This document shows positions 1 to 64,000 of a stretch of 64,000 nucleotides of DNA, piece after piece. Below the pieces are notes generated by a model, which saw nothing but the letters and a program-made list of their open reading frames with translations, did not search any database and was not told the origin of the DNA. Each line of letters begins with the position of its first letter. Position 1 is the first letter of the stretch. The DNA is from Mariprofundus sp. (GTDB lineage: Bacteria > Pseudomonadota > Zetaproteobacteria > Mariprofundales > Mariprofundaceae). The translations under genes were made by a program, and so were the position numbers. Location: contig JAJFLE010000068.1 of the NCBI GenBank assembly GCA_021772835.1, positions 1-64,000 on the forward strand. The letters run 5' to 3'.

Positions 1-646
1 CCTCCGGTGTGCCACCAATGCCAAACAGGGCATCAGAACCCATGTTTAGTACAGCCTGAATTGCGCCATTTACATCGCCATCCGTAGCCAGGCGAACTTT
101 GGCACCACATGCGTAAACTTCCTGAATCATCTCTTGGTGACGAGGTTTATCGAGAATGAATACACGGATTTCTTTAATGTCTTTGCCGAGTGCTTTGGCA
201 AGTGCATGCAAGCGGTCTGCAACCGGTGCTTCGGGGTCAATCTTTCCGCGTGCGGCTTTTGGATAAACCTGCTTGTCCATGTAGAAACAGGCGCCCGGGC
301 GATACATCGAGCCTGCAGGTGCTGCTGCCAGCGTTACAATGGAGCCAGGCATGTCTTTAGCAAACAGGTTGGTGCCCTCAATAGGGTCTACAGCGATATC
401 AACGCCGATGCCTTCACCAGTGCCGACGGGTTCGTCGTCATACAGGGCAGGGGCCTCATCTTTGGCGCCTTCGCCAATGACAACCACACCTTTCATTTTC
501 ACCTGGTTGATGCGTTCGCGCATGGCATCAACGGCCAGGCCGTCGCCTTCGTCTTTCTGTCCTGAGCCAACAAATGGTGCGCAAGCACGAGCTGCTGCTT
601 CGCATACTTCCACCAGGTCAATCTTTAGATCGCAAACGCTACTCAT
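1..646 (-). CDS. glpX: Class II fructose-1,6-bisphosphatase GlpX (3' end outside the window)
   Basis: Hydrolyses fructose-1,6-bisphosphate to fructose-6-phosphate in gluconeogenesis; cytoplasmic. The first 215 residues are visible and the C-terminal third lies beyond the left edge (family length is about 320-340). Seen: the metal/substrate motif GEGAKDEAP at residues 58-66 and DPIEGTN at 87-93, the GlpX counterparts of GEGxxDEAP and DPxEGT. The start at 646 is supported by a strong GGAGGGG ribosome-binding site 9 bases upstream. It is divergent from the PPi-PFK gene 1 kb away, which catalyses the same sugar-phosphate step, so regulated flux between the two is likely (inference). The family call is secure. 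Confidence 0.93.
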   Translation of the reverse strand, partial: MSSVCDLKIDLVEVCEAAARACAPFVGSGQKDEGDGLAVDAMRERINQVKMKGVVVIGEGAKDEAPALYDDEPVGTGEGIGVDIAVDPIEGTNLFAKDMPGSIVTLAAAPAGSMYRPGACFYMDKQVYPKAARGKIDPEAPVADRLHALAKALGKDIKEIRVFILDKPRHQEMIQEVYACGAKVRLATDGDVNGAIQAVLNMGSDALFGIGGTPE

Positions 647-771
647 ACGTGGTTTCCCCTCCATGTTTTATGCATCAAATAGAATTTTTCGCAGCCGCAG
701 TCTAGATGATTTGCGGGTAAAATGCGACCCTGAGTAAGTAACGTGGAAAAAGCCTTTATTTTCAAGCCTGT

Positions 772-1572
772 TCACTCACTTAACTGCAGTTTTAGTGATT
801 CATGAATGGGGCCGCTGCAAGCGGCCAGAATAGGTGAGCTTAGACCTGCATCGGGAAATAGTGGGCGCCCGTTAAAGTCCCCGGTGAAACAACCTGCTTC
901 TGCGGCGATGAGAGATCCTGCAGAGAAATCCCACACCTTTTCACCACCGTGAATGATGAATTGACCACGCCCTGCGGCAAGCCAGGCCCATTCAAGTGCG
1001 CAGCTTCCAAGGTTACGCTGACTGCGGTAGAATCTGTCTGTGGCAAGTTTGATGGAGGTGTCGCGCTCTAATCGTTTGAAGTCGATGTAACCGACGGCAT
1101 TGCTCAAGACGGTTTCTTTCGATGCTGTTATGACGACACCATTGAGTTGTGCACCAGAACCACGTGTCGCAGTGAACAGTTCATTGCGCACCGGATCGTA
1201 TATGCAGGCCTGTTCCACCAGACCATTTTCGATCAGGGCAAGGGAGAGGGCAAAGCCGGGCAGGTTGGTGGCAAAGTTGCTCGTGCCATCAAGCGGATCC
1301 AGACACCAGTAGCTGCCAATGCTGTTGCGCAGGCAGGAGAGCTGCTCTTCTTCAGTCATTTCCTCACCGAGAAAGGCAATGTTGCTGTCGAGTTTTGCCA
1401 GCTCACTCTGTATATAATTCTGACATGAGAGGTCGGTTTCGGTGACGATCGAACCATCGGCCTTGTCTGTAACCACTACAGATGACTTATAAGCTGGCAA
1501 TACAATGTGCTTGCCAGCATGCTTGAGAATGTCAGCCAGTATGGTGGTGGATATATCACTACGCTTATTCAT
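772..1572 (-). CDS. Inositol monophosphatase family protein (IMPase/CysQ-like)
   Basis: A Mg-dependent, Li-sensitive-type sugar/inositol phosphatase of 266 residues, the usual size for the family. Visible motifs are GEE at residues 69-71, DPLDGTSNF at 92-100 (metal-binding loop) and WDFSAG at 214-219 (the WDxxAG signature). The substrate cannot be told from sequence: inositol-1-phosphate, fructose-1,6-bisphosphate (as in archaeal-type dual enzymes) or 3'-phosphoadenosine 5'-phosphate are all possible. It lies between glpX and PPi-PFK and reads in the same direction as glpX, with a 125-base gap, so a joint transcript is possible. A role in hexose-phosphate or PAP turnover is inference. Confidence 0.87.
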   Translation of the reverse strand: MNKRSDISTTILADILKHAGKHIVLPAYKSSVVVTDKADGSIVTETDLSCQNYIQSELAKLDSNIAFLGEEMTEEEQLSCLRNSIGSYWCLDPLDGTSNFATNLPGFALSLALIENGLVEQACIYDPVRNELFTATRGSGAQLNGVVITASKETVLSNAVGYIDFKRLERDTSIKLATDRFYRSQRNLGSCALEWAWLAAGRGQFIIHGGEKVWDFSAGSLIAAEAGCFTGDFNGRPLFPDAGLSSPILAACSGPIHESLKLQLSE

Positions 1573-1685
1573 CGTCGAACTCCGTGGTTCGCAATATTAG
1601 GCTGGATTCGAGAAAGTGCATCCATCACTGTTTTCCGGTTACTTGGAGTCTGTTATCATACGCTTACTTTGAAGGAGGCTATCAC

Positions 1686-2870
1686 ATGGCTTTGAAAGGA
1701 AAGATGGTGATCGGTCAATCCGGCGGCCCGACAGCAGTAATTAACCAGTCACTGGTTGGCGCGATACTGGCAGCACGCGGACAGAAAAACGTTACCGGTA
1801 TTCTCGGTGCACGACACGGCATCGCAGGTATCATGAAAGAAGATTTTATCGATTTGACCACGCAGAGCGTGGAAGAGCTGGAAATTCTGGCGACAACGCC
1901 TGCTGCGGGTCTCGGTTCAGTACGACTGAAACCGGGCAAGACAGAATGTGAACGTGTGTTTGAAGTATTTAAAAAGAACGATGTGCGCTACTTCTTTTAT
2001 ATCGGTGGTAACGATTCAGCTGAAACGGCACATATCATTGCTGAGATGGCAAAATCGGCGAACTATGATTTTTGCACCATACATATTCCTAAAACCATCG
2101 ATAATGATCTGCGCGTGACAGATCACTGTCCGGGTTATGCATCAGCTGCTCGTTTTGTGGCGCTGGCATTCATGGGTGATGATCGCGACAACGCAGCCCT
2201 TTCGGGCGTCAAGATCAATGTGGTGATGGGCCGCGATGCCGGTTTCCTTACAGCCGCATCTGCGCTTGCCCGTCAGGATGAGGGTGATGGTCCGCATCTG
2301 ATTTATGTACCAGAGCGCACCTTTGATGTGACACAGTTTCAGGCCGATGTGAAAACAGTCATGGCCAAATATGGCCGTTGTGTGGTGGCAGTCTCCGAAG
2401 GCATTACCAATGCTGAAGGTCAGCCTGTCATGACAACAGGCGAACGTGATTCGCATGGTAACCTGCAGCTTTCAGGAACCGGTGCATTAGGAGATTTTCT
2501 CTCCGCCAAAGTGAAAGAGGCATACAAAGGAGAGTCTGTACGTGTACGTGCCGACACCTTTGGTTATCTGCAGCGCAGTTTCCCGACCATAGTCTCCGAA
2601 GTCGATGCGGCTGAAGCGCGTATGGTGGGCAAACATGCGGTTGAGCATGCAGTCGCAACAGGGGAGCCGGGTTCAGTGGCAATCCGCAGGCTTTCCAGCG
2701 TGCCGTATGCCAGCGAGTGTTTCGTCACGCCGCTCTCTACCGTGGCACGCGAAGCAACCGAGCTGAAAGCCGAATATATCAATGAAGCCGGTAACGACGT
2801 TACACAGGCCTGGATTGATTATGTGGCTCCACTGGTAGGCGCGATGCCGAAGATGGGTAAACTTTTCTGA
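1686..2870 (+). CDS. Pyrophosphate-dependent 6-phosphofructokinase
   Basis: Reversibly transfers phosphate from pyrophosphate to fructose-6-phosphate, serving glycolysis and gluconeogenesis. The protein has 394 residues. The active-site block PKTIDNDL at 135-142 is typical of PPi-type enzymes. The phosphodonor loop reads GGND at 107-110 where ATP enzymes have GGDG, and the second Asp-type residue blocks ATP, as known for the PPi branch. MGRDAG follows further on. The start at 1686 is chosen because GGAGG precedes it; an upstream in-frame extension has no ribosome site. A rho-independent terminator follows immediately, so this is a monocistronic unit. With glpX, pgi, glgP and glgA in the same 26 kb, it fits a PPi-based glycogen/glycolysis economy. 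Confidence 0.92.
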   Translation: MALKGKMVIGQSGGPTAVINQSLVGAILAARGQKNVTGILGARHGIAGIMKEDFIDLTTQSVEELEILATTPAAGLGSVRLKPGKTECERVFEVFKKNDVRYFFYIGGNDSAETAHIIAEMAKSANYDFCTIHIPKTIDNDLRVTDHCPGYASAARFVALAFMGDDRDNAALSGVKINVVMGRDAGFLTAASALARQDEGDGPHLIYVPERTFDVTQFQADVKTVMAKYGRCVVAVSEGITNAEGQPVMTTGERDSHGNLQLSGTGALGDFLSAKVKEAYKGESVRVRADTFGYLQRSFPTIVSEVDAAEARMVGKHAVEHAVATGEPGSVAIRRLSSVPYASECFVTPLSTVAREATELKAEYINEAGNDVTQAWIDYVAPLVGAMPKMGKLF

Positions 2871-2892
2871 TTCTTGGATGCATAAGTAAAAA

Positions 2893-2921
2893 AGGGCTGC
2901 CCATCGGGCGGCCCTTTTTTT
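2893..2921 (+). terminator. Rho-independent terminator of the PPi-PFK gene
   Basis: A 10-bp GC-rich stem (AGGGCTGCCC paired with GGGCGGCCCT, one G-T pair), a 3-base loop, then seven T. It begins 23 bases after the stop codon. Confidence 0.9.
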
Positions 2922-3019
2922 GCCTTGAATTCCTCAGCGTGGGGGAGGCTAGGCCTTTTCGGGCACGAACAGGTCGAGCCGAATGTATATATAATAAGAC
3001 GTCGTGAAATTAACGTTTC

Positions 3020-3046
3020 TTAAGTTCAAGGCTGTTTATGCGATAA
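3020..3046 (+). promoter_or_regulatory. Sigma-28-like promoter of the DUF5610 gene
   Basis: TTAA, 15 bases, then TGCGATAA. This resembles the flagellar sigma-28 consensus TAAA-N15-GCCGATAA (one mismatch in the -35, two in the -10). The start codon lies 48 bases downstream. The same architecture recurs in front of flagellin and the gene at 49.3 kb, which supports a real signal. Not tested experimentally. Confidence 0.5.
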
Positions 3047-3093
3047 ATACATTATGGCATTGCCTTTTGAAGGCTAGATTGCAGGAGGTAGAA

Positions 3094-3645
3094 ATGGGTG
3101 TACAAATTCCTGGTTATAACTCTACCAATGCGATTCTTTTTTCACAGAAGGCAGAGTCTCCCACGAAGCCAGCAGCTCTTCTTGAGCATGTCCAGACCAG
3201 GATAGATAGTCGCATGAATTTTAATGCGAAAAATAATCCGACTGTGCTGATTCTCCAGGCTGCGATGGAAAAAATTAACGAGATGTTTAGCCCGTATCTT
3301 GGTGATAGTGAAGTACAACGTGCTGCTGATTCGAGACAGGATATGAGTCCGGAGGCAACGGCCGAGCGAATTCTCAGTTTTGCAACTCAGTTGATCGGCA
3401 GGGCCGAAAATGCGCAGGTCGATTTGCCGCCGGATGAGCAGCGCTCGAGAGAACAGCTTTTCAATAATGTGCAGGTTGGTATAGAACGAGGTTTTGAGCA
3501 GTCGCGTGGTATCCTTGAAGGCCTTCAGGCACTCAATGGTGGCGTGAAAGAGTCCGTCGATGACACCTATAGTCGCGTGCAGCAAGGGTTATCTGAACTG
3601 GCGTTGTTACTGGGTTTGTTGCCGCCAGGGCAGGCTGAAGTCTGA
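3094..3645 (+). CDS. DUF5610 domain protein
   Basis: A 183-residue soluble, largely helical protein without signal peptide or membrane segment. The C-terminal half matches the DUF5610 pattern as I remember it: a segment like SPEATAERILSFATQL, then ERGFEQSRGILEGL and VDDTYSRVQQGL. No biochemical function is known to me for this family. The start at 3094 is set by a strong GGAGG site; a 30-residue in-frame extension upstream has none. A sigma-28-like promoter precedes it and the gene is followed by its own terminator, so it appears to be a stand-alone unit, perhaps of the motility regulon (inference). The N-terminal 60 residues are low in recognisable signal. Confidence 0.75.
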   Translation: MGVQIPGYNSTNAILFSQKAESPTKPAALLEHVQTRIDSRMNFNAKNNPTVLILQAAMEKINEMFSPYLGDSEVQRAADSRQDMSPEATAERILSFATQLIGRAENAQVDLPPDEQRSREQLFNNVQVGIERGFEQSRGILEGLQALNGGVKESVDDTYSRVQQGLSELALLLGLLPPGQAEV

Positions 3646-3652
3646 TGGACGG

Positions 3653-3675
3653 GGCTGCCTTCGGGCAGTCTTTTT
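3653..3675 (+). terminator. Rho-independent terminator after the DUF5610 gene
   Basis: Stem GGCTGCC / GGGCAGTC with a TTC loop, followed by TTTTT. It starts 8 bases after the stop codon. Confidence 0.8.
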
Positions 3676-3713
3676 CTTGTATGTCCAAAGGAGTATTCCC
3701 GGGCTTCCGCGAT
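3676..3713. repeat. Dispersed 38-bp repeat, copy A
   Basis: Matches positions 11943-11980 at 32 of 38 bases, in the same orientation, beginning CTTGTATGTCCAAAG. Both copies lie in intergenic DNA. This one sits between the terminator of the DUF5610 gene and the 3' end of the HD-GYP gene. Confidence 0.6.
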
Positions 3714-3721
3714 AAACTTTT

Positions 3722-5383
3722 TTATGGCATGTTGAAAGGATAACCCGGAATCTCGAACGGTTCATCGATATCGATCAATTCAGCAGCCATAAACTGCCGG
3801 GCATAGGGGAGATAAACCTTCTCGTTGATGAAAATATCGAAGAGGTCGGGATCAACGTGGTTTCGTAACTTCATTTTACCAAGAATGGCCAGTGCCTCAG
3901 AGAGTTTCTTTGCATCCTTATAGGGACGATCCCAGGCCGTCAATGCTTCGAACACATCGGCAATAGCCATCACTCTGGCGGGTACGCTCATCTCTTCGCG
4001 GGTTAGTCCCAGCGGGTAACCTTTGCCATCCATGCGCTCATGATGCCCACCAGCATATTCAGGCACCGATGCCATCTCCTCGGGGAATTGCATGGATGCC
4101 AGCATCTTGTTTGTGACCAGGATATGGTCGTTGATAATCTGGCGCTCGTCGTCATTGAGCGTGCCGTAAGGAATCAACAGGTTGTTGAGTTCATCTGCGG
4201 AGAAAAACGGGGTAATCTCACCGTCGCAGTTGCACCACGTATGGGCAGCAATGTTGTTAACACGCGCTTTGAGTTCGGGCGCCATGGACTCCACACCTTT
4301 ATTGCACACTCGAATAAAGTCGCGTTGTGCGTTTAGCTGCTCGATTGTTTGCCGGTATTGCTTTTCAATCAAATCAGCTTTGTCCTTGTCGCCATTTATC
4401 TTGAGCAGGTGTTCAAGCATGCTGACTTTCGCATCGCGTTTAAGCACTTCGAAACGGGTATCAATCAGCTCAATGCGGTCAAAGACCGTTTCCAGTTTGG
4501 TAGATTTATCAACGATATGAATGGGGGTCGCAAGCTTGCCGCAGTCATGCAGCCAGGACGCCACCTCCAGGTTATATCGTTCCTGCTCAGTCAGCTTGAA
4601 TGCCTTCAAACAGCTTTCATCTCGGCTGGCCGCATCTGCCAGAGCCAGCGTCAGGAAGGGTACACGCCTGCAATGTTCACCGGTGTGAGCCGATGTTTCA
4701 TCGATACTGGCGGCGATGGTTTTGATAAAGGAGTCAAACAGTGCTTTCAGGTCATCAATCAGGCGTTTGTTGGTCAGGGCAATGGCGGCCTGAGAGGCCA
4801 GTGAATGCACCAGGTGCACATCGTTGTCATCGAAAGCAACCGGTCCGTTATTCGATTGTTTGTTGATCAGCTGGATCAAGCCTATGGTTTTGCCATCGTG
4901 GTTGGTCATGGGCACACAGAGCATGGATTGGGTGCGGTAGTTCATTTTTTTATCGAACAGGCGTGGACCGGTAAAATCAAAACCGGTTTCGTTCTCCTCA
5001 TACACATCCGGCAGGTTTACCGTTTTATTGTTCAGGGCTGAGTAAGTGACCACGAGTTTATTGTTGGGGCTGCCATCACGACGGTAGAGAGGTAATGGCT
5101 CCAGCTGGACGGGTTGATTGCTGGTGCCCCCTCTATTGATGCCGAGAGAACTGGTTTGCACAATCTCGAAGTTGAGCTTCTGAGCATCGTTGACGGTATA
5201 CAGCGTGCCTGCATCGGCACGTGTGATCTGCTTTGCTCCGATAAGGATACTTTCCAGCAGGTGTGGCATATCCTTCTCAGATGAAAGTGCTATACCGATA
5301 GCATTGAGCTTCTCTATTCTGGCAAGCAGGTCGGCATTATGGATTGCAGACTCAATTCTATCGCTTTGCAAAGTGGGCACCAT
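3722..5383 (-). CDS. GAF and HD-GYP domain cyclic-di-GMP phosphodiesterase
   Basis: A 553-residue cytoplasmic protein predicted to degrade c-di-GMP. The N-terminal third (about residues 15-205) is a GAF sensor domain. A short helix leads to the HD-GYP domain, seen as HTGEHCRR, the metal-binding HDCGK, then HHERMDGKGYP and ADVFEALTAWDRPY. About 110 residues are inserted between the HD and HHE blocks, including a stretch with WCNCDGE, longer than in the compact HD-GYP proteins. No membrane segment is visible. AAAGGGAGGC precedes the start. No partner genes flank it. The GAF ligand is unknown. HD-GYP proteins often control motility, which fits the large flagellar region 44 kb away, but the link is inference. 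Confidence 0.9.
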   Translation of the reverse strand: MVPTLQSDRIESAIHNADLLARIEKLNAIGIALSSEKDMPHLLESILIGAKQITRADAGTLYTVNDAQKLNFEIVQTSSLGINRGGTSNQPVQLEPLPLYRRDGSPNNKLVVTYSALNNKTVNLPDVYEENETGFDFTGPRLFDKKMNYRTQSMLCVPMTNHDGKTIGLIQLINKQSNNGPVAFDDNDVHLVHSLASQAAIALTNKRLIDDLKALFDSFIKTIAASIDETSAHTGEHCRRVPFLTLALADAASRDESCLKAFKLTEQERYNLEVASWLHDCGKLATPIHIVDKSTKLETVFDRIELIDTRFEVLKRDAKVSMLEHLLKINGDKDKADLIEKQYRQTIEQLNAQRDFIRVCNKGVESMAPELKARVNNIAAHTWCNCDGEITPFFSADELNNLLIPYGTLNDDERQIINDHILVTNKMLASMQFPEEMASVPEYAGGHHERMDGKGYPLGLTREEMSVPARVMAIADVFEALTAWDRPYKDAKKLSEALAILGKMKLRNHVDPDLFDIFINEKVYLPYARQFMAAELIDIDEPFEIPGYPFNMP

Positions 5384-5580
5384 GCCTCCCTTTCCGAGTT
5401 CTCTAACATGGCTGACCTCGGAGCTGTTGATTTTTCACCCGGGCTGTTTTTATGTCAGAATTCACAATGATACATAAGTTCGGCAACCGGACTGTGATTT
5501 ATGGCACATCTTGCAGCTTACCGGTTGCCCGTTGAGGACAACGGGATTGGCAGCGGATGATGAATAGGTGCTCTCTATAT

Positions 5581-5889
5581 CTACGATAAAACGCTGGCAA
5601 ATCGATTGTTGCGCAGCAGGTCGTGACCGGCGCGAATCAACTTATCCACCTGTTCGCCTGTGAGAGAGAAGCTGGTCGGAACGCTATTCAGGAAACGCCT
5701 CTTTGCAGGATTATCGATCACACCATCATTGGCACATCCGCTTGGCAGAAACAGCAGGATGAAGCTGAGTACAAGTCGGAAAACTGCGAGCTTTGAAGCA
5801 GCGGTATGTCGTATGCTTACCCTGTTTAATAACAGAGCGAGTATAGCATGTTTGCGGCTTTTGACAGGGTATGCAGGCATTTGGCTCAA
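5581..5889 (-). pseudogene. Remnant of a patatin-like lipoprotein gene (probable internal deletion)
   Basis: The reading frame encodes a hydrophobic lipoprotein-like leader (SFILLFLPSGC) followed directly by about 50 residues that resemble the C-terminal tail of bacterial patatin-like phospholipases: PAKRRFLNSVPTSF, then EQVDKLIRAGHDLL. The whole catalytic core (GxSxG serine and DGG aspartate) is missing, and no convincing start codon sits before the leader. The simplest reading is an in-frame deletion of about 200-250 codons. The family call rests on recalled tail motifs, so it is tentative. Alternatively it could be a small lipoprotein of unknown role. Confidence 0.4.
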
Positions 5890-5941
5890 TCATGCAAAAA
5901 GCATAGAATACAGTGATTCTTGTTTAACACCGGGAGCTGAT

Positions 5942-6745
5942 ATGCCATTTGGCGATCAACAACAACTTGTCGGACGTGCGGTCTACATCAGCCAGCGTCT
6001 GGATTTGAAAGCTTTTGAACGAACACGGCGGCTGGCAACAAGTCCGTTAATCATCACTGCCGGTAGCCAGGGTGCTGCAGTTATGTTTCGCTATGGCGTG
6101 GTCGTTCTGTTCGGCCTGAGTCACGTTGAAGAGACTGCTTTTCTCAAGGATCTTGAATGTTCCGTTACCGATCCCTTTGAACATTATGAATCCGAAGGGT
6201 TTAAACTTTGCCTTAGCTCTGCCGCAGCCGAGGAACGTAACAGTGGTTGTCTGGCGATGGATGAGTTCAACCTGCCCCGTCTGCAGGTGGTGGCCAGTGT
6301 GCTGGCCAAATGCGTGGTCCTGTCACACTATGAAGTGGAGGTGGGGAAGACGTTTGAACGTATCGAACCGCTGGCCCACGATCTGCAACACGGTGGCCGG
6401 TTTATGCACAAGGGGCGCGAGCTACTGGCTCATATCGGCGATGTACTGATGATTCAGGGACGCATGGTAGGGCGCGTGGAGATCAGCGAAAAACCGGAGA
6501 TGCTGTGGGAAGAGCCGCAGTATGAGCGGTTGTATTTGCGCCTGGCCGAAGAGTATGAGCTGATCGAACGTCACCGGTCGCTGGAGCGCAAGCTCGACCT
6601 GGTTTCCAAAACTGCCGAAACGCTGCTCGATCTGTTGCAGAATAAAAGTTCTCATCGTGTTGAGTGGTATATCACGATTCTTATCGTGATAGAGATTATG
6701 CTCACTGTTTACGAAATGTGGGGACGCCACCTGCTGGAATCATGA
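5942..6745 (+). CDS. RMD1/YagE family (DUF155) protein
   Basis: A 267-residue protein of the RMD1/YagE family, known in fungi as mitochondrial sporulation/translation-related proteins; the bacterial function is not established. Seen: the central block GVVVLFGLSHVEE, a long helical segment rich in Glu and Arg (about 130-235), and a single membrane helix at the C-terminus (YITILIVIEIMLTVYEMW), which is the family layout of a C-terminally anchored cytosolic domain. The start at 5942 is preceded by GGGAGC; longer readings run into the divergent remnant. The next gene begins 25 bases downstream, so the two are probably cotranscribed. Confidence 0.82.
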   Translation: MPFGDQQQLVGRAVYISQRLDLKAFERTRRLATSPLIITAGSQGAAVMFRYGVVVLFGLSHVEETAFLKDLECSVTDPFEHYESEGFKLCLSSAAAEERNSGCLAMDEFNLPRLQVVASVLAKCVVLSHYEVEVGKTFERIEPLAHDLQHGGRFMHKGRELLAHIGDVLMIQGRMVGRVEISEKPEMLWEEPQYERLYLRLAEEYELIERHRSLERKLDLVSKTAETLLDLLQNKSSHRVEWYITILIVIEIMLTVYEMWGRHLLES

Positions 6746-6769
6746 CGGCAAGGGCACAAGGAGGTTCAA

Positions 6770-7240
6770 ATGCGCAAACGAATTATTGGCAGGGATATTC
6801 AGCAGCCAGAACAAACGCAACGGAATTGGCTGAAGGTAATAGAATTGGCGCAGGCGGAACTCACATCTGAAGATGAGGTTTATCCGATTGAGTCAGCCCT
6901 GATTGAGGGGGGGCTGGGTTGGCGGGCTGCAGAGTCCGGAGAACAGAGAATACGACTGCTGTTCGATCAGCCGATAAATATTGAGTACATTCGCCTGATC
7001 TTTCACGAAGAGCAGCAACAACGCACACAGGAATTTGTCTTGAGATGGTCTCCCGATGGTGGTCACTCTTACCACGATATAGCCCGCCAGCAGTATAATT
7101 TCAGCTCGCCAGGCTCGACCCGCGAACTTGAGGATTACAGTGTTGACCTGCATGGCGTGACCGCTCTGGAGTTGTGCATCACTCCGGACACCAGTGGTGG
7201 CGGCGCGCGCGCCACACTGGCCGAGTGGCGGGTGGCTTGA
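6770..7240 (+). CDS. Small discoidin/carbohydrate-binding-like beta-sandwich protein
   Basis: A 156-residue protein of unknown function. After a charged N-terminal 35 residues, the rest alternates short strands typical of the F5/8C (discoidin) galactose-binding fold, for example RIRLLFDQPINIEYIRLIF, FVLRWSPDGG and ALELCITPD. There is no signal peptide, so it should act in the cytoplasm, unusual for such folds. A strong AAGGAGG site precedes the start. It follows the RMD1/YagE gene by 24 bases and precedes an NAD(P)-binding protein, suggesting a three-gene unit. The fold call is by eye and moderate; no catalytic motif is visible. Confidence 0.6.
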   Translation: MRKRIIGRDIQQPEQTQRNWLKVIELAQAELTSEDEVYPIESALIEGGLGWRAAESGEQRIRLLFDQPINIEYIRLIFHEEQQQRTQEFVLRWSPDGGHSYHDIARQQYNFSSPGSTRELEDYSVDLHGVTALELCITPDTSGGGARATLAEWRVA

Positions 7241-7291
7241 AGAGCTACGGTTTACTTGTAATGATTTTTCCGGCAGAGGAGAACATTGTTG

Positions 7292-7924
7292 ATGAACGTT
7301 GCTCTATTTGGGGCTAGCGGCGCTACAGGGCAATGTGTGGCTTCAGCCCTGCTCAGCGAAGGTATCAAGATAAAAGCGCTATGCCGCAATGCAAATGCTA
7401 TGGACGATTTCGCCGGTGAATTAACGGTGATTCAAGGTGATGTGAACGATAAAAAAGCTGTGAGTGAAACGTTGTGCGGCTGCGATGTGGCCATCTGTGT
7501 GTTCGGTCCGCACCTGCCCTATACCGATATCTTTTGCGCCGAAGCTACTACTGTGATTGTGGAAGCGATGCACGTGCTGGGGGTTCATCGTCTGATCTGC
7601 CAGACCGTCGCCATGGTTGGCGATTATCCGGAGAACCGGAGCTGGGCCATGCAGGAGATGGTGGAAGTATTCAACCACCGCTACCCGGAACTGGCAGCTG
7701 ATCGCAGTGAGCAGGAGCGCATGGTGCGCGGTAGCGGTCTTCTGTGGACCATACTCAAACCTCCGCGCCTGACCACAGGCCATGTGAATGAGGAGATTGA
7801 GGTCGGATGTGATGTGCCGGTCGGTGTATTAAGCTCGGCTTCAAGAGAGAGCATTGCCCATTGGTTGGTGAATGAGTTGCGGCACCCGTTGCATATCGGT
7901 GAGGCACTGTTTTTCCTTGATTGA
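7292..7924 (+). CDS. NAD(P)-binding atypical short-chain reductase (NmrA/SDR_a5-like)
   Basis: A 210-residue Rossmann-fold protein. It opens with the dinucleotide loop GASGATGQ (about residues 6-13) and continues through VIQGDVND, the usual NADP-contacting segment of atypical SDRs. Family members range from flavin/biliverdin reductases to regulatory sensors without enzymatic activity. There is no clear YxxxK pair, which fits the NmrA-like, possibly non-catalytic group. ATG at 7292 is chosen; two in-frame TTG codons just upstream (7286, 7289) are alternatives, all served by the same GAGGAG. Substrate unknown. Confidence 0.8.
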   Translation: MNVALFGASGATGQCVASALLSEGIKIKALCRNANAMDDFAGELTVIQGDVNDKKAVSETLCGCDVAICVFGPHLPYTDIFCAEATTVIVEAMHVLGVHRLICQTVAMVGDYPENRSWAMQEMVEVFNHRYPELAADRSEQERMVRGSGLLWTILKPPRLTTGHVNEEIEVGCDVPVGVLSSASRESIAHWLVNELRHPLHIGEALFFLD

Positions 7925-7998
7925 GGATTTTGTCGGCGTGCCGTGTTTGATTCGAGCATGCTTGGGGTGAATGAAATGAAATCCTCTCTCGCTTTGAC

Positions 7999-9087
7999 AT
8001 GAATGTTTTTGCTGCCGATTATCGGCGCGCGCGCGTGTTGTTTCTTGCCGCTGCAGAAAAGGCCGGTGCACAGGTCCGTAGTTTTGTTCACCCTGTGCAC
8101 GGGCCTGAATATGAGGTGCTGGCGACCGACGTAGCCTGGCTGGGCGAAAAAGATGCCGACACGGTGCTGGTGTTGCTGTCAGCTACCCACGGTGTTGAGG
8201 GATTCAGCGGTTCCGCTGCCCAGATTGATTTTCTCAGGCAGGTGAAAGCCTTGCCGCACGGCATTGGTGTGCTGATCGTGCATGCAGTCAATCCGCACGG
8301 TTTTGCCTGGTTGCGCAGGGTCACCGAGGACGGTGTTGACCTGAATCGTAATTATATCGATTTCTCCCACATGCTGCCAATCAATGAGGGTTATGACGAG
8401 CTGGCCGAATCTATTGTGCCGGAATCGCTGGATGCGGAGTTGCTGGATACCTGCGACCGCAGACTATCAGCTTACCTTAAGGCTCACGGTTCCGTCGTGT
8501 ATGAGACAGCGTTGTCGGCAGGACAGTACAGTTATCCGAACGGACTGTTTTATGGTGGCAGCGGGCCGACATGGTCACGGTTAACCTGCGAACGGATTAT
8601 GAGCGACTTCCATCTGAGCAAGCGCAAACGGGTGGCGGTGATCGATTTTCATACTGGCATAGGTCCGTTCGGCTACGGCGAACTGATCTGCGACCATCCT
8701 CCCGGTTCAACTGGTGTGAGGCTGGCACGACAGTGGTTCGGTGACTCGGTGACGGAGCCAGCACTGGGCACCTCAATCTCTGTGACCAAGCACGGGCTCT
8801 CGGATTATGGTTGGATGCATGGGGTAGGAGAGCCGCTAGTATTTATCGCGCTGGAGTTCGGCACCTACAGCTTTGACCACATGAAGCAGGCACTGCGCGC
8901 GGATCACTGGCTGCATGCGCAAGGTGCTGTCGATTGGCATAATGAGCGCACCCGGTCCATCAAGGCTGTCATGCGCAAACACTTCTATCCGGCGACACCC
9001 GACTGGCAGGAAATGGTGTTGTGTCGTAGTCGTCAGTGTATCCGTCAGGCGCTCAACGGGCTTGAGTCCGAATCAGGTCGGAGATAA
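7999..9087 (+). CDS. DUF2817 family M14-like metallopeptidase
   Basis: A 362-residue cytoplasmic protein of DUF2817, a branch of the zinc carboxypeptidase (M14) fold. Visible zinc/active-site elements: THGVEGFSG (H and E of the HxxE motif), VNPHGFAWLRR, the LNRNYIDF block, then DFHTGIGPFG (third zinc ligand) and a late ALEFGTY block with the expected catalytic Glu. Substrates of this family are not established; M14 relatives remove C-terminal or amide-linked amino acids. It converges on a RimK-type ligase operon whose stop abuts this one, so a ligase and a peptidase share a locus. The ribosome site is weak. Confidence 0.83.
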   Translation: MNVFAADYRRARVLFLAAAEKAGAQVRSFVHPVHGPEYEVLATDVAWLGEKDADTVLVLLSATHGVEGFSGSAAQIDFLRQVKALPHGIGVLIVHAVNPHGFAWLRRVTEDGVDLNRNYIDFSHMLPINEGYDELAESIVPESLDAELLDTCDRRLSAYLKAHGSVVYETALSAGQYSYPNGLFYGGSGPTWSRLTCERIMSDFHLSKRKRVAVIDFHTGIGPFGYGELICDHPPGSTGVRLARQWFGDSVTEPALGTSISVTKHGLSDYGWMHGVGEPLVFIALEFGTYSFDHMKQALRADHWLHAQGAVDWHNERTRSIKAVMRKHFYPATPDWQEMVLCRSRQCIRQALNGLESESGRR

Positions 9088-10578
9088 TCAGCCGTTACGC
9101 ATGGCTTCGATGCGGCGGATGAACTCGTTGATGATCGTGTCGTAAAGCTCTCCCTTGAGCACTTTATCCTCCACCGACTGATCAAGGCTCGGGTTGTCGT
9201 TGACTTCGATCACGAAAATTCCATTGTCATTTTGTTTTAGATCCACACCATAAAATCCGTTGCCGATCAGGGCAGCGGACTCCAGCGCAATGCGTACCAC
9301 CTCACTCGGTGCATCTTCCACCCGCATCGTTTCAAAGCCGCCGTAGCGGGCCGAACCGTTCGCCTTGTGATTGACGATTTGCCAGTGACCACGCGCCTGT
9401 CGGTACTGGCAGGCATAAAGGGCCTTGCCGTTGAGAATGCCGATGCGCCAGTCGTAGGCGGTGTACATGAATTCCTGCGCCAGAATGATGCGCGAATGGG
9501 CAAACAGATTCTTCGCCGCATCCATGACCTGATCCCGGTTTTCGGCCTTGAACATGCCCCGAGAGAATGAACCGTCGGGAATTTTCAGTACCATAGGATA
9601 GCTCAATTCCGTTTCCAGTTGCAGCAAGGATTGCTCTTTGAAACGGTAACGGTTCAGCGGGACAGTTTTTGGAGTGGGCAGGTTTTTTGCTGTCAGTCGT
9701 TCCCACAGGTATACCTTGTTGGTACAGCGGATAATGGATTTCGGGTCGTCAATCACCGGCATGCCCTCGGCCTCGGCCTTGCGGGCAAAGCGGAAAGTAT
9801 GATTGTCAATCGAGGTGGTCTCACGGATAAACAACGCATCGTATTCGGCAATCCGGTTGTAGTCCTTTTTCTGGATCAGGTCGATATCGACGCGCAGGCG
9901 CTGACCGGCCTTGATGAATTGCTCCAGGGCATCCATATCCGAAGGCGGCATTTTTTCATTCGGATTGTAGAGTATGGCCAGATCATAGAGAGCGGGCTTA
10001 CGGCTTTCATTGCGCGTGCGGCGCGGCATGCGGACATAGGAGCGCAGGCAGGCCTCGAAGAAGTCGCTAAGAGACAGGGTGACCTGATGCAGGCCCATTG
10101 GACGGATGGCGCGAATCCTCCAGCGTTTTCCCTTCTCGATGACCACTTTCAACAGAGGGTAACGGAACACATCAAATACTTCTGCAGCCAGACGTTTGAA
10201 ACGTGGATCGTCACCCTGACCGAAGAACACGTAAACTTCGAAAGACTCCTGGGGTGGCTCGGCAAGGCGCTTCATGGTTTTTTCAAGCAGGTGCTCCAGA
10301 TCGGGCAAGGCAAAGGCATACAGACTCTGTCGTGAGAGGTCGATGATGTCGGCAATAGTCGGCATCGGAATATCGTTGCGGGCTTCAGCCAGCAGTGAGC
10401 AGTAATAGCCTCCACTCAGATAGGTGTAATGGCGGCAAAGGTTGATAATGCGCATCGGTCGCTTCTGTGCGACGGCCTCACGCGTGAGATAGTCGTTGGC
10501 GGTGATCACCTCCAGAGCATCAATCGTCCATTTCCAGTCTTTGAGTCGGTCGACAATCACAGTATGACGGACAGGCAT
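9088..10578 (-). CDS. RimK-family ATP-grasp ligase with N-terminal extension
   Basis: A 496-residue ATP-grasp enzyme expected to join an amino acid (often glutamate) to a carboxylate through an acyl phosphate. The C-terminal half carries the RimK/ATP-grasp fold: RFARKAEAEGMPVIDDP, the ATP-binding lysine in YPMVLKIPDGSFSRG, and the Mg-binding VIEVNDNPSLD. The first 200 residues are a RimK-associated N-terminal domain, making it nearly twice the length of E. coli RimK (300). It starts one base after the stop of the GNAT/C39 gene, so translation is coupled. The acceptor is unknown: a ribosomal protein, a peptide or a small molecule are all possible. Confidence 0.87.
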   Translation of the reverse strand: MPVRHTVIVDRLKDWKWTIDALEVITANDYLTREAVAQKRPMRIINLCRHYTYLSGGYYCSLLAEARNDIPMPTIADIIDLSRQSLYAFALPDLEHLLEKTMKRLAEPPQESFEVYVFFGQGDDPRFKRLAAEVFDVFRYPLLKVVIEKGKRWRIRAIRPMGLHQVTLSLSDFFEACLRSYVRMPRRTRNESRKPALYDLAILYNPNEKMPPSDMDALEQFIKAGQRLRVDIDLIQKKDYNRIAEYDALFIRETTSIDNHTFRFARKAEAEGMPVIDDPKSIIRCTNKVYLWERLTAKNLPTPKTVPLNRYRFKEQSLLQLETELSYPMVLKIPDGSFSRGMFKAENRDQVMDAAKNLFAHSRIILAQEFMYTAYDWRIGILNGKALYACQYRQARGHWQIVNHKANGSARYGGFETMRVEDAPSEVVRIALESAALIGNGFYGVDLKQNDNGIFVIEVNDNPSLDQSVEDKVLKGELYDTIINEFIRRIEAMRNG

Positions 10579-10579
10579 G

Positions 10580-11677
10580 TTATTTTTCTCCCCTGGATAT
10601 CAATAGCGTGGCGTACTGACGGCGGGAACCGTAGAAACGCATACGTTCAAATTCATGGCGGGCAACAGGAATGCCGAAGCAGGTGGTCTCAGTCTTGCCC
10701 TCAGCCGTATCGACGAAGGGTTCGTGGATATAGACAAAGCGTTCATCAAAACCGCAAATGACCACCCAGTGTGGCGACTTGTCGCCGGTTAGCCGGTAGG
10801 CGCTGATCAGGACTATCGGGATATCACCAGCCATAAATCGCTGCTCCACCTCGTCAAGTGACACCTGGCGTTCATGCAGGGGAAGGCCGAGCTGGTGAAT
10901 CTCCTGCAGGAAGTCTTCTTCGACAATACGCATCACCTCACGTTTCTCTTCGCTGCGAACCGAATCGATAAACATGACCGCATCACAAGGGGTGAATACC
11001 TCGACATGCAAGCCGCGACGGAATGCGGAGAGCGCCAGCCCGAAAGGGCTGCAACCGCCATGGCCGCTGGTCATGAAAATGCTGGTGGCTTCGCGCCAGA
11101 GCCTGAGCTCCAGATGCCGGGTCAGCTGCAACTCGGGATTCACTGCTTTTAACGCCATCATCAGCGAGGCAGGGCCGCAGGTGAAGTCAAGTGTCTGGGT
11201 ATATAACGGTACACGACTGATATCCGGCGACAGGTGGGATGCCAGCGCTTTCTCCATGCGAATGGCTGCGGCATGGTCTTCGTAATAGTCCGGAAAAATG
11301 TCAAAATCACGGTAACCCAGCTTATGGTAGAGGGCGATGGCGGTGCTGTTGTTGACATGCACCTCCAGTCGCATGGAAACGACGCCACGTTCCAGCGCGT
11401 CCATCTCGCTTGCGGCCATCAGCTTTACAGCGATGCCCTTGCCCCGGCTTTCAGGAGAGATAGCCAGTGAATAGAGGCGGGCCATCGAGGTGTTCTGGTG
11501 AAACAGCACAAGACTGTAGCCGAGCAAGCTTTCGCCTTCGTTATAAACGAAAAGGGAAGCTTTGCCGCGTTTGAGCAGGTGGCGGAAACTGCGCTCGGAA
11601 AGACGGTCAATTTCGAAACAGCGCTGCTCGAGTGAAACCAGTGCTGGAATGTCGGCAATCAGGGCAGTTCTGATCAT
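10580..11677 (-). CDS. GNAT acetyltransferase fused to a C39-like papain-fold peptidase
   Basis: A 365-residue two-domain fusion. Residues 1-145 form a RimI-like GNAT domain with the acetyl-CoA loop SRGKGIA at 77-83 and the late ALYHKLGY helix. Residues 155-365 resemble peptidase C39/papain folds: Cys167 in DFTCGPASL, His303 in SPHWVVI, then IHEP where related proteins usually have an Asp before Pro (Glu319 here). If the Glu does not replace the Asp, the third catalytic residue is altered. It is the first gene of an operon with the RimK-type ligase. The fusion itself is a recurring arrangement next to RimK-type genes as I recall; its substrate is unknown. Confidence 0.85.
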   Translation of the reverse strand: MIRTALIADIPALVSLEQRCFEIDRLSERSFRHLLKRGKASLFVYNEGESLLGYSLVLFHQNTSMARLYSLAISPESRGKGIAVKLMAASEMDALERGVVSMRLEVHVNNSTAIALYHKLGYRDFDIFPDYYEDHAAAIRMEKALASHLSPDISRVPLYTQTLDFTCGPASLMMALKAVNPELQLTRHLELRLWREATSIFMTSGHGGCSPFGLALSAFRRGLHVEVFTPCDAVMFIDSVRSEEKREVMRIVEEDFLQEIHQLGLPLHERQVSLDEVEQRFMAGDIPIVLISAYRLTGDKSPHWVVICGFDERFVYIHEPFVDTAEGKTETTCFGIPVARHEFERMRFYGSRRQYATLLISRGEK

Positions 11678-12147
11678 CTGAATCGGGCAGGAAATCGTTG
11701 CATAGGCGCAGGCTGGAACTGTGCAAGTCAGTCGTCAATCGGCAAATAAATATGGTTTTTATAGCGCCACAGTTCAGTGCTTCGCGTTTTTTTGGTTGCG
11801 CGTTTAATAGTGAGACAATTTGCCATATTTGCCTGTTGTTTGTCATAACAATGAATAGTCTTGTTATTCGTGATTGTCGGTACCCAGGGGATACGCTTTT
11901 CCTCATGGCTGGCTTATCTGTCACGTCACAGTGACCTTATTCCTTGTATCTCCAAAGTAGCATTCCCGTGCTTTCGTGATGGGCGACCCCTTGACTGAAT
12001 CTGCCCGTATGGAAATGCGACAATATGCCACACACACATCTGGAGTGATTCCTATAACTTTCGTGGTCAGAGATAAGGCAGGCAGTTGACTTGTTTGATG
12101 GGCGAGAACGCCTTAGGTTGATTGTCATGCAGATAAAAGAGGCAGCG
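11678..12147. other. Intergenic region between the GNAT/C39 operon and regB
   Basis: About 470 bases with no convincing gene. It holds divergent promoter regions, copy B of the dispersed 38-bp repeat at 11943-11980, and a possible -35 element TTGACT near 12086. Short frames here lack ribosome sites or protein-like composition. Confidence 0.5.
11943..11980. repeat. Dispersed 38-bp repeat, copy B
   Basis: Same orientation as the copy at 3676-3713, 32 of 38 bases identical, six scattered substitutions and no gaps. Located 170 bases upstream of regB. Confidence 0.6.
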
Positions 12148-13446
12148 ATGTTTATTCAAGGCTCCGTTGAGGAGATGGTTGGAACCTATAACCTGAAACG
12201 GTTGTTCGTGTTCAGAAGTGCCGTGATCGCCAGTGAACTTGCCGCGATCGGGCTGGCTGTTTACGGATTGGCCGTGGAATTGCCACTTCTCTTTATGCTC
12301 TCGGTGATCGGGGTTTATGTGCTGTTCAACCTGTATGTGTGGATACGGCTGCGCAAGAATGCATTGGCCTCTGCCAATGAGTTCTTTCTTCATTTGGTGA
12401 TTGATGTATTTGCATTGGCGGCTCTGCTCTATTTTGCAGGGGGTTCGAGCAACCCGTTTGTCTCCTTGTTTCTGCTGCCGCTGGTGATTGTGGCGTCAAC
12501 ATTGCCCAAACGATATGTCTGGGGCATGGCGGCAGTAACACTCGGCTTTTATACTTTGTTGATGATTATTAATGTGCCGCTGACGCAGGAAATGGCAGGC
12601 GGCGGCCATGTCGGGCACTCGACGGCTGCGACGGATGATTTCAGTCTGCATGTGCTGGGTATGTGGTTCAGTTTTTTGCTTGCTGTAGGGCTGATTCTCT
12701 TCTTTGTCGTTTCGATGGCCGAAGCACTGCGCCAGCGTAATCAGAAGCTGGCCGAGGCGCGTGAGAAACATCTGCGTGATGAACATATGATTTCGCTGGG
12801 CACAATGGCTGCCGGTGCGGCCCATGAGTTGGGTACGCCGCTGGCGACGATGGCTGTGCTGAGCAAGGAGATGGAACGGGAGTATTCGCAACAGCCGGAT
12901 GTGGTGGAAAAGATTCAGATCCTGCGATCACAGGTGGATCGTTGCAAAGCGACCCTGGCACAAATCAGCGCCAGTGCAGGACAGATGCGGGCCGAAAGCG
13001 GACACAGTGAGAATCTGAAACAGTATCTGCAGAGTTGTTTGACACGGTGGAAAGAATTACATCCAAAAACCGCCATATCGGTGGCCATGAAAGGGACCGA
13101 TCCAGCACCTGTTGTCGTTGTTGATGAAACCCTGAATCAGGCGTTTATCAATATATTGAATAATGCGGCAGAGGCTTCTCCGGAGCGGGTCGAACTGAAA
13201 GCCAACTGGTCGTGCGATCTGTTGATGTTAGAGGTTCGTGATTATGGTGAGGGTTTGAGTCAGGCAGCACTGGAAGGGCTTGGAAAACCGTTTTTTACGA
13301 CCAAGAAAGATGGCCATGGTCTGGGTTTTTATCTGGCACAGGAAGTGTTACGCAGGCTTGGTGGTGAAGTGTCGGTTGCCAATCATGAAGGTGGTGGTGC
13401 CTGTGTTTCGATCCGTTTGCCACTGCACAAGTTGTTGGCGGAGTAA
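12148..13446 (+). CDS. regB: RegB/PrrB-type redox sensor histidine kinase
   Basis: Membrane sensor kinase of 432 residues that responds to the redox state of the ubiquinone pool and to oxidation of a cysteine. Six membrane helices span about residues 20-190. The quinone-binding heptad GGSSNPF (GGxxNPF) is at 98-104. The H-box AAGAAHELGTPLAT places the phosphorylated histidine at His226, and the redox-reactive cysteine equivalent is Cys266 in QVDRCKATL. N, G1 and G2 ATP-binding blocks follow (INILNNAAEAS, GLGKPFFTTK, GLGFYLA). All diagnostic residues of the family are therefore present. The start at 12148 is a judgement; 12127 is an in-frame alternative. Its stop directly abuts regA. Confidence 0.9.
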   Translation: MFIQGSVEEMVGTYNLKRLFVFRSAVIASELAAIGLAVYGLAVELPLLFMLSVIGVYVLFNLYVWIRLRKNALASANEFFLHLVIDVFALAALLYFAGGSSNPFVSLFLLPLVIVASTLPKRYVWGMAAVTLGFYTLLMIINVPLTQEMAGGGHVGHSTAATDDFSLHVLGMWFSFLLAVGLILFFVVSMAEALRQRNQKLAEAREKHLRDEHMISLGTMAAGAAHELGTPLATMAVLSKEMEREYSQQPDVVEKIQILRSQVDRCKATLAQISASAGQMRAESGHSENLKQYLQSCLTRWKELHPKTAISVAMKGTDPAPVVVVDETLNQAFINILNNAAEASPERVELKANWSCDLLMLEVRDYGEGLSQAALEGLGKPFFTTKKDGHGLGFYLAQEVLRRLGGEVSVANHEGGGACVSIRLPLHKLLAE

Positions 13447-13995
13447 ATGATGGAATCAAACAGAGACTTACCGAATTTGCTGCTGGTTGATGATGACGAG
13501 CTATTTTGCCGTATCCTTGCATCTGCATTGGAGAAGCGGGGCTTTAGTGTGCAGGTGTCACACAATGTGGCTGATGCCATTGACCTGGTCGGTGATGCGG
13601 CACCCGAATATGCCGTAGTTGATCTGAGCATGCCGGGAGATTCCGGTCTGGTTCTGGTGGAAAAGCTGCATCAATTGGATGAACACACCCGCATTGTCGT
13701 GCTGACAGGGTTCGCCTCAATTGCTACTGCAGTGGAAGCGATCAAGCTCGGTGCCACCCATTATCTGGCCAAACCTGCTGACGCCGATGAAGTGGTAGCG
13801 GCACTGGGTCGTGAGTCGGGAAACACTGCTGCGCAAATAACAGGTCAGCCGATGTCCACCAAACGACTGGAATGGGAATATATCCAGAAAGTGCTGATGG
13901 AGTGTGACGGCAATGTCTCCGAGACCGCAAGAAGATTGAGCATGCATAGAAGAACCCTGCAGCGAAAGCTGGCCAAACGTCCCTTCAAGTCCTGA
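13447..13995 (+). CDS. regA: RegA/PrrA/ActR-type response regulator
   Basis: A 182-residue response regulator and cognate partner of RegB. The receiver domain has the acidic pocket DDD at 15-17, phosphoacceptor Asp59 in YAVVDLSMPG, the conserved Thr in VVLTG and Lys in LAKPAD. A short linker leads to a Fis-type helix-turn-helix, ETARRLSMHRRTLQRKLAKR, the nearly invariant RegA recognition helix. In other proteobacteria this pair globally controls respiration, carbon fixation and electron-transport genes according to oxygen; the targets here are unknown. It starts immediately at the regB stop (ATGATG, so 13450 is also possible), giving translational coupling. Confidence 0.92.
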   Translation: MMESNRDLPNLLLVDDDELFCRILASALEKRGFSVQVSHNVADAIDLVGDAAPEYAVVDLSMPGDSGLVLVEKLHQLDEHTRIVVLTGFASIATAVEAIKLGATHYLAKPADADEVVAALGRESGNTAAQITGQPMSTKRLEWEYIQKVLMECDGNVSETARRLSMHRRTLQRKLAKRPFKS

Positions 13996-14069
13996 GAGTA
14001 TTTTAAATCAGGATTGTAGCTGCGGGACTGTCGAGCGGTACGAAAGTAGATCTGGCCCCGTAGTTCCAG

Positions 14070-14519
14070 CTATTCCTCCACAGATTCATAGTTTAGTAAT
14101 CGATCAATTTTTTCAACACGGGCTACGTTTTTATCTGAACGATTTGGTTGATGCACAGAGTTTGAAAGCCCCATGAGTAGTTTTGACGCCTCCAGAGCGT
14201 TTTCTTTGTGAGGTAGGAACCCGTGTGAAATAATCGACCACCAATGGTAACAGGGGATTACTTCAATTCTTGATCGCAGAGTGCATGCCGCTTTTCTCAG
14301 TATTTTCTGTGCCTCATCCTCACTGGCTTTATCTCCCGCTGGAGTAAAAATAGCTTGGGCGTGAAATATAAGCTCAAAGCGTATTTCACCAAGGAGCCTC
14401 TTCAAATCTTGAACTGGCTCAATAACGAATTTTCCGAGAAGTTGTCCAACAACGAAAATAAGGACAGCGCCGAATATCGTCAGCGACGATGTAAGAAGAA
14501 TTTTGGCTAGGTCATCCAT
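14070..14519 (-). CDS. Cassette-like membrane protein of unknown function
   Basis: A 149-residue protein with one N-terminal membrane helix (SSLTIFGAVLIFVVGQLLG) followed by a soluble, mixed-charge domain. I recall similar short proteins as orphan or integron-cassette genes in proteobacteria, without known function. GAGAGGAAA lies just before the start, directly after an attC-like site, the layout of an integron gene cassette. No attC-like site is visible after its 3' end; only an imperfect inverted repeat (TAGCTG/CAGCTA) at about 14020-14072. Base composition and codon use look unlike the flanking regA and tonB genes, supporting transfer. Confidence 0.65.
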   Translation of the reverse strand: MDDLAKILLTSSLTIFGAVLIFVVGQLLGKFVIEPVQDLKRLLGEIRFELIFHAQAIFTPAGDKASEDEAQKILRKAACTLRSRIEVIPCYHWWSIISHGFLPHKENALEASKLLMGLSNSVHQPNRSDKNVARVEKIDRLLNYESVEE

Positions 14520-14529
14520 GAGTTTCCTC

Positions 14530-14591
14530 TCCTAACGTGGAGTAAACGGCAGCGCGCTTTTGCGCAGTCCGGGTTGAACGTAGGGTTAGAC
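14530..14591 (-). repeat. attC-like integron recombination site
   Basis: A 62-bp imperfect palindrome between two same-strand genes. Read on the minus strand it opens with GTCTAAC (the RYYYAAC core), contains a GC-rich inverted centre CTGCGC-AAAA-GCGCGC, and closes with TACTCCACGTTAGGA, whose GTTAGG fits the GTTRRRY core except the last base. The stop codon of the upstream gene (TAA) lies inside the first core and the next start follows 11 bases after the second, the packing expected of cassettes. A covariance-model search for attC would test it. Confidence 0.7.
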
Positions 14592-15302
14592 ATTTTTGAT
14601 ATATCCATCGACAACGTCCCATGTTTTCATGAACAACGTAGCACGATCATCAGAAGTTATTCCTGTAGCTTCTCCGTGCCTCAGAGGATCAGCAGCTTGC
14701 TTAATAACGCGGAGCGTGTTTTCGTCACAGGCAGCTACCTCCCGAAATTTCTTCCATTGTATGGTCTTCTCGGAGGATGACAGGTCATGAGTGGCAGCAC
14801 AGTGATGCCGTAGGGACTCTATTGCCCGATAGCAATAGAAACCCGTGTCGTCTGCATGCTTCATTGCTGACGCAAGATCGCTGAAGCAACGATTTAGGAA
14901 CACACCGTTCGTCCCAATAGTCTTGTCGCGCAGCTTGATAAGCTCCTCGTTCATATCAAGGGATTTGCCTCGCTCCGCGAGGCAGGGAATATCGATTCCA
15001 AATACGTAGTCAACGCCTCGACTTTGGTTAAGTACGCGAGTTAATTCGAAATCGTAAGCGTAGCCTTTGAGATACCCAACCATGTCAAGATGGCTTTGAA
15101 CCAGATTCTTGACGACATTCCTCAAATCGAAGATGTCCCACTCATGCTCGCTCTCTATCCAAACGGCGACTTGATTTAGCACGACGCTAACCTTTGCGAC
15201 ACCGGCGACCCCTGACGTGATGTGGGAGAAGCCAAGCGTATATTGAAGGGATAGTTGCGCACGCTCTGGCAACACAACACCTTGAAAGAAGTATGGTTCC
15301 AT
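14586..15302 (-). CDS. Cassette-like protein of unknown function
   Basis: A 238-residue soluble protein without recognised domain. The C-terminal part (about residues 150-238) is helical and ends with a block like KQAADPLRHGEATGITSDDR, which I associate with uncharacterised cassette-borne proteins. It shows no catalytic motif. It starts 10 bases downstream of GTTAGAC, a sequence that fits an integron core site, and ends inside the attC-like site at 14585-14591. It therefore occupies exactly the space of one gene cassette. There is no obvious ribosome site; TGGCAATATG precedes the start. No integron integrase is visible in the window. Confidence 0.65.
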   Translation of the reverse strand: MEPYFFQGVVLPERAQLSLQYTLGFSHITSGVAGVAKVSVVLNQVAVWIESEHEWDIFDLRNVVKNLVQSHLDMVGYLKGYAYDFELTRVLNQSRGVDYVFGIDIPCLAERGKSLDMNEELIKLRDKTIGTNGVFLNRCFSDLASAMKHADDTGFYCYRAIESLRHHCAATHDLSSSEKTIQWKKFREVAACDENTLRVIKQAADPLRHGEATGITSDDRATLFMKTWDVVDGYIKNV

Positions 15303-15311
15303 ATTGCCTAT

Positions 15312-15334
15312 GTCTAACAGTGTCGATACAAGGA
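15312..15334 (-). repeat. Boundary word shared with 46565-46587
   Basis: Of the 20 bases beginning TAACAGTGT, 18 match the second accessory patch. On the minus strand both read TGTATCrACACTGTTArry, ending in a GTTRRRY core, and both lie just upstream of an accessory gene and beside a REP-type transposase 3' end (decayed here, intact there). Confidence 0.6.
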
Positions 15335-15442
15335 ATTAATACCTTGTTTTTTCTTCATATATACGGACATGACTCCTCCATATTCAATGTTATCTGCAAA
15401 CACGGAATGGCAAAATGTTCAGGCGAGGCCTTGAACGCTGAA

Positions 15443-15520
15443 CTATCTCTCTCTCCCATGCTTAATTGTGTTATCTACCAGAGAGTAGTGCACATATTGG
15501 AATCCCGCAATTTGCGTGAT
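15443..15520 (-). pseudogene. Decayed 3' end of a REP-type tyrosine transposase
   Basis: The last 25 or so codons of a transposase related to the intact one at 46646-47470. The tail reads VHYSLVDNTIKHGRER-stop here, against VHYSLVSKIIKAWEGR-stop in the intact copy. Flanking DNA also matches: TTGAACGCTGAA after the stop corresponds to TTGAATGTTGAA in the intact element. Small insertions and deletions break the frame further upstream, and nothing recognisable remains beyond about 15520. Confidence 0.75.
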
Positions 15521-15696
15521 GAAAATTTATTTAACTTCCGAAACCATTTATTCATAGCATCTTACAGTGTGACCGGGTTTTGGAGGCGGTTATACCATTG
15601 GAAACAATCGCGATAAATTGTCTGCGACAATTTGACACGCCCTCTGGCAATCCTGATTGATATAACCTTCGCCCCGAATGTTTGTAGACGGGAGAT

Positions 15697-15918
15697 ATGA
15701 TGGAAATTGCTTCGCTGATTGATAAAGGCGGCCCGGTGATGTGGGTGCTGCTCGGTTACGCTGGCATGGTTGGACAATACCGCTCAGCTGTTGGGTTTGT
15801 TCGCTACCACCTGATTAAGGTGTTTCAGGTGATTGAACAGGCTGGTGGCAAGGTGGACGCCACGGTCACTACCGGTGAAGGTCTGGATACCGTCACAGAA
15901 CAGCCGGAGCGCCCCTGA
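15697..15918 (+). pseudogene. ExbB-ExbD deletion fusion (short relic before tonB)
   Basis: An intact 73-residue frame that looks like a collapsed exbB-exbD pair. Residues 1-22 (MEIASLIDKGGPVMWVLLG) match the N-terminus and first membrane helix of ExbB. Residues from about 32 (FVRYHLIKVFQVIEQAGG) resemble the C-terminal VRYxxVxxVMxxxxxAG block of ExbD. The catalytic membrane parts of both, about 300 codons, are missing. The stop lies 2 bases before the tonB start. It has a ribosome site (GGGAGATATG) and might still be translated, but could not form a proton channel. The ExbB part is fairly clear, the ExbD part tentative. Confidence 0.5.
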
Positions 15919-15920
15919 GT

Positions 15921-16616
15921 ATGAGTACGTTGGTTTTGGCACCCGCAGTCAGCATGCAAGGTAATGCTATACGTTATGGCGCGATAACGCTTTCTCTGCT
16001 GCTGCACGGCTTGTTGTTCGCCAGTTTTGGTGGTGCGCCTGCAACAAGCTCGCAACAGCCCACTGAATCCATTACACACCTGAGTTTCCTGACTCCGGCA
16101 AGCAACGCGGTGGCAGCGCCTGATGTCCAACCGGAAAAGCCAATAACGAAGTTGAAGCCGGAACCGAAACCTGAAGATAAAATAGCAACAAAGAAAACGT
16201 TTGGCATAGCTACAGAACCTGTCCGGAAAGTGGCTCAGCAGCAGGCCAGTGAACCGCTTGCCGTGGCCGCTCAGCAACCCGCTGCAGCATCTGCGGTGAT
16301 ACCGCAGATTGATGAGGGGCTGATCAAGCGGGAAACCGAACGTTATCTCACCGAGGTTATGGCGCACATCGAGCAGCATAAATGGTATCCGAAAGCAGCC
16401 CGCAGGCGTGGCATTGAAGGCGAAGTGAATGTCAGCTTCACACTGTTGGCCGATGGGACTGTTCATCAACTGGTTGTTGAGAATGGGCCATCTTTGCTGG
16501 TTGCAGCAGCCAGAAAGGCTGTAGAGAAGGCAACGCCGATGCCGACACCGCCTGCAAGCATTCACTGTCCGCTCGAATGCCAGTTCCGTATGCGCTTCAA
16601 CTTGAAACGATCATAG
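15921..16616 (+). CDS. TonB-family energy transducer
   Basis: A 231-residue periplasm-spanning protein that couples the inner-membrane proton gradient to outer-membrane receptors. Residues 20-40 form the membrane anchor with the SLLLH motif (the Ser-x3-His pair of TonB). A Pro/Lys-rich spacer follows (KLKPEPKPED and neighbours), then a C-terminal TonB domain: HIEQHKWYPKAARRRGIEG, VNVSFTLLADGTV and the closing FRMRFNLK strand. Its expected partners ExbB and ExbD are reduced to the relic immediately upstream, so TonB here must borrow a motor encoded elsewhere or be idle. The second gene of a short operon. Confidence 0.88.
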   Translation: MSTLVLAPAVSMQGNAIRYGAITLSLLLHGLLFASFGGAPATSSQQPTESITHLSFLTPASNAVAAPDVQPEKPITKLKPEPKPEDKIATKKTFGIATEPVRKVAQQQASEPLAVAAQQPAAASAVIPQIDEGLIKRETERYLTEVMAHIEQHKWYPKAARRRGIEGEVNVSFTLLADGTVHQLVVENGPSLLVAAARKAVEKATPMPTPPASIHCPLECQFRMRFNLKRS

Positions 16617-16774
16617 TGATCGGTGCATTCAGCGACTATTATTTGATGATTAAACCTTTTCTGCTAGTTATATCTCAGGGCCTGCATCCAGGCTATGCTT
16701 CGATAGTGAAGGTGAATGTACGCCCTATCCCTGAATGAGATTGCTCTGACTGAAGTGATACGTTAGTAAGTGTT

Positions 16775-17401
16775 ATGTGTTTTTCAGCTACAGCCAGTTT
16801 TGTTGTCGGGGGATCGTTAATCGTGATGGGTGCGGTAACGATCAAACGGGCAGGGCAGAGGCGCGAACTTGCTTTTGCAGCGATTCCGTTATTGTTCGGG
16901 ATTCAGCAATTGATCGAGGGGCTGCTCTGGTTGTCTTTTCAATATGATGCTGCGCAATTAAAAACGCTGACGACTTACCTGTTCACAATGTTTTCGCATG
17001 TGATCTGGCCAATCTATGTACCATTTGCGGTAGGGCTGTTAGAGACAGTACCGTGGCGCTGTAAGGTCATGTGGTTTTTCCGTTTTATCGGCGTGGTTGT
17101 AGCTATTCAACTGCTGCTTCTGATCATGCTTAAGCCACTGACTGCGGTGGCGGATCATCATATCGTCTACGTTTCACCAAAGCTTTACGACTGGCCGATG
17201 ATGCTGCTCTATATCACAGCAACCTGTCTGGTTTCGATATTCTCCAGTCATAAACTGATCCGAACCTTCGGAATACTTGCCCTGTTGCTGTTTGCTCTGG
17301 CCTATTGGTTTTACACTGCGGCCTTCTTTTCGGTATGGTGTTTCTTTGCCGCTATTTTGAGTCTGATTATCTATTTTCATGTCAACCGGGCTCAGTCTTA
17401 A
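16775..17401 (+). CDS. DUF6629-like multi-pass membrane protein
   Basis: A 208-residue inner-membrane protein with about seven helices. The opening MCFSATASFVVGGSL and the ELAFAAIPLLFGIQQLIEGL block are the hallmarks of the DUF6629 family as I know it. Function unknown. It stands alone, with 158 bases before and 253 after, and its ribosome site is weak (AGTGTT region). No enzymatic motif is visible. Confidence 0.75.
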   Translation: MCFSATASFVVGGSLIVMGAVTIKRAGQRRELAFAAIPLLFGIQQLIEGLLWLSFQYDAAQLKTLTTYLFTMFSHVIWPIYVPFAVGLLETVPWRCKVMWFFRFIGVVVAIQLLLLIMLKPLTAVADHHIVYVSPKLYDWPMMLLYITATCLVSIFSSHKLIRTFGILALLLFALAYWFYTAAFFSVWCFFAAILSLIIYFHVNRAQS

Positions 17402-17654
17402 GCGAATTTTCCTCGATGATTATACCCGGCTATGACGGGATGCTTTTATCCCTGGTCATGAGTCAGTCTTGCACGGGTCAGGCAAGCAACGCGTGAATCC
17501 GGTCTTGAAATTGGTTGATGAAGGGAGAGGCTACGCTTCGGTAGGCGGCGTTTGCTCAACATGAAAACAATCGTGTCATATTAGATGTTGATGATATAAT
17601 AATCTTTAGTAGTGTTCGCCAACTTTTGTATTTCTATGGTGGAGGTTTTATACA

Positions 17655-18257
17655 ATGAGTACCCAACGCTTAACCGCAGTCACACGTGTGATGCATATTT
17701 TCATGATTATTACCGTGGCATTCCAGCTGATCAGTTCATTGCTGATGTTTGTTCCTGAGCCGGGCAAGCTGGTCACCTATCAAACAGTTCTGTTCTCCCT
17801 GCATATTATGTTGTTCGGCTGGGGGGCATTTTTAATCAGTAGTATTTATGCCATGACTCGTTTTGCTGAAAAGGATGCCTGGGGCCGTCTTGTACCCTGG
17901 TTCTCCAGGCGCCACCGTGCAGAATTCTTCAAGTCTGCGAAAGAAGAAATACCCGGCGTGTTTACGGGTAAACTTGCCACGCCTGAAAGTCGCACCCCAC
18001 TGGCAGGTGCCATGCATGGCCTGGGTTTTTTGACTCTTATCGCACTGGGTCTGACCGGTGCTTATGTGATGAATGGTGTGCGTTCTGATGGCACTATGAC
18101 TCAGGATATGTTGTTGATGTTTGAAGCGCATGAGTTTTTCGGTGTGGTGATTTGGATCTTCCTGGCCTGCCATGTGGGTATGGTGGTCTACCATCTTATC
18201 CTTGGTCACAAGCATGTTCTTGATATTTTCGAGCGTCTCAATATTAAGTGGAAATAA
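17655..18257 (+). CDS. Cytochrome b561/b6-type membrane protein
   Basis: A 200-residue membrane protein with four helices at about residues 8-28, 40-65, 115-140 and 155-180. Histidines suitable for b-heme ligation sit in the helices: His14 in VTRVMHIFM, a His near 49 in LFSLHIML, His in AGAMHGLGF, and the pair in AHEFFG and ACHVGM. This is the pattern of cytochrome b561/Ni-hydrogenase b subunits, which pass electrons between quinol and a periplasmic partner. GGAGG precedes the start. The next gene, a secreted formylglycine-enzyme-like protein, begins 10 bases after the stop and is a likely functional partner (inference). Confidence 0.8.
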   Translation: MSTQRLTAVTRVMHIFMIITVAFQLISSLLMFVPEPGKLVTYQTVLFSLHIMLFGWGAFLISSIYAMTRFAEKDAWGRLVPWFSRRHRAEFFKSAKEEIPGVFTGKLATPESRTPLAGAMHGLGFLTLIALGLTGAYVMNGVRSDGTMTQDMLLMFEAHEFFGVVIWIFLACHVGMVVYHLILGHKHVLDIFERLNIKWK

Positions 18258-18267
18258 GCGGGAGCCT

Positions 18268-19068
18268 ATGATGAACTTCAGAACAAGCAGCCTTTTTGCT
18301 GCCATAGTTGCAGCGGTCTTATTACTGCCGGGCATGGCGATTGCCGATGCGCCAAAACATGGTGACACCATGACCGATGAGATGGGGATTGAATTTATCT
18401 ATATCGGTCCGGGGAAGTTTGTCATGGGTACGCCTGAGACTGAGCCGGGCCGTTATCCGGATGAAGTGCAGCATGAGGTGGAGATCAAGAACGGCTACTG
18501 GCTGGCAAAATATGAGACCACCTTTGAGCAGTATGATGCATTCTGTAAAAAGACCGGTAATTCAAAGGCCAATGATCGTGGCTGGGGACGTGGCAACATG
18601 CCGGTCATCCATGTGAAATGGCATGATGCCCAGATGTATGTGAAATGGCTCTCCAAAACAACCGGTATGAAATATCGTTTGCCTACGGAGGCTGAATGGG
18701 AATATGCCGCTCGTGCCGGCACGTCCACAGCTTTTTCCTGGGGTGATAATCCGGCAGATTTTCCTGATTATGCATGGAACAGCACCAATGCCGATACCAA
18801 GGCTCATCCTGTAGGGCAAAAAAAACCTAACCCCTGGGGTCTGTACGATATGCACGGTAATGTCTGGGAGTGGACATGTTCTTATTACAATGAGGATTTT
18901 GAAGGTGAAGAGCAGCAGTGCAGTGATACCGCCTCTAACCGCAATCGGTCGGTTCGTGGTGGTGCATGGTACTTTTTCCCTAAAGGTTTGCGTTCAGGGG
19001 ATCGTCGTGTGTATCACCCGCGTTACCGCTTGCCGTATATTGGCTTTCGCATAGTTCGCGAACAGTAA
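18268..19068 (+). CDS. Secreted formylglycine-generating-enzyme (SUMF1/FGE) family protein
   Basis: A 266-residue exported protein: a signal peptide of about 26 residues ending AIADA, then one FGE/SUMF1 domain. Family motifs are visible in order: FVMGTPETEPG, YWLAKYETTFEQYDAFC, RLPTEAEWEYAARAG, NPWGLYDMHGNVWEWT and the closing VRGGAWYF and IGFRIVREQ. True FGE enzymes need a specific cysteine pair; here cysteines are few (CKK, TCSYY, QQCSD), so catalysis is uncertain and a binding or cofactor-assembly role like NirV is possible. No sulfatase gene is nearby. Cotranscribed with the cytochrome b gene and closed by a terminator. Start at 18268 or the adjacent ATG 18271. Confidence 0.85.
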   Translation: MMNFRTSSLFAAIVAAVLLLPGMAIADAPKHGDTMTDEMGIEFIYIGPGKFVMGTPETEPGRYPDEVQHEVEIKNGYWLAKYETTFEQYDAFCKKTGNSKANDRGWGRGNMPVIHVKWHDAQMYVKWLSKTTGMKYRLPTEAEWEYAARAGTSTAFSWGDNPADFPDYAWNSTNADTKAHPVGQKKPNPWGLYDMHGNVWEWTCSYYNEDFEGEEQQCSDTASNRNRSVRGGAWYFFPKGLRSGDRRVYHPRYRLPYIGFRIVREQ

Positions 19069-19089
19069 CTCTGAACATGATGAATGATA

Positions 19090-19119
19090 AAGGGTCGCCG
19101 TATGGTGGCCCTTTTTTTC
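19090..19119 (+). terminator. Rho-independent terminator after the FGE-like gene
   Basis: Stem AGGGTCGCC/GGTGGCCCT (9 bp with two G-T pairs), loop GTAT, followed by seven T. Confidence 0.88.
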
Positions 19120-19186
19120 TCTGCGTGAAATCAAAGTCAGATGTATGTAGAATGCGCCACCATAATTATCCCCAAGGCTAATAATC

Positions 19187-21685
19187 ATGAATGAATCAGT
19201 TAAACCGCACCGCCGTATTACGGATGTTCCTCCTCTGGATAAAACAGCGGATGGTCTGGTCAATGGCATCCAGCGTCATTTCCTGCGCACACTGGGCCAA
19301 CACTCTTCGAGCACGGCTTATCACTATCGCTACCGCGCTTTGGCACACGCCGTTCGCGATCACCTGATGGAAAACTGGAAAAGCACCAAAGACGCCTATG
19401 AAGCAAAGGGTGGCAAACGCGCTTATTATTTGTCGCTGGAATTCCTTATGGGGCGCGCGCTTGGCAATGCCGTTCTCAATCTGGGCCTTGAGCCGCAGAT
19501 TCAGGAAGCACTCAACACATTGGGTCTTAATCTGGAAGAAAAAATTGAACATGAGAATGATGCAGGTTTGGGTAACGGTGGTTTGGGCCGTCTTGCTGCC
19601 TGTTTTGTTGACAGCTGCGCTACCCTGCAGCTGCCGGTGACAGGATATGGTATCCGCTATGAATACGGCATGTTCCGCCAGAAGATTGTTAACGGTCATC
19701 AGGTTGAAGAGCCCGATCACTGGCTGATCAATGGTAACGTATGGGAGATTGAACGCCCTGAATACGCACAGCGCATTCATTTCGGTGGTCATACTGAAAG
19801 TTATCATGACGATAGCGGTGTGCGCCGCTGCCGATGGGCGGATTCACATGATGTGGTCGCCATTCCTTTTGATACGCCGGTTCCTGGTTATAAAAATGGC
19901 ACGGTCAATACGCTGCGTTTGTGGAAATCAGCAGCAACCGATGAATTCGATCTGGGTGAGTTTAATGCGGGCAGTTATCCGGAATCGGTGGCTCAGAAAA
20001 ATGAGGCAGAGCATATCTCCATGGTGCTCTACCCGAACGACTCCAGCGAAAATGGTAAAGAATTGCGTTTGAGGCAGCAGTACTTTCTGGCATCTGCCAG
20101 TATCCAGGACGTACTTCGACAGTGGGTAGAAAAACACGGTACAGATTTTAGCCAGTTTGCCGAAAAAAACTGTTTCCAGCTTAACGACACGCACCCGACG
20201 GTGTCTGTTGCCGAGCTGATGCGCATTTTGATGGATAAATATAAACTGGAATGGGACGAAGCTTGGGCAATCACTTCGAAAACTATGGCTTATACCAATC
20301 ATACATTGCTGCCGGAAGCACTGGAGCGTTGGCCTGTATACCTGTTTGGACGTCTGTTGCCGCGTATTCTCGATATCATTTATGAGATCAATGCACGTTT
20401 CCTTTCCGAAATTGCCAAGCGCTGGCCTGGTGACATCGAGCGTCAACGTCGTATGTCGATCATTGAAGAGGGTGATGTTCAGCAGGTTCGCATGGCTTAT
20501 CTGGCACTGGTTGGATGTTTTTCCGTTAACGGCGTGGCAGAGCTGCACTCCGATCTTTTGGTCGAAGGATTGTTTTCAGATTTCTACGCCTTGTGGCCTG
20601 AGAAATTTAACAACAAAACCAATGGCGTAACTCAGCGTCGCTGGATGGCCTGGTGTAATAAACCGATGTCGAAGCTGATCAGCGACACGATTGGTGAGGG
20701 TTGGATTACAGACCTGAGCAAGTTGCGTAGTCTGGTGCCTTACGCAGATGATGCCGGTTTCCGGGCACAATGGGTGGCCTGCAAACGTGAGAACAAGGAA
20801 CGATTGGCCGCAGTCGTGCAGAAGGAATGTGGTGTCACATTCAATCCGGATGCGATGTTTGATATCCAGGTGAAACGTATCCACGAATACAAACGTCAGC
20901 TGTTGAATTTGCTGCATGTGATTCATTTGTATAATCGCATCAAACGTGGTGATACGCAGAACTGGACGCCGCGTTGTGTGCTGATTGGCGGCAAGGCAGC
21001 TCCGGGTTATTACATGGCCAAGCAGATTATTAAGCTGACCAATAATATTGCTGAAGTAGTGAACAACGATTCGGATGTAGGTGATAAGTTGAAGGTGGTC
21101 TTCTTCCCGAACTACCGTGTTTCCGCCATGGAAGTAATTGCCCCTGCTGCTGATCTTTCTGAGCAGATCTCTACTGCAGGCAAGGAAGCCTCAGGTACAG
21201 GTAACATGAAGTTCATGATGAACGGCGCGATGACCATAGGCACACTTGATGGCGCTAATATCGAAATTCGTGAAGAAGTGGGTGAAGAGAACTTCTTCCT
21301 GTTCGGCCTGACTGCTTCAGAAGTGGAAGCCGCGCGCGGCAACTACGATCCGAATGCGATTATTGCTGCCGATGCTGACTTCGCTCACGTTATGGAACTG
21401 CTTGAGTGTGGTCACTTCAGTCAGTTTGAATCCGGGCAGTTTTCAGCCATCATCCATGCCATCCGCAGCTCTGATGATCCATGGCTGGTGGCGGCAGATT
21501 TCCGTTCTTATATTGATGCGCAACAGGAAGCTGCGACCGCATTCCAGGATCAGGATCGTTGGCAAAAGATGAGCGTGCTTAATACTGCATATAGCGGTAA
21601 GTTTTCTACTGATCGCACCATGCGGGACTACAATCGCGATATCTGGAAGCTCGAGCCAATTGCACCGAATGGCCAAACGCGCTGA
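19187..21685 (+). CDS. glgP: Glycogen phosphorylase
   Basis: Releases glucose-1-phosphate from glycogen or maltodextrin by phosphorolysis; cytoplasmic, PLP-dependent. The 832 residues match the usual bacterial length (about 815-835). Seen: GNGGLGRLAACF and the substrate-loop region near the N-terminus, NDTHPTVSVAELMR, QVKRIHEYKRQLLN, and the PLP-lysine block EASGTGNMKFMMNG near the C-terminus. The N-terminus lacks the regulatory phosphorylation segment of muscle enzymes. It is flanked by terminators on both sides, so it is a single-gene unit convergent with yigZ-glk-glgA, the last of which builds the polymer this enzyme degrades. Confidence 0.96.
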   Translation: MNESVKPHRRITDVPPLDKTADGLVNGIQRHFLRTLGQHSSSTAYHYRYRALAHAVRDHLMENWKSTKDAYEAKGGKRAYYLSLEFLMGRALGNAVLNLGLEPQIQEALNTLGLNLEEKIEHENDAGLGNGGLGRLAACFVDSCATLQLPVTGYGIRYEYGMFRQKIVNGHQVEEPDHWLINGNVWEIERPEYAQRIHFGGHTESYHDDSGVRRCRWADSHDVVAIPFDTPVPGYKNGTVNTLRLWKSAATDEFDLGEFNAGSYPESVAQKNEAEHISMVLYPNDSSENGKELRLRQQYFLASASIQDVLRQWVEKHGTDFSQFAEKNCFQLNDTHPTVSVAELMRILMDKYKLEWDEAWAITSKTMAYTNHTLLPEALERWPVYLFGRLLPRILDIIYEINARFLSEIAKRWPGDIERQRRMSIIEEGDVQQVRMAYLALVGCFSVNGVAELHSDLLVEGLFSDFYALWPEKFNNKTNGVTQRRWMAWCNKPMSKLISDTIGEGWITDLSKLRSLVPYADDAGFRAQWVACKRENKERLAAVVQKECGVTFNPDAMFDIQVKRIHEYKRQLLNLLHVIHLYNRIKRGDTQNWTPRCVLIGGKAAPGYYMAKQIIKLTNNIAEVVNNDSDVGDKLKVVFFPNYRVSAMEVIAPAADLSEQISTAGKEASGTGNMKFMMNGAMTIGTLDGANIEIREEVGEENFFLFGLTASEVEAARGNYDPNAIIAADADFAHVMELLECGHFSQFESGQFSAIIHAIRSSDDPWLVAADFRSYIDAQQEAATAFQDQDRWQKMSVLNTAYSGKFSTDRTMRDYNRDIWKLEPIAPNGQTR

Positions 21686-21710
21686 TCAGGTAGTGTTTTA
21701 AGGCTTAACC

Positions 21711-21741
21711 AACGCGGGGGTTACGGCCTCCGCGTTTTTTT
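21711..21741 (+). terminator. Rho-independent terminator of glgP
   Basis: Stem AACGCGGGGG/CCTCCGCGTT (one mismatch), loop TTACGG, then TTTTTTT. On the other strand it lacks the run of T expected for terminating yigZ. Confidence 0.88.
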
Positions 21742-21745
21742 GTGC

Positions 21746-22366
21746 CTAACTTTCCGGGAAATGAATGTTGACTCTACCGCTGCTCACGTTGCTCAGTTTT
21801 TCTTGCAGATCCTGTTGGCTGCCCGTTTCGACATCGATGTGTATCTCGATGTCGAAATGGTAAAGGGTCTGTTTGATTACAATGTTGTGGCTATCAAGCA
21901 GGCGACGAACTTGGCTCTCCAGAGCAAATGGGACGTGCAAAAGAGCGGGCACTGTTGCGATATGGCGGGTGAGGGGGAGGGTATCGATAGCCAGCTGCAC
22001 CGAAGATGAATAAGCGCGCACGAGCCCACCTGCGCCGAGTTTGATGCCACCGAAGTAACGGCTGATGACCACGATGATTTCACCGACCTCTTTGTGTTGT
22101 AATACGTTCAACATCGGCTTTCCGGCTGTGCCCTGAGGTTCACCGGCGTCAGAGCAGCCACGATCGATTGAAGCGACCGGGTGCCCAGCAATATAGGCCC
22201 AACAGTGGTGGCGAGCTCCAGGCTCACGGGTTTTGATCTGTTCGATAAAAGCCATGGCATTTGATTTGCTTTCAGCATGACTGATATCAGTGATGAAACG
22301 GCTGCGTTTGATCTCCTGTTCTACACAGATATGTTCAGCTGGGATGTTGTAGGATGATGAACTCAC
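21746..22366 (-). CDS. yigZ: YigZ/IMPACT family protein
   Basis: A 206-residue protein of the YigZ/IMPACT family, conserved from bacteria to humans, with an N-terminal S5-like domain and a C-terminal ferredoxin-like (DUF1949) domain. The signature is clear: SRFITDISHA, HHCWAYIAG, SDAGEPQGTAGKPML, then VVISRYFGGIKLGAGGLVRAY. Its molecular role in bacteria is unsettled (links to translation and to Leu-Phe aminopeptidase activity have been proposed). The start codon is GTG at 22366 without an obvious ribosome site, 9 bases after the kinase stop, so it depends on translation of the upstream gene. Last gene of glgA-glk-yigZ. Confidence 0.92.
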   Translation of the reverse strand: MSSSSYNIPAEHICVEQEIKRSRFITDISHAESKSNAMAFIEQIKTREPGARHHCWAYIAGHPVASIDRGCSDAGEPQGTAGKPMLNVLQHKEVGEIIVVISRYFGGIKLGAGGLVRAYSSSVQLAIDTLPLTRHIATVPALLHVPFALESQVRRLLDSHNIVIKQTLYHFDIEIHIDVETGSQQDLQEKLSNVSSGRVNIHFPES

Positions 22367-22375
22367 TGTGTAGCG

Positions 22376-23299
22376 TTAAATCATGCTGGCGATTGCCGCC
22401 GCTCCCAGAAGGCCTGCATTATCATCCAATGTGGAGCGCAACACATCAGTTTTCCCCTTCAGGGGAGGTATGAGGTTGGTATTCAGTTCAGATATCAGAG
22501 CTGGGTGAAGTATGTCCCAGGCGCCACTTAAACCACCGCTGACAGTGATGGTTGTGACATCAAGCAGTTTCACGGCTTCGGCAATGGCCATGCCCAGATA
22601 CTGACCCGCTTCCTGCATGATTCTAAGAGCACACGAATCACCTTGCTGGGCAAGTTCAAAAACACTTTTTGCATCACACTCTTTACCACAGCATTCACTA
22701 TAGCGCCGGATAATGGCAGTTGCAGATGCATAGGCTTCAACGCAGCCGCGGTTGCCACAGCCACACAATCTGCCATCGTGATGTTCAATACAGAGGTGGC
22801 CAAATTCCATAGCCATACCGTGCTCACCTGAGTAAGGGGCACTATTAAGAATCAGACCGCTGCCGATGCCAGTGCCAAGTGTGATATGCAGCAGGTTGGT
22901 GTGACCTTTTCCTGCACCGTAACGGTGTTCGCCAATAGCGGCGCAGAGGGCATCGTTCTCTATTGCAACGCTGATGCCTAGTCTGTCGCCAAGTCTTTCA
23001 GCCAGAGCAAAATCTTTCAGCAGCGGAAGGTTGGGTGAGCTGGCCAGAAGTCCACTCTGACTGTGGAAAAAACCGGGGAAGCCCATACCCATGTTGCTTA
23101 GACCATGTTGCTGTGCAAACGGTTCAATGACCTGGACCAGCGTGTTGATGATATGTGTTTCGGCATTCTGCTGTGATTGCAGGTTGTGTCGGCTTAACTC
23201 AGCAGTGACGCGTTTTTCATCAATGATATGACCATCCTGACTTACCAATGCCAGGCGAATATTGGTGCCGCCGATGTCGGCAGCAAGCACCGGCTTCAT
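22376..23299 (-). CDS. ROK-family glucokinase/fructokinase
   Basis: A 307-residue sugar kinase of the ROK family, phosphorylating a hexose with ATP. Seen: the ATP loop DIGGTNIRLAL at 7-17, ENDALCAAIGEHRYGAG with the catalytic Asp, the LGTGIGSGLI phosphate loop, and the structural zinc site CGCGNRGCVEAYAS that marks ROK proteins. The specificity (glucose versus fructose or N-acetylhexosamine) cannot be fixed from motifs; glucose is likely because the gene overlaps glgA by 4 bases (ATGA) and lies in a glycogen locus. Family certain, substrate inferred. Confidence 0.9.
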   Translation of the reverse strand: MKPVLAADIGGTNIRLALVSQDGHIIDEKRVTAELSRHNLQSQQNAETHIINTLVQVIEPFAQQHGLSNMGMGFPGFFHSQSGLLASSPNLPLLKDFALAERLGDRLGISVAIENDALCAAIGEHRYGAGKGHTNLLHITLGTGIGSGLILNSAPYSGEHGMAMEFGHLCIEHHDGRLCGCGNRGCVEAYASATAIIRRYSECCGKECDAKSVFELAQQGDSCALRIMQEAGQYLGMAIAEAVKLLDVTTITVSGGLSGAWDILHPALISELNTNLIPPLKGKTDVLRSTLDDNAGLLGAAAIASMI

Positions 23300-24753
23300 G
23301 CTTTGAGCAGCTGCTCATAGAGCTTCGCATAATCGGCTGCGGAAGCTTCCCATGATGAGTCGCGTTTAAGGGCATTGCTGCGCATGCGTGACCAGATGGT
23401 GGAGTTACGATACAGGCCAATGGCATATTCCACTGCGTCGTCGAAGGCTTCAGGGGTGGCATCGGTAAAGTGAACGCCAGTAGCGGTAGATTTGGAATGA
23501 CCGTGATCAATGACGGTATCTTTGAGGCCTCCGGTTGCACGTACAACCGGAACAGTGCCGTAACGCATGGCCATCAGTTGCCCAAGTCCACACGGCTCGA
23601 AACGTGATGGCATCAGGAATATATCACCACCTGCATAGATACGGCGGGCAAGGTTTTCATTGAACCCGCGCCAGAAATGCATCTGTTTTGAATTGGCGTC
23701 TGCGATCTGATGCAGGGCTTGTTCGGAGTGCGGATCACCGGAACCGAGCACAGCCAGCTGATAACCGCGATCAATCCAGCGTTGTGCATTGGCCAGCAGC
23801 AGGTCAATGCCCTTCTGTTCGGCCAGGCGTGAAATCAGCACCATCAGAGGAGTATTCGTGGAAACTTCCAGACCGAATTCCAACTGAATGGCTGCTTTGC
23901 ACTTCTTTTTACCGGCCGTGCTGCCTGCTTTGTAATTGGCGATAAGGGCCTTATCGCTGGCTGGATTCCAAGCCTCAATATCAAGCCCGTTGACGATGCC
24001 GAATAATTTTCCGGTATGATGTTGCAGGAAACCGTCGAGTTCGCAGCCGTATTCGGGGGTAAGAATTTCTTCGGCATATGACGGGCTCACAGTCGTAATG
24101 GCGTGAGCTGAAGCAATACCTGCTTTCATGCAGTTGATTTGCCCATGAAACTCGAAATCAGCCGGGTGGAAATGGTGACTTGGAATGCCGAGGCGGTGAA
24201 TCCATTCAGGCGGGAAATTGCCCTGATAAGCAAGGTTGTGAATGGTGTAGACTGTTTTGGCTCGTGCTATGCCAGCATGATGTTGATACTGGGTCTGTAG
24301 CAGCAGTGGAATCATGCCTGTCTGCCAGTCGTGGCAGTGGATAATATCGACCTTTTCCTTCAAACGGGACGCTGCTTCCAAGGCCACGCGATCAAACAGC
24401 ATATAGCGCAGCAGGTTGTCTTCATAGGCACCTCCCGTAGGGCCGTAGAGGCCTTCACGGTCATACAGGTCATCCTGTTCAATCAGGATGAACCGGAGGT
24501 TGTTAACAAACGTTTCGTGCAACGGGCAGTGACGTTGCACGCCATCGGCCCACATTTCGATGCTGTTGTTCAACGGTGTGCTTTTGATTTTATTGGTGAT
24601 CAGGTGCCTGCGGTAAAAGGGCAGGATCACTGTCACCTGATGCCCAAGGTGTTGCAGCGCATGTGGTAGTGAGCCAGCTACATCCGCAAGGCCACCCGTT
24701 TTGGCCAAAGGTGATGCTTCAGAAGCGATAAAAACAATATTCAACTTGGCCAT
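23296..24753 (-). CDS. glgA: Glycogen (ADP-glucose) synthase
   Basis: Extends alpha-1,4-glucan from ADP-glucose; GT5 family, 485 residues. The acceptor/donor loop KTGGLADVAGSLPHAL near the N-terminus contains the KxGGL motif. HNLAYQGNFP and the late blocks RLAEQKGID, MPSRFEPCGLGQLMAMRYG and VRATGGLKDTV follow in family order. Start at 24753 is chosen because GGGAGAGG lies 6 bases upstream; an in-frame TTG 15 bases earlier is less likely. First gene of a three-gene unit (glgA, ROK kinase, yigZ). No glgC or glgB lies in the window, so ADP-glucose synthesis must be encoded elsewhere. Confidence 0.95.
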   Translation of the reverse strand: MAKLNIVFIASEASPLAKTGGLADVAGSLPHALQHLGHQVTVILPFYRRHLITNKIKSTPLNNSIEMWADGVQRHCPLHETFVNNLRFILIEQDDLYDREGLYGPTGGAYEDNLLRYMLFDRVALEAASRLKEKVDIIHCHDWQTGMIPLLLQTQYQHHAGIARAKTVYTIHNLAYQGNFPPEWIHRLGIPSHHFHPADFEFHGQINCMKAGIASAHAITTVSPSYAEEILTPEYGCELDGFLQHHTGKLFGIVNGLDIEAWNPASDKALIANYKAGSTAGKKKCKAAIQLEFGLEVSTNTPLMVLISRLAEQKGIDLLLANAQRWIDRGYQLAVLGSGDPHSEQALHQIADANSKQMHFWRGFNENLARRIYAGGDIFLMPSRFEPCGLGQLMAMRYGTVPVVRATGGLKDTVIDHGHSKSTATGVHFTDATPEAFDDAVEYAIGLYRNSTIWSRMRSNALKRDSSWEASAADYAKLYEQLLKA

Positions 24754-25005
24754 TTTGCCCTCTCCCAATCAACAAAACCAAGACTAACAGCAATATGCTG
24801 GTCAAAAAACATTTGTTCGGTAGCTGCTATGGATTCCCTCGAAAAAATAACTTCCTGCCGTTTCTTGAGGCGAGGTCACAAAAGTGTGATTTGTGCGTAA
24901 CGCAAAAGATTTCTGAGCTGCTCTAAGGTTGAGTTCTTTTGAACTGGCACTATCCTGTGGGTGAAAACGGCATATCTAATCGAGATGCTGCAGGGAGGAG
25001 GGGGC

Positions 25006-26652
25006 GTGTCTGGACTGACTCAAACAAGCCAATGGCAGAAACTGGCAGCACATGCAGAAGAGATGAAGCAGGTACATATGCGCGACCTGTTCGCTGACAA
25101 CCCTGGCCGTTTTGAGAAATTCTCCACCCATTTCAATGACATACTGGTTGACTACTCCAAAAATATTATCACCGAAGATACCATGAAACTGTTAATGGAT
25201 CTGGCCCGCGCACGCGATGTTGGCGGCTGGACGCAGCGCATGTTTAACGGTGAGAAAATTAACAACACGGAAAACCGGGCTGTATTGCATACCGCGCTGC
25301 GCAACCGTTCGAACACTCCGGTGATGGTTGATGGGCGCGATGTGATGCCTGATATCAACCGTGTGCTGTTGCAAATGCGTGAATTTACCGAGGCAGTGCG
25401 TTCGGGTGAATGGCGCGGTTGTACAGGCAAACGTATTACAGATGTAGTGAATATCGGTATCGGCGGCTCTGATCTGGGGCCGGTGATGGTCACCGAGGCA
25501 TTAACGCCATACGGTCGCGATAAACTGCATATGCACTTTGTTTCCAATGTTGATGGCACGCATATGGTTGAAACATTGAGGCATCTGTCGCGCGAAACCA
25601 CGCTCTTCGTCATTGTATCCAAGACTTTTACCACACAGGAGACGATTACCAATGCACGTACGGCACGCGACTGGTTTTTAACCCGCGGAGGCAGTAAAAC
25701 CGCTGTTGCCAAGCATTTTGTGGCCGTTTCAACCAACGCCAGGGCGGTCTCTGCTTTTGGCATCGATACGGCCAATATGTTCGAATTCTGGGATTGGGTT
25801 GGCGGACGTTATTCATTATGGAGTGCAGTAGGCCTCTCCATTGCACTCTATCTTGGTATGGATCATTTCGAGGAGCTGCTTGAAGGTGCGCACGAGATGG
25901 ATGAACATTTTCGAAATTCGCCGCTGGAAGAGAATGTTCCGGTAATTTTGGCTATGTTGGGTGTCTGGTATAACAACTTTTTTGACGCCGATTCATATGC
26001 GATGCTGCCGTATGATCAGTACATGCACCGCTTTTCCGCCTATTTCCAGCAGGGGGATATGGAGAGTAACGGTAAACGTGTTACACGCGATGGCGAACTG
26101 GTCGACTACTCCACTGGTCCTATCGTCTGGGGTGAACCGGGCACCAATGGGCAGCATGCCTTTTATCAGTTGATTCACCAGGGAACAAAACTAATTCCGT
26201 GTGACTTTATGGCACCCGTAGAGACCAAAAATCCCGTAGGCCGTCATCATCCGATGCTGTTATCCAACTTCTTTGCCCAGACTGAAGCATTGATGTGTGG
26301 TAAAACCGAAGCCGAAGTGCGTGCAGAGCTTGCCGGGGAAGGTTTAAGTGGAAATGAACTGGAAGCGCTGGTGCCGCATAAGATCTTTCCGGGCAATAAA
26401 CCTACCAACTCCATTCTATTTCAGAAGCTGACTCCGAAAACACTGGGTGAGTTGATTGCCATGTATGAGCAAAAGATTTTTGTTCAAAGTATTATCTGGG
26501 ATGTGAATGCTTATGACCAGTGGGGGGTAGAATTGGGCAAACAGCTGGCAAGGAAGATTTTGCCGGAACTGGATGATTTTGAAGATACGACGAACCACGA
26601 CGTATCAACCAACGGCCTGATCAATTACTTCAAAGAGCACAGAAAAGAGTAG
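25006..26652 (+). CDS. pgi: Glucose-6-phosphate isomerase
   Basis: Interconverts glucose-6-phosphate and fructose-6-phosphate. With the GTG start at 25006 the product has 548 residues, nearly the same as E. coli Pgi (549) and with the same domain order. Seen: [20 protein letters not shown], the signature [24 protein letters not shown], the catalytic Glu in [13 protein letters not shown] and the C-terminal KQLARKI lysine block. GGAGGAGGGGG directly precedes this GTG; an earlier in-frame GTG at 24961 has no such site. Stands alone, divergent from glgA, and connects the glycogen genes to the PPi-PFK step. Confidence 0.96.
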
Positions 26653-26692
26653 TGCTGTCTGCTTGGTGTCTTGCGTTCTTGATGGTGTAATG

Positions 26693-26706
26693 TTTTGACG
26701 TCAAAA
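26693..26706. promoter_or_regulatory. Perfect 14-bp palindrome, probable RHH operator
   Basis: TTTTGACGTCAAAA, centred about 44 bases before the start of the ribbon-helix-helix gene. RHH antitoxins bind such short palindromes to repress their own promoter, so autoregulation is a reasonable inference. Confidence 0.5.
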
Positions 26707-26743
26707 TGTTAAAGCATTAGCTTGTCAGTGCGAGGGATTAACA

Positions 26744-26980
26744 ATGGATCAGTCCAAGGCCAAACAGGCTACCATCTATTTTAACGAAGACATTCATAAG
26801 GCGTTACGTCTGAAAGCAGCTGGAACCAACCGCTCGATTTCCGATGTGGTTAATGAAGCAGTAAAAAGTCTGCTGGCAGATGATCAGAAGAATCTGGAAG
26901 CATTTGAGGCGCAGGATTATGAGCCGGTGATAAGTTATGAGGATCTTCTTAACGATTTGAAATCAGAGGGGAAAATATGA
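26744..26980 (+). CDS. Orphan CopG/ribbon-helix-helix antitoxin-like protein
   Basis: A 78-residue DNA-binding protein. The RHH core is clear: KQATIYFNEDIHKALRLKA (beta strand and helix 1), then NRSISDVVNEAVKSLL (helix 2), with an acidic C-terminal tail (YEPVISYEDLLNDLK) typical of antitoxins that wrap a RelE/ParE toxin. The toxin that normally overlaps the stop is missing: the ATG overlapping the stop opens a frame of about 16 codons only. A palindromic operator candidate lies upstream. Probably a solitary, still autoregulated antitoxin, or a toxin-antitoxin locus whose toxin has decayed. Confidence 0.8.
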   Translation: MDQSKAKQATIYFNEDIHKALRLKAAGTNRSISDVVNEAVKSLLADDQKNLEAFEAQDYEPVISYEDLLNDLKSEGKI

Positions 26981-27155
26981 TTGCAGATGTAACCGGAATG
27001 GTTGTTTTATGGTTTTCTGCCGCCTGATTAATTTAACATGAATTTTCCTTAACTTGAGCACAGGGTAAATACATCGGTATAATGCACGTGGCTTGGTAGC
27101 AGGGAAGTATCTATGCAGCACGATCAGCTACCGTAACACAGTAAGGAGAGTCTTT

Positions 27156-28241
27156 ATGAAAGTCAGACATTTGGTTATTGTCTCTGCAGCACTGCTGGTT
27201 TCTGCTCAAGGCGTGTCGGCAAAAAATATTACCTCGGTAGCACAAGCTATTTATCCGCTTACACCGTTGGTTGCAGAAAAGGGTGTGGAAAGTGTATATC
27301 CATCTGTTGCCGGTGAATTTATGGTGTTTGCACAGCGCAAGGGCGGTGATTACTCCGTGCTGCGTGTCTCCAAAAACTCTCCGACATCAGGTGCATATAA
27401 ATTAAAAGCTCTGACAATGATTGATGATATGCGTTATGGCGTGGCTGTTGCCGACGGTTCTATCGGTTATGTCAGCAACCGTATGGGGCCAATTTCTGCC
27501 TGGATGTGGCAGGGCCGTGGTGATGGTCATGTCTCAATCAGTAATATGGCAACTTACCGAGGTGGCCTGGCTCCTTATCATCTGAATGCATCCAGCGATG
27601 GGCAGGTCTGGTGCTTTGATTCAACCTTTCAAAAGTTGCGCTATAACCAGATGCTGAACGAGTTTGCAAGCCCATCGCACTGGGAACTGATCGGGCAACA
27701 GTGGCGCACCTATAACTCGGATAATTTCCGTCAGAAAGTTGCCTATATGGCTACAAAGGCAGGCCAGGATAACAAATTTGAAGCCCCTTCTTTGTTCACT
27801 TTTTCGCGTAAAAATAGCCAGCTGGTCATGATTCCCAACGCATACAATGGGGCGATTTCTCCAGATGGTGGGAAAGTTGCATTTGTACGGGAAACCAGAG
27901 GAAACTATGATATCTGGATGCAAAATATTGATGGCGGTGACCTCACACAGCTGACAAGTTCACCCTATGGTGACTTTGAGCCATCATGGAGTCCCGATGG
28001 AAAAAGACTGCTGTTTGTCTCCAACCGTGATTCGGCCGGTGATGTGCGCAACACCTCAATTTATATGTTAAACATTGCAAATAATAAAATTCAACGATTA
28101 ACCAATGCCAGTAGTGCAACCGATGGTGGCCCTGCATGGTTGAATAACAACACTGTTGTTTTTCACTCCAACAGGGATCTTCAGTCTCCACAGTCCGGCA
28201 CCGCTTCAAGCTGGAATATCTGGCAGTTGAAGTTAAATTGA
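27156..28241 (+). CDS. Periplasmic PD40/TolB-like beta-propeller protein (first of a pair)
   Basis: A 361-residue exported protein: signal peptide of about 22 residues (ALLVSAQGVSAK), then WD40-like (PD40) propeller blades, best seen at ISPDGGKVAFVRE, DIWMQNIDGGDLTQLT, FEPSWSPDGKRLLFVSNRD and GGPAWLNNNTVVFHSNRD. These are the TolB-type repeats, but the length and lack of the N-terminal TolB domain argue against TolB itself. AAGGAGAG precedes the start. A related gene follows 25 bases downstream, so both are probably made together in the periplasm. Binding partner unknown. Confidence 0.82.
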   Translation: MKVRHLVIVSAALLVSAQGVSAKNITSVAQAIYPLTPLVAEKGVESVYPSVAGEFMVFAQRKGGDYSVLRVSKNSPTSGAYKLKALTMIDDMRYGVAVADGSIGYVSNRMGPISAWMWQGRGDGHVSISNMATYRGGLAPYHLNASSDGQVWCFDSTFQKLRYNQMLNEFASPSHWELIGQQWRTYNSDNFRQKVAYMATKAGQDNKFEAPSLFTFSRKNSQLVMIPNAYNGAISPDGGKVAFVRETRGNYDIWMQNIDGGDLTQLTSSPYGDFEPSWSPDGKRLLFVSNRDSAGDVRNTSIYMLNIANNKIQRLTNASSATDGGPAWLNNNTVVFHSNRDLQSPQSGTASSWNIWQLKLN

Positions 28242-28266
28242 TGGATTATTTGCTGAGGTCAGACAA

Positions 28267-29340
28267 TTGATTCGTCATCTATCTCTCATTGCACTGCTGT
28301 TACTGGCAACACCTGTCAGTGCAGGAGATTTGCGGGATTGGCTGGAGGAAATGTCTGATACTATGCCTTCGGTGATCACTGGTCAGGATAATGAAGCTCA
28401 TGAGGTTAATCTGCTCACACTGGAAGGCGGTGAGAGTGAGATGTACCCCAAAATTTCACCGGATGGAAAATACCTTCTGGTGAGTTCAGGGAAGCGCAAT
28501 AAAACTCTTGTTACTCGCCGCCTGCTGGAAAATGGCGATGCACTGAATGTCGTGACTGATGATGCATTGGCTACTGACTCCTTTGCCTGGCATGGCAACA
28601 ATCAGATTATATTTTTGTCTGAACGTGGTGGTGATCTTGGGGTCTGGTCAGCTTCCTCCGATAGTGATGGAGCTGTTACTCGCCTGCTTCGTCTGCCCGG
28701 GCAATTCATTCAACCGGTGGTTTTGGATGATGGCAGTGTCATCGCTGTTCAGCTGGAAGAAAAGCTGAGGCGATATAAACAACGTCAGGCTAACCCCACA
28801 GTACTGAAATTTTCAAATTGGCAGACCAGTAGTGCAGAGACACGGTTGCTGCATATTCTGCAAACAGGTGCGGTGACGGGATTGGCTGCAGGCATAAACC
28901 CTGCTCTCTCTCCAGATGGTAAAAAGCTTGTGTTTTCAATGCAGGCTGGTCAAAGCTGGCACCTGTTCATGATGAATGTTGATGGCAAAGATCTTGTCCA
29001 GTTGACCAATGATCATAGTGTTGATGTGCAGCCGACATGGAGTCCTGATGGTCAGTGGATCGCCTTTACTTCTAATCGTGGCGATATCAATGTGAAGAGT
29101 GGAAAAAAGAATAACTGGGATATCTGGATGATCCATCACGATGGCAGAAATTTGAGCCGTTTAACTTTTGATGAAGCAAAAGATGGTGGGGCCGCAATTG
29201 CTGCAAATGGAAGGCTGTATTATCATTCGGATCGAAAAGTGAGTAGTCCCGAGCGTGAGTTGCATGGCAGCAAAGGCTCCAGCTCGGGCTTTCATATCTG
29301 GAGTCTGGAATTGCCTGATATCGTGGTTGGAAAGCTCTAA
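28267..29340 (+). CDS. Periplasmic PD40/TolB-like beta-propeller protein (second of a pair)
   Basis: A 357-residue exported protein starting with TTG at 28267 after GAGGT. Signal peptide SLIALLLLATPVSAG. PD40 blades appear at YPKISPDGKYLLVSSGK, NPALSPDGKKLVFSMQAG, DVQPTWSPDGQWIAFTSNRG and the final YYHSDRK block. The last two blades correspond closely to those of the preceding protein (SWSPDGKRLLFVSNRD), and both end with a WNIWQL/FHIWSLEL strand, so the genes are tandem paralogues with diverged N-terminal halves. The next gene is convergent. Confidence 0.82.
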   Translation: MIRHLSLIALLLLATPVSAGDLRDWLEEMSDTMPSVITGQDNEAHEVNLLTLEGGESEMYPKISPDGKYLLVSSGKRNKTLVTRRLLENGDALNVVTDDALATDSFAWHGNNQIIFLSERGGDLGVWSASSDSDGAVTRLLRLPGQFIQPVVLDDGSVIAVQLEEKLRRYKQRQANPTVLKFSNWQTSSAETRLLHILQTGAVTGLAAGINPALSPDGKKLVFSMQAGQSWHLFMMNVDGKDLVQLTNDHSVDVQPTWSPDGQWIAFTSNRGDINVKSGKKNNWDIWMIHHDGRNLSRLTFDEAKDGGAAIAANGRLYYHSDRKVSSPERELHGSKGSSSGFHIWSLELPDIVVGKL

Positions 29341-29373
29341 GCAGCTAGACTACGACCTTGAAAGCGGTTGTGT

Positions 29374-29625
29374 TTAACCACCGGTACTTTCTTTCAAGGT
29401 TCTATGCATTTTTTCACGCTGAACATTTGAAAGACGAATGTTACCATATTTGGTTTTCTGAATGAGCTCCGAAGCTTCGCGAATCAACTTCATACTATTG
29501 TCACAGTTTCTGCAATTGCTGCACATAGCCAGGTGCACGTGAAACTTCACTTTTTCCCATAGCTTAAGCTTGCGATCAAGGCTATTGGATGCCAAACGAC
29601 TGATTTCTTTACATGCATGTTTCAT
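29374..29625 (-). CDS. Zinc-finger anti-sigma factor (zf-HC2-like)
   Basis: An 83-residue soluble protein. The zinc-binding anti-sigma motif is seen as HVHLAMCSNC (His-x3-Cys-x2-Cys) at about residues 29-38, preceded by the short N-terminal helix MKHACKEISRLASN. It lacks a membrane segment, so it would be a cytosolic, possibly redox-sensing, anti-sigma factor of the ChrR/RsrA type rather than a transmembrane one. The start overlaps the stop of the sigma-factor gene (ATGA), strong evidence that the pair works together. A longer frame upstream lies inside the sigma gene and is rejected. Confidence 0.85.
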   Translation of the reverse strand: MKHACKEISRLASNSLDRKLKLWEKVKFHVHLAMCSNCRNCDNSMKLIREASELIQKTKYGNIRLSNVQREKMHRTLKESTGG

Positions 29626-30191
29626 GGCCGAGTCCCTTGTCCGAACCAGTTCCACTCCAGGCACTTCCTCAGCGCAAGCCTGGCTCTGTGCAATAGAACG
29701 TGCAGATGAGTCGAAGTAATGTCGCAACTCTTACAAACGGTTTCACTGTCTTCTCCTGTAATGTCTCGCATACGAAATATGATCTGCTGTTTTTCCGGAA
29801 GCTTGCTGATACAAGAGTCCAGCACAGCATGAAACTGTTCGCTTTGACACAGGTCTTCAGGGTTGTCTTTCCATGCCGAGGGAGCCTCACTCCAGCTCCC
29901 ATTTTCATTGAAATAGGCCGAGGTAGGATCATTTTCCACAGCTTCAGTCAGGTTTCTATTACGAATTTCCTTGCGGATATGGTCGATGATTTTGTGCTTT
30001 AAAATACCCACGAGCCAGGTTCGGATGGACGACTGGCCAGCAAATTTGTCAAAGCCTTTCCAACCAGCCAGTAGTGTTTCCTGTAGCATGTCGGAAGCCA
30101 GTTCCTCATTATGCAAACGAGACATGGCATAACGATAGAGATAATCACCATGTTCACTCAGCCACTGATGTGGATCACTTTTACTGTTCAT
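29622..30191 (-). CDS. ECF-family RNA polymerase sigma factor
   Basis: A 189-residue group IV sigma factor. Region 2 is visible as YRYAMSRLHNEELASDMLQETLLAGWKG and SSIRTWLVGILKHKIIDHIRK (residues about 17-75), and region 4 as LPEKQQIIFRMRDITGED through LHVLLHRARLALRKCL (about 130-180). The middle linker (about 80-125) is longer than in minimal ECF factors and acidic. The following gene is its zinc-finger anti-sigma factor. The HTH contains CKSCDIT with two cysteines, unusual and possibly redox relevant. Targets unknown; the neighbouring propeller genes are convergent, so they are not an operon with it. Confidence 0.88.
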   Translation of the reverse strand: MNSKSDPHQWLSEHGDYLYRYAMSRLHNEELASDMLQETLLAGWKGFDKFAGQSSIRTWLVGILKHKIIDHIRKEIRNRNLTEAVENDPTSAYFNENGSWSEAPSAWKDNPEDLCQSEQFHAVLDSCISKLPEKQQIIFRMRDITGEDSETVCKSCDITSTHLHVLLHRARLALRKCLEWNWFGQGTRP

Positions 30192-30271
30192 AGTACGACT
30201 CTGCCATAAGGTGACAGTGCATCAAGACTGACCTTTATAGGCTACACTGAAAAGTCAGAGTATCCGCGCAG

Positions 30272-30403
30272 CCCATGGACGGGTTGCCAAAACTAAGCGA
30301 TGCAATCGCTTGGTTTTGTGAGTGAGGGAAAAACTACGCTTTTTCCTTCACGTGATGAATAAGTACATGGAAGTACTTATTCAGATTTATTTAATCCCAT
30401 GGA
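30272..30403. repeat. Multi-hairpin intergenic element flanked by CCCATGGA
   Basis: Three consecutive hairpins: 30288-30318 (CAAAACTAAGCGA, 5-base loop, 13-bp stem with one G-T pair), 30327-30346 (GGAAAAA/TTTTTCC) and 30356-30383 (TGAATAAGTAC/GTACTTATTCA, perfect 11 bp). The whole is bounded by direct CCCATGGA copies at 30272-30279 and 30396-30403. It sits between the sigma-factor gene and murI. Could be a miniature mobile element or a structured leader. Confidence 0.55.
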
Positions 30404-30455
30404 TTTGAAGTTTATAACGTTTATGCTTCAGGCATGTTTTACCGGGATTGGGAAT

Positions 30456-31244
30456 ATGTATAACAAGCAAGCGATAGGGGTATTCGATTCAGGTGTGGGA
30501 GGGCTAACTGTTCTCAAACATATTCATCAGCTATTACCTTATGAGTCTTTGATCTATGTGGCTGATTCAGCATTCATGCCCTATGGCTGTAAGCCCGATG
30601 CCGTAGTCCAAGAGCGCTGCCTGAAGATTGCCAGCTTTCTGGCTGAGCAAGATTGCAAAGCGATAGTTGTGGCTTGCAATACGGCTACGGCTGCTGCCGT
30701 TCATGGGCTAAGGGATTCCTATGCCATGCCGGTGATTGGTATGGAGCCGGGAGTGAAACCTGCGGTAGCCAGAACAGGTTCAGGTGTCGTGGGTATTTTG
30801 GCTACCAGCGGCACGGCCAGCAGTGATAAATTTATGCAGTTAAAAAAGCGTTATGCAGAGCATGCTGAATTACTTGTGCAGCCATGTCCGGGCCTGGTTG
30901 AAGAGATCGAAAAGGGCGATTTTACTACGCAACGCTTACACAGTCTGCTGGCTTTGTATCTGAAACCGCTTATGGAAAAGAATGCAGATACACTGGTTCT
31001 GGGCTGTACACATTATCCATTCATTCTGCCAATGATTCGGGAGATAGTGGGTGGATCTGTTGCAATCATTGATACCGGAGATGCCATTGCACGGGAGTTG
31101 CAGCGACAGCTGAGAAAACGTGATTTGCTGACAGATGGTGAGTCACAGGAAAGTGTTCGTTTTTGGAGTAGCCGTGTGGATTCAACTGAGGCTCTCTCTC
31201 GACTATGGGGTGAACAGGTGATCGTCACTCACCTTGACATCTGA
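30456..31244 (+). CDS. murI: Glutamate racemase
   Basis: Makes D-glutamate for peptidoglycan; 262 residues, the usual size. The two catalytic cysteines and their surroundings are visible: GVFDSGVGGLTVLKH at the N-terminus, VVACNTATAAAVHGL (first Cys) and LVLGCTHYPFILP (second Cys). The start at 30456 gives the normal N-terminus (MYNKQAIGVFDSG); an upstream in-frame ATG adds 19 residues that look unlike the family and lie near the hairpin element. The ribosome site is modest (GGGA). Stands as a single gene. Confidence 0.95.
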   Translation: MYNKQAIGVFDSGVGGLTVLKHIHQLLPYESLIYVADSAFMPYGCKPDAVVQERCLKIASFLAEQDCKAIVVACNTATAAAVHGLRDSYAMPVIGMEPGVKPAVARTGSGVVGILATSGTASSDKFMQLKKRYAEHAELLVQPCPGLVEEIEKGDFTTQRLHSLLALYLKPLMEKNADTLVLGCTHYPFILPMIREIVGGSVAIIDTGDAIARELQRQLRKRDLLTDGESQESVRFWSSRVDSTEALSRLWGEQVIVTHLDI

Positions 31245-31374
31245 TGGATTTATGCAGCTTTAAGGAAGTGTGTCAAAAGCGCATAAATCATTGAAAATAC
31301 AGTTTTTTCTTCTTGCAGAGTGAAAGTGGCGGGCTATGGTTCGCGGGAATTCAATATATAAGGATGACAAAACC

Positions 31375-31572
31375 ATGACTTCACAGAAAAAAGTAAGCAA
31401 AGCTGAACTGCTGGCCAAGGCCGGTGGACTTGGCCTGAAAGGCATTTCCAAATACAAGAAGGGTGAACTGATTCACACGATTCAGATCGCCGAGGGTAAT
31501 ACCGACTGTTTTTCCCGCATCTCTGGCTGTGCTGTTACGCCATGTCTGTACCGGGCTGACTGCCAAGCTTGA
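31375..31572 (+). CDS. Small Rho-N/SAP-like domain protein with C-terminal cysteines
   Basis: A 65-residue protein. Residues 7-40 form a Rho N-terminal-like helical hairpin (ELLAKAGGLGLKGISKYKKG then ELIHTIQIAEGN), a fold that can bind nucleic acid. The tail holds four cysteines (DCFSRISGC, CLYRADC), a pattern I recall from small uncharacterised proteins in Deltaproteobacteria and relatives with the ending CLWREDC. A metal or disulfide role for the cysteines is possible. AAGGATGA precedes the start, and a terminator follows. Confidence 0.72.
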   Translation: MTSQKKVSKAELLAKAGGLGLKGISKYKKGELIHTIQIAEGNTDCFSRISGCAVTPCLYRADCQA

Positions 31573-31591
31573 TCGCATCATATTCTACATG

Positions 31592-31621
31592 AAAAACGGG
31601 TCCGGTTGGGCCCGTTTTTTT
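31592..31621 (+). terminator. Rho-independent terminator after the Rho-N-like gene
   Basis: Stem AACGGGTCC/GGGCCCGTT (one G-T pair), loop GGTT, then seven T. The A run on the other side makes it usable by the convergent queD gene, whose stop codon lies at its edge. Confidence 0.9.
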
Positions 31622-31994
31622 ATGGCCAGTAGGTGACTTTGGCCGTGCAGGTTTCTGAAATTTCGATACGCGAAACACGCAGACGATCACTGTCCAGTCT
31701 GCCGCTCATTTCTTTGTAGAGTTCAAGCGCCACATTTTCGCTGGATGGATTGATGACATCGAAAGGAGCCACATCATTCAGGTTATAGTGATCCCAGGGC
31801 GTAAGCGCCGCTTTGAGCTCTGTTTTCATGATTTTGTAGTCTATGCCTAGCCCTAACTCATCGAGCTCTTCACATTCAACATAGAGCTTCACATGCCAGT
31901 TGTGTCCATGCAGACGAGCACAGTCACCCGGATAATTGCGCAGGTTATGCGCGGCTGAGAAATGAGTTTCAATGGAGAGTTCAAAACGTGCCAT
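31620..31994 (-). CDS. queD: 6-carboxytetrahydropterin synthase
   Basis: Converts dihydroneopterin triphosphate to 6-carboxy-tetrahydropterin in queuosine (and preQ0) synthesis; 124 residues, family size. Zinc ligands are seen in FSAAHNL (His15) and LHGHNWHV (two His), the catalytic Cys in GDCARLHGH, and the late His in WDHYNLND with the closing SETCTAKVTYW block. It is transcribed with a Mth938-like gene upstream (10 bases apart) and lies 3.4 kb from tgt, the enzyme that inserts the pathway product into tRNA. Confidence 0.94.
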   Translation of the reverse strand: MARFELSIETHFSAAHNLRNYPGDCARLHGHNWHVKLYVECEELDELGLGIDYKIMKTELKAALTPWDHYNLNDVAPFDVINPSSENVALELYKEMSGRLDSDRLRVSRIEISETCTAKVTYWP

Positions 31995-32004
31995 GCTGTA
32001 TTCT

Positions 32005-32394
32005 CTACTTCCTTGCGCTGGGTAAAAACAGGGCCACCGATGCAGGGCGCCCCTCTGCTACCAGAATATTATAAGTTCTGGCTGCTGCACGACTGTCCAT
32101 GCATTCAAAACCGATATGTTTGTCAGCCATGAATGTCATGATTTCAGCATCGGGGAACCGGGTTTGCCGCCCTGTGCCAAGAATCAGTACCTCAGGTGCG
32201 GATTGTGTAAAAGGCATCAGGTCATCAATGCCAAGTTCACTCAGACGATTTGGTCCCCACGGAGCAGTTAGCACTCCGCGGTGGATAGTAAGGCCGGAGT
32301 TGTACGTTGTTCCATTGACCTTGAGCTCGTCATCATCGTAACCTGTGAACAGCAGGGTTCCTGATGCAAGAAGCGGACTGATGTCACCTTTCAC
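32005..32394 (-). CDS. Mth938-like (DUF498/NDUFAF3) domain protein
   Basis: A 129-residue single-domain protein of the Mth938 fold. Family motifs are visible: TIHRGVLTAPWG, PEVLILGTGRQTRFP and FECMDSRAAARTYNILVAEGR, which ends the fold. The mitochondrial relative NDUFAF3 helps assemble complex I, but the role in bacteria is unknown; proximity to sec genes is common in this family as I recall. It starts 25 bases after the secF stop and overlaps no neighbour, so it probably reads through from the sec operon into queD. Confidence 0.87.
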   Translation of the reverse strand: MKGDISPLLASGTLLFTGYDDDELKVNGTTYNSGLTIHRGVLTAPWGPNRLSELGIDDLMPFTQSAPEVLILGTGRQTRFPDAEIMTFMADKHIGFECMDSRAAARTYNILVAEGRPASVALFLPSARK

Positions 32395-32419
32395 GATTGA
32401 TTACCGGCCAAAAAAATAA

Positions 32420-33364
32420 TCAGGGCCTTGCTTCCATCTCTTTGATTTCATCTTCGTTTTGTTTGAACCTGTTTGCCAGGGAAAGCATGACAGGGCTGGC
32501 AACATAGATGGATGAATAGGTACCAACAAGAATGCCGGCTATCAGGGCAAAGGCGAAATCATGGATCACTTCACCACCCAGGATAAACAGGGCCAGTACC
32601 ACCAGCAGGGTTGTCAGTGATGTCATCAGTGTACGGGAAAGCGTCTGATTGATTGAACCATTGACGACTGTGACTTCGGATTCAGGCGTTTTACGCTTGC
32701 GGTTGGCGGCCATATTTTCACGGATACGGTCGAATACGACGATGGTGTCATTCAATGAGTAACCGATTACGGTCAGCAGTGCCGCAATCACCGGCAGGGT
32801 AAACTCCTTGCCGGTAAGCGCAAACAGGCCGAGAACGATGGTAATGTCATGCAACAGAGCCGCATCCGCGCCGAGAGCGAAGCGAAATTCGAAGCGGAAA
32901 GTGACATAAATCAGAATCGCCAGCATGGCCACGAGAACGGCCATAATGCCTGCACGGGTCAACTCTTCGCCAACCTGCGGCCCAACGAATTCTACACGAC
33001 GCATTTCAATCGCATCAGCCGTGAATGCTTCGCTCAGTCCATCGAGGATAGCGTTGCTGATGACAGATGAATCTTCCGTTTCCTTATTTTGAACACGAAT
33101 CAGAATCTCTTCAGGCGAGCCAAACTCCTGAATCATGGCATTACCAAAACCTCTTGGCGAAATCGCTGCGCGCACATCCGCGATGGCTGGTGCTTTATCA
33201 AACTTTACTTCTACCAGTGTGCCTCCGGTAAAATCAATGCCGAAGTTGAGGCCCTTGCCAGCCAACGCGCCGAGAGAGACCAGCAACATTACCGCTGAGA
33301 TAATGAAAGCGATTTTACGCTTGCCGATGAAATCAAAATGGAGATCAGAACTAATCAGTTGCAT
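32420..33364 (-). CDS. secF: Protein-export membrane protein SecF
   Basis: Partner of SecD in the proton-driven SecDF complex that assists protein export; 314 residues, six membrane helices. Seen: GIDFTGGTLVEVKF after helix 1 (the SecD/F signature), the periplasmic P1 domain up to about residue 125, VEFVGPQVGEEL, ITIVLGLFALTGKEFTLPVIAALLTVIGYS (written here only in part) and NDTIVVFDRIREN, then TLMTSLTTLLVVLALFILGG. It follows secD by 9 bases in the order tgt-yajC-secD-secF found in many proteobacteria. Confidence 0.96.
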   Translation of the reverse strand: MQLISSDLHFDFIGKRKIAFIISAVMLLVSLGALAGKGLNFGIDFTGGTLVEVKFDKAPAIADVRAAISPRGFGNAMIQEFGSPEEILIRVQNKETEDSSVISNAILDGLSEAFTADAIEMRRVEFVGPQVGEELTRAGIMAVLVAMLAILIYVTFRFEFRFALGADAALLHDITIVLGLFALTGKEFTLPVIAALLTVIGYSLNDTIVVFDRIRENMAANRKRKTPESEVTVVNGSINQTLSRTLMTSLTTLLVVLALFILGGEVIHDFAFALIAGILVGTYSSIYVASPVMLSLANRFKQNEDEIKEMEARP

Positions 33365-33373
33365 GTGTGTGCC

Positions 33374-34954
33374 TCAAATACTCAGTTTTTCAATGCGACT
33401 GCTTTTTGCAGTCGATGCGGCGACGATGGCGCGGGTAACGGTGATGGCGGTAAACATGGATGCCAGAATACCAACGGACAGGGTGATAGCGAAACCTTTC
33501 ACAGGGCCGGAGCCGAACTGGAACAGCACAATAGCTGCAATCAGTGTGGTGATGTTGGCATCAACGATAGTGGACAGTGCTTTGTCGTAACCGCCGTCAA
33601 TGGCTGCCAGCGGGGTTTTACCCAGCCTCAGCTCTTCACGAATGCGTTCAAAGATCAGCACGTTGGCATCCACCGCCATACCGATGGTCAATACGATGCC
33701 GGCAATGCCCGGCAGGGTGAGGGTGCCGCCGATGATGCTCATGGCAGCCAGAATTAGCAGCATATTAAAAACCAGCGCGAGATTGGCGACAAGACCAAAC
33801 ATGCGGTAGTAAATGCCCATGAAAATCAACACCAGAATGGAACCTATAATGATGGAGTTCATGCCCTGATCAATGGAGTCCTGACCGAGACTGGGGCCGA
33901 TGGAACGCTCTTCAACCACTTTAACAGGTGCTGGCAGCGCGCCGGCACGCAGAATGATGGCAAGATCATGTGCCTCTTCGGGTGAAAAGCTGCCGGTGAT
34001 CTGTGCAGATCCGCCTGAAATGCGTTCACGAATCACTGGTGCGGAGTTGACAGTACCTTCAAGGATGATGGCAAAACGTTCGCCGACGTGTGCTGCAGTC
34101 AACTTGTCAAACTTACGTGCACCCTTGCTGTTGAACTTCAGCGTTACAGCATATTCATTAAAACGTGAATCGATGGATACGCGGGCATCGGCTATTTCGG
34201 TACCGGAGAGTTCGGTGCGTTTTTTCAGCAGATAGGGTTGACGGTAGGTCTGGCCATTGCGGCTCTGTTCAGGGCCGTACATAATAATATCGCCCGGCGG
34301 CAACCGGCCTGACAGTGCTTTATCAAGATTACCCTGTTCATCAACCAGTTTGAATTCAAGCTGAGCGGTGCGGCCGATTAAATCTTTAGCGCGCGCACTG
34401 TCTTCAAAGCCGGGTATCTGCACCAGGATGCGATGCTCACCCTGCCTGACGATGATAGGTTCCGTGGTGCCAAGTGAGTCAATACGGTTACGAATAACTT
34501 CGATAGCCTGATCCACGGCAAACTTGCGCGTTTCTTCGGCTACTTTTTCCTTCAAGGTTAAAGTGAAGCTGTTGTCGGCCACAGGAGATATGCTGTAGCT
34601 GCTCAATGCATCGGCCAGTACCTTGTTCGCTGCTTCCAGATCACTTGCATCTTTAATGGCGATAGTCAGCGTATTACCTTCTGCGGAGAGGTTGCGATAA
34701 CGAATTTTCTCTTTGCGCAGAGCCTGGCGTGCTGAATCAACATCTTCTTCAACGCTGTGTGATACTGCTTTATCTACATCTACATCCAGCACCAAGTGAA
34801 TGCCACCCTTCAAATCCAGCCCCAGGGTCATAGGATTGCTCAGTGCAGAAGGCCACCATGTTGGCGGCGTAGTCAGATTGGGCAGCGCTCCCATCAGAGA
34901 GACGACCAGTACGGTTAGAATTAACCAGTTTTTCCAGCGTGGAAAGCTATACAT
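33374..34954 (-). CDS. secD: Protein translocase subunit SecD
   Basis: Inner-membrane subunit of SecDF; 526 residues, one N-terminal and five C-terminal helices around a large periplasmic domain (about residues 30-350). Seen: LGLDLKGGIHLVLDVD, the VDQAIEVIRNRIDSLGTTEP block, IPGFEDSARAKDLIGRTAQL, and the proton-path region VDANVLIFERIREELR with the charged Asp/Arg residues of the RND-like core. Somewhat shorter than the 615-residue E. coli protein, within family range. The gap to yajC is 37 bases. Confidence 0.96.
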   Translation of the reverse strand: MYSFPRWKNWLILTVLVVSLMGALPNLTTPPTWWPSALSNPMTLGLDLKGGIHLVLDVDVDKAVSHSVEEDVDSARQALRKEKIRYRNLSAEGNTLTIAIKDASDLEAANKVLADALSSYSISPVADNSFTLTLKEKVAEETRKFAVDQAIEVIRNRIDSLGTTEPIIVRQGEHRILVQIPGFEDSARAKDLIGRTAQLEFKLVDEQGNLDKALSGRLPPGDIIMYGPEQSRNGQTYRQPYLLKKRTELSGTEIADARVSIDSRFNEYAVTLKFNSKGARKFDKLTAAHVGERFAIILEGTVNSAPVIRERISGGSAQITGSFSPEEAHDLAIILRAGALPAPVKVVEERSIGPSLGQDSIDQGMNSIIIGSILVLIFMGIYYRMFGLVANLALVFNMLLILAAMSIIGGTLTLPGIAGIVLTIGMAVDANVLIFERIREELRLGKTPLAAIDGGYDKALSTIVDANITTLIAAIVLFQFGSGPVKGFAITLSVGILASMFTAITVTRAIVAASTAKSSRIEKLSI

Positions 34955-34991
34955 GAATGAAGTCCTTTAAACTAACTAGATATTTGCTGAT

Positions 34992-35339
34992 TTATTCGGT
35001 CAGGCCAGCAACGGTATCGCGCCTAACTTTGATCACGACGCCATCGGCAATTTCAACCTTCACAGTATCATCTTTGACTTCGGTAACTTTACCAAATACA
35101 CCACCGCCGGTAAGAACCTTGTCACCTTTCTGCAGGGCATCAACTAGGTTGCGGTGTTCTTTCAGTTTCTTCTGTTGTGGACGGATGAGCAGGAAATAGA
35201 AGATAACCATGATTAGCAGCAACGGGATCAGGGAGGCAAAGCCGCCATCCATGCCTGCCGAGGCTTCAGCATAAGCCGGTGTAACAAAGCTCATCACAAA
35301 AGCGAAAGCTGCGAGTAAAATAGAGATTGGTGATTTCAT
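34992..35339 (-). CDS. yajC: Sec translocon accessory protein YajC
   Basis: A 115-residue inner-membrane protein that associates with SecDF. Besides the usual helix (LIPLLLIMVIFYFLLIRPQQ) and the cytoplasmic domain LKKGD/TGGGVFGKVTEV it carries an extra N-terminal hydrophobic segment (SILLAAFAFVMSFVTPAYA) that looks like a cleavable signal peptide. The start at 35339 is preceded by AGGAG; a longer reading would overlap tgt and is rejected. Placed between tgt and secD, as expected. Confidence 0.93.
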   Translation of the reverse strand: MKSPISILLAAFAFVMSFVTPAYAEASAGMDGGFASLIPLLLIMVIFYFLLIRPQQKKLKEHRNLVDALQKGDKVLTGGGVFGKVTEVKDDTVKVEIADGVVIKVRRDTVAGLTE

Positions 35340-35370
35340 AGTAGGTAAAACTCCTGAGTAAGTGCGGTGA

Positions 35371-36495
35371 TTATGCTTCACTACGGTAGCGTTGTAAAAA
35401 CTGATCCCGGAATTCGGGCCAGTTCCCCTGTTCAAGCGCAGTTCTGGCTCGGCGCATGAGATCGCAATAGTAGTGAAGATTGTGCAAGGTATTCAACCTC
35501 GAACTTAATATTTCTTTCGCCATATACAGATGTCGCAGGTAAGAACGCGAAAAGTTCTTACAGGTGTAGCAGTTACACGTTTCCATAATGGGGCGACCAT
35601 CATCGAAATGTTTGAGGTTTTTGATATTTATCTTACCGTCGTCGGTAAAGAGGGTGCCATTTCGCGCATTTCGACTTGGCATAACACAGTCAAACATATC
35701 AATGCCGCGATCTATGCCTTCAATCAGATCATCGGGCGTGCCCACACCCATGACATAATGCGGCTTATCTTCCGGCAGATGTGGGGCCAATGCGTCCATC
35801 ATGGCCATCATATCTTCTTTGGGTTCACCGACAGACAGTCCGCCTATGGCAATGCCTTCAAAATCGATGGCTGAAATCGCCTTCAGGCTTTCCAGACGCA
35901 ATTCAGGGTACATGCCCCCCTGTACGATGCCAAACAGTGCCTGGGTTTCATTGACTGGCAAATGCTCACGACATTCTCCAGCCCAGCGCATGGATAGTTG
36001 CATGGAGTCTGCTGCTTCCTCATACGTGGCCGGGTAGGGCGTGCATTCATCAAAGGCCATGACAATGTCGCTGCCTAATTGACGTTGAATCTGCATGCTC
36101 TCTTCAGGGCCCAGGAATACTTCCTTGCCATCGATATGGGAGCGAAAGCGTACACCATGCTCTTCAATTTTGCGCAACTCACCCAGCGACCAGACCTGAA
36201 ATCCACCGGAGTCGGTCAGGATCGGACGATCCCAGGCCATGAATTTATGCAGGCCACCCATTTTTTCCACCAGATCAGAGCCGGGACGTAGCATCAGGTG
36301 ATAGGTGTTGCCAAGAATGATGCTGGCTTCGATATCATCGGTGAGATCGGCAGGCGTCAGGCTCTTTACAGTGGCTTGAGTGCCGACCGGCATGAACACA
36401 GGGGTTTCAACAACGCCGTGCGGTAGTTGCATGCGGCCGCGACGGGCATAACCCGATTCATCTTTCGCCAAAATTTCAAAGGAGAGTGCTGCCAT
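35371..36495 (-). CDS. tgt: Queuine/preQ1 tRNA-ribosyltransferase
   Basis: Exchanges guanine-34 of tRNAs with GUN anticodons for preQ1, the committed tRNA step of queuosine; 374 residues. Seen: the base-recognition loop [11 protein letters not shown] with the catalytic Asp region, [32 protein letters not shown] with the second Asp, and the zinc site [17 protein letters not shown] followed by a conserved His. First gene of the tgt-yajC-secD-secF unit. The window also encodes QueD, another step of the same pathway. Confidence 0.97.
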
Positions 36496-36537
36496 GGCGG
36501 CGCAGACTGACGTCTGCTTACCATTGCAGCAAGAGAT

Positions 36538-37164
36538 TCAGCTCTTTTTTGTTGCCAGTGAAGATACGCGTGTGAAAATCAGCACTACTGCGAAAAGAAT
36601 TAGAGATGAGAACAGGGCAAAGTCGATAAAACCCATGAACGAGTAGTGCTCGTTATTTAATTCTACACCAATTCGGTCAAGCGCATGTATCCATGAAAAC
36701 TGATAAAAGATGATCAGCAGAAAAAGAGAGCTGACTTTGGCAGCTAGAATGAATGCAACAGCCTTACCACTGAGAGTATGACTCTCCTGCCTGGAGAAAT
36801 AGGCTTGCCACTGAAATGTCTTTTGATCTTGCTCTGCTACTGCTGAGTTGTAACGAGGGAAAATTACACTTTTGGCCTGATAAATCGCACGAACCAAGGG
36901 TACATGCAATACGATATAAACGAGATAGATGATTGTGCAGACCAGTCCTCCCCACTTCAATAGTGGAATAGCGAATGCTGCGAGTTCCTGAGGCTCCATC
37001 GCAGAGTGATTGTAGGTTATGATTGCAGCCAGAGCGATTGTCGGCAACCAGAGTAAAAGCCACATGTAGTTCTTGATGCGCTTGAGACTGAGAACCTTGG
37101 TGTGGATCAGCGTATTCTCTTCAAGAAACTGATCATATTCAGTGGAAGTCGTAGCTTTGTTCAT
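36538..37164 (-). CDS. Four-helix membrane protein of unknown function (paralogue 1)
   Basis: A 208-residue membrane protein: a charged N-terminus, helices at about 33-50, 70-90, 132-155 and 175-200. Not recognised. It is a diverged paralogue of the gene that precedes it (37248-37937): both share a QxxxH/YF segment before helix 3 (FQWQAYFSRQE versus FSWHSYFRKEG), a W-H pair (FSWIHALDR versus FGWMHMKAV), and the block EHYSFMGFIDFALFSSLIL versus EHYAYLGLIDLTLFSSLVL. Function unknown; perhaps a small transporter or a complex subunit. Read downstream of its paralogue, 83 bases apart, so probably in one transcript. Confidence 0.72.
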   Translation of the reverse strand: MNKATTSTEYDQFLEENTLIHTKVLSLKRIKNYMWLLLWLPTIALAAIITYNHSAMEPQELAAFAIPLLKWGGLVCTIIYLVYIVLHVPLVRAIYQAKSVIFPRYNSAVAEQDQKTFQWQAYFSRQESHTLSGKAVAFILAAKVSSLFLLIIFYQFSWIHALDRIGVELNNEHYSFMGFIDFALFSSLILFAVVLIFTRVSSLATKKS

Positions 37165-37247
37165 TCAATCCTCGTCTGGTCTGTTGTATGGCCCACATGC
37201 AAGCTGACAGACTATCTTCGAGCTTCGTTACGGCAAGCCTGAGGCTG

Positions 37248-37937
37248 CTACCTTGCTCTGTTCGGATCCTCTGGTGGATGATGTTCTTTAGCAAACTTAT
37301 GCTCGTTGCCTCTCTTGCCCAGAGCACCTATGCGGACGGCAAGCAGAACTAAAATGAACAGGACTAGGCTGGAGAACAGGGTTAGGTCAATGAGGCCAAG
37401 ATAGGCGTAATGTTCGGTTTGTAGCTCATAACCACTGACGGCCTTCATGTGCATCCAGCCGAATTGGGAAACAAGAATGATCGCAAAAAGGATGGCGATC
37501 TTCGCGATGATGGCAAATATGACGCCAAGCCCACTACTGTGGGGTTCAGCACCTTCTTTTCTGAAATAACTGTGCCATGAGAATTTAGGCTGTTCATCAG
37601 GATGTGTTTGATCTTTCAAACGCTGATGGATGACACTGTGTGCATGGTAGATTCTGCGTACGGTGCCAAAGTAGAAGAAGATAAAGACAACATAACCGAT
37701 TGTAACCAGAATTGTTACAGTCATCAGGATCAGTGATAGTTCGTCTGCCATCTCTGTAAGCGTTTCCAGGTGCTGTGAATGAGCGAAAGCCAGTGCTACA
37801 AAGAGTGTTGCTGCCAGAAGCACGCTGAGTGTCCATGTGATGGTTTGATGGCGATGTGCTTTAGCTATCTTTTGTCGGACTTCTGAATCCTCCTGTTTAA
37901 ATTGCTCATGTGAGGTGACATTGTTTGGATCGTCCAT
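37248..37937 (-). CDS. Four-helix membrane protein of unknown function (paralogue 2)
   Basis: A 229-residue membrane protein with the same architecture as the gene downstream: charged helical N-terminus with a coiled region, then four membrane helices, ending in a basic tail. The two proteins align along their whole length in pattern (EHY-x5-ID-x2-LFSSL near the C-terminus is the clearest block). No conserved metal-binding or catalytic cluster is seen apart from a His-rich N-terminal patch (KAHRHQ) and tail (KEHHPP), present only here. First gene of the pair; GAGGAAAC precedes its start. Confidence 0.7.
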   Translation of the reverse strand: MDDPNNVTSHEQFKQEDSEVRQKIAKAHRHQTITWTLSVLLAATLFVALAFAHSQHLETLTEMADELSLILMTVTILVTIGYVVFIFFYFGTVRRIYHAHSVIHQRLKDQTHPDEQPKFSWHSYFRKEGAEPHSSGLGVIFAIIAKIAILFAIILVSQFGWMHMKAVSGYELQTEHYAYLGLIDLTLFSSLVLFILVLLAVRIGALGKRGNEHKFAKEHHPPEDPNRAR

Positions 37938-38154
37938 ATGTGTTTCCTCTATGTTCAGGCATTGTAACGATGTAATAAAAGCATCACCGTATTCATTATG
38001 GTATCATGATATAATAAAACAAGTGGCCATTCACCTGTGCATAACCTTGATAAGGAATTCAGAGGTGTGAGGTGATGTCGCTTGCTCGCCATTGAGCAGT
38101 AAAGAACTAAGGGGTATATGACTTTTTCAGGGTGTCTGCAGGTGTTATGGATTT

Positions 38155-38811
38155 ATGATGGACATCAAAACAATTGGCTGCCACGTTTTAGCGATGATTG
38201 AATTTCCAGATACGTCATTGGCGAATGAAGAAGGCTTGCTGGCTGTCGGCGGTGATTTAAATACGGAAACTTTACTGGCCGCTTACGCAAATGGCATTTT
38301 CCCCTGGTATGCGGAAGATCAGCCTATTCTCTGGTGGTCGCCTGACCCGCGTATGGTACTGTTTCCAGGCGAGTTTCATTGCTCCAGGCGTTTGGCGCGC
38401 CGAATGCGCCAGGCTATATATAGTGTATCTATTGATGCGTGTTTTGACAATGTGATCAAAGCCTGTGCCGAGATTCCGCGTAAAGGAGAAGCAGGCACCT
38501 GGATTCTGCCTGAAATGGTGGACGCATATACGCAGATGTTTACAGAAGGCCATGCACATTCGATTGAGGTGTGGCAGGGCGATGAATTGATTGGTGGACT
38601 ATATGGCGTGCTGCATCAGGGCGTGTTTTTTGCTGAGTCGATGTTCAGCCACAAAACTGATGGTTCCAAAGTGGCTCTGGCGGCGCTGTGTGAATGGGCC
38701 TTGACCGATGGCTGGAAGCTGATTGATTGCCAGTTTCACACTGCGCACCTGGAAAGTTTGGGTGCACGAGAGATAAGTCGGGATCAGTTGTTGGCTGTGA
38801 TTGTCTCGTAG
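38155..38811 (+). CDS. aat: Leucyl/phenylalanyl-tRNA-protein transferase
   Basis: Attaches Leu or Phe from aminoacyl-tRNA to proteins starting with Arg or Lys, creating N-degrons for ClpS/ClpAP. 218 residues. Family motifs are seen in order: GLLAVGGDL, LLAAYANGIFPWY, ILWWSPDPRMVLFP, GTWILPEMVDAY, GGLYGVLHQGVFFAESMFS and FHTAHLESLGAREISR. The N-terminus has several ATG options (38155, 38158, 38194) before FPDTSLANEEGLL; the first is kept although the extra residues are not conserved. Single gene. Confidence 0.94.
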   Translation: MMDIKTIGCHVLAMIEFPDTSLANEEGLLAVGGDLNTETLLAAYANGIFPWYAEDQPILWWSPDPRMVLFPGEFHCSRRLARRMRQAIYSVSIDACFDNVIKACAEIPRKGEAGTWILPEMVDAYTQMFTEGHAHSIEVWQGDELIGGLYGVLHQGVFFAESMFSHKTDGSKVALAALCEWALTDGWKLIDCQFHTAHLESLGAREISRDQLLAVIVS

Positions 38812-38881
38812 CGGTGGTTGATAAGTGTGATGCTTTTCGTTATTAATGCTACCCAGTTGTTTTAATAATAAAGGATGATCT

Positions 38882-38983
38882 ATGCGTTTGAAAAGCAATC
38901 GTGAGCAGTTAGTGGAAATGGTGTGGCCAAAGAAACCGGTCGATTTACAGCTGGGTGGCGCTGTGCATAAAGTCCAGGCCTGA
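38882..38983 (+). CDS. Possible 33-residue protein upstream of the amidase gene
   Basis: A short frame with a good ribosome site (AAAGGATGA, 5 bases before ATG) and a stop 2 bases before the start of the nitrilase-family gene. The product (MRLKSNREQLVEMVWP, then KKPVDLQLGGAVHKVQA) is charged at the N-terminus and not repetitive. It may be a real small protein, a leader peptide providing translational coupling, or a gene-end remnant. No family recognised. Confidence 0.4.
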   Translation: MRLKSNREQLVEMVWPKKPVDLQLGGAVHKVQA

Positions 38984-38985
38984 AC

Positions 38986-39783
38986 ATGCGCGTTGCTTGT
39001 ATCCAACTTAGCTCTGTCAGGGATATAGAGCGAAATCTCGGACTGGTTGATCAGCTTATAGGGCAGGCTGCGCAAGAAGGAGTTGAGTTGGCACTGCTGC
39101 CGGAGAACTTTGCCTTTATGGGCGGCACTGAGAAACAAAAACAAGATTCTGCCGAAGATCAGAACGATTCATCCATATTAAGATTTCTTGCCGAACAGGC
39201 TGTAAAACATGGTATGTCGATTATTGGTGGCTCACTGCTGTTGAAAGCGGAGGGGGAAAAGGTGCGCAATGCATGCCCTGCATTTAATGCTCGGGGTCAC
39301 CTTCTGACGATCTACGACAAGATTCATCTGTTCGATATGGATTATCAGGGTGAGTCGTATCACGAGTCTGCTTTGGTTGAAGCAGGTAACAATCCAGCAT
39401 CTGTTTCAATCGGCGGTTTCAAGATTGCTTTGAGCATCTGTTACGATTTACGCTTTCCTGAACTGTATCGCTTTTATGCCGAGGATGGCTGCCAGGTGTT
39501 GTGTAATGTGGCGGCATTCACGGCTACTACCGGGCGTGCGCATTGGCAGACCCTTCTAAGGGCCAGGGCGATAGAAAATCAATGTTATGTGCTGGCATCA
39601 GCACAGTCAGGCAGACATCCCGATGGCAGGCAAACCTGGGGTCACAGTATGATCATTAACCCCTGGGGAGAGGTGATGAATGAGCTTGCGGATGGTCCGG
39701 GTTTTATTGTGGCCGACTTGTCCCTGGAAAAGCTCAATCAAGTCAGGGCGTCCATGCCTGTTTTGCAGCATAAAAGATTTTAG
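38986..39783 (+). CDS. Nitrilase-superfamily amidase (Nit1-like)
   Basis: A 265-residue C-N hydrolase. The catalytic triad is visible: Glu in LLPENFAFMG (about 41), Lys in YDKIHLFDMD (about 111) and Cys in LSICYDLRFPELYR (about 147), followed by RARAIENQCYVLASAQ and HSMIINPWGEV. The close fit to the Nit/YbeM branch suggests hydrolysis of deaminated glutathione, a metabolite-repair reaction; other omega-amidase activities are possible. It may be translationally coupled to the 33-residue frame just upstream. Confidence 0.9.
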   Translation: MRVACIQLSSVRDIERNLGLVDQLIGQAAQEGVELALLPENFAFMGGTEKQKQDSAEDQNDSSILRFLAEQAVKHGMSIIGGSLLLKAEGEKVRNACPAFNARGHLLTIYDKIHLFDMDYQGESYHESALVEAGNNPASVSIGGFKIALSICYDLRFPELYRFYAEDGCQVLCNVAAFTATTGRAHWQTLLRARAIENQCYVLASAQSGRHPDGRQTWGHSMIINPWGEVMNELADGPGFIVADLSLEKLNQVRASMPVLQHKRF

Positions 39784-39878
39784 TTCAGGGCCATAGTCTG
39801 CTGTCAAAAAGCAGACGGAATAATTCCATTTACAGCTTAAAATCTCTGTATCCCTTGCGATCAAAGGGCTTACAGCAC

Positions 39879-40091
39879 CTATCCACAGAAGCTGTGGATA
39901 ACTCGGTGGATAAAAACTGGTGGTTCCTTTAAAAAACAGACGGTGGCATTGGTGAAGGCTTTACGTCTAAAATTTAGGCATATATTATTATCTATATGAA
40001 ATAATGATTTATGAGATTTTATTAAAGTTTCATTTACTCTGTTCGGCTAAGTGTTAAAAGAATTTCATGAGCATACATTAGCAGTGGATAA
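39879..40091. other. DnaA-box cluster with adjacent AT-rich stretch (possible origin)
   Basis: In the 312-base space between two convergent genes there is one perfect DnaA box, TGTGGATAA at 39893-39901, and three one-mismatch boxes: CTATCCACA at 39879-39887, GGTGGATAA at 39905-39913 and AGTGGATAA at 40083-40091. An AT-rich segment (about 39966-40045) lies between them. This resembles a replication origin or a DnaA-titration site. No dnaA, dnaN, gidA or parAB gene is nearby, so the origin reading is only a hypothesis. Confidence 0.4.
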
Positions 40092-40095
40092 TTCT

Positions 40096-40566
40096 TTATA
40101 AGTCCTGTGCTTTCAACTGTCTGAGTGCTTCGAACACAGCAATCGAACATGCATTGGATAGATTCAGTGATCTCACCACTGCATCGTCCCGCATCGGTAT
40201 GGTGACCGGACTTATGTCATCTAAAATGGCTGTGCTCAGGCCTCTGGTTTCAGGGCCGAAAACCAGCACGTCTCCGGGTTTATATTGCACATCCCAGAAG
40301 CTTGTTTTGACCTTTGAACTGAGTCCGTACCAGTTGCGATCTTCCCCGATAAAATGGCGTGCCTCCTGCCAGTTCTGATGGTGATGAATATCCAGGTGTT
40401 GCCAGTAATCCAGACCTGCCCGCCGCACTGCTTTTTCATCCACATCAAAGCCGAGTGGGTGCACCAAATGAAGGGTGCAACCGGTACACCCGCACAAGCG
40501 TGCAATGTTCCCTGTATTGGGAGGAATCTCGGGTTCAACAAGCACGATGTGTAGAGGGGCATTCAT
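40096..40566 (-). CDS. trmL: tRNA (cytidine/uridine-34 2'-O)-methyltransferase
   Basis: A 156-residue SPOUT-class methyltransferase that methylates the wobble ribose of tRNA-Leu. Trefoil-knot motifs are visible: EPEIPPNTGNIARLC at the N-terminus, VLVFGPETRGLS in the middle and IPMRDDAVVRSLNLSNACSI near the end, all of which contact S-adenosylmethionine. Length equals E. coli TrmL (157). Single gene, convergent with the amidase across the DnaA-box spacer. Confidence 0.94.
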   Translation of the reverse strand: MNAPLHIVLVEPEIPPNTGNIARLCGCTGCTLHLVHPLGFDVDEKAVRRAGLDYWQHLDIHHHQNWQEARHFIGEDRNWYGLSSKVKTSFWDVQYKPGDVLVFGPETRGLSTAILDDISPVTIPMRDDAVVRSLNLSNACSIAVFEALRQLKAQDL

Positions 40567-40733
40567 GCGCTCAGGCTCAGATAATTTGGAAACTTACGCA
40601 ACAGTGTTCATTACTCTAACCAGCAGCCATTTCTAATTCGTAAGGTTTGGATTATCTTTAGATAATCATAGAGAGCCATGTAGAGGTTTGCTGATTGATT
40701 CTCTTTTTCTGAAAACGTATGAAAGGATAACAT

Positions 40734-41171
40734 ATGGATGAGTTTTTAGCGGCTGCAATCGAGCAGGCAAAACAAGGTCTATCCGAAGGCGGGATTCCAA
40801 TCGGTTCTGTACTTGTCATTGATGGCCAAATCGTCGGGTACGGTCACAACCGGCGCGTTCAGCAAGCAAGTGCAGTGTTGCATGCAGAAATGGATTGCCT
40901 GGAAAATGCGGGTCGGATTAAAGCTGCGGATTATCGTCGGGCAACGTTATACTCGACCTTGTCGCCCTGTGATATGTGCAGTGGCGCGGTACTTCTGTAT
41001 GGGATACCCAAGGTGATTGTTGGAGAAAACCGTACATTTTGTGGCCCGGAAGATCATCTGCGCTCCCGAGGTGTTGAATTGATTGTTGTTGATGATCGGC
41101 AGTGCCATCAACTCATGCAGACGTTTATCGGGAATAATCCTGAGTTATGGAATGAAGATATAGGCGAGTAG
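40734..41171 (+). CDS. Cytosine deaminase-like zinc deaminase (yeast FCY1 type)
   Basis: A 145-residue CDA-fold deaminase. The zinc site is clear: HAEMDCLENAG (His and catalytic Glu) and TLSPCDMCSGAVLLYGIP (two Cys). The C-terminal half, including VVDDRQCHQLMQTFI and the ending WNEDIGE, agrees with the yeast cytosine deaminase pattern as I remember it, rather than with tRNA adenosine deaminase TadA. It probably converts cytosine to uracil for salvage, though related bacterial enzymes act on other bases. GAAAGGATAA precedes the start. Single gene. Confidence 0.85.
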   Translation: MDEFLAAAIEQAKQGLSEGGIPIGSVLVIDGQIVGYGHNRRVQQASAVLHAEMDCLENAGRIKAADYRRATLYSTLSPCDMCSGAVLLYGIPKVIVGENRTFCGPEDHLRSRGVELIVVDDRQCHQLMQTFIGNNPELWNEDIGE

Positions 41172-41204
41172 ATGATGAGAAACATTCTTTTCGTTTTATT
41201 TTTG

Positions 41205-41235
41205 AAAAAAGGCAGGGGATGAAACCCCTGCCTTT
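41205..41235 (-). terminator. Terminator of trxA (possibly bidirectional)
   Basis: Perfect 11-bp stem AAAGGCAGGGG/CCCCTGCCTTT, loop of six. On the minus strand it is followed by a run of T. It lies between the convergent deaminase and thioredoxin genes. Confidence 0.88.
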
Positions 41236-41255
41236 CGATAAGATTATCCTGATAG

Positions 41256-41588
41256 TTAGTCCAGGTGTTCGTCGATAAACTCGGTAAGCTTGGCTTTGTT
41301 AACTGCGCCAACCTTGGTTCCCTGTACATTTCCGTCGCGGAACAGCATCAGGGTAGGGATACCGCGCACACCGTATTTACCTGGTGTGTTCGGGTTGTCA
41401 TCGATGTTGATTTTGGCGATAGTGACTGTTCCTTGCTTCTCATTAGCCACTTCGTCCAGAATCGGCGCGATTTGTTTGCATGGGCCGCACCATGGTGCCC
41501 AAAAATCAACAACAACAGGGCCGGAAGCTTTCAAGACATCAGCATCAAAGCTTTCGTCGCTGACATGAATAATTAAATCTGAAGACAT
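41256..41588 (-). CDS. trxA: Thioredoxin
   Basis: General protein-disulfide reductant; 110 residues. The active site [12 protein letters not shown] is canonical and the cis-proline loop is RGIPTLMLF; Asp26-equivalent is in VVVDFWAPW. No signal peptide, so cytoplasmic. Monocistronic with its own terminator. Confidence 0.97.
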
Positions 41589-41652
41589 CTGTTTTCCTCA
41601 TACCTTTGTGGAATGCACGATACGTTAGTCCTGGGGGGTATAAGCGTCAACC

Positions 41653-42798
41653 ATGTCAAAACATGAGCAACTGAATCAGATCCTTCGCAACCACATTATC
41701 AAGGCGGGTGGTTTTCTGCCTTTTGAGCACTTTATGCAGGCCGCTCTTTATGAACCGGAGCTGGGGTATTACGAGTCAAAAACCATTTTTGGTGAACAGG
41801 GTGATTTCATTACAGCGCCCGAATTGGGTCCATGGTTGTCATTAGGTTATGCCGATCTGATCTACTGGGGCTGGCAGCAGCTGGGAGAACCACAAAGCTG
41901 GACATTGCTTGAGCAGGGCACGGGATCGGGCAAACTTCTTGCATCGGTGCTGGAGATTCTGGCTCAGTTTTCCATGGCACCTCCAACATCGGTGATATCG
42001 GTCGAGCGCAGTGAGCAGTTACAGCTTCGTCAACGTGTGTTGTTTGCTGAACGGGCTTTGAATGTTGATATATGCCCCAGCCTTGATGAAATCGAAGCAT
42101 GCAAAAATATCATTGTTTACAGTAATGAGCTTCCCGATGCATTTCCAGTGTCCTGCTTCCATCGTAAAAACGGTCTCTTCTTTGAACACGGCGTTGGGCT
42201 GGATGAAAACGGTTTCTGCTGGCAAGATAGCGAAGAGCCAATCAGCGAGATGCCGGATATTGCAGGCACGCTGGTTGATGCATGGCCTGATCAGTATATC
42301 AGCGAGTGGAATCCGGGCCTGAATGGCTGGCAAGAGAAGCTGTCGGATATCGTAAAATCCGGTTTCGTATTTACCGTAGATTACGGTTACTCACAGCAGG
42401 AATATTATCGACAGGCAAGAGTGGAAGGTACACTGCTTGCCCATATTGGCCAGCAGGCTGTCGAAGATGTTTTAAACGAACCCGGCAGTCGGGATATCAC
42501 TGCCCATGTTGACTTTACGGCTCTGGCTAAGGCCGGAGTGGCTGCCGGATTAACACCACACTGCTGGATGTCACAGGGAGCATGGCTGGCGCAATCGCCA
42601 TCGGTACAGTCCTTCGTTCAATCACTGGCGGCCCAGCAGGATGCAGTGAGTTTGCATCTGATGGCGCATGCCAAGCGGGTACTCATGCCATTCGGTATGG
42701 GAGAGGTATTCAAAATGCTGGTGCAGTCTAAAGGCCTTCAGAGCGAGCGGCCTGCTTATCTGAAGCAATTCGATCATCTGGATCATTTGTCTCTATGA
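41653..42798 (+). CDS. MidA/NDUFAF7-like SAM-dependent methyltransferase
   Basis: A 381-residue protein of the DUF185/MidA family, whose mitochondrial member NDUFAF7 methylates an arginine of a complex I subunit. Seen: PFEHFMQAALYEPELGYY, FGEQGDFITAPELG, the SAM loop LLEQGTGSGKLLASVLE, VYSNELPDAFPV and VFTVDYGYSQQEYY, then RDITAHVDFTALA. It overlaps the next gene by 4 bases (ATGA), so translation is coupled. A role in complex I assembly is inferred from the family; note that a second NDUFAF-like protein (Mth938 type) lies 9 kb away. Confidence 0.87.
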   Translation: MSKHEQLNQILRNHIIKAGGFLPFEHFMQAALYEPELGYYESKTIFGEQGDFITAPELGPWLSLGYADLIYWGWQQLGEPQSWTLLEQGTGSGKLLASVLEILAQFSMAPPTSVISVERSEQLQLRQRVLFAERALNVDICPSLDEIEACKNIIVYSNELPDAFPVSCFHRKNGLFFEHGVGLDENGFCWQDSEEPISEMPDIAGTLVDAWPDQYISEWNPGLNGWQEKLSDIVKSGFVFTVDYGYSQQEYYRQARVEGTLLAHIGQQAVEDVLNEPGSRDITAHVDFTALAKAGVAAGLTPHCWMSQGAWLAQSPSVQSFVQSLAAQQDAVSLHLMAHAKRVLMPFGMGEVFKMLVQSKGLQSERPAYLKQFDHLDHLSL

Positions 42799-44054
42799 TT
42801 ACTGTTGGCGATACCCTTCAGGCCAGGGCAGAAGTCATTATTCCCGGCGGAGAAGTGTCCGTGCGGGCGCAGGGTGAAACGATACTGGTCAGAAACGCGG
42901 TGCCGGGCGATCTGCTTGAAATTCATGTCACGGACAAACGGCGTGGTGTCTTTCGCGGTGAAATATCCAGAGTGGTAGAAGCATCGGTTGACCGGATTAA
43001 TCCACCATGTCCTGTAGCAGGCAACTGCGGCGGTTGTGCCATGCAATCTGTTTCGCTTGAGTATCAGGCGCAGGTGAAATCAGACTGGGTATCGCATGCT
43101 TTCAAGACGGTAATCGAAACAGATACGGATTTCATAACTATCAAACCCGAACATGAGATCTATCGCAGGCGTGTACGTTGGTTTGTCGGTTGTGATGATC
43201 AGGGTCATTTCCTCGGCTTTTATGCACAGGCCACGCACCAGCCTGTTCGCCATGCAAATTGCATGGTAGTAACACCTGAACTTAATGCTGTGAGAGAGCT
43301 GATTGAGTCAGTGGTTTCACTTGAGGCTGTGGTTAGTGTGCAGGCGCTGCAGCTCCATGACGGGATTCATATCGTGTTCGAGTGCAATGCCAAGCCGGTT
43401 GTCGATTTGGATGAACTGTACGGCCTGTCGTTGCAATGGTGGTGGCGAGATGAGAACCACATCACCCGCCCGTTGAAAAAACCGGTGAAGCCTTTCCATG
43501 ATCTGCTTCCGGCAAGACAATCGTCCATTGAGCTGAGCGTCGGGCCTGATGACTTTGTGCAAGGGCAACACGAAGGCAATCAGATGTTGATTTGCCAGAT
43601 TCAAGAGTGGGCTGGCCCGGTAAAAAGAATCGCTGATCTGTTCTGTGGCATTGGCAATCTCTCGTTGCCTTTGGCTGCTGCAACAGGCGCGGCTGTTTTT
43701 GGCACAGAACTTAATGCCACCAGTGTTCGCGCCGCATCGGCCAATGCCAAAGCACTGAAACTTGATGCTCAGTTTGAAGTAAACAATCTGTTTGAGTCAT
43801 TTGTCTTGGAGCCATATATAGGGGCGGATCTGCTGATTCTTGATCCGCCACGGCGGGGCGCAAAACGCATCTGCAATCAGATTTCACGACTGCTACCGAA
43901 AAAAATCATCATGGTTTCCTGCGATCCGGCTGCCGGAGCCAGGGATGGGGTTTTACTGAAACAGCAGGGTTACCGATTGAAAGCCCTGCGCGTTCTTGAT
44001 CTGTTTCCATATGCGGGGCATGTTGAGGCGATGAGTTTGTGGGTGAAATCTTGA
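42795..44054 (+). CDS. 23S rRNA uracil-C5 methyltransferase (RlmD-like)
   Basis: A 419-residue RNA methyltransferase of the TrmA/RlmC/RlmD family. An N-terminal TRAM-like segment (residues 1-60) is followed by the iron-sulfur cysteines CPVAGNCGGCAMQ, with a fourth Cys in HANCMVV. The C-terminal Rossmann domain shows DLFCGIGNLSLPLA, LLILDPPRRGAKRI and VSCDPAAGARD; the nucleophile Cys is in VSCDP. The TRAM domain and iron-sulfur site favour RlmD over TrmA; RlmC cannot be excluded. Coupled to MidA upstream, and its 3' end overlaps the lipoprotein gene by 16 bases. Confidence 0.88.
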   Translation: MITVGDTLQARAEVIIPGGEVSVRAQGETILVRNAVPGDLLEIHVTDKRRGVFRGEISRVVEASVDRINPPCPVAGNCGGCAMQSVSLEYQAQVKSDWVSHAFKTVIETDTDFITIKPEHEIYRRRVRWFVGCDDQGHFLGFYAQATHQPVRHANCMVVTPELNAVRELIESVVSLEAVVSVQALQLHDGIHIVFECNAKPVVDLDELYGLSLQWWWRDENHITRPLKKPVKPFHDLLPARQSSIELSVGPDDFVQGQHEGNQMLICQIQEWAGPVKRIADLFCGIGNLSLPLAAATGAAVFGTELNATSVRAASANAKALKLDAQFEVNNLFESFVLEPYIGADLLILDPPRRGAKRICNQISRLLPKKIIMVSCDPAAGARDGVLLKQQGYRLKALRVLDLFPYAGHVEAMSLWVKS

Positions 44055-45541
44055 GATTATTGCTGGTTGTGCTGGGCTGCCTCTCTTTGATGTCGTGTCA
44101 GGCCAGCGAATCAGATCGAGATGTATTGCGTGTGGGGCTGGCGCAGATGCCGATCACCATGGATCCGCGTTTTGCCACCGATGCGGCATCCGTGCGCGTA
44201 CAGGATTTTGTGCATCGTGGTCTGCTGCAGCTCGATGATCAGTTTCAGGTGCAGGGCGATCTGGCTGAGCGTTGGGAGAATCCCGAGCCGCTATTATGGC
44301 GTTTCCACCTGAAGTCCGGGGTGAGCTTCTCGGATGGCTCCAGACTCACGGCAGCGGATGTCGTAGCGACACTGAATGCCGTGCTTGATCCGAAACTGAC
44401 CAGTCCTTTGAAGGCGAGCTTTGCAGCTATCGATTCGTTATCCGCAGAAGGGGATGCAGTGGTTGTGATTCGTCTGAAGAAACAGGATGCCTCGCTACTG
44501 ACTCGACTGAATCTGGGCATACTGCCGCAAGCGTTAGCAAATGCGCCGCATCAGGCGCGAACTACGGTTGGCTGTGGTGCATATAAACTCCAGGTTTGGA
44601 CAGAAAGCCAGCTCATCTTGCAGCGGGTGAATCCGCAGGCAAGCGTAAACAGTATCCGTTTTTCCGGAGTGAAGGACCCTGTTACACGCATTCTGAAATT
44701 AACCCGTGGAGAGCTTGATTTTGTTCAGAATGATCTGCCTCCTCATTTGCTTCCCTATATCAAAGAGCAGAAAGAGCTGACTGTTCAAACCTCTCCTTCA
44801 ACAACTTTTTCCTATATCGGTCTGAACATGCAGGATGAAAAACTCAAGGACATCCGCATCCGCCGTGCATTGGCGCTAGCCCTGGATCGGCCCAAGCTGG
44901 TACGGGCGTTATTCGCCGATCTGCCTGTTTTGGCTGAGACCGTACTGACAACCACGCACTGGGCTTCAACAAAACTGTCTGTGACGGCTTTTGATAAAGT
45001 CCAGGCTGAGAAACTGCTGGATGAAGCCGGTTACAAACGCGGCGAAGATGGCGTTCGTTTTACCATCAACTACCGCACCAGCACCGACCCGACGCGTTTG
45101 CGTCTGGCGACGGCCATAGCAGCCATGTGGGAAGATGTTGGTGTGAATGTATCAATTGAGTCGCTGGAGTGGGGCGGTTTTTATGCCCGTATCAAACGTG
45201 GCGATTTCCAGGTCTTTTCGCTGGCCTGGGTAGGCATTACCGATCCGGATATCTATCGCTGGATTCTGCATTCGGAGATGTGGCCGCCGAAAGGGGCCAA
45301 CCGTGGCCGTTATGAGAATCCTGAAGTGGATCAATGGCTGGATTTGGCGGCAGCGGCAGACACACAAGTCGAGCGTAAGCAGATCTATGCCAGGGTGCAG
45401 CAGCGGATGCATGATGACATGGTCTATATCCCGCTCTGGTTCGATCCGGTGATAGCCGTCTCCGGCCCCCGCATCACCGGCTTCAAACCGATGCCGGACG
45501 GTAATCTGCGAGGCTTGATGGATGTTCAGTTACAGAAATAA
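44039..45541 (+). CDS. Orphan peptide-type ABC substrate-binding lipoprotein
   Basis: A 500-residue extracytoplasmic solute-binding protein of family 5 (peptide/nickel/oligosaccharide binding). The leader LLLVVLGCLSLMSC ends in a lipobox, so it should be a lipoprotein. SBP_bac_5 blocks are seen at MDPRFATDAASVRVQDFV, FHLKSGVSFSDGSRLTAADV, IRIRRALALALDRPKLV and VYIPLWFDPVIAVSG. No permease or ATPase genes are adjacent. The start is GTG at 44039 or TTG at 44051, both inside the rlmD-like gene; coupling is likely. Substrate unknown. Confidence 0.85.
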   Translation: MGEILRLLLVVLGCLSLMSCQASESDRDVLRVGLAQMPITMDPRFATDAASVRVQDFVHRGLLQLDDQFQVQGDLAERWENPEPLLWRFHLKSGVSFSDGSRLTAADVVATLNAVLDPKLTSPLKASFAAIDSLSAEGDAVVVIRLKKQDASLLTRLNLGILPQALANAPHQARTTVGCGAYKLQVWTESQLILQRVNPQASVNSIRFSGVKDPVTRILKLTRGELDFVQNDLPPHLLPYIKEQKELTVQTSPSTTFSYIGLNMQDEKLKDIRIRRALALALDRPKLVRALFADLPVLAETVLTTTHWASTKLSVTAFDKVQAEKLLDEAGYKRGEDGVRFTINYRTSTDPTRLRLATAIAAMWEDVGVNVSIESLEWGGFYARIKRGDFQVFSLAWVGITDPDIYRWILHSEMWPPKGANRGRYENPEVDQWLDLAAAADTQVERKQIYARVQQRMHDDMVYIPLWFDPVIAVSGPRITGFKPMPDGNLRGLMDVQLQK

Positions 45542-45606
45542 ATAAACTGTCACTTTATTTCAACAGCAAGCAAAGCCATAAAACTGAAAATCCGCGAATC
45601 AAGCCC

Positions 45607-45636
45607 CGACCCCTTTTGCTTCGACCCCTTTTGCTT
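45607..45636 (-). repeat. Two tandem 15-bp GGGGTC units downstream of the HNH gene
   Basis: Two identical copies of CGACCCCTTTTGCTT (minus strand AAGCAAAAGGGGTCG) next to the stop of the HNH gene, followed on the minus strand by GGGGCTTGATTC. They mirror the pair at 46601-46630 on the other side of the gene. Confidence 0.7.
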
Positions 45637-45637
45637 C

Positions 45638-46546
45638 TTATTCTTTATTAGAGCGCCCCAAATTACAGTTCGAGCATAGCGTTCGAAGATTTTCCTCAAT
45701 TGTTTCTCCGCCATGACTCCAAGGCACTATATGGTCAATATGAAGCTCACAGTTTGGATTCTTTGCTGGAGATGCACCACACAATAAGCACTTAAAACCG
45801 TCTCGCTTCATCACTCGAAAACGTTGTCTAAGATTGGCTATTCTATTTGTTCTTTTCCTCGGCTTCTTCTTTTTCGGAGCAGCTGAAATTACTGTATCCC
45901 TCGTGCTCTCTTTCTCAACATCTGACTTGGGTTGTACTTCATCGCTTCTCGTGCTGACGTAATCGATAAAGCTCTCAAGTGCAGACCTCCATGTTCCAAA
46001 CTTCCGTTCGTAGGAACTAATGTGGAGCCTTGATAATGGAGCCTCCATTTCTCGATATTTAGGCTGTCGCCCTAAAGTTTGCCAAACGCATAAAATGTTC
46101 TCAAAATAGTCTTCTTCAGATGAGTTGTAAAGCCTTCCTATTTTCAGGCCAGCCGACATCTTGGCCTTGTTCCAGCCACCAAATCTTTTGGAAATTGTAG
46201 ATATGCCGAATTTTCCATGCATTTCGTACTCAGCTGTTGTGATTGTTTTCTTGTCTAATTTTTTAGCTACTTTCTGCATGTCCTTTATTAGTTGCTTTTC
46301 TGGAATTCCGGTTTCGGATAAATCACCACCCCAAGGTCGTTTTGATTTATCAAGATTGGCTGCTTCCAAAGCTTTCTTCCAAGAGCTAAAGCGTTTCTTC
46401 TGAGTCTGGTATGAATAATTACCGTACTGCTGATACTCTCTTAAGGTAACTAAACTCTTATTAATTAATGATGCGACCCGTTTCAAATCACCTATTAACT
46501 CTGAGTCTGAGAATTGTTTCCCTAGTTCTGTTAGTTCAAATTTCAT
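45638..46546 (-). CDS. HNH endonuclease with three homing-endonuclease-type repeats
   Basis: A 302-residue nuclease. Residues about 10-215 hold three repeats of about 55-60 residues, each ending in a YxxxxxRFxxWxxAL-like block (KKRFSSWKKALEAANLD, SKRFGGWNKAKMSAGLK, ERKFGTWRSALESFIDY), the pattern of homing-endonuclease-associated DNA-binding repeats. A basic linker (KKKKPRKRTNR) leads to the C-terminal HNH domain: RDGFKCLLCG, ELHIDHIVPWSHGG, NLRTLCSNCNLGRS. The start at 46546 is preferred over 46621, which lies in the repeat region. Noticeably A/T-rich, unlike its neighbours, and lodged in a transposase-associated patch. Confidence 0.85.
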   Translation of the reverse strand: MKFELTELGKQFSDSELIGDLKRVASLINKSLVTLREYQQYGNYSYQTQKKRFSSWKKALEAANLDKSKRPWGGDLSETGIPEKQLIKDMQKVAKKLDKKTITTAEYEMHGKFGISTISKRFGGWNKAKMSAGLKIGRLYNSSEEDYFENILCVWQTLGRQPKYREMEAPLSRLHISSYERKFGTWRSALESFIDYVSTRSDEVQPKSDVEKESTRDTVISAAPKKKKPRKRTNRIANLRQRFRVMKRDGFKCLLCGASPAKNPNCELHIDHIVPWSHGGETIEENLRTLCSNCNLGRSNKE

Positions 46547-46564
46547 TAAAAATTTAACCTTTGG

Positions 46565-46587
46565 ACTTAACAGTGTTGATACAGGGA
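46565..46587 (-). repeat. Boundary word shared with 15312-15334
   Basis: Counterpart of the word beside the first accessory patch (18 of 20 bases). It ends in GTTAAGT on the minus strand, 19 bases before the HNH start codon. Confidence 0.6.
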
Positions 46588-46600
46588 AAAATATCCACGG

Positions 46601-46630
46601 GAACATTGGGGTCAGGAACATTGGGGTCAG
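46601..46630 (+). repeat. Two tandem 15-bp GGGGTC units between HNH gene and transposase
   Basis: Two perfect copies of GAACATTGGGGTCAG. The second merges into the left inverted repeat of the transposase element. Orientation is opposite to the pair at 45607-45636, so the HNH gene is bracketed by inverted GGGGTC units. Confidence 0.75.
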
Positions 46631-47514
46631 GTCTTGAATGTTGAATCATCGACCCTCCCACGCTTTAATAATTTTGCTGACGAGAGAGTAGTGTACATTT
46701 GCATATTCGGCAATTTCTCGCATGGTGTATCCATGGTGTCTGTAAGCATCTGTCATCCACTCACCTCGTGAATCCCTGCCTGAATCCAGTTCTTTCAGGT
46801 TTCGGCGGATCAATTGTCTTTCAATGCGAGGCGTCTCATGGGAATTACTGCCGACATGCCTTTGTGCTTGCATCCGGAATGCCTCAGTTCCCAATACATG
46901 CGATCCTTTGGAGCTTGCCAGTGGAGCATCCGTTAATTGAGCCTGTGAAACATAATCTCTATAGCGTTGTTGACTGTCGCCAAATTGTTCAAGTACCCAG
47001 TCAATAGTGGTAAAGCTGGCTTTGTGGGTTATGCCCGCAGTCATTTGATAACTGCTCCATTGCCAATCACCCGCTTCTTTCACCATGCCAGCCGCGACAG
47101 GATTCCGAACAATGTAACGGCAAAGCTCCAGCAGGTGGCTATCTTTTTCGATAAGGATTGCTTTGAACCTGCCCTGAAACACATGCCCAACCCGATTGTG
47201 TGCACGATTAAATCGCTGTGTATATACGCCATTGAGCTGGCGCATCCCCTGACTCAGGTTCCCCCTGGGGGTTTCAATCATCAAATGGTAATGATTGCTC
47301 ATTAAGCACCATGCATGACACATCCAGGAAAATCGTTCAACTACATGGGCCAGAACATCGAGAAACATAACGCGGTCATCATCAGACAGGTAAATATCTT
47401 CACGTCCATCTCCGCGAGATGTCACATGGTATACAGCACCATCAAATTCAATCCGTAAGGGGCGAGCCATGCAGACATTCTATTTCATCAAATTCAACTT
47501 TCAAGACCTGACCC
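46624..47514 (-). mobile_element. REP-type transposase element with 23-bp inverted repeats
   Basis: The ends 46624-46646 and 47492-47514 are inverted copies of a 23-bp sequence (22 matches) containing GTCAGGTCTTGAA. They enclose only the transposase gene. The right end lies inside a methyltransferase-like reading frame whose 5' part is gone. REP-type tyrosine transposases are usually domesticated single genes, so clear terminal repeats and a disrupted target make this copy look mobile. Confidence 0.7.
46646..47470 (-). CDS. REP-associated (Y1/HUH) tyrosine transposase
   Basis: A 274-residue HUH single-strand transposase. Seen: the N-terminal MARPLRIEFDGAVYHVTSRG, the HUH metal motif in CLMSNHYHLMIETP, GHVFQGRFKAILIEKD, and the catalytic tyrosine in LCRYIVRNPVAAGM. 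The C-terminal 100 residues include a helix-turn-helix-like tail (MREIAEYANVHYSLVSKIIK) that may recognise DNA. The stop codon overlaps the left inverted repeat. A decayed relative of this tail is at 15443-15520. Confidence 0.92.
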   Translation of the reverse strand: MARPLRIEFDGAVYHVTSRGDGREDIYLSDDDRVMFLDVLAHVVERFSWMCHAWCLMSNHYHLMIETPRGNLSQGMRQLNGVYTQRFNRAHNRVGHVFQGRFKAILIEKDSHLLELCRYIVRNPVAAGMVKEAGDWQWSSYQMTAGITHKASFTTIDWVLEQFGDSQQRYRDYVSQAQLTDAPLASSKGSHVLGTEAFRMQAQRHVGSNSHETPRIERQLIRRNLKELDSGRDSRGEWMTDAYRHHGYTMREIAEYANVHYSLVSKIIKAWEGR

Positions 47515-47828
47515 TCAGGTTTTTCTCAGGTTTGCAGAATCGACTCGAAACAACAGGATTGTACGGCTTGATGAGGCATCCACAGTATATGGGGTTATTT
47601 ATCGGGCTCTTTGGCGAAGGGGTTGTGCATTGGCCGACGCTGTTCTCGGTGGGGTTGTTTCCCATTATCGTGCTGGCCTACGGCCTGTTGGCGCGCAGTG
47701 AGGAAAAGCGAGTAGTTGAGCAGTTCGGCGAAGAGTACCGCGACTACCAGCGAAGGGTTCCTATGTTTTTTCCACGGAAGGGCCAATGGCGGCTGCTCTT
47801 GAAAAGCTCTCGAGGGGAAGGTGACTAA
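47515..47828 (+). pseudogene. 3' half of an isoprenylcysteine-methyltransferase-like gene, truncated by the element
   Basis: About 100 codons survive. GLYGLMRHPQYMGLFIGLFG matches the SAM-binding RHPxY motif of the ICMT/PEMT (NnrU-like) membrane methyltransferases, and EEKRVVEQFGEEYRDYQRRVP is the family's C-terminal signature. The membrane-spanning N-terminal part is absent, and the frame runs straight into the right inverted repeat of the transposase element at 47514. No matching 5' part remains on the other side of the accessory patch, so it was deleted. Confidence 0.82.
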
Positions 47829-47864
47829 AGGGAATTGAGGTCATGGGCATTGGGGGAGGCCACG

Positions 47865-48071
47865 ATGCCCCGATTCAAATCCCGCATCACCAAGGAGCAG
47901 GTCATGAAAGGTCTGTTTCTCTTCTCGCATGCGCTGTTTGCCGGAGATGCCGAAGCAGACATTCGCCAATTGGCCATCGATGATATCTGGAGTACCGACA
48001 GCATCAAACATCCGAGCAATGCGGTTGCTCTGGCAGCCTTGTTGGCTGAAGGTGCTCGTCGCTGTTTCTGA
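47865..48071 (+). CDS. Small hypothetical protein upstream of mnmA
   Basis: A 68-residue predicted helical protein (MPRFKSRITKEQVMKG, then LFSHALFAGDAEADI and SNAVALAALLAEGARR). Not recognised. A good ribosome site (GGGGGAGG) precedes the ATG and the gene ends 38 bases before mnmA, so it is probably cotranscribed with it. Confidence 0.5.
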   Translation: MPRFKSRITKEQVMKGLFLFSHALFAGDAEADIRQLAIDDIWSTDSIKHPSNAVALAALLAEGARRCF

Positions 48072-48109
48072 TCCATCTTGCCCCCATATAATATGTGGAG
48101 GAACAAACG

Positions 48110-49258
48110 ATGGCAGACTGTTATGTTTCGGCCATGAGCAGAAGCGCGGAAGAACTTGTATCTGAAATTATTGATGGGCTGACACACCTGAAAGGCGTGC
48201 GTGTGATTGCTGCGATGAGCGGTGGTGTGGACTCATCGGTAATGGCCGTATTGCTCAAGGAGGCCGGGCTGGATGTGGTCGGGGTATTCCTCAATGTCTG
48301 GGACTACTCACGTGATGATGTGAACCGTCATGGCTCCTGCTGCTCGCTGGAAGATTCCTACGATGCCAGACGTGTAGCCGATATGATCGGGATTCCATTT
48401 TATGCTATGGACATGCGCGAAGAGTTCCGCCGCGATGTGATTGATCCGTTTATTAATGATTATGAGACAGGCCGCACACCGAATCCGTGTGAGCGCTGCA
48501 ATCGTTTTGTGAAGTTCGGCGCTTTGCTGGACGTGGCTGATCAGCTGGAAGCAAGATATGTGGCTACCGGCCATTATGTGCAGCGCAGGGACGGGCCTGA
48601 CGGCATTCATATCTATAAAGGCAACGATAATAAAAAGGATCAGAGTTATTTTCTGGCCACGACCAACAGGGCCCAGTCCGAACGCATTCTGTTTCCGGTA
48701 GGTGCTCTGGAAAAAGATGACACCCGCAAGTTGGCACGCCATTTCAATCTGGCGACGGCAGAAAAACATGAAAGTCAGGATATCTGCTTTATTCCGGCAG
48801 GTGATCGTATTGCATTTCTTAAACGTGAAGGCGCATCCGCCGGTTTTAAACCGGGCAATATTGTTGATCTCGAAGGCAATTATCTGGGGCGCCATGAGGG
48901 TATTGCACACTTTACACTGGGACAACGTAAAGGACTTGGGCTTCCCGACGGGCCATGGCATGTGGTGGGGCTCGATGGTACGACAGCAAAAGTGGTAGTT
49001 GCGCATCCCGAGGATGCACTCATTTCAGCCGTAGAGGTTGGTGAAATCAGCTGGATTCGTCAGCCTGAGTCTGGAGAGAAGGTGACTGCCAAGGTGCGCT
49101 ATCAGATGCAGCCTGCTGCATGCTCGTTGCAATTCGAGAGTGAATGCATGCGCCTGCTCTTTGATGAGAGACAGAAACCGACCGCACCCGGTCAGGTGGC
49201 TGCTTTTTATGCTGGAGATGAACTGCTCGGGGGAGGCATAGTCAGCAAAATCCTGTAG
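48110..49258 (+). CDS. mnmA: tRNA-specific 2-thiouridylase MnmA
   Basis: Adds the 2-thio group to the wobble uridine of tRNA-Lys, -Glu and -Gln, with sulfur from the IscS/Tus relay. 382 residues. Seen: the PP-loop AMSGGVDSSVMAVLL, the first catalytic cysteine in TPNPCERCNRFVKF, ATGHYV, DQSYFLAT, and the second cysteine in SQDICFIP; then HFTLGQRKGLGL and the C-terminal beta-barrel. Start at 48110 follows GGAGG (TGGAGGAACAAACG); an earlier ATG overlaps it. Confidence 0.96.
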   Translation: MADCYVSAMSRSAEELVSEIIDGLTHLKGVRVIAAMSGGVDSSVMAVLLKEAGLDVVGVFLNVWDYSRDDVNRHGSCCSLEDSYDARRVADMIGIPFYAMDMREEFRRDVIDPFINDYETGRTPNPCERCNRFVKFGALLDVADQLEARYVATGHYVQRRDGPDGIHIYKGNDNKKDQSYFLATTNRAQSERILFPVGALEKDDTRKLARHFNLATAEKHESQDICFIPAGDRIAFLKREGASAGFKPGNIVDLEGNYLGRHEGIAHFTLGQRKGLGLPDGPWHVVGLDGTTAKVVVAHPEDALISAVEVGEISWIRQPESGEKVTAKVRYQMQPAACSLQFESECMRLLFDERQKPTAPGQVAAFYAGDELLGGGIVSKIL

Positions 49259-49299
49259 GGGGGGAGATCTTGATAACGAATGCCCCGTTGAGCATATAA

Positions 49300-49692
49300 T
49301 CAGGCGACTACGTCGATTTTTGTCGATTCCAGTTTCCCTGTCATGGCGTTGGTAGGCCTCTGTTGCTCAACCACTTCACTGTCAGCCACTTTTTCGGTTA
49401 CTTCATTGTCGGCAGCCTGCTGTGCTGAAACAGGTGGAGTGCTTGGTGCCACCTGCTGTGGTGCCGCCGGAGCGTTGGTGGACTCAACCTGCTGTGGCAC
49501 AATCGCTGCACTGTAGCTTGATGGCTTGGAGTTCAACTCGGTGCCAGCCATTTGCCTGGCCTCGGATGAGACCATAACGGTGTCGGTGGCTCGTTTTGAT
49601 TGCTCGGCTTGATTGGTCTGATTTTGCTGCGACTGATTAAGATTGCTGAAATCAATGGCTGCAACAGGCGTAGTGGTAGGTAAAATAATCAT
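49300..49692 (-). CDS. Low-complexity protein of the putative flagellar regulon
   Basis: A 130-residue protein rich in Gln, Ala, Pro and Ser, with no membrane segment or signal peptide. The only recognisable block is DTVMVSSEARQMA (residues about 37-49), resembling the SxEAR element found in several small flagella-associated proteins (FlgM-like and YjfB-like) as I recall. The rest is disordered in character. AGGAG precedes the start and a sigma-28-like promoter lies 100 bases upstream, supporting a motility link. Function unknown. Confidence 0.6.
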   Translation of the reverse strand: MIILPTTTPVAAIDFSNLNQSQQNQTNQAEQSKRATDTVMVSSEARQMAGTELNSKPSSYSAAIVPQQVESTNAPAAPQQVAPSTPPVSAQQAADNEVTEKVADSEVVEQQRPTNAMTGKLESTKIDVVA

Positions 49693-50088
49693 GGAATTCT
49701 CCTGTTAACTCAGGCCTCGTATGACATCATGCCAAGAGTCCTGTTTTAGCTGCGGAGGAGTCCATGTACCACCGTTATGTTCACTTGATTATATTTATCG
49801 CCGGAAGATAGCTCGACTTTAATCGGGTTGTCGGAAAAAAATCACAGGCCGGGCTTTTTGAGTAGTCAGAGGCGCTTTGAAAAAAATCAGCATGTCCGTG
49901 CAGCCATGGCTACAGGCGATTAACCCTTAGCAAACCTTGGGTTAATGCTAGGGAGGTGCTGATGTGCACCACTCTGACAATAATCAAATAATCAGCTCGC
50001 AAAGGAAAATGCGTGCTTTTTCCTTTGTCTACCAATCAAGATTTCACATGCCTGATCATCCATAGTCTGCACGGAAAGGCTGAATGAA
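49693..50088. other. Intergenic region with promoter and hairpins
   Basis: 396 bases without a gene. It holds the sigma-28-like promoter at 49795-49821 (minus strand), an imperfect inverted repeat at about 49927-49952 (CCTTAGC and GCTAGGG arms) and a strong 10-bp hairpin at 50000-50027 (CAAAGGAAAA, loop TGCGTGC). The last is probably the terminator of the TPR-gene operon read on the minus strand. Confidence 0.55.
49795..49821 (-). promoter_or_regulatory. Sigma-28-like promoter for the gene at 49300-49692
   Basis: On the minus strand TAAA, 15 bases, GGCGATAA: one mismatch from the consensus TAAA-N15-GCCGATAA. The best such match I found in the window. Confidence 0.65.
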
Positions 50089-51855
50089 TCAGTGTTTGTT
50101 TAACGACTCCAATAAGGGATGCAAATGTTGTTCATAATGTTTCCATAGTTTAACTGATTGTTGGTGCATGGGCTGTCGAACCTGTGCAATACTGGCAGTT
50201 TTTACCGCTCTCTCCGTGTTGTGGAACGATAGACACTTTTCATCCCACGCCAGTTCACAATGTTGCAACAGGTCTTTGATCTGCTCTTGAGGATTTTCTA
50301 CGATTTTCTCATATTGGACGTCATAAATACTGTTCTCCGGAAGTACCTGATGCCAGTGATCCATCAGGGTTTGATAGCAGGCATAATATTCCCCAAGCTC
50401 TGACAGATCATAGGCATATCGTTGTGAACTGCTAAAATAGTTTTTGTAGATAGAGAAACAGTTATCCAAAGGGTCACGTTGACAATGGATGATCTTTGCC
50501 TGCGGAAGAATGGTTTTGATGACGCCCAGATAGAAAAAATTGTGGGGCATTTTATCGCTAATAAACCGGCTATTTGCTGAGTGAGATCGCATTTTTGAGA
50601 TGTATGCATCACCCATTTTTTTTAGCTCATGCGCATTTAATTTTTTAATGTTTTCCAGAAAGTTAAAACCACTGGCGGCGTCTCCTTCGCAGGATTGCCA
50701 GACTATCTGTTTCAGGTATTCAAGCTCGCCCGCACCATAAACCTGAGCATGACTGGCAAGAATCTGCTCCACCAGGCTTGTGCCGGATCTCGGCATGCCT
50801 ACGATAAATATGGGTGTTGCATCACTGTTGCCTGAATCAGCATATTGTCTCATATAGTGTTGATCAAAGATGCTCATAAGCAACTCGAAGAAAGCCCGAT
50901 CCTCTTTTAGTGTGTAGTTGTAGGAGGATCTGAAAAGAGTATTTGCTTCGCTCAGGTATGCAAATGCCGCATCATACTGGCCAATATCCTCATGGATTTT
51001 TCCTAAAGCAAAACCCAGGTGCATTTTTTTATCCTTAAGCAGATCCGGGTTTTGATACAATGCTGTAAATTTTTTCGTTTCATCATCGAGGCAGGCGTAC
51101 TTTTTCAGGCGAGACAGACAACGAAAGGCTTCCGTATAATCCGGTTTGATGCTCAGGGTCTTGCAGTAGGCGGCCTGGGCCTCCTGTATTTTTCCCTGTA
51201 TGGATAATATGTTAGCAAGGTTATAGCAGTTACTGGCATTCTGAGGACTCATATGCAGGCTGTGTTTCAGTATGGCTTCAGCGTCCTCCAGCCTGCTCTG
51301 CTCTTTTAATGCTATGGCAAGATTACCGTAAGCTTCATGGTAATCGGCATCGACAAGTATGGCCTCACGTAGTGATTTTTCAGCTTCAAGAAGCTGTCCC
51401 TGTTTCAGCCATGCCACGCCAAGACTGTTATGGACACTCGCATCATTTGGCATGATCCGGACGGCCTGCCGGAATGCGATAACTGCAGCCGATAAATTCC
51501 CTTGTTGCAGCCGGGTATTGCCAAGCTTGCGGTATGCATCAGCCTGATCAGGCTGGCTTCGAATGATCTCCTGATAACAATTGGCGGCATCCTCTAATTT
51601 GCCCATGGATATACAAATCGTTGCAAGATTATCGAAATACAGTGGGTGTATGGTGGGGCTGCTGTGGATAGCTTTTAAGAGCAGTTGAGCTGCAAGTTCA
51701 TGATTGCCGGACTGATGGGCCAGCAGGCCCATCAGGTGGTTGGCATCAGCATGATCCGGATCATCCTGAAGGATTTGTGAATAGATATCTGAGGCCTGTT
51801 GTAGTGCCCCCTGTTGATGAAAGGCTATGGCTTGCTCAAGTGAGCTGTCATTCAT
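50089..51855 (-). CDS. TPR protein with C-terminal sulfotransferase domain
   Basis: A 588-residue protein. Residues 1-330 consist of about nine TPR units; residues 346-588 are a PAPS-dependent sulfotransferase domain with the 5'-phosphosulfate loop IVGMPRSGTSLVEQILASH (GMPRSGTS at 353-360) and a 3'-phosphate block around RDPLDNCFSIYKNYF. It would sulfate a glycan, peptide or tyrosine. No signal peptide, so cytoplasmic. The first 65 residues closely match the head of the next protein upstream (QAI-x-HQxGALQQAxDIY, DPxHADANHLxGLxAHQxG), indicating duplication. It starts 2 bases after the stop of that gene and ends an operon of three TPR-headed enzymes. Confidence 0.88.
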   Translation of the reverse strand: MNDSSLEQAIAFHQQGALQQASDIYSQILQDDPDHADANHLMGLLAHQSGNHELAAQLLLKAIHSSPTIHPLYFDNLATICISMGKLEDAANCYQEIIRSQPDQADAYRKLGNTRLQQGNLSAAVIAFRQAVRIMPNDASVHNSLGVAWLKQGQLLEAEKSLREAILVDADYHEAYGNLAIALKEQSRLEDAEAILKHSLHMSPQNASNCYNLANILSIQGKIQEAQAAYCKTLSIKPDYTEAFRCLSRLKKYACLDDETKKFTALYQNPDLLKDKKMHLGFALGKIHEDIGQYDAAFAYLSEANTLFRSSYNYTLKEDRAFFELLMSIFDQHYMRQYADSGNSDATPIFIVGMPRSGTSLVEQILASHAQVYGAGELEYLKQIVWQSCEGDAASGFNFLENIKKLNAHELKKMGDAYISKMRSHSANSRFISDKMPHNFFYLGVIKTILPQAKIIHCQRDPLDNCFSIYKNYFSSSQRYAYDLSELGEYYACYQTLMDHWHQVLPENSIYDVQYEKIVENPQEQIKDLLQHCELAWDEKCLSFHNTERAVKTASIAQVRQPMHQQSVKLWKHYEQHLHPLLESLNKH

Positions 51856-51857
51856 GC

Positions 51858-53579
51858 TTATGGCTCCTGCACACGTACGCCATGTGTCCTGCCAGATATG
51901 TGATTCAACCCTGTCGCATCGAGATGCTTGCAGGCATGGGCAAGAAAGTCCGGAGCAAGGTGAAAGGGGTCAATATGATGTATGCCATTCGAAACCCCTC
52001 CCGTTGCGACTGTATGCCCGTAGACATCAATGAATCTGCATTGTGAGGATGCGGCTGCTTTGGCCAGACTGGTGTTGAATAATTCAACTGTTGTTAAATA
52101 GGCCAGCCTGTCACTTTCGCAGAAGTGCTCCAGCGAACAGGATGGGGCGGGTACTCCGTAAAAGATAATGTTGAGCTGCTTCTTCCTGCTTTCATGCAAG
52201 ATAAAGTGAACAAAGTTGCCTACCAGTGATTCAATAGCGTTTGCCAGATCTGTATCATGTTTCTTATGGGCAGGGAAAATACCTTCGTTGCTGCGGCAGT
52301 CAATTTCCCCCATCGATATGATGGCTGTATCGCCATGCGACAGCTTTTGCAGCACACAATCAAATGCTGCTTTATATCTGTTTGGCCCATGTTGACTCAA
52401 ATGCCATGCTTTGCAGCCCATGATCAAGTGGGAAACAACTTGATATGTGTTGGCATCGAGTTCAAGAACAGTGCCTGTGTAGGACAGGCTATGGCTATCC
52501 CCAATCATGTGGATATGCGATTTTCCGGATACGGTATACAAGGAGGGATGCTCGTTTCTGAATGCCACCAAGGCTTTCAGGAATTTGTAATAGCCCATTG
52601 CACTGTATGTCACCTTATCAGTGATTGTTTGGCTTAACAGGGGGGCTGCCATACTCAGGATTTGGCCGCATGCATCCACATTGCCATCCATCCAGGCAAT
52701 GATCGCCTTTGAGATCAGCATCTGATTACGGGAATCCGTCGATAAATCGGCTTTTGTCAAAGCGGAGTCCAGTACGGCATCCCAATCCGAGCTGCGTTGC
52801 TGAAAATGAAGCGCATCGGTTAACTGTTTATAGGCCGCCGTATATGATGTGTTGTATGACAGGGCCTTCTGGCAGGCTGATTCTGCCTCTTGCAGGCGAC
52901 CTGTATCCTGCAATGCTATTGCGAGATTGCAGAGGATTTCAAATCGTTCCGGAGCAATCTTCAGTGCGCGGTGGTAATAGGATATGGATTGATCCAGTTG
53001 GCCAATGTCCCTATGCATGATGCCAAGGCTATTCAGTGTTGCGACACTGGCAGGATTCAATTGCAGCGCTTTCTGGAAGCTTGTGGTGGCTTCCTCCATC
53101 CTCTTTAGTTGAGCGTATGCATTGCCCAGTTTGTTGAGGATTTCAGTGTCATTGGGGGCGATAGATAACGCCTTCTGATAGGCAGCAAGCGCTTCATTGT
53201 TCCGGCCTGTCCGCTCCAGTGCAATGCCCAGATTGATGTGAGCTTTTAAATCGCCAAGGTTCAGTCGGATTGCAGTTTGAAATGCTGTTATGGCATCATC
53301 CCACTGCTCCAGCGCCATTCTGACAATGCCCAGATTACAGAAATAGATATGATGCGATGGATTGCTTTCAATCGCGTGTAGAATCAGCTGCAGAGCAGCC
53401 TCCTGATTGCCGCATTGATGCGCAATCAGACCGAGCAAGTGGTTTGCATCGGCATGCTTCGGATCGGTGGCAAGCATACGCTGATAGATATCCGCTGCCT
53501 GCTGAAGTGCCCCCGCCTGATGATGCTCAATCGCCTGTTGTAGCAGATCTGCTTTCATGTGCTGTATTTCATCGTACAT
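51858..53579 (-). CDS. TPR protein with C-terminal SGNH/GDSL-like domain
   Basis: About 573 residues. The N-terminal half (to about 270) carries about seven TPR units and the C-terminal part contains an SGNH-hydrolase-like domain: the nucleophile block MIGDSHSLSY (GDSHS at 360-364), an SMGEIDCR segment, and a late HIDPFHLAP block with the Asp/His pair. Such domains de-esterify or O-acetylate glycans. The start is uncertain: 53579 is used here; a reading from 53672 would overlap the upstream gene and 53558 is also possible. No ribosome site is convincing at any of them, so coupling to the upstream gene is likely. Confidence 0.78.
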   Translation of the reverse strand: MYDEIQHMKADLLQQAIEHHQAGALQQAADIYQRMLATDPKHADANHLLGLIAHQCGNQEAALQLILHAIESNPSHHIYFCNLGIVRMALEQWDDAITAFQTAIRLNLGDLKAHINLGIALERTGRNNEALAAYQKALSIAPNDTEILNKLGNAYAQLKRMEEATTSFQKALQLNPASVATLNSLGIMHRDIGQLDQSISYYHRALKIAPERFEILCNLAIALQDTGRLQEAESACQKALSYNTSYTAAYKQLTDALHFQQRSSDWDAVLDSALTKADLSTDSRNQMLISKAIIAWMDGNVDACGQILSMAAPLLSQTITDKVTYSAMGYYKFLKALVAFRNEHPSLYTVSGKSHIHMIGDSHSLSYTGTVLELDANTYQVVSHLIMGCKAWHLSQHGPNRYKAAFDCVLQKLSHGDTAIISMGEIDCRSNEGIFPAHKKHDTDLANAIESLVGNFVHFILHESRKKQLNIIFYGVPAPSCSLEHFCESDRLAYLTTVELFNTSLAKAAASSQCRFIDVYGHTVATGGVSNGIHHIDPFHLAPDFLAHACKHLDATGLNHISGRTHGVRVQEP

Positions 53580-53619
53580 ATTGTCTGCTTTTGCGGCAGG
53601 TTCGGAATGCTCAGCCACC

Positions 53620-55905
53620 TCATAGTTCTGATTCCCCCGACTCTTCACCGGGTAGTTTTTTTTCAGCGACAAGATTCAGGCTGATGCGTTTACCTGCAAA
53701 CTCCATATTACTCGTGTCATTGAACAGGCCAAAGCTCGATACCATGCGAATGTTCTCAAAGCCTGCCTGTGCAAGGAAACTGGCCAGAATCTCTGCGTTG
53801 TATCCCACCTTGTGGAAGTCATAGGCATCGACCTGACCTCCGAACATCATGCGCATGACCATATAACGATCCTGAGGCGCTAATTCTTTATTTAGAAACA
53901 GTTCACACAGTACATCGAGATCAGGGACGCTGGCATAGATGCAGCCGCCGGGTTTGAGAACCCTATTCCACTCAGCCAAGACTTGAGACAACTCTTCCTG
54001 ATAGCTGAAGTGTTCCAACACATGGGATGAATAAAGCGCCTCGAAGGTATGGTCCTCAAATCTTGACAGATCATTGGCATTGCCGATGTGATTAACGATA
54101 TCGGAAGGAATTGCATCAAAGATTTCCCATTCGGGCTTAACCTCCCTGCCACCGATATGCAGCTTTCGGGCTGCGCTTGTTTCACTGTTTTCTGTTTCGG
54201 CTGCATCTTCTCGCAGCGCCAGCGGCAGTGGCAGACCTGTTTTGTCGACCCAGGCGTCACAAATAAGTGCTTCTAATTGTTTTGTGAAAAGCTGCGGATT
54301 GCGCAATATGGAGTGCTTGAACAGCGTGATCAGACAAAATCGTATAATCGACAACCCCGCCGGGTTTTGACTCAATTCAACCGCTTTTTCAATATACTCA
54401 TCTTTGCTGAAAGCGATGCTGCCTTCATATCCGATATTTTTCAGGATGGAGTATGAAACGCGCTGAGCATGACTTTGACCTACCAGTGTCAGGACGGGTA
54501 CACCTGTGGACAGGGCATCGCAGGTAGTCGTGGTACCATTGTAGGGAAACGTATCGAGCGCGATATCCACGTCATTATACATCTTGAAGTTATCTTCATA
54601 TCGTTCGGTGAAACCCTGTATTTGAAGGCGATCTTCAGAGATGCCATGCGCTTCAAACTCTCGCATGACATTATTCCTGATCATTTCGCTAGCGAAGTCT
54701 TTTGCTTTGAGAATCAGTCGGGAGCCTTCAACGCGATGAAGTATTTCACACCAGGTCTGTATGACCTCCGGATTTAATTTCCTGACATGGTTAAACGAGC
54801 CAAAGGTTATATAACCCTTCGTCGTTGCGGGGGTTGTCTTTGAACTGAACCCTGAAGTATCAAAGCCGTAGCAGATAAAGCTTTGAGGCATGCGAATCAG
54901 CTTCTCAACATAATAATCGTCACTGTTCTCATCGGCATAATGATCTGTAATACGGTAATCTATCGTACTGATACCTGTCGTATTGGGATAACCGAGATAG
55001 GTGATCTGAACGGGGGCGGGGCAGTGTGCCAGTGCAGCAACCCGGGTATTTGTGGTGAGCCCGCCCAGATCGATTGCAACGTGAATGCCGTCGGCATGGA
55101 TACGTACTGCCAGTTCGGCATCAGACAGTTTTGTAACATCGATAAAGTGATCGACATTGCTTCTGATGTGCTCGGTAACCATATCTTCTCTGGCAAGGTG
55201 CGCATAACAGTAGACCTCAAATTTATCCCGAAGATGAGTGGAAATGATCTGGTTGATAAAACAGCCAACAGGATGGAAGTTGAAGTCAGCCGAGATGTAA
55301 GCAACTTTCAGGCGGCCACCAAGATTTTGCTTGGCGGGGTAAGCTGCGGGTTTATTATGCATTCTTGTTTTAACGACAGCGTCACCAAATTTACGGTGAA
55401 GTTTGAGAACAGAAGTCTGGTCGATATCAGTCAAAGCACAAGTTTCAATAAGCAGGGCAGGCAGCATGTCGGACAGAATTTTGCCTTCGATGCCCGACTG
55501 GATAATCTGCTTCTGGTATTGCCGTGCTTTATGCCAGTCGCAAACACCAAGGTATGAGCGAAAAACCATGAGTCGTTCATTGGGTGAGAGGATGTTTCTG
55601 CTGATCTCTTCCGTCAGTGCGAGCATTTCATCGTATTTTCTGCTGTCACGGTAAGAAGACCAGAGCATCTGCCTGATCTCAATGTTGCGGGGCCCCATAC
55701 GATAGGCATGTTTCAGGTAGCCAATGGCAGCTTCATATTGCCCCTGAAAATAGTGGCATTTACCCGCTTCCAGCAGCAGCTCAAGGCTGGATATTTCACC
55801 ATCGTACTGGTCCAGACGTTCGTATGCCTTCAGCGTTTCTCCATTTTTGATGAGCTTGCCGAGTTGTTTGGCCAATCTGTTCTGTGATTTTGTATGACTC
55901 TGCAT
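53620..55905 (-). CDS. O-GlcNAc-transferase-like GT41 protein fused to a methyltransferase
   Basis: A 761-residue fusion. After a short helical repeat region (about 1-190), residues 200-560 form a GT41 (SPY/OGT) glycosyltransferase: KVAYISADFNFHPVGCF with the catalytic-region His, APVQITYLGYPNTTGISTID, FGSFNHVRKLNPEV, and DIALDTFPYNGTTTTCDAL with the UDP-contact block. Residues 595-760 are a class I methyltransferase-like domain: LHIGGREVKPEWEIFDA, YSSHVLEHFSYQEEL and WNRVLKPGGCIYASVPD. A single polypeptide could thus add and methylate a sugar. Start at 55905 chosen for AGGG 7 bases upstream; 55911 and 55938 are alternatives. First gene of the three-gene operon. Confidence 0.87.
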   Translation of the reverse strand: MQSHTKSQNRLAKQLGKLIKNGETLKAYERLDQYDGEISSLELLLEAGKCHYFQGQYEAAIGYLKHAYRMGPRNIEIRQMLWSSYRDSRKYDEMLALTEEISRNILSPNERLMVFRSYLGVCDWHKARQYQKQIIQSGIEGKILSDMLPALLIETCALTDIDQTSVLKLHRKFGDAVVKTRMHNKPAAYPAKQNLGGRLKVAYISADFNFHPVGCFINQIISTHLRDKFEVYCYAHLAREDMVTEHIRSNVDHFIDVTKLSDAELAVRIHADGIHVAIDLGGLTTNTRVAALAHCPAPVQITYLGYPNTTGISTIDYRITDHYADENSDDYYVEKLIRMPQSFICYGFDTSGFSSKTTPATTKGYITFGSFNHVRKLNPEVIQTWCEILHRVEGSRLILKAKDFASEMIRNNVMREFEAHGISEDRLQIQGFTERYEDNFKMYNDVDIALDTFPYNGTTTTCDALSTGVPVLTLVGQSHAQRVSYSILKNIGYEGSIAFSKDEYIEKAVELSQNPAGLSIIRFCLITLFKHSILRNPQLFTKQLEALICDAWVDKTGLPLPLALREDAAETENSETSAARKLHIGGREVKPEWEIFDAIPSDIVNHIGNANDLSRFEDHTFEALYSSHVLEHFSYQEELSQVLAEWNRVLKPGGCIYASVPDLDVLCELFLNKELAPQDRYMVMRMMFGGQVDAYDFHKVGYNAEILASFLAQAGFENIRMVSSFGLFNDTSNMEFAGKRISLNLVAEKKLPGEESGESEL

Positions 55906-56225
55906 AACCATCCCTGACTGAATACCCTGCCATCTCATTAATAATGATTGGACAAGGATTCAAACTGTTGTGGCAACACTGCTCAGTACAGCATGTCTGC
56001 CCATGACAATTTTTCTGCGCTATGAATAAGCAAGTATGAGACCAGCCTGATCAGGAGGCACAGATCCATCAGCTTCTCAGCCTGATCCGGTAACGGCATG
56101 TAACCTGCTTACCGGTATTTTAGATTATGGCGTATGGCAGAGGGCGCACGACAGAAGGAGGTGCTGATTATCTGTACCGTTTATGAGTCAGCCACCTTCG
56201 GGCTTGAAGGTTTATTGGAGCGTTG

Positions 56226-58313
56226 ATGAAGATTTCACTCAGTCAGTTGATAGAACTTTATAATAACAGGCAGTATGAAGAGGTGGAGCAATCCAGCCGT
56301 CGTTTTTTGGAAGCTGAGCCTGAGCATGCTTATGGGTGGCATCTTGCTGCGGCTAATGCCATGCAGATGGGCCGGTTGGAAGTCGCGCTTGAACGTGTTG
56401 CGAAAGCTGTGGTGTTATTGCCTGGAGAAGTCAGCTTTTTGAATACTCAGGGTAGCATCTACCGTCAACTCGGGCAGTTGCAGCAAGCGTGTGATAGCTA
56501 TCAGAAGGCCGCCACGCTTGATTCTGCAAATACGGACACCCTCTATAATTTGGCAAACCTCTACCGGGATATGGGCGATAGCGCTAAGGCAATTGAACTC
56601 TATGGCAAGGTGCTCGAACTCGATTCCCGGTTCCATGCGGCGCGTCTTAACCGCGCTAACCTGTATCGTCATATAGGCGATGCTTCATCGGCAGAAAGCG
56701 AGCTGCACTCACTCATGACTATGGGGGGAGGCACTGTGCAGGCGCTCTTCGGTCTGGGGCAGGCAATTCTTGATCAGGGGCGATATGCGGAGGCAGAGGG
56801 CTGTTTCCGACAGGTTTTGCAGCATACTCCCGATGATATGGCTGCTGTGTTTGCTTTGGGCAATGTGCTTTGGTCTCAAGGGAGAATTACCGAGGCCGAG
56901 AGTTGCCACCGTCAATGTGTAGGGCAGATGCCCGGTTTTTACCAGGCATGGAACAATCTCGGTAATGATCTGCGTGATCAGGGGCTGCAATTGGAAGCTT
57001 TGGATTGTTATTACAAGGCGATCGAGCTGCATCCGGAATATATGCAAGCGCATTCCAACCTGCTGCTGGAACTCAATGCTGTTCTTGAGAATGGTGGGCG
57101 GCTGTTGCAGGAGCATCTTCGATGGGATCGTCAGCATGCCGGGGCTCTGCTTCAACCGCGCAGCTTTCACAACGACAGATCGCCGGATAAGGTGTTGAAA
57201 ATCGGTTACGTCTCTTCCGACTTTTGTCACCATTCGGTAGCGTTTTTTATTGAAGGCATTTTAAGGCATCATGATGCGGAACGCTTTCATATCACCTGTT
57301 ATTCCAACCTGCTTAAACCTGATGAAAAAACAGATACTATCCGTTCGCTTGCAGATTGCTGGCGTGAGATAGGATGTTTGTCGGATGATTCCGTGGCAGC
57401 ACTGATATGCGAAGACGGAATTGATATCCTTGTTGACCTGTCCGGTCATACAAGTCATCACCGCTTGCTGGTTTTTGCCCGTAAGCCTGCTCCGATTCAG
57501 GTTACATATCTGGGATATCCGGCAACAACGGGCATGCAGGCCATGGACTATCGCATAAGCGATACTATAGCTGACCCGGCCGCTAGCGATGCGTTTCATC
57601 GTGAAAACGTGATCCGATTGCCTCGTTGTTTTATTGCATACTCACCATATGAGTATGCACCTGAGGTTTCAGCGCTTCCAGCGGACAGCGCGGGTTTTAT
57701 ACGTTTCGTGTCATTTAACCATCGTCTTAAGATTGGCCCGGATGTTATAAAATTATGGTCGCGTGTGTTGCATGCCGTGCCGAACTCCCGATTGATGGTC
57801 AAACATTTCTCATTTATTGATGACGTGATCCGCAAGCATTTTCTCGACCTGTTTTCGCAGCAGGGAATTTCACCGGAGCGCATAGAGGCCTTTGCATGGG
57901 CAAAGAGTCCGGAAGAGCACTTGAGCTATTACCACAGGGTGGATGTTGCCCTGGACAGCTTCCCTTATAATGGAACAACTACGACCTGCGAGTCTCTCTG
58001 GATGGGGGTTCCTGTGGTGACGCTGGCAGGTGGGCTTCATGCAGGGCGTGTGGGCAGCTCACTGATGCGTAGTGTGGGGCTTGCAGATCTGGTTGCCTGC
58101 GATGAAGACGCATATGTGGAGATCGCTCGCAAATTGGCAGAACAGAGATCCAAGCTGAGAGAGATTCGATCTACACTCAGGCGTGATATGCTTTTGTCTG
58201 AATTGTGTGATTCGGTGTCCCTGGTCAGGGCGCTGGAGAGCGAGTATCGGAAAATGTGGCAGCATTGGCTGGACGCAGAGGATGGCCATAAGGAAAATCG
58301 AGCAAAAAATTAA
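56226..58313 (+). CDS. TPR-containing O-GlcNAc-transferase-like protein (GT41)
   Basis: A 695-residue cytoplasmic protein with about eight TPR units (1-290), then a GT41 domain (about 315-670): KIGYVSSDFCHHSVAFFIEG, IQVTYLGYPATTGMQAMDY, VSFNHRLKIGPDVIKLW, then DVALDSFPYNGTTTTCESLW and LHAGRVGSSLM. Bacterial relatives glycosylate flagellin or other surface proteins at Ser/Thr. It reads towards flagellin, whose start is 208 bases away, and its stop codon is part of the first sigma-28-like promoter. ATG at 56226 has GGAG 6 bases upstream; the TTG just before it is less likely. Flagellin as the substrate is inference from position. Confidence 0.9.
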   Translation: MKISLSQLIELYNNRQYEEVEQSSRRFLEAEPEHAYGWHLAAANAMQMGRLEVALERVAKAVVLLPGEVSFLNTQGSIYRQLGQLQQACDSYQKAATLDSANTDTLYNLANLYRDMGDSAKAIELYGKVLELDSRFHAARLNRANLYRHIGDASSAESELHSLMTMGGGTVQALFGLGQAILDQGRYAEAEGCFRQVLQHTPDDMAAVFALGNVLWSQGRITEAESCHRQCVGQMPGFYQAWNNLGNDLRDQGLQLEALDCYYKAIELHPEYMQAHSNLLLELNAVLENGGRLLQEHLRWDRQHAGALLQPRSFHNDRSPDKVLKIGYVSSDFCHHSVAFFIEGILRHHDAERFHITCYSNLLKPDEKTDTIRSLADCWREIGCLSDDSVAALICEDGIDILVDLSGHTSHHRLLVFARKPAPIQVTYLGYPATTGMQAMDYRISDTIADPAASDAFHRENVIRLPRCFIAYSPYEYAPEVSALPADSAGFIRFVSFNHRLKIGPDVIKLWSRVLHAVPNSRLMVKHFSFIDDVIRKHFLDLFSQQGISPERIEAFAWAKSPEEHLSYYHRVDVALDSFPYNGTTTTCESLWMGVPVVTLAGGLHAGRVGSSLMRSVGLADLVACDEDAYVEIARKLAEQRSKLREIRSTLRRDMLLSELCDSVSLVRALESEYRKMWQHWLDAEDGHKENRAKN

Positions 58314-58338
58314 AGAGTCTATTCACTCTTCCCGATAT
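58311..58338 (+). promoter_or_regulatory. Flagellin promoter P1, sigma-28-like
   Basis: TAAA, 16 bases, CCCGATAT. The -35 TAAA overlaps the stop codon (TAA) of the OGT gene at 58311-58313. Confidence 0.6.
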
Positions 58339-58394
58339 ATTCTCTTACAAGGGCTGAGGAACAGGTCGGGTAAAAGGATGAATCGAGAAAAAAT

Positions 58395-58421
58395 TAAAGA
58401 GTAGATTTTTTTATCCGATAC
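58395..58421 (+). promoter_or_regulatory. Flagellin promoter P2, sigma-28-like
   Basis: TAAA, 15 bases, TCCGATAC. The second copy within the tandem duplication, 101 bases before the flagellin start. Confidence 0.65.
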
Positions 58422-58521
58422 ATACATTTACAAGGACTGAGGAACAGATCTTGCAGGGGATGATCCCCAACGTGACAAGGCATGAAGTCGATCACGCAAC
58501 ATACACTAAGGAGAGAACACA

Positions 58522-59685
58522 ATGGCACTATCCGTCCAAACCAATAACGCGGCAATGACCGCACTGAAAAATCTTAACACCAATAGCATGAATATGAATC
58601 AGTCACTGGAGCGTCTGTCTTCCGGCTTCCGTATTAACTCGGCTGCTGATGATGCTGCAGGTTTTGCTATTTCATCCAAACTGGATGCTCAAAATACCCG
58701 TATGAAAGCAGCGGCACTGAACGTGACCCAGGCTCAGGCCATGGTTAAAACTGCTGATGCAGGTGTGAATGAGATTCAGAACATGGTAACACGTCTGCAG
58801 TCTCTGGCTACGCAGGCACAGTCCGCCAATAACGGTGGCGAACTGGCATCTCTGGATGCAGAACGCAGCAAGCTCGAGTCTGCCATCAACAAGATTGCGG
58901 GCAGTACTGAGTATAACGGCACAAAACTTCTGAATGGTTCAGCTGGTGCTGCGATCACAGCAGGCTCTACTGTTGATAATACTACCACCAACGGTATTTC
59001 CAGCATCACAGCAAATGGTGCAGCGGCAAGTACCACGTTTACCATTTCATTTGTGGATCAGGCTACCGGCACTACGTTTAACGCCGGTGATTCGATTCGG
59101 GTTACCGATGGTACCAATACTTCATCTGTAACCATTGCTGCAGTACCAACGGGTCAGGCTACCACTTCTATCTCAGTGGGTGGCTTTGATATTGTTCTTA
59201 ACGGAACTCTGGCAGCCAAAACAACCGCTTCTGGCACTGGTTCGATTGCCTCAACCGGTACACTGATAACTGGTGCGGGCGCAGCTCAAACCTTCCAGGT
59301 TGGAGCGGGCACTGGCACTGACAATCAGGTTTCAGTGGCATTCAGCAACAGCTACACTACCTCTGGTCTGGGTATCGGTGGCACTAACGATCTTACCACA
59401 TCTGCAGGAGCTACGGCTTATGCCGCAGAGTTGACTACTGCACTGAACAACCTGGTCTCTCAACGTGCCGATCTTGGTGCAACACAGAACCAGCTTGGAT
59501 TCGTAGCAGCTAACCTGGCAACCGGTATTGAGCAGGCAACTGCTTCGGTATCAACAATCAGGGATGCTGATATGGCGGCTGAAATGGCCAACTTCACGAA
59601 GAACCAGATACTTACACAGGCTGGTACTTCAATGCTTGCGCAGGCTAACCAGGCTGCACAGAATGTACTTTCACTGTTCAGGTAA
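58522..59685 (+). CDS. fliC: Flagellin
   Basis: Filament protein of 387 residues, exported by the flagellar type III apparatus without a signal peptide. The conserved D0/D1 ends are visible: SLERLSSGFRINSAADDAAG and GFAISSKLDAQ at the N-terminus, and IRDADMAAEMANFTKNQIL, then AQANQAAQNVLSLFR at the C-terminus. The variable middle (about 135-330) is rich in Thr, Ser and Gly, a typical acceptor surface for O-glycosylation; this fits the adjacent GT41 genes. A strong AAGGAGAG site and two sigma-28-like promoters precede it. Confidence 0.97.
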   Translation: MALSVQTNNAAMTALKNLNTNSMNMNQSLERLSSGFRINSAADDAAGFAISSKLDAQNTRMKAAALNVTQAQAMVKTADAGVNEIQNMVTRLQSLATQAQSANNGGELASLDAERSKLESAINKIAGSTEYNGTKLLNGSAGAAITAGSTVDNTTTNGISSITANGAAASTTFTISFVDQATGTTFNAGDSIRVTDGTNTSSVTIAAVPTGQATTSISVGGFDIVLNGTLAAKTTASGTGSIASTGTLITGAGAAQTFQVGAGTGTDNQVSVAFSNSYTTSGLGIGGTNDLTTSAGATAYAAELTTALNNLVSQRADLGATQNQLGFVAANLATGIEQATASVSTIRDADMAAEMANFTKNQILTQAGTSMLAQANQAAQNVLSLFR

Positions 59686-59698
59686 GATTCTGGCAAAT

Positions 59699-59725
59699 AT
59701 CTCCCCCTCTTCAGGAGGGGGAGAT
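59699..59725 (+). terminator. Hairpin after flagellin, lacking a T run
   Basis: ATCTCCCCCT and AGGGGGAGAT form a perfect 10-bp stem, with no U-tract afterwards. It may attenuate transcription into flaG-fliD, or protect the flagellin mRNA 3' end, more than terminate fully. Confidence 0.55.
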
Positions 59726-59756
59726 AAACCCATCATAAGGTAAAGGAGGATAAGTC

Positions 59757-60137
59757 ATGGCTGCAATTGAACACATACAACCAAGTCCTGTTCTCTCTTC
59801 ACCGAATATGGGTACTGCAGGAGTTCGGCCAGGGAGCCAAACCACTAGAGTCCCCGTCTCGGCTGAGCAGAGTACACAGCAAAAGGATGTGCAGGTTGCC
59901 GAAAAACAGGTTTCCCAGGAGGAGCTGAAAAAGGTGGTCTCAGATGCAAATGTTGAAATGTCTCATTCCAACGAGTCCATTACTTTCGGTTACGAAGAAA
60001 AACTTGGAATGCTGTATGTTCAGGTAACTGACAGTGACAGCGGAGAGGTTGTTCGTGAGATTCCGTCCAAGGAATTTATAGCACATCGTATCGCAATGCG
60101 TGAAATGATCGGGCTGCTGCTCGATACACAGGCCTAG
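59757..60137 (+). CDS. flaG: FlaG protein
   Basis: A 126-residue protein of the FlaG family, which influences filament length. The N-terminal 60 residues are variable, and the C-terminal domain has the FlaG pattern ESITFGYEEKLGMLYVQVTD, SGEVVREIPSKEFI and ending in LLLDTQA. AAAGGAGGA precedes the start. It lies 2 bases before fliD, so the two are coupled. Confidence 0.9.
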   Translation: MAAIEHIQPSPVLSSPNMGTAGVRPGSQTTRVPVSAEQSTQQKDVQVAEKQVSQEELKKVVSDANVEMSHSNESITFGYEEKLGMLYVQVTDSDSGEVVREIPSKEFIAHRIAMREMIGLLLDTQA

Positions 60138-60139
60138 TC

Positions 60140-62482
60140 ATGGCAAATACCATTTCCAGTCTGGTTACAGGCGTTGCGGGTTTTGATACGACAGCAGCTG
60201 TAGATGGGTTGCTGTCGTTTCATAAACTGGCAATTTCCCAGGCACAGCGTAAACAGGATAATGAGCTGATTAAGCAGGACGCACTGAATAATATTCGTGA
60301 TGCACTGTCCAGCTTCCGTAGTACGGCCACAGGGTTGGCCAGTAAAAATGATTTTTTCGGTTACACTGCGAGTTTAAGCAGCAATTCAGCGGCAGTTCCA
60401 GCCAGCACGTTGCTCGATGTCAGCGGTAGTAATTCAGTTTCAGCCGGCCAGCACTCGATTGTTGTGCAGCAGCTGGCACAGGCACAGCGTCTCGCATCAT
60501 CCGTGGCAGTCAAGGACAATACAGGCACCGTAGCCAGCAGCGATACCATTGCGCTGAGTCTTGCTGGCAGCTTCCAGATTGAGGGCGCAACCATCACCGT
60601 GAATGCCGGTGATTCTCTGCAGGAGATTGCAGCCAGTATCAATCAGGCCAACACCGGTGCTACGGCTACAGGCGTTAGTGCATCGGTGGTCAAGGTGGCT
60701 AGTAACGACTATCGACTTACACTGGTTGCTGATGCGACGGGCGCGACAGGTTTCACATTGAGTGGAGCAGACCTCGATGCTGCAGGAACGCTGAATGCTC
60801 TGCAGATGGGGGCTACCGGACAGGCAAATCAGCATCAGGTGGTACTAACGGCCAAGGATGCACTGATCGCCATCGATGGACTGACAGTCACACGCAGCAG
60901 CAACTCCATATCCGATGTGCTCTCAGGCGTGACGTTGAGTCTCAAACAGGCTGACCCTACGGTAACCGTCAACATGACCATCGATGTGGACCAGCAGGCA
61001 TTAAGAGATAATGTTCAGGCTTTTGTTGATGGTTATAATCAAGTACAGGGTCTTATTAATGAACAGTTTACTTTTGATGAAGCCACACAATCAAGCGGCC
61101 CTCTGTCCGGTGAAGCACTCATCAGGAATTTGCAGACTTCTCTGGCCTCGACGATGCTGCAGACCGTGCCAGGCCTGCCTTCGGACCGCAACAATCTGGT
61201 CAAGATAGGTGTCGAACTGGATCAGAGCGGCCAGTTGTTGATTAATGAGAAGTTGTTTGCACCCATTCTTGCCAGCGATCCGGATTCGATACGTGGTCTT
61301 TTTGTAGCGAGCGGAAGCAGCAGCGACTCTTCATTGCAGTTTCTTGTGCATGGAGACAATACTACATCGGGTGTCTACTCGGTTAATGTAACGCAGGCCG
61401 CGACGCAGGCGATGGTAACCGGCTCTGCTGATCTGACGGTCGCTCTGGCTTCCAACCAGACGGTTACGCTGACTGAAACGAACAGCGCTCGCCAGGCAGT
61501 GGTAAACCTGACTGCCGGTCAGACACAGGCCGGTATTATTTCGGCACTAAACACCGAGTTTCAGCGGGTAGCTACTGAGCAGCACCTTCTCAGTACTGCA
61601 TTGACGGTTGGCGGTTCTCCGGCATCCGGATCTAGTACCTTTAATGATCTTGCGCTTGGTGTCACTGCCGGTGACAGCATTACGATTTCCGGAACGTCGC
61701 GTACAGGTGCGGCGATTAATTACAGCTATAGTGTGCTTGATCCTGCTACGGATTCTGTTTCCGGCTTGCTATCAGCGATTCAGGTTGCTTTTAACCAGCA
61801 GGTGGTTGCCTCACTGGATGTGAACGGAAAGGTGCAGTTAACGGATATCCAGTCAGGCGATAGCCAGCTTGCCGTTTCTCTGACTGCCAATAATGAAGGA
61901 GGGGGCACACTCTCTTTTGGTTCGGATACGGTTGTGACTGAAGGACGTTATGCCATGAATCTTGAGGCACTTGTATCAGGAAATGGTGTGACCATTCAAT
62001 CGGCAAGCTTTGGTTCCAGTACCGGTTTCTCCATTGCCCAAAGCGTTGATGGCCTTGGTATAGTTGATCAGAGCTTAACCGGCCTTGATGTTGCCGGAAC
62101 AATCAACGGCCTTGCCGCAACAGGTAAGGGGCAGTTATTGCAGGGTAGCGATGGCATCGTTGATGGCATGGGCGTTTATTACAGCGGCACAACAACCGGT
62201 GTTAAAGATCTGACTGTCGGCATTGGTATTGGTGCCAGATTTGATGGGTTGCTCTCCCTGTTTACCAATCCAATTACCGGTCTCTTCCAAAACAGGGTGT
62301 CGAGCAGTCAGGATGTCTATGCAACGTTGAACGATCGCATTACTGCCCTGGAAAGCCAGATGGAACAGCAGCGCGAAATACTGACCGGCCAGTTCGCCCG
62401 GATGCAGCAGGTGCTTGGCAGTTTACAGAGTACTGGAAATTTCCTGACACAGCAGGTTGATGCGCAAAATGCAAGGCGATAG
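60140..62482 (+). CDS. fliD: Flagellar filament cap FliD
   Basis: Caps the filament tip and helps flagellin to fold. The 780 residues exceed E. coli FliD (468) and many others, owing to added repeats in the central part. The N-terminal FliD domain is clear (SSLVTGVAGFDTTAAVDGLL, then QRKQDNELIKQDALNNIRDAL), as is the C-terminal domain (GIGARFDGLLSLF, then ITALESQMEQQREILTGQF, QQVLGSLQSTGNFL). The middle holds flagellin-hook-like IN motif elements with Ser/Thr-rich segments, which could be modified like flagellin (inference). Confidence 0.93.
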   Translation: MANTISSLVTGVAGFDTTAAVDGLLSFHKLAISQAQRKQDNELIKQDALNNIRDALSSFRSTATGLASKNDFFGYTASLSSNSAAVPASTLLDVSGSNSVSAGQHSIVVQQLAQAQRLASSVAVKDNTGTVASSDTIALSLAGSFQIEGATITVNAGDSLQEIAASINQANTGATATGVSASVVKVASNDYRLTLVADATGATGFTLSGADLDAAGTLNALQMGATGQANQHQVVLTAKDALIAIDGLTVTRSSNSISDVLSGVTLSLKQADPTVTVNMTIDVDQQALRDNVQAFVDGYNQVQGLINEQFTFDEATQSSGPLSGEALIRNLQTSLASTMLQTVPGLPSDRNNLVKIGVELDQSGQLLINEKLFAPILASDPDSIRGLFVASGSSSDSSLQFLVHGDNTTSGVYSVNVTQAATQAMVTGSADLTVALASNQTVTLTETNSARQAVVNLTAGQTQAGIISALNTEFQRVATEQHLLSTALTVGGSPASGSSTFNDLALGVTAGDSITISGTSRTGAAINYSYSVLDPATDSVSGLLSAIQVAFNQQVVASLDVNGKVQLTDIQSGDSQLAVSLTANNEGGGTLSFGSDTVVTEGRYAMNLEALVSGNGVTIQSASFGSSTGFSIAQSVDGLGIVDQSLTGLDVAGTINGLAATGKGQLLQGSDGIVDGMGVYYSGTTTGVKDLTVGIGIGARFDGLLSLFTNPITGLFQNRVSSSQDVYATLNDRITALESQMEQQREILTGQFARMQQVLGSLQSTGNFLTQQVDAQNARR

Positions 62483-62584
62483 GAGATAAACTGTCGTTTT
62501 AAACTTCATTTTCTGAACAGAAACGCGATAAATATATTGACGATGAACGTCAGCTATACCGTAATATAAATGCAAGGAGGCACT

Positions 62585-63028
62585 ATGACAGGTTTTAAGG
62601 CATATAAAGGAAATCAGGTTGAAGGGGCAGGGCCACTGGGGCTTGTTCTGTTGACCTATGATGCACTCAACAAGTCATTGGGTCGTACACGCCTGGCTAT
62701 CGAATCAGGCGATTTTTGCCAGGAGGGAGAGCATACAGGTCGTGCTTTGGAGGCATTGATTGAGCTCACTACAGCTCTCAATATGGAAGAGGGTGGAGAT
62801 GTCGCCACAAATCTGGCGCGTATCTACGGATATATGATGGATACCCTGATGCAAAAGATGTGTTCAGGCTCGACAGATGCTGTGAATGAGGTGATGAACC
62901 TTACCCTTACTTTGCGTGAAGGCTGGCAGGAGTTGGCTGATCAGCAGAAACAAAAGCTTCAACCGCGCGCAGTTCGCCCTCAGGTGGCCGTTAATGTGAA
63001 TCAAGCGAACATGGCATATGGGCTGTGA
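62585..63028 (+). CDS. fliS: Flagellin chaperone FliS (copy 1)
   Basis: Binds the flagellin C-terminus to prevent early polymerisation; 147 residues. Seen: NQVEGAGPLGLVLLTYDALN (helix 1), EHTGRALEALIELTTALNMEEGG and ARIYGYMMDTLMQKM. Start at 62585 after AAGGAGG; a start 5 codons earlier lies in the ribosome site. The tail from about 130 to 147 is variable. The next gene overlaps its stop. Confidence 0.93.
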   Translation: MTGFKAYKGNQVEGAGPLGLVLLTYDALNKSLGRTRLAIESGDFCQEGEHTGRALEALIELTTALNMEEGGDVATNLARIYGYMMDTLMQKMCSGSTDAVNEVMNLTLTLREGWQELADQQKQKLQPRAVRPQVAVNVNQANMAYGL

Positions 63029-63357
63029 AAAAGCAGCATGACCCTGTTCAGGAGCAGATCAACAGCTGTCTGATAGCGCTGCATGCTTTGAATCGTTGCA
63101 TTCGAGGGAAAAAGTGGACTCACTTAAGTGAAAGGGAGCTTGTTCTCAACCAGGAAGTGGAGCGGCTAAAAGTCGCTGTTGACGGAAGTTCGGTGCTTGA
63201 TCACGACATCGTTTCGCAGTTGGGTCAGTTTAATATCCACCTGCGGCGCACACAACGCCAGTTGTTCACTCAGATGAGTATGGTTGGATCCGATATTGAA
63301 TCTCTCGGAAAGGGGTTGAGAAAGGTTGCCTTGATTAGAGAGGCCCTTGAAAGCTAG
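63025..63357 (+). CDS. FliT-like flagellar protein
   Basis: A 110-residue helical protein that starts with GTG overlapping the fliS stop (GTGA). It has a coiled-coil character (ERELVLNQEVERLKVAVDG, then HLRRTQRQLFTQMSM). No clear FliT signature, but size, position after fliS and helical content match the FliT-type chaperones. Function inferred from position only. Confidence 0.6.
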   Translation: MKKQHDPVQEQINSCLIALHALNRCIRGKKWTHLSERELVLNQEVERLKVAVDGSSVLDHDIVSQLGQFNIHLRRTQRQLFTQMSMVGSDIESLGKGLRKVALIREALES

Positions 63358-63871
63358 GGATTCCGGAAAAGTGCCAGAGTGTATGCCGAGAAAAAATCGC
63401 ATGGCTGTCTTTTGTATTGATTATTGGCAGGAGCGAGTCCATCAGCATCGTCATAAACGTGGCGTGAAACGCACAAGGCCGCGAACGGCCTGAGTCATAA
63501 GCGGATCGTAGCTATGCCGTTTTTGGATGTTTGTATCGGTCATGCTGCTAACGCGGTCAACACGATTTGGAACTCCAGAATCTGTTTGTCATGCATATCT
63601 CCTGGATTTGCACCCCCGCTCATAGGCGCTGAAGCATCATCATTTCCCTGATCATATGATGAATGAGATATGCCATACCGGTGTCATCCTGAATCTCTGC
63701 TTTTTCCGGATTGGACAAACGTCAGAAGAATCATGTGGTTGGTGTTGCGTTGCCGTTGCCAAAAATAAATTCACATTTTCCCTTTAGTTCGGCGTTTTTA
63801 TTTCGATAGATATATATACACGCAAAACAGCACGAGGATCGTAGCTGATTAAATCCAGCAGGGAGGCAGCA
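63358..63871. other. Intergenic region before the second fliS
   Basis: 514 bases without a convincing gene. A small hairpin AGGCCG-CGAA-CGGCCT lies at 63476-63491. A protein-like frame of about 33 codons on the minus strand (about 63620-63718; QDDTGMAYLIHHMIREMMM) lacks start and ribosome signals and may be a gene remnant. A sigma-28-like promoter is near its 3' end. Confidence 0.45.
63783..63809 (+). promoter_or_regulatory. Possible sigma-28-like promoter of the second fliS
   Basis: TTTA, 15 bases, TTCGATAG; weaker than the flagellin promoters but with the same spacing. The start codon is 63 bases downstream. Confidence 0.35.
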
Positions 63872-64000
63872 ATGACAGCATATAAAGCATATCAGGGACA
63901 TCAGGTTGATGGGGCAGGGCCATTGGGGCTCGTTCTGTTGACCTATGAAGCATTATACAAGTCATTGGGACAAGCGAGGATGGCTATCATGGCTGGCGAT
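63872..64000 (+). CDS. Flagellin chaperone FliS (copy 2, cut by the window end)
   Basis: The first 43 codons of a second FliS. GHQVDGAGPLGLVLLTYEAL is nearly identical to copy 1 (NQVEGAGPLGLVLLTYDAL), including the surrounding codons, so it is a recent paralogue. GGGAGG precedes the start. The 3' end lies outside the window. Confidence 0.85.
   Translation, partial: MTAYKAYQGHQVDGAGPLGLVLLTYEALYKSLGQARMAIMAGD

Follow-up and report, generated by a model that had tools for sequence, protein, structure and literature searches.

Tubulin TTLL ligases pair in eukaryotes with CCP carboxypeptidases of the M14 family, which act as the trimming enzymes. The polyglutamate that RimK adds to its target RpsF is trimmed by RimB (PMC11957791), and in the NAGGN pathway GNAT and ATP-grasp type activities of Ngg make an acetylated dipeptide (PMC8070244). 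Fusions of a GNAT domain to DUF3335, and a possible role for them, are credited to Iyer et al. 2009 (Mol Biosyst 5:1636; PMC3268129) by a later paper (PMC10318531). In the DUF155/RMND1 family, a role in translation has been reported for human RMND1 only, an inner-membrane protein required for mitochondrial translation (PMC6056718).

The window analyzed here is a 64,000-nt stretch from Mariprofundus sp., a member of the class Zetaproteobacteria and the phylum Pseudomonadota (hereafter the class and the phylum), and it contains a locus with the following features:

5942..6745, plus strand: DUF155 (RMND1/Sif2-Sif3/Mrx10 family) protein, about 267 aa, fourth member of the proposed module (PF02582, 113.8 bits, cut-off 27)
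6770..7240, plus strand: weakly discoidin-like protein, 156 aa, between the DUF155 and DUF2817 genes (PF00754, 19.4 bits, below cut-off)
7286..7924, plus strand: NmrA-like NAD(P)-binding protein (PF13460, 111.8 bits)
7999..9087, plus strand: DUF2817 protein, 362 aa, M14 (carboxypeptidase/aspartoacylase)-type metallohydrolase (PF10994, 369.9 bits)
9088..10578, minus strand: RLAN + RimK-type ATP-grasp ligase, 496 aa (PF14401 and PF08443, both above cut-off)
10054..10500, minus strand: RLAN domain of the ligase, residues 27-175 (PF14401, 153-156.3 bits)
10579..10582, minus strand: stop codon of the GNAT-C39 gene plus the one base separating it from the ligase start, GGGGAGAAAAATAACATG
10580..11677, minus strand: GNAT acetyltransferase fused to a DUF3335 papain-fold (C39-like) domain, 365 aa (PF00583 and PF11814)
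10598..11212, minus strand: DUF3335 "Peptidase_C39 like" domain, residues 156-360 (PF11814, 276.8-278.5 bits)

An earlier, sequence-only reading had recognized three open reading frames at this locus, and our check of the sequence and reading frames placed the DUF2817, ligase, and GNAT-DUF3335 genes at the same coordinates, the first converging on the other two such that its TAA stop (9085-9087) adjoins the ligase stop (9088-9090). Translational coupling of the ligase to the GNAT-C39 gene, also proposed there, is plausible from the DNA, since a single base separates the TAA of the GNAT-C39 gene from the ligase ATG and GGGGAG lies just upstream, within the GNAT-C39 gene. The locus reaches beyond these three genes to that of the DUF155 protein, whose reading frame opens at 5660 and whose relatives begin at a position matching the ATG at 5942. 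The two intervening genes, encoding the discoidin-like and NmrA-like proteins, have no counterpart in the other loci compared; both are probably local insertions, and their membership in the module is doubtful. A search with Rfam found no structured RNA in the window.

The ligase does carry an additional N-terminal domain of about 200 residues, as the sequence-only reading stated, but the domain is not novel, being the known RLAN domain. The RimK-type ATP-grasp domain spans residues 295-469, residues K288, K332, D446, E458, and N460 are invariant in an alignment with 25 relatives, and the enzyme is predicted to form peptide bonds; RLAN ligases are present in about one-fifth of the sampled phylum genomes. 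In the adjacent protein, the GNAT domain occupies residues 12-145, and the DUF3335 domain retains an oxyanion Gln161, a nucleophile Cys167, and a His303 that are invariant in a 23-row alignment. Its third catalytic residue is indeed Glu319 (in the motif "IHEP") and not Asp, which had been thought perhaps to alter activity; however, Glu is found at this position in 15/63 DUF3335 proteins (all 12 from the class and three close relatives) and Asp in 48/63, and a clade-wide D-to-E change that leaves the other catalytic residues in place does not, at the level of alignment, point to altered activity. About one-quarter of ligase-bearing genomes lack the C39-like domain, making it an optional part.

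As judged from its motifs, the DUF2817 protein retains the whole M14 carboxypeptidase signature. The M14 zinc ligands (HxxE...H; here H64xxE67 and H218) are invariant in an alignment with 13 relatives, as are R106/R107, N116-R117, and E286; by motif, we take the arginine pair and N116-R117 to be the M14 carboxylate-binding residues and E286 to be the catalytic Glu. When a structural model was compared with the PDB by Foldseek, the matches were M14 carboxypeptidases, aspartoacylases, and CphZ (best E 2.5e-5), with M14 or related zinc exopeptidase folds in the top ranks, at TM-scores of only 0.3-0.4 and with a model pLDDT of 74. A search of solved structures with the single protein sequence gave no match, and a profile search gave only MpaA (M14), at E 0.11. 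The DUF155 protein has a C-terminal hydrophobic segment (residues 243-261, mean hydropathy 1.58) that is predicted to be helical and would be a candidate membrane helix. Two DUF155 subtypes, about 22-25% identical, are both recruited to the ligase module.

Each of the 12 ligase-bearing genomes of the class has the DUF2817, ligase, and GNAT-DUF3335 genes together at one locus, which in 10 of them also includes DUF155. More widely, a GNAT gene adjoins the ligase in 77/80 named loci, and DUF3335 lies ≤8 kb from RLAN in 59 of the 61 phylum genomes having both. In G046, G049, Methylophaga, Methylomicrobium, and two gammaproteobacterial MAGs, DUF2817 likewise neighbors the GNAT or ligase genes, and the locus again includes DUF155 in Sedimenticola (2), Methylomicrobium, G046, G212, and G288. 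Because gene order varies by lineage and the linked ligases are scattered over separate parts of the ligase tree (a quick tree method), the linkage does not reflect inheritance of a single block. The presence of DUF2817 at every such locus in the class, and in other orders in distant lineages, indicates co-occurrence with the ligase pair beyond chance, and on this point the earlier view of the ligase, acetyltransferase/papain-fold protein, and metallopeptidase as one functional module is borne out.

We tentatively read the locus as a module that makes and trims peptides, with a probability of roughly 0.42. The RLAN/ATP-grasp ligase would link amino acids into a short chain at the expense of ATP, with the GNAT domain acetylating an amino group on the substrate or on the product. 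Cutting or trimming of this chain, and with it reversibility of its amount or length, would fall to the papain-fold domain and to the M14-type DUF2817 protein, and DUF155 would tether the process to the membrane. The recurrent linkage of the four families in shuffled orders and the conserved catalytic residues argue for this reading. These, the family assignments, and the module's restriction within the class to genomes with rimB-rimK are what the analysis shows; each step of catalysis, the identity of the substrate, and what DUF155 does are inferred. The sequence of chemistry suggested earlier, "add, trim and acetylate," is likewise a prediction from family assignments. As to the product, we lean slightly toward a small peptide, built on a dipeptide or a free amino acid, over a protein tag, since the module is accompanied by no acceptor gene: the small conserved acceptor that the sequence-only reading had envisaged, or a precursor gene, was not found among the neighbors that 80 ligase loci share within a distance of 6 kb. 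Other shared neighbors of these loci are lineage specific, such as CorA in Pseudomonas. The precedent of Ngg, in which GNAT and ATP-grasp type activities yield an acetylated dipeptide, counts in favor of the module reading; counting against it are the lack of a match to the NAGGN enzymes themselves, the occurrence of DUF2817 and DUF155 without the ligase as well, and the retention of DUF2817 in G005, from which the ligase pair is absent.

Alternatively, one could envision reversible tagging of a translation-machinery or membrane protein, in which the ligase would add amino acids to a carboxylate as RimK does, DUF2817, acting as a carboxypeptidase, would take them off again, the RimI-like GNAT would acetylate an N-terminus, and DUF155 would keep the system on the membrane, close to ribosomes, much as RMND1 supports mitochondrial translation. 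We regard this as possible although unlikely. The trimming by RimB of polyglutamate added by RimK (PMC11957791) and the inner-membrane, translation-supporting RMND1 (PMC6056718) offer models for it; the best NCBIfam match of the GNAT domain is RimI (75.9 bits, cut-off 86.4), N-terminal acetyltransferases are among its best matches in the PDB, and within the class the module is confined to genomes with rimB-rimK (12/12 versus 3/30; exact p 4e-8, or 5e-5 with labels permuted within genus). This restriction and the RimI-like GNAT suit a protein-modifying role equally well. However, the retropepsin association among 80 genomes outside the class (33/40 versus 15/40) is taxonomically uncontrolled, and no acceptor protein was found. 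S6 itself was rejected as the target of the module, since its C-terminal tails in 39 genomes, most of which finish in Ala-rich sequence, showed no difference by eye with or without the ligase or rimK.

The same tails make it most improbable that the ligase is simply a second RimK engaged in plain S6 modification, as its RimK-type ATP-grasp fold might suggest. In G039, rpsF and dnaB do precede the module by a few kb, but this was the sole such neighborhood seen. The ligase, moreover, scores below cut-off against the RimK family TIGR00768 (90.6 versus 143.4 bits) and PRK10446 (29 versus 331 bits), and a separate, canonical RimK stands beside RimB elsewhere in the same Mariprofundus genome, so the ligase is not the plain ribosomal S6 modifier that the sequence-only reading had set against its own proposal. 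That DUF2817 and DUF155 are unrelated neighbors of the ligase and GNAT pair is only slightly less improbable: each family occurs in many genomes without the ligase, yet the linkage recurs in several lineages and in differing orders, and by a simple binomial chance co-localization with DUF3335 outside the class would be roughly 9e-4 for DUF2817 and 8e-6 for DUF155. A peptide natural-product (graspetide-like) or defense cluster could account for an ATP-grasp ligase, an acetyltransferase, and a peptidase found together with a distribution that is patchy within genera, but we give it very little credence, as the 80 loci have no small conserved precursor gene within 6 kb; the four module proteins also have no PADLOC match.

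With these results the RLAN ligase gains two further partners, one of them a hydrolase whose removal would be expected to let product accumulate, and a link to genomes with rimB-rimK. Bacterial DUF155, from the family of the human disease gene RMND1, gains a concrete functional neighborhood. Like RMND1, Mrx10, and Sif2-Sif3, the window protein has a DUF155 domain and, at its C-terminus, a predicted hydrophobic helix, but it is bacterial and linked to a proposed peptide-ligase module. It is conceivable, though we think it quite improbable, that bacterial DUF155 serves at the membrane as partner to a peptide ligase and its associated enzymes, which together modify a translation-associated protein, with its two subtypes separately recruited; were this true, a system for peptide tagging or for anchoring translation would be the ancestral source of the unexplained role of RMND1 in mitochondrial translation.

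Among the described systems, tubulin TTLL/CCP offers no more than an analogy, similarly setting an ATP-grasp-type ligase beside an M14 trimmer but without a GNAT or papain-fold partner. The NAGGN system (Ngg/AsnO, PMC8070244) is alike in combining N-acetylation with peptide bonding and in having a peptidase gene in its operon; here, by contrast, GNAT and ligase are separate chains, the peptidase families differ, the match to the Ngg fusion (TIGR03103) is far below cut-off (28.5 versus 569 bits), and no AsnO gene was found among the neighboring genes scanned. RimK-RimB polyglutamylation (PMC11957791) shares the opposition of an ATP-grasp ligase and a hydrolase, whereas the window module uses the RLAN ligase subfamily and an M14-type hydrolase, not a retropepsin, and coexists with the canonical pair. 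Closest is the system of Iyer et al. 2009, as represented in the work citing it: the window locus also has RLAN on a RimK-like ATP-grasp ligase and an adjacent GNAT-DUF3335 protein, and its ligase and GNAT(-papain) core is a system already predicted. The accessible literature yielded no account of the DUF2817/DUF155 linkage or the rimB-rimK nesting, of which Iyer et al. may hold an earlier mention. To that core the present analysis adds that DUF2817 and DUF155 travel with the RLAN ligase and GNAT genes.

The four genes of the module lie in the window as follows, the last three as assigned by Pfam:

5942-6745: DUF155/RMND1-family gene
7999-9087, + strand: DUF2817 gene
9088-10578, - strand: RLAN + RimK-type ATP-grasp ligase gene
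10580-11677, - strand: GNAT + DUF3335 (C39-like papain fold) gene

An ORF check of the window agreed with the sequence-only reading on the positions of the last three, and the abutting stops that it described for the DUF2817 and ligase genes are present in the DNA, where one base separates the GNAT-C39 stop from the ligase start, with GGGGAG upstream of that start. Pfam identifies the ligase's extra N-terminal domain as RLAN. The proposed association of the three families holds across the class: RLAN and DUF3335 are found in the same 12 of 42 genomes, and in all 12 they share one place with DUF2817, which is found in 13 genomes, these 12 and G005. In the latter, the lone DUF2817 gene (L101 2126-5057) is next to ilvA, and in G022, G024 and G030 the same flank adjoins the full module; the G005 gene looks like a remnant left by loss of the ligase pair.

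In the 397-genome sample of the phylum, RLAN was found in 81 genomes, DUF3335 in 62, full-length DUF2817 in 54 and DUF155 in 40, and RLAN lay within 8 kb of DUF3335 in 59 of the 61 genomes having both. DUF3335 is missing from about a quarter of the RLAN genomes, and where these were examined a GNAT of about 150-200 residues replaces the fusion; the papain fold is therefore optional. Outside the class, DUF2817 adjoins DUF3335 in 2 of the 11 genomes with both, about 0.05 being expected (p about 9e-4, simple binomial) if gene placement is taken as uniform in 4 Mb genomes and related genomes as independent. A set of 80 named loci was retrieved with the ligase, and four of them, from Methylophaga, Methylomicrobium and two gammaproteobacterial MAGs, have DUF2817 as an adjacent gene. 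The first gene after the RLAN ligase encodes a CorA-family magnesium transporter in 16 of the 80 (L142 11509-12519 and 15 others), with titles all Pseudomonas or not yet distinguished from Pseudomonas.

That a DUF155 gene of one kind or another is kept at the locus time and again is the strongest single argument for a functional link. Ten of the 12 ligase-bearing genomes in the class have the gene there, the exceptions being G010, with none at the locus, and G023, whose DUF155 (L269 4966-5766, G023:C40) is 78% identical to the window's and unlinked to the ligase locus. Outside the class, linkage was seen in two species of Sedimenticola, in Methylomicrobium and in three further genomes (G046, G212 and G288). 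The order of the module's genes varies among loci: DUF155-GNAT/C39-ligase, ligase-DUF2817-GNAT/C39-DUF155, ligase-GNAT/C39-DUF155, GNAT/C39-DUF2817-DUF155 and GNAT/C39-ligase-DUF2817. The DUF155 proteins form two subtypes, about 22-25% identical, and each subtype has module-linked members in several lineages. Inside the class, a switch of subtype is seen between branches of the ligase tree: the window's ligase is nearest to those of G038, G039 and G010, and its DUF155 belongs to the other subtype than that of G038 and G039. DUF155 and DUF2817 are immediate neighbours in L092, L093 and L099; in this genome only, they are separated by two genes (6770-7924), one NmrA-like and one of 156 aa that is weakly discoidin-like. 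A GAF plus HD-GYP type protein (3722-5383), upstream of DUF155 on the opposite strand, has no evident link to the module.

The DUF155 model (pLDDT 83) has an N-terminal alpha/beta domain, a helical part and a terminal hydrophobic helix. In the PDB it comes closest to one lobe of TATA-binding protein, which the N-terminal domain weakly resembles; the best E of 2e-3 lies above 0.001, and we therefore take as a hint only that this domain could bind nucleic acid. In DUF2817, the M14 signature (H64xxE67, R106/R107, N116-R117, H218, E286) is invariant in 13 relatives, and the proteins matched by a model of it (pLDDT 74) are carboxypeptidase A, members of the aspartoacylase family and CphZ, a cyanophycin dipeptidase, with E down to 2.5e-5 and low TM-scores of 0.3-0.4. 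In the alignment of the C39-like domain, Q161, C167 and H303 are conserved; sequence comparison bears out the unusual third residue, with Glu throughout the class and in three close relatives where the remaining 48 sequences have Asp, a conservative, clade-wide change.

The S6-modifying pair, a canonical RimK that scores over the family cut-off and RimB, a retropepsin, has both its members in 15 of the 42 genomes of the class and neither in the rest; the 15 are the 12 ligase-bearing ones and G005, G028 and G029. Their genes are mostly adjacent (on different contigs in G012), usually with an AstE/AspA-type M14 gene next. Confinement of the ligase to these genomes gives a hypergeometric value of 4e-8, or 5e-5 when permuted within genus, and neither figure amounts to a full phylogenetic test. 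Beyond the class, 33 of 40 ligase-bearing genomes have retropepsins versus 15 of 40 others, samples that are not taxonomically balanced. The window's genome has its own separate rimB-rimK-astE locus on G000:C29 (L233 5708-8099), whose flanks in relatives often carry CorA and MscS-type channel genes. A second RimB and a partial RimK match broken by a TAA stop in G028:C8 (L249 6290-7368) are apparently a decayed copy. S6 as a target gained no support from the S6 comparison.

The best-supported reading is that the module joins amino acids, trims and acetylates: the ligase would drive the joining with ATP, acetylation and trimming steps would act within the module, and a membrane tether would hold it. 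The absence of an acceptor gene at ligase loci and the precedent of NAGGN suggest a small peptide as the product; the module's restriction, within the class, to genomes with rimB-rimK, the RimI-like GNAT and the membership of DUF155 in the RMND1 family point to a protein tag.

A GNAT-papain neighbour is already part of the RLAN family's description. A review of papain-like proteins (PMC10318531) has DUF3335 domains as frequently GNAT-fused and refers to Iyer et al. 2009 on a role they may play with peptide ligases. We therefore count the core pair of ligase and GNAT-papain protein as already known, with a function that is only predicted.
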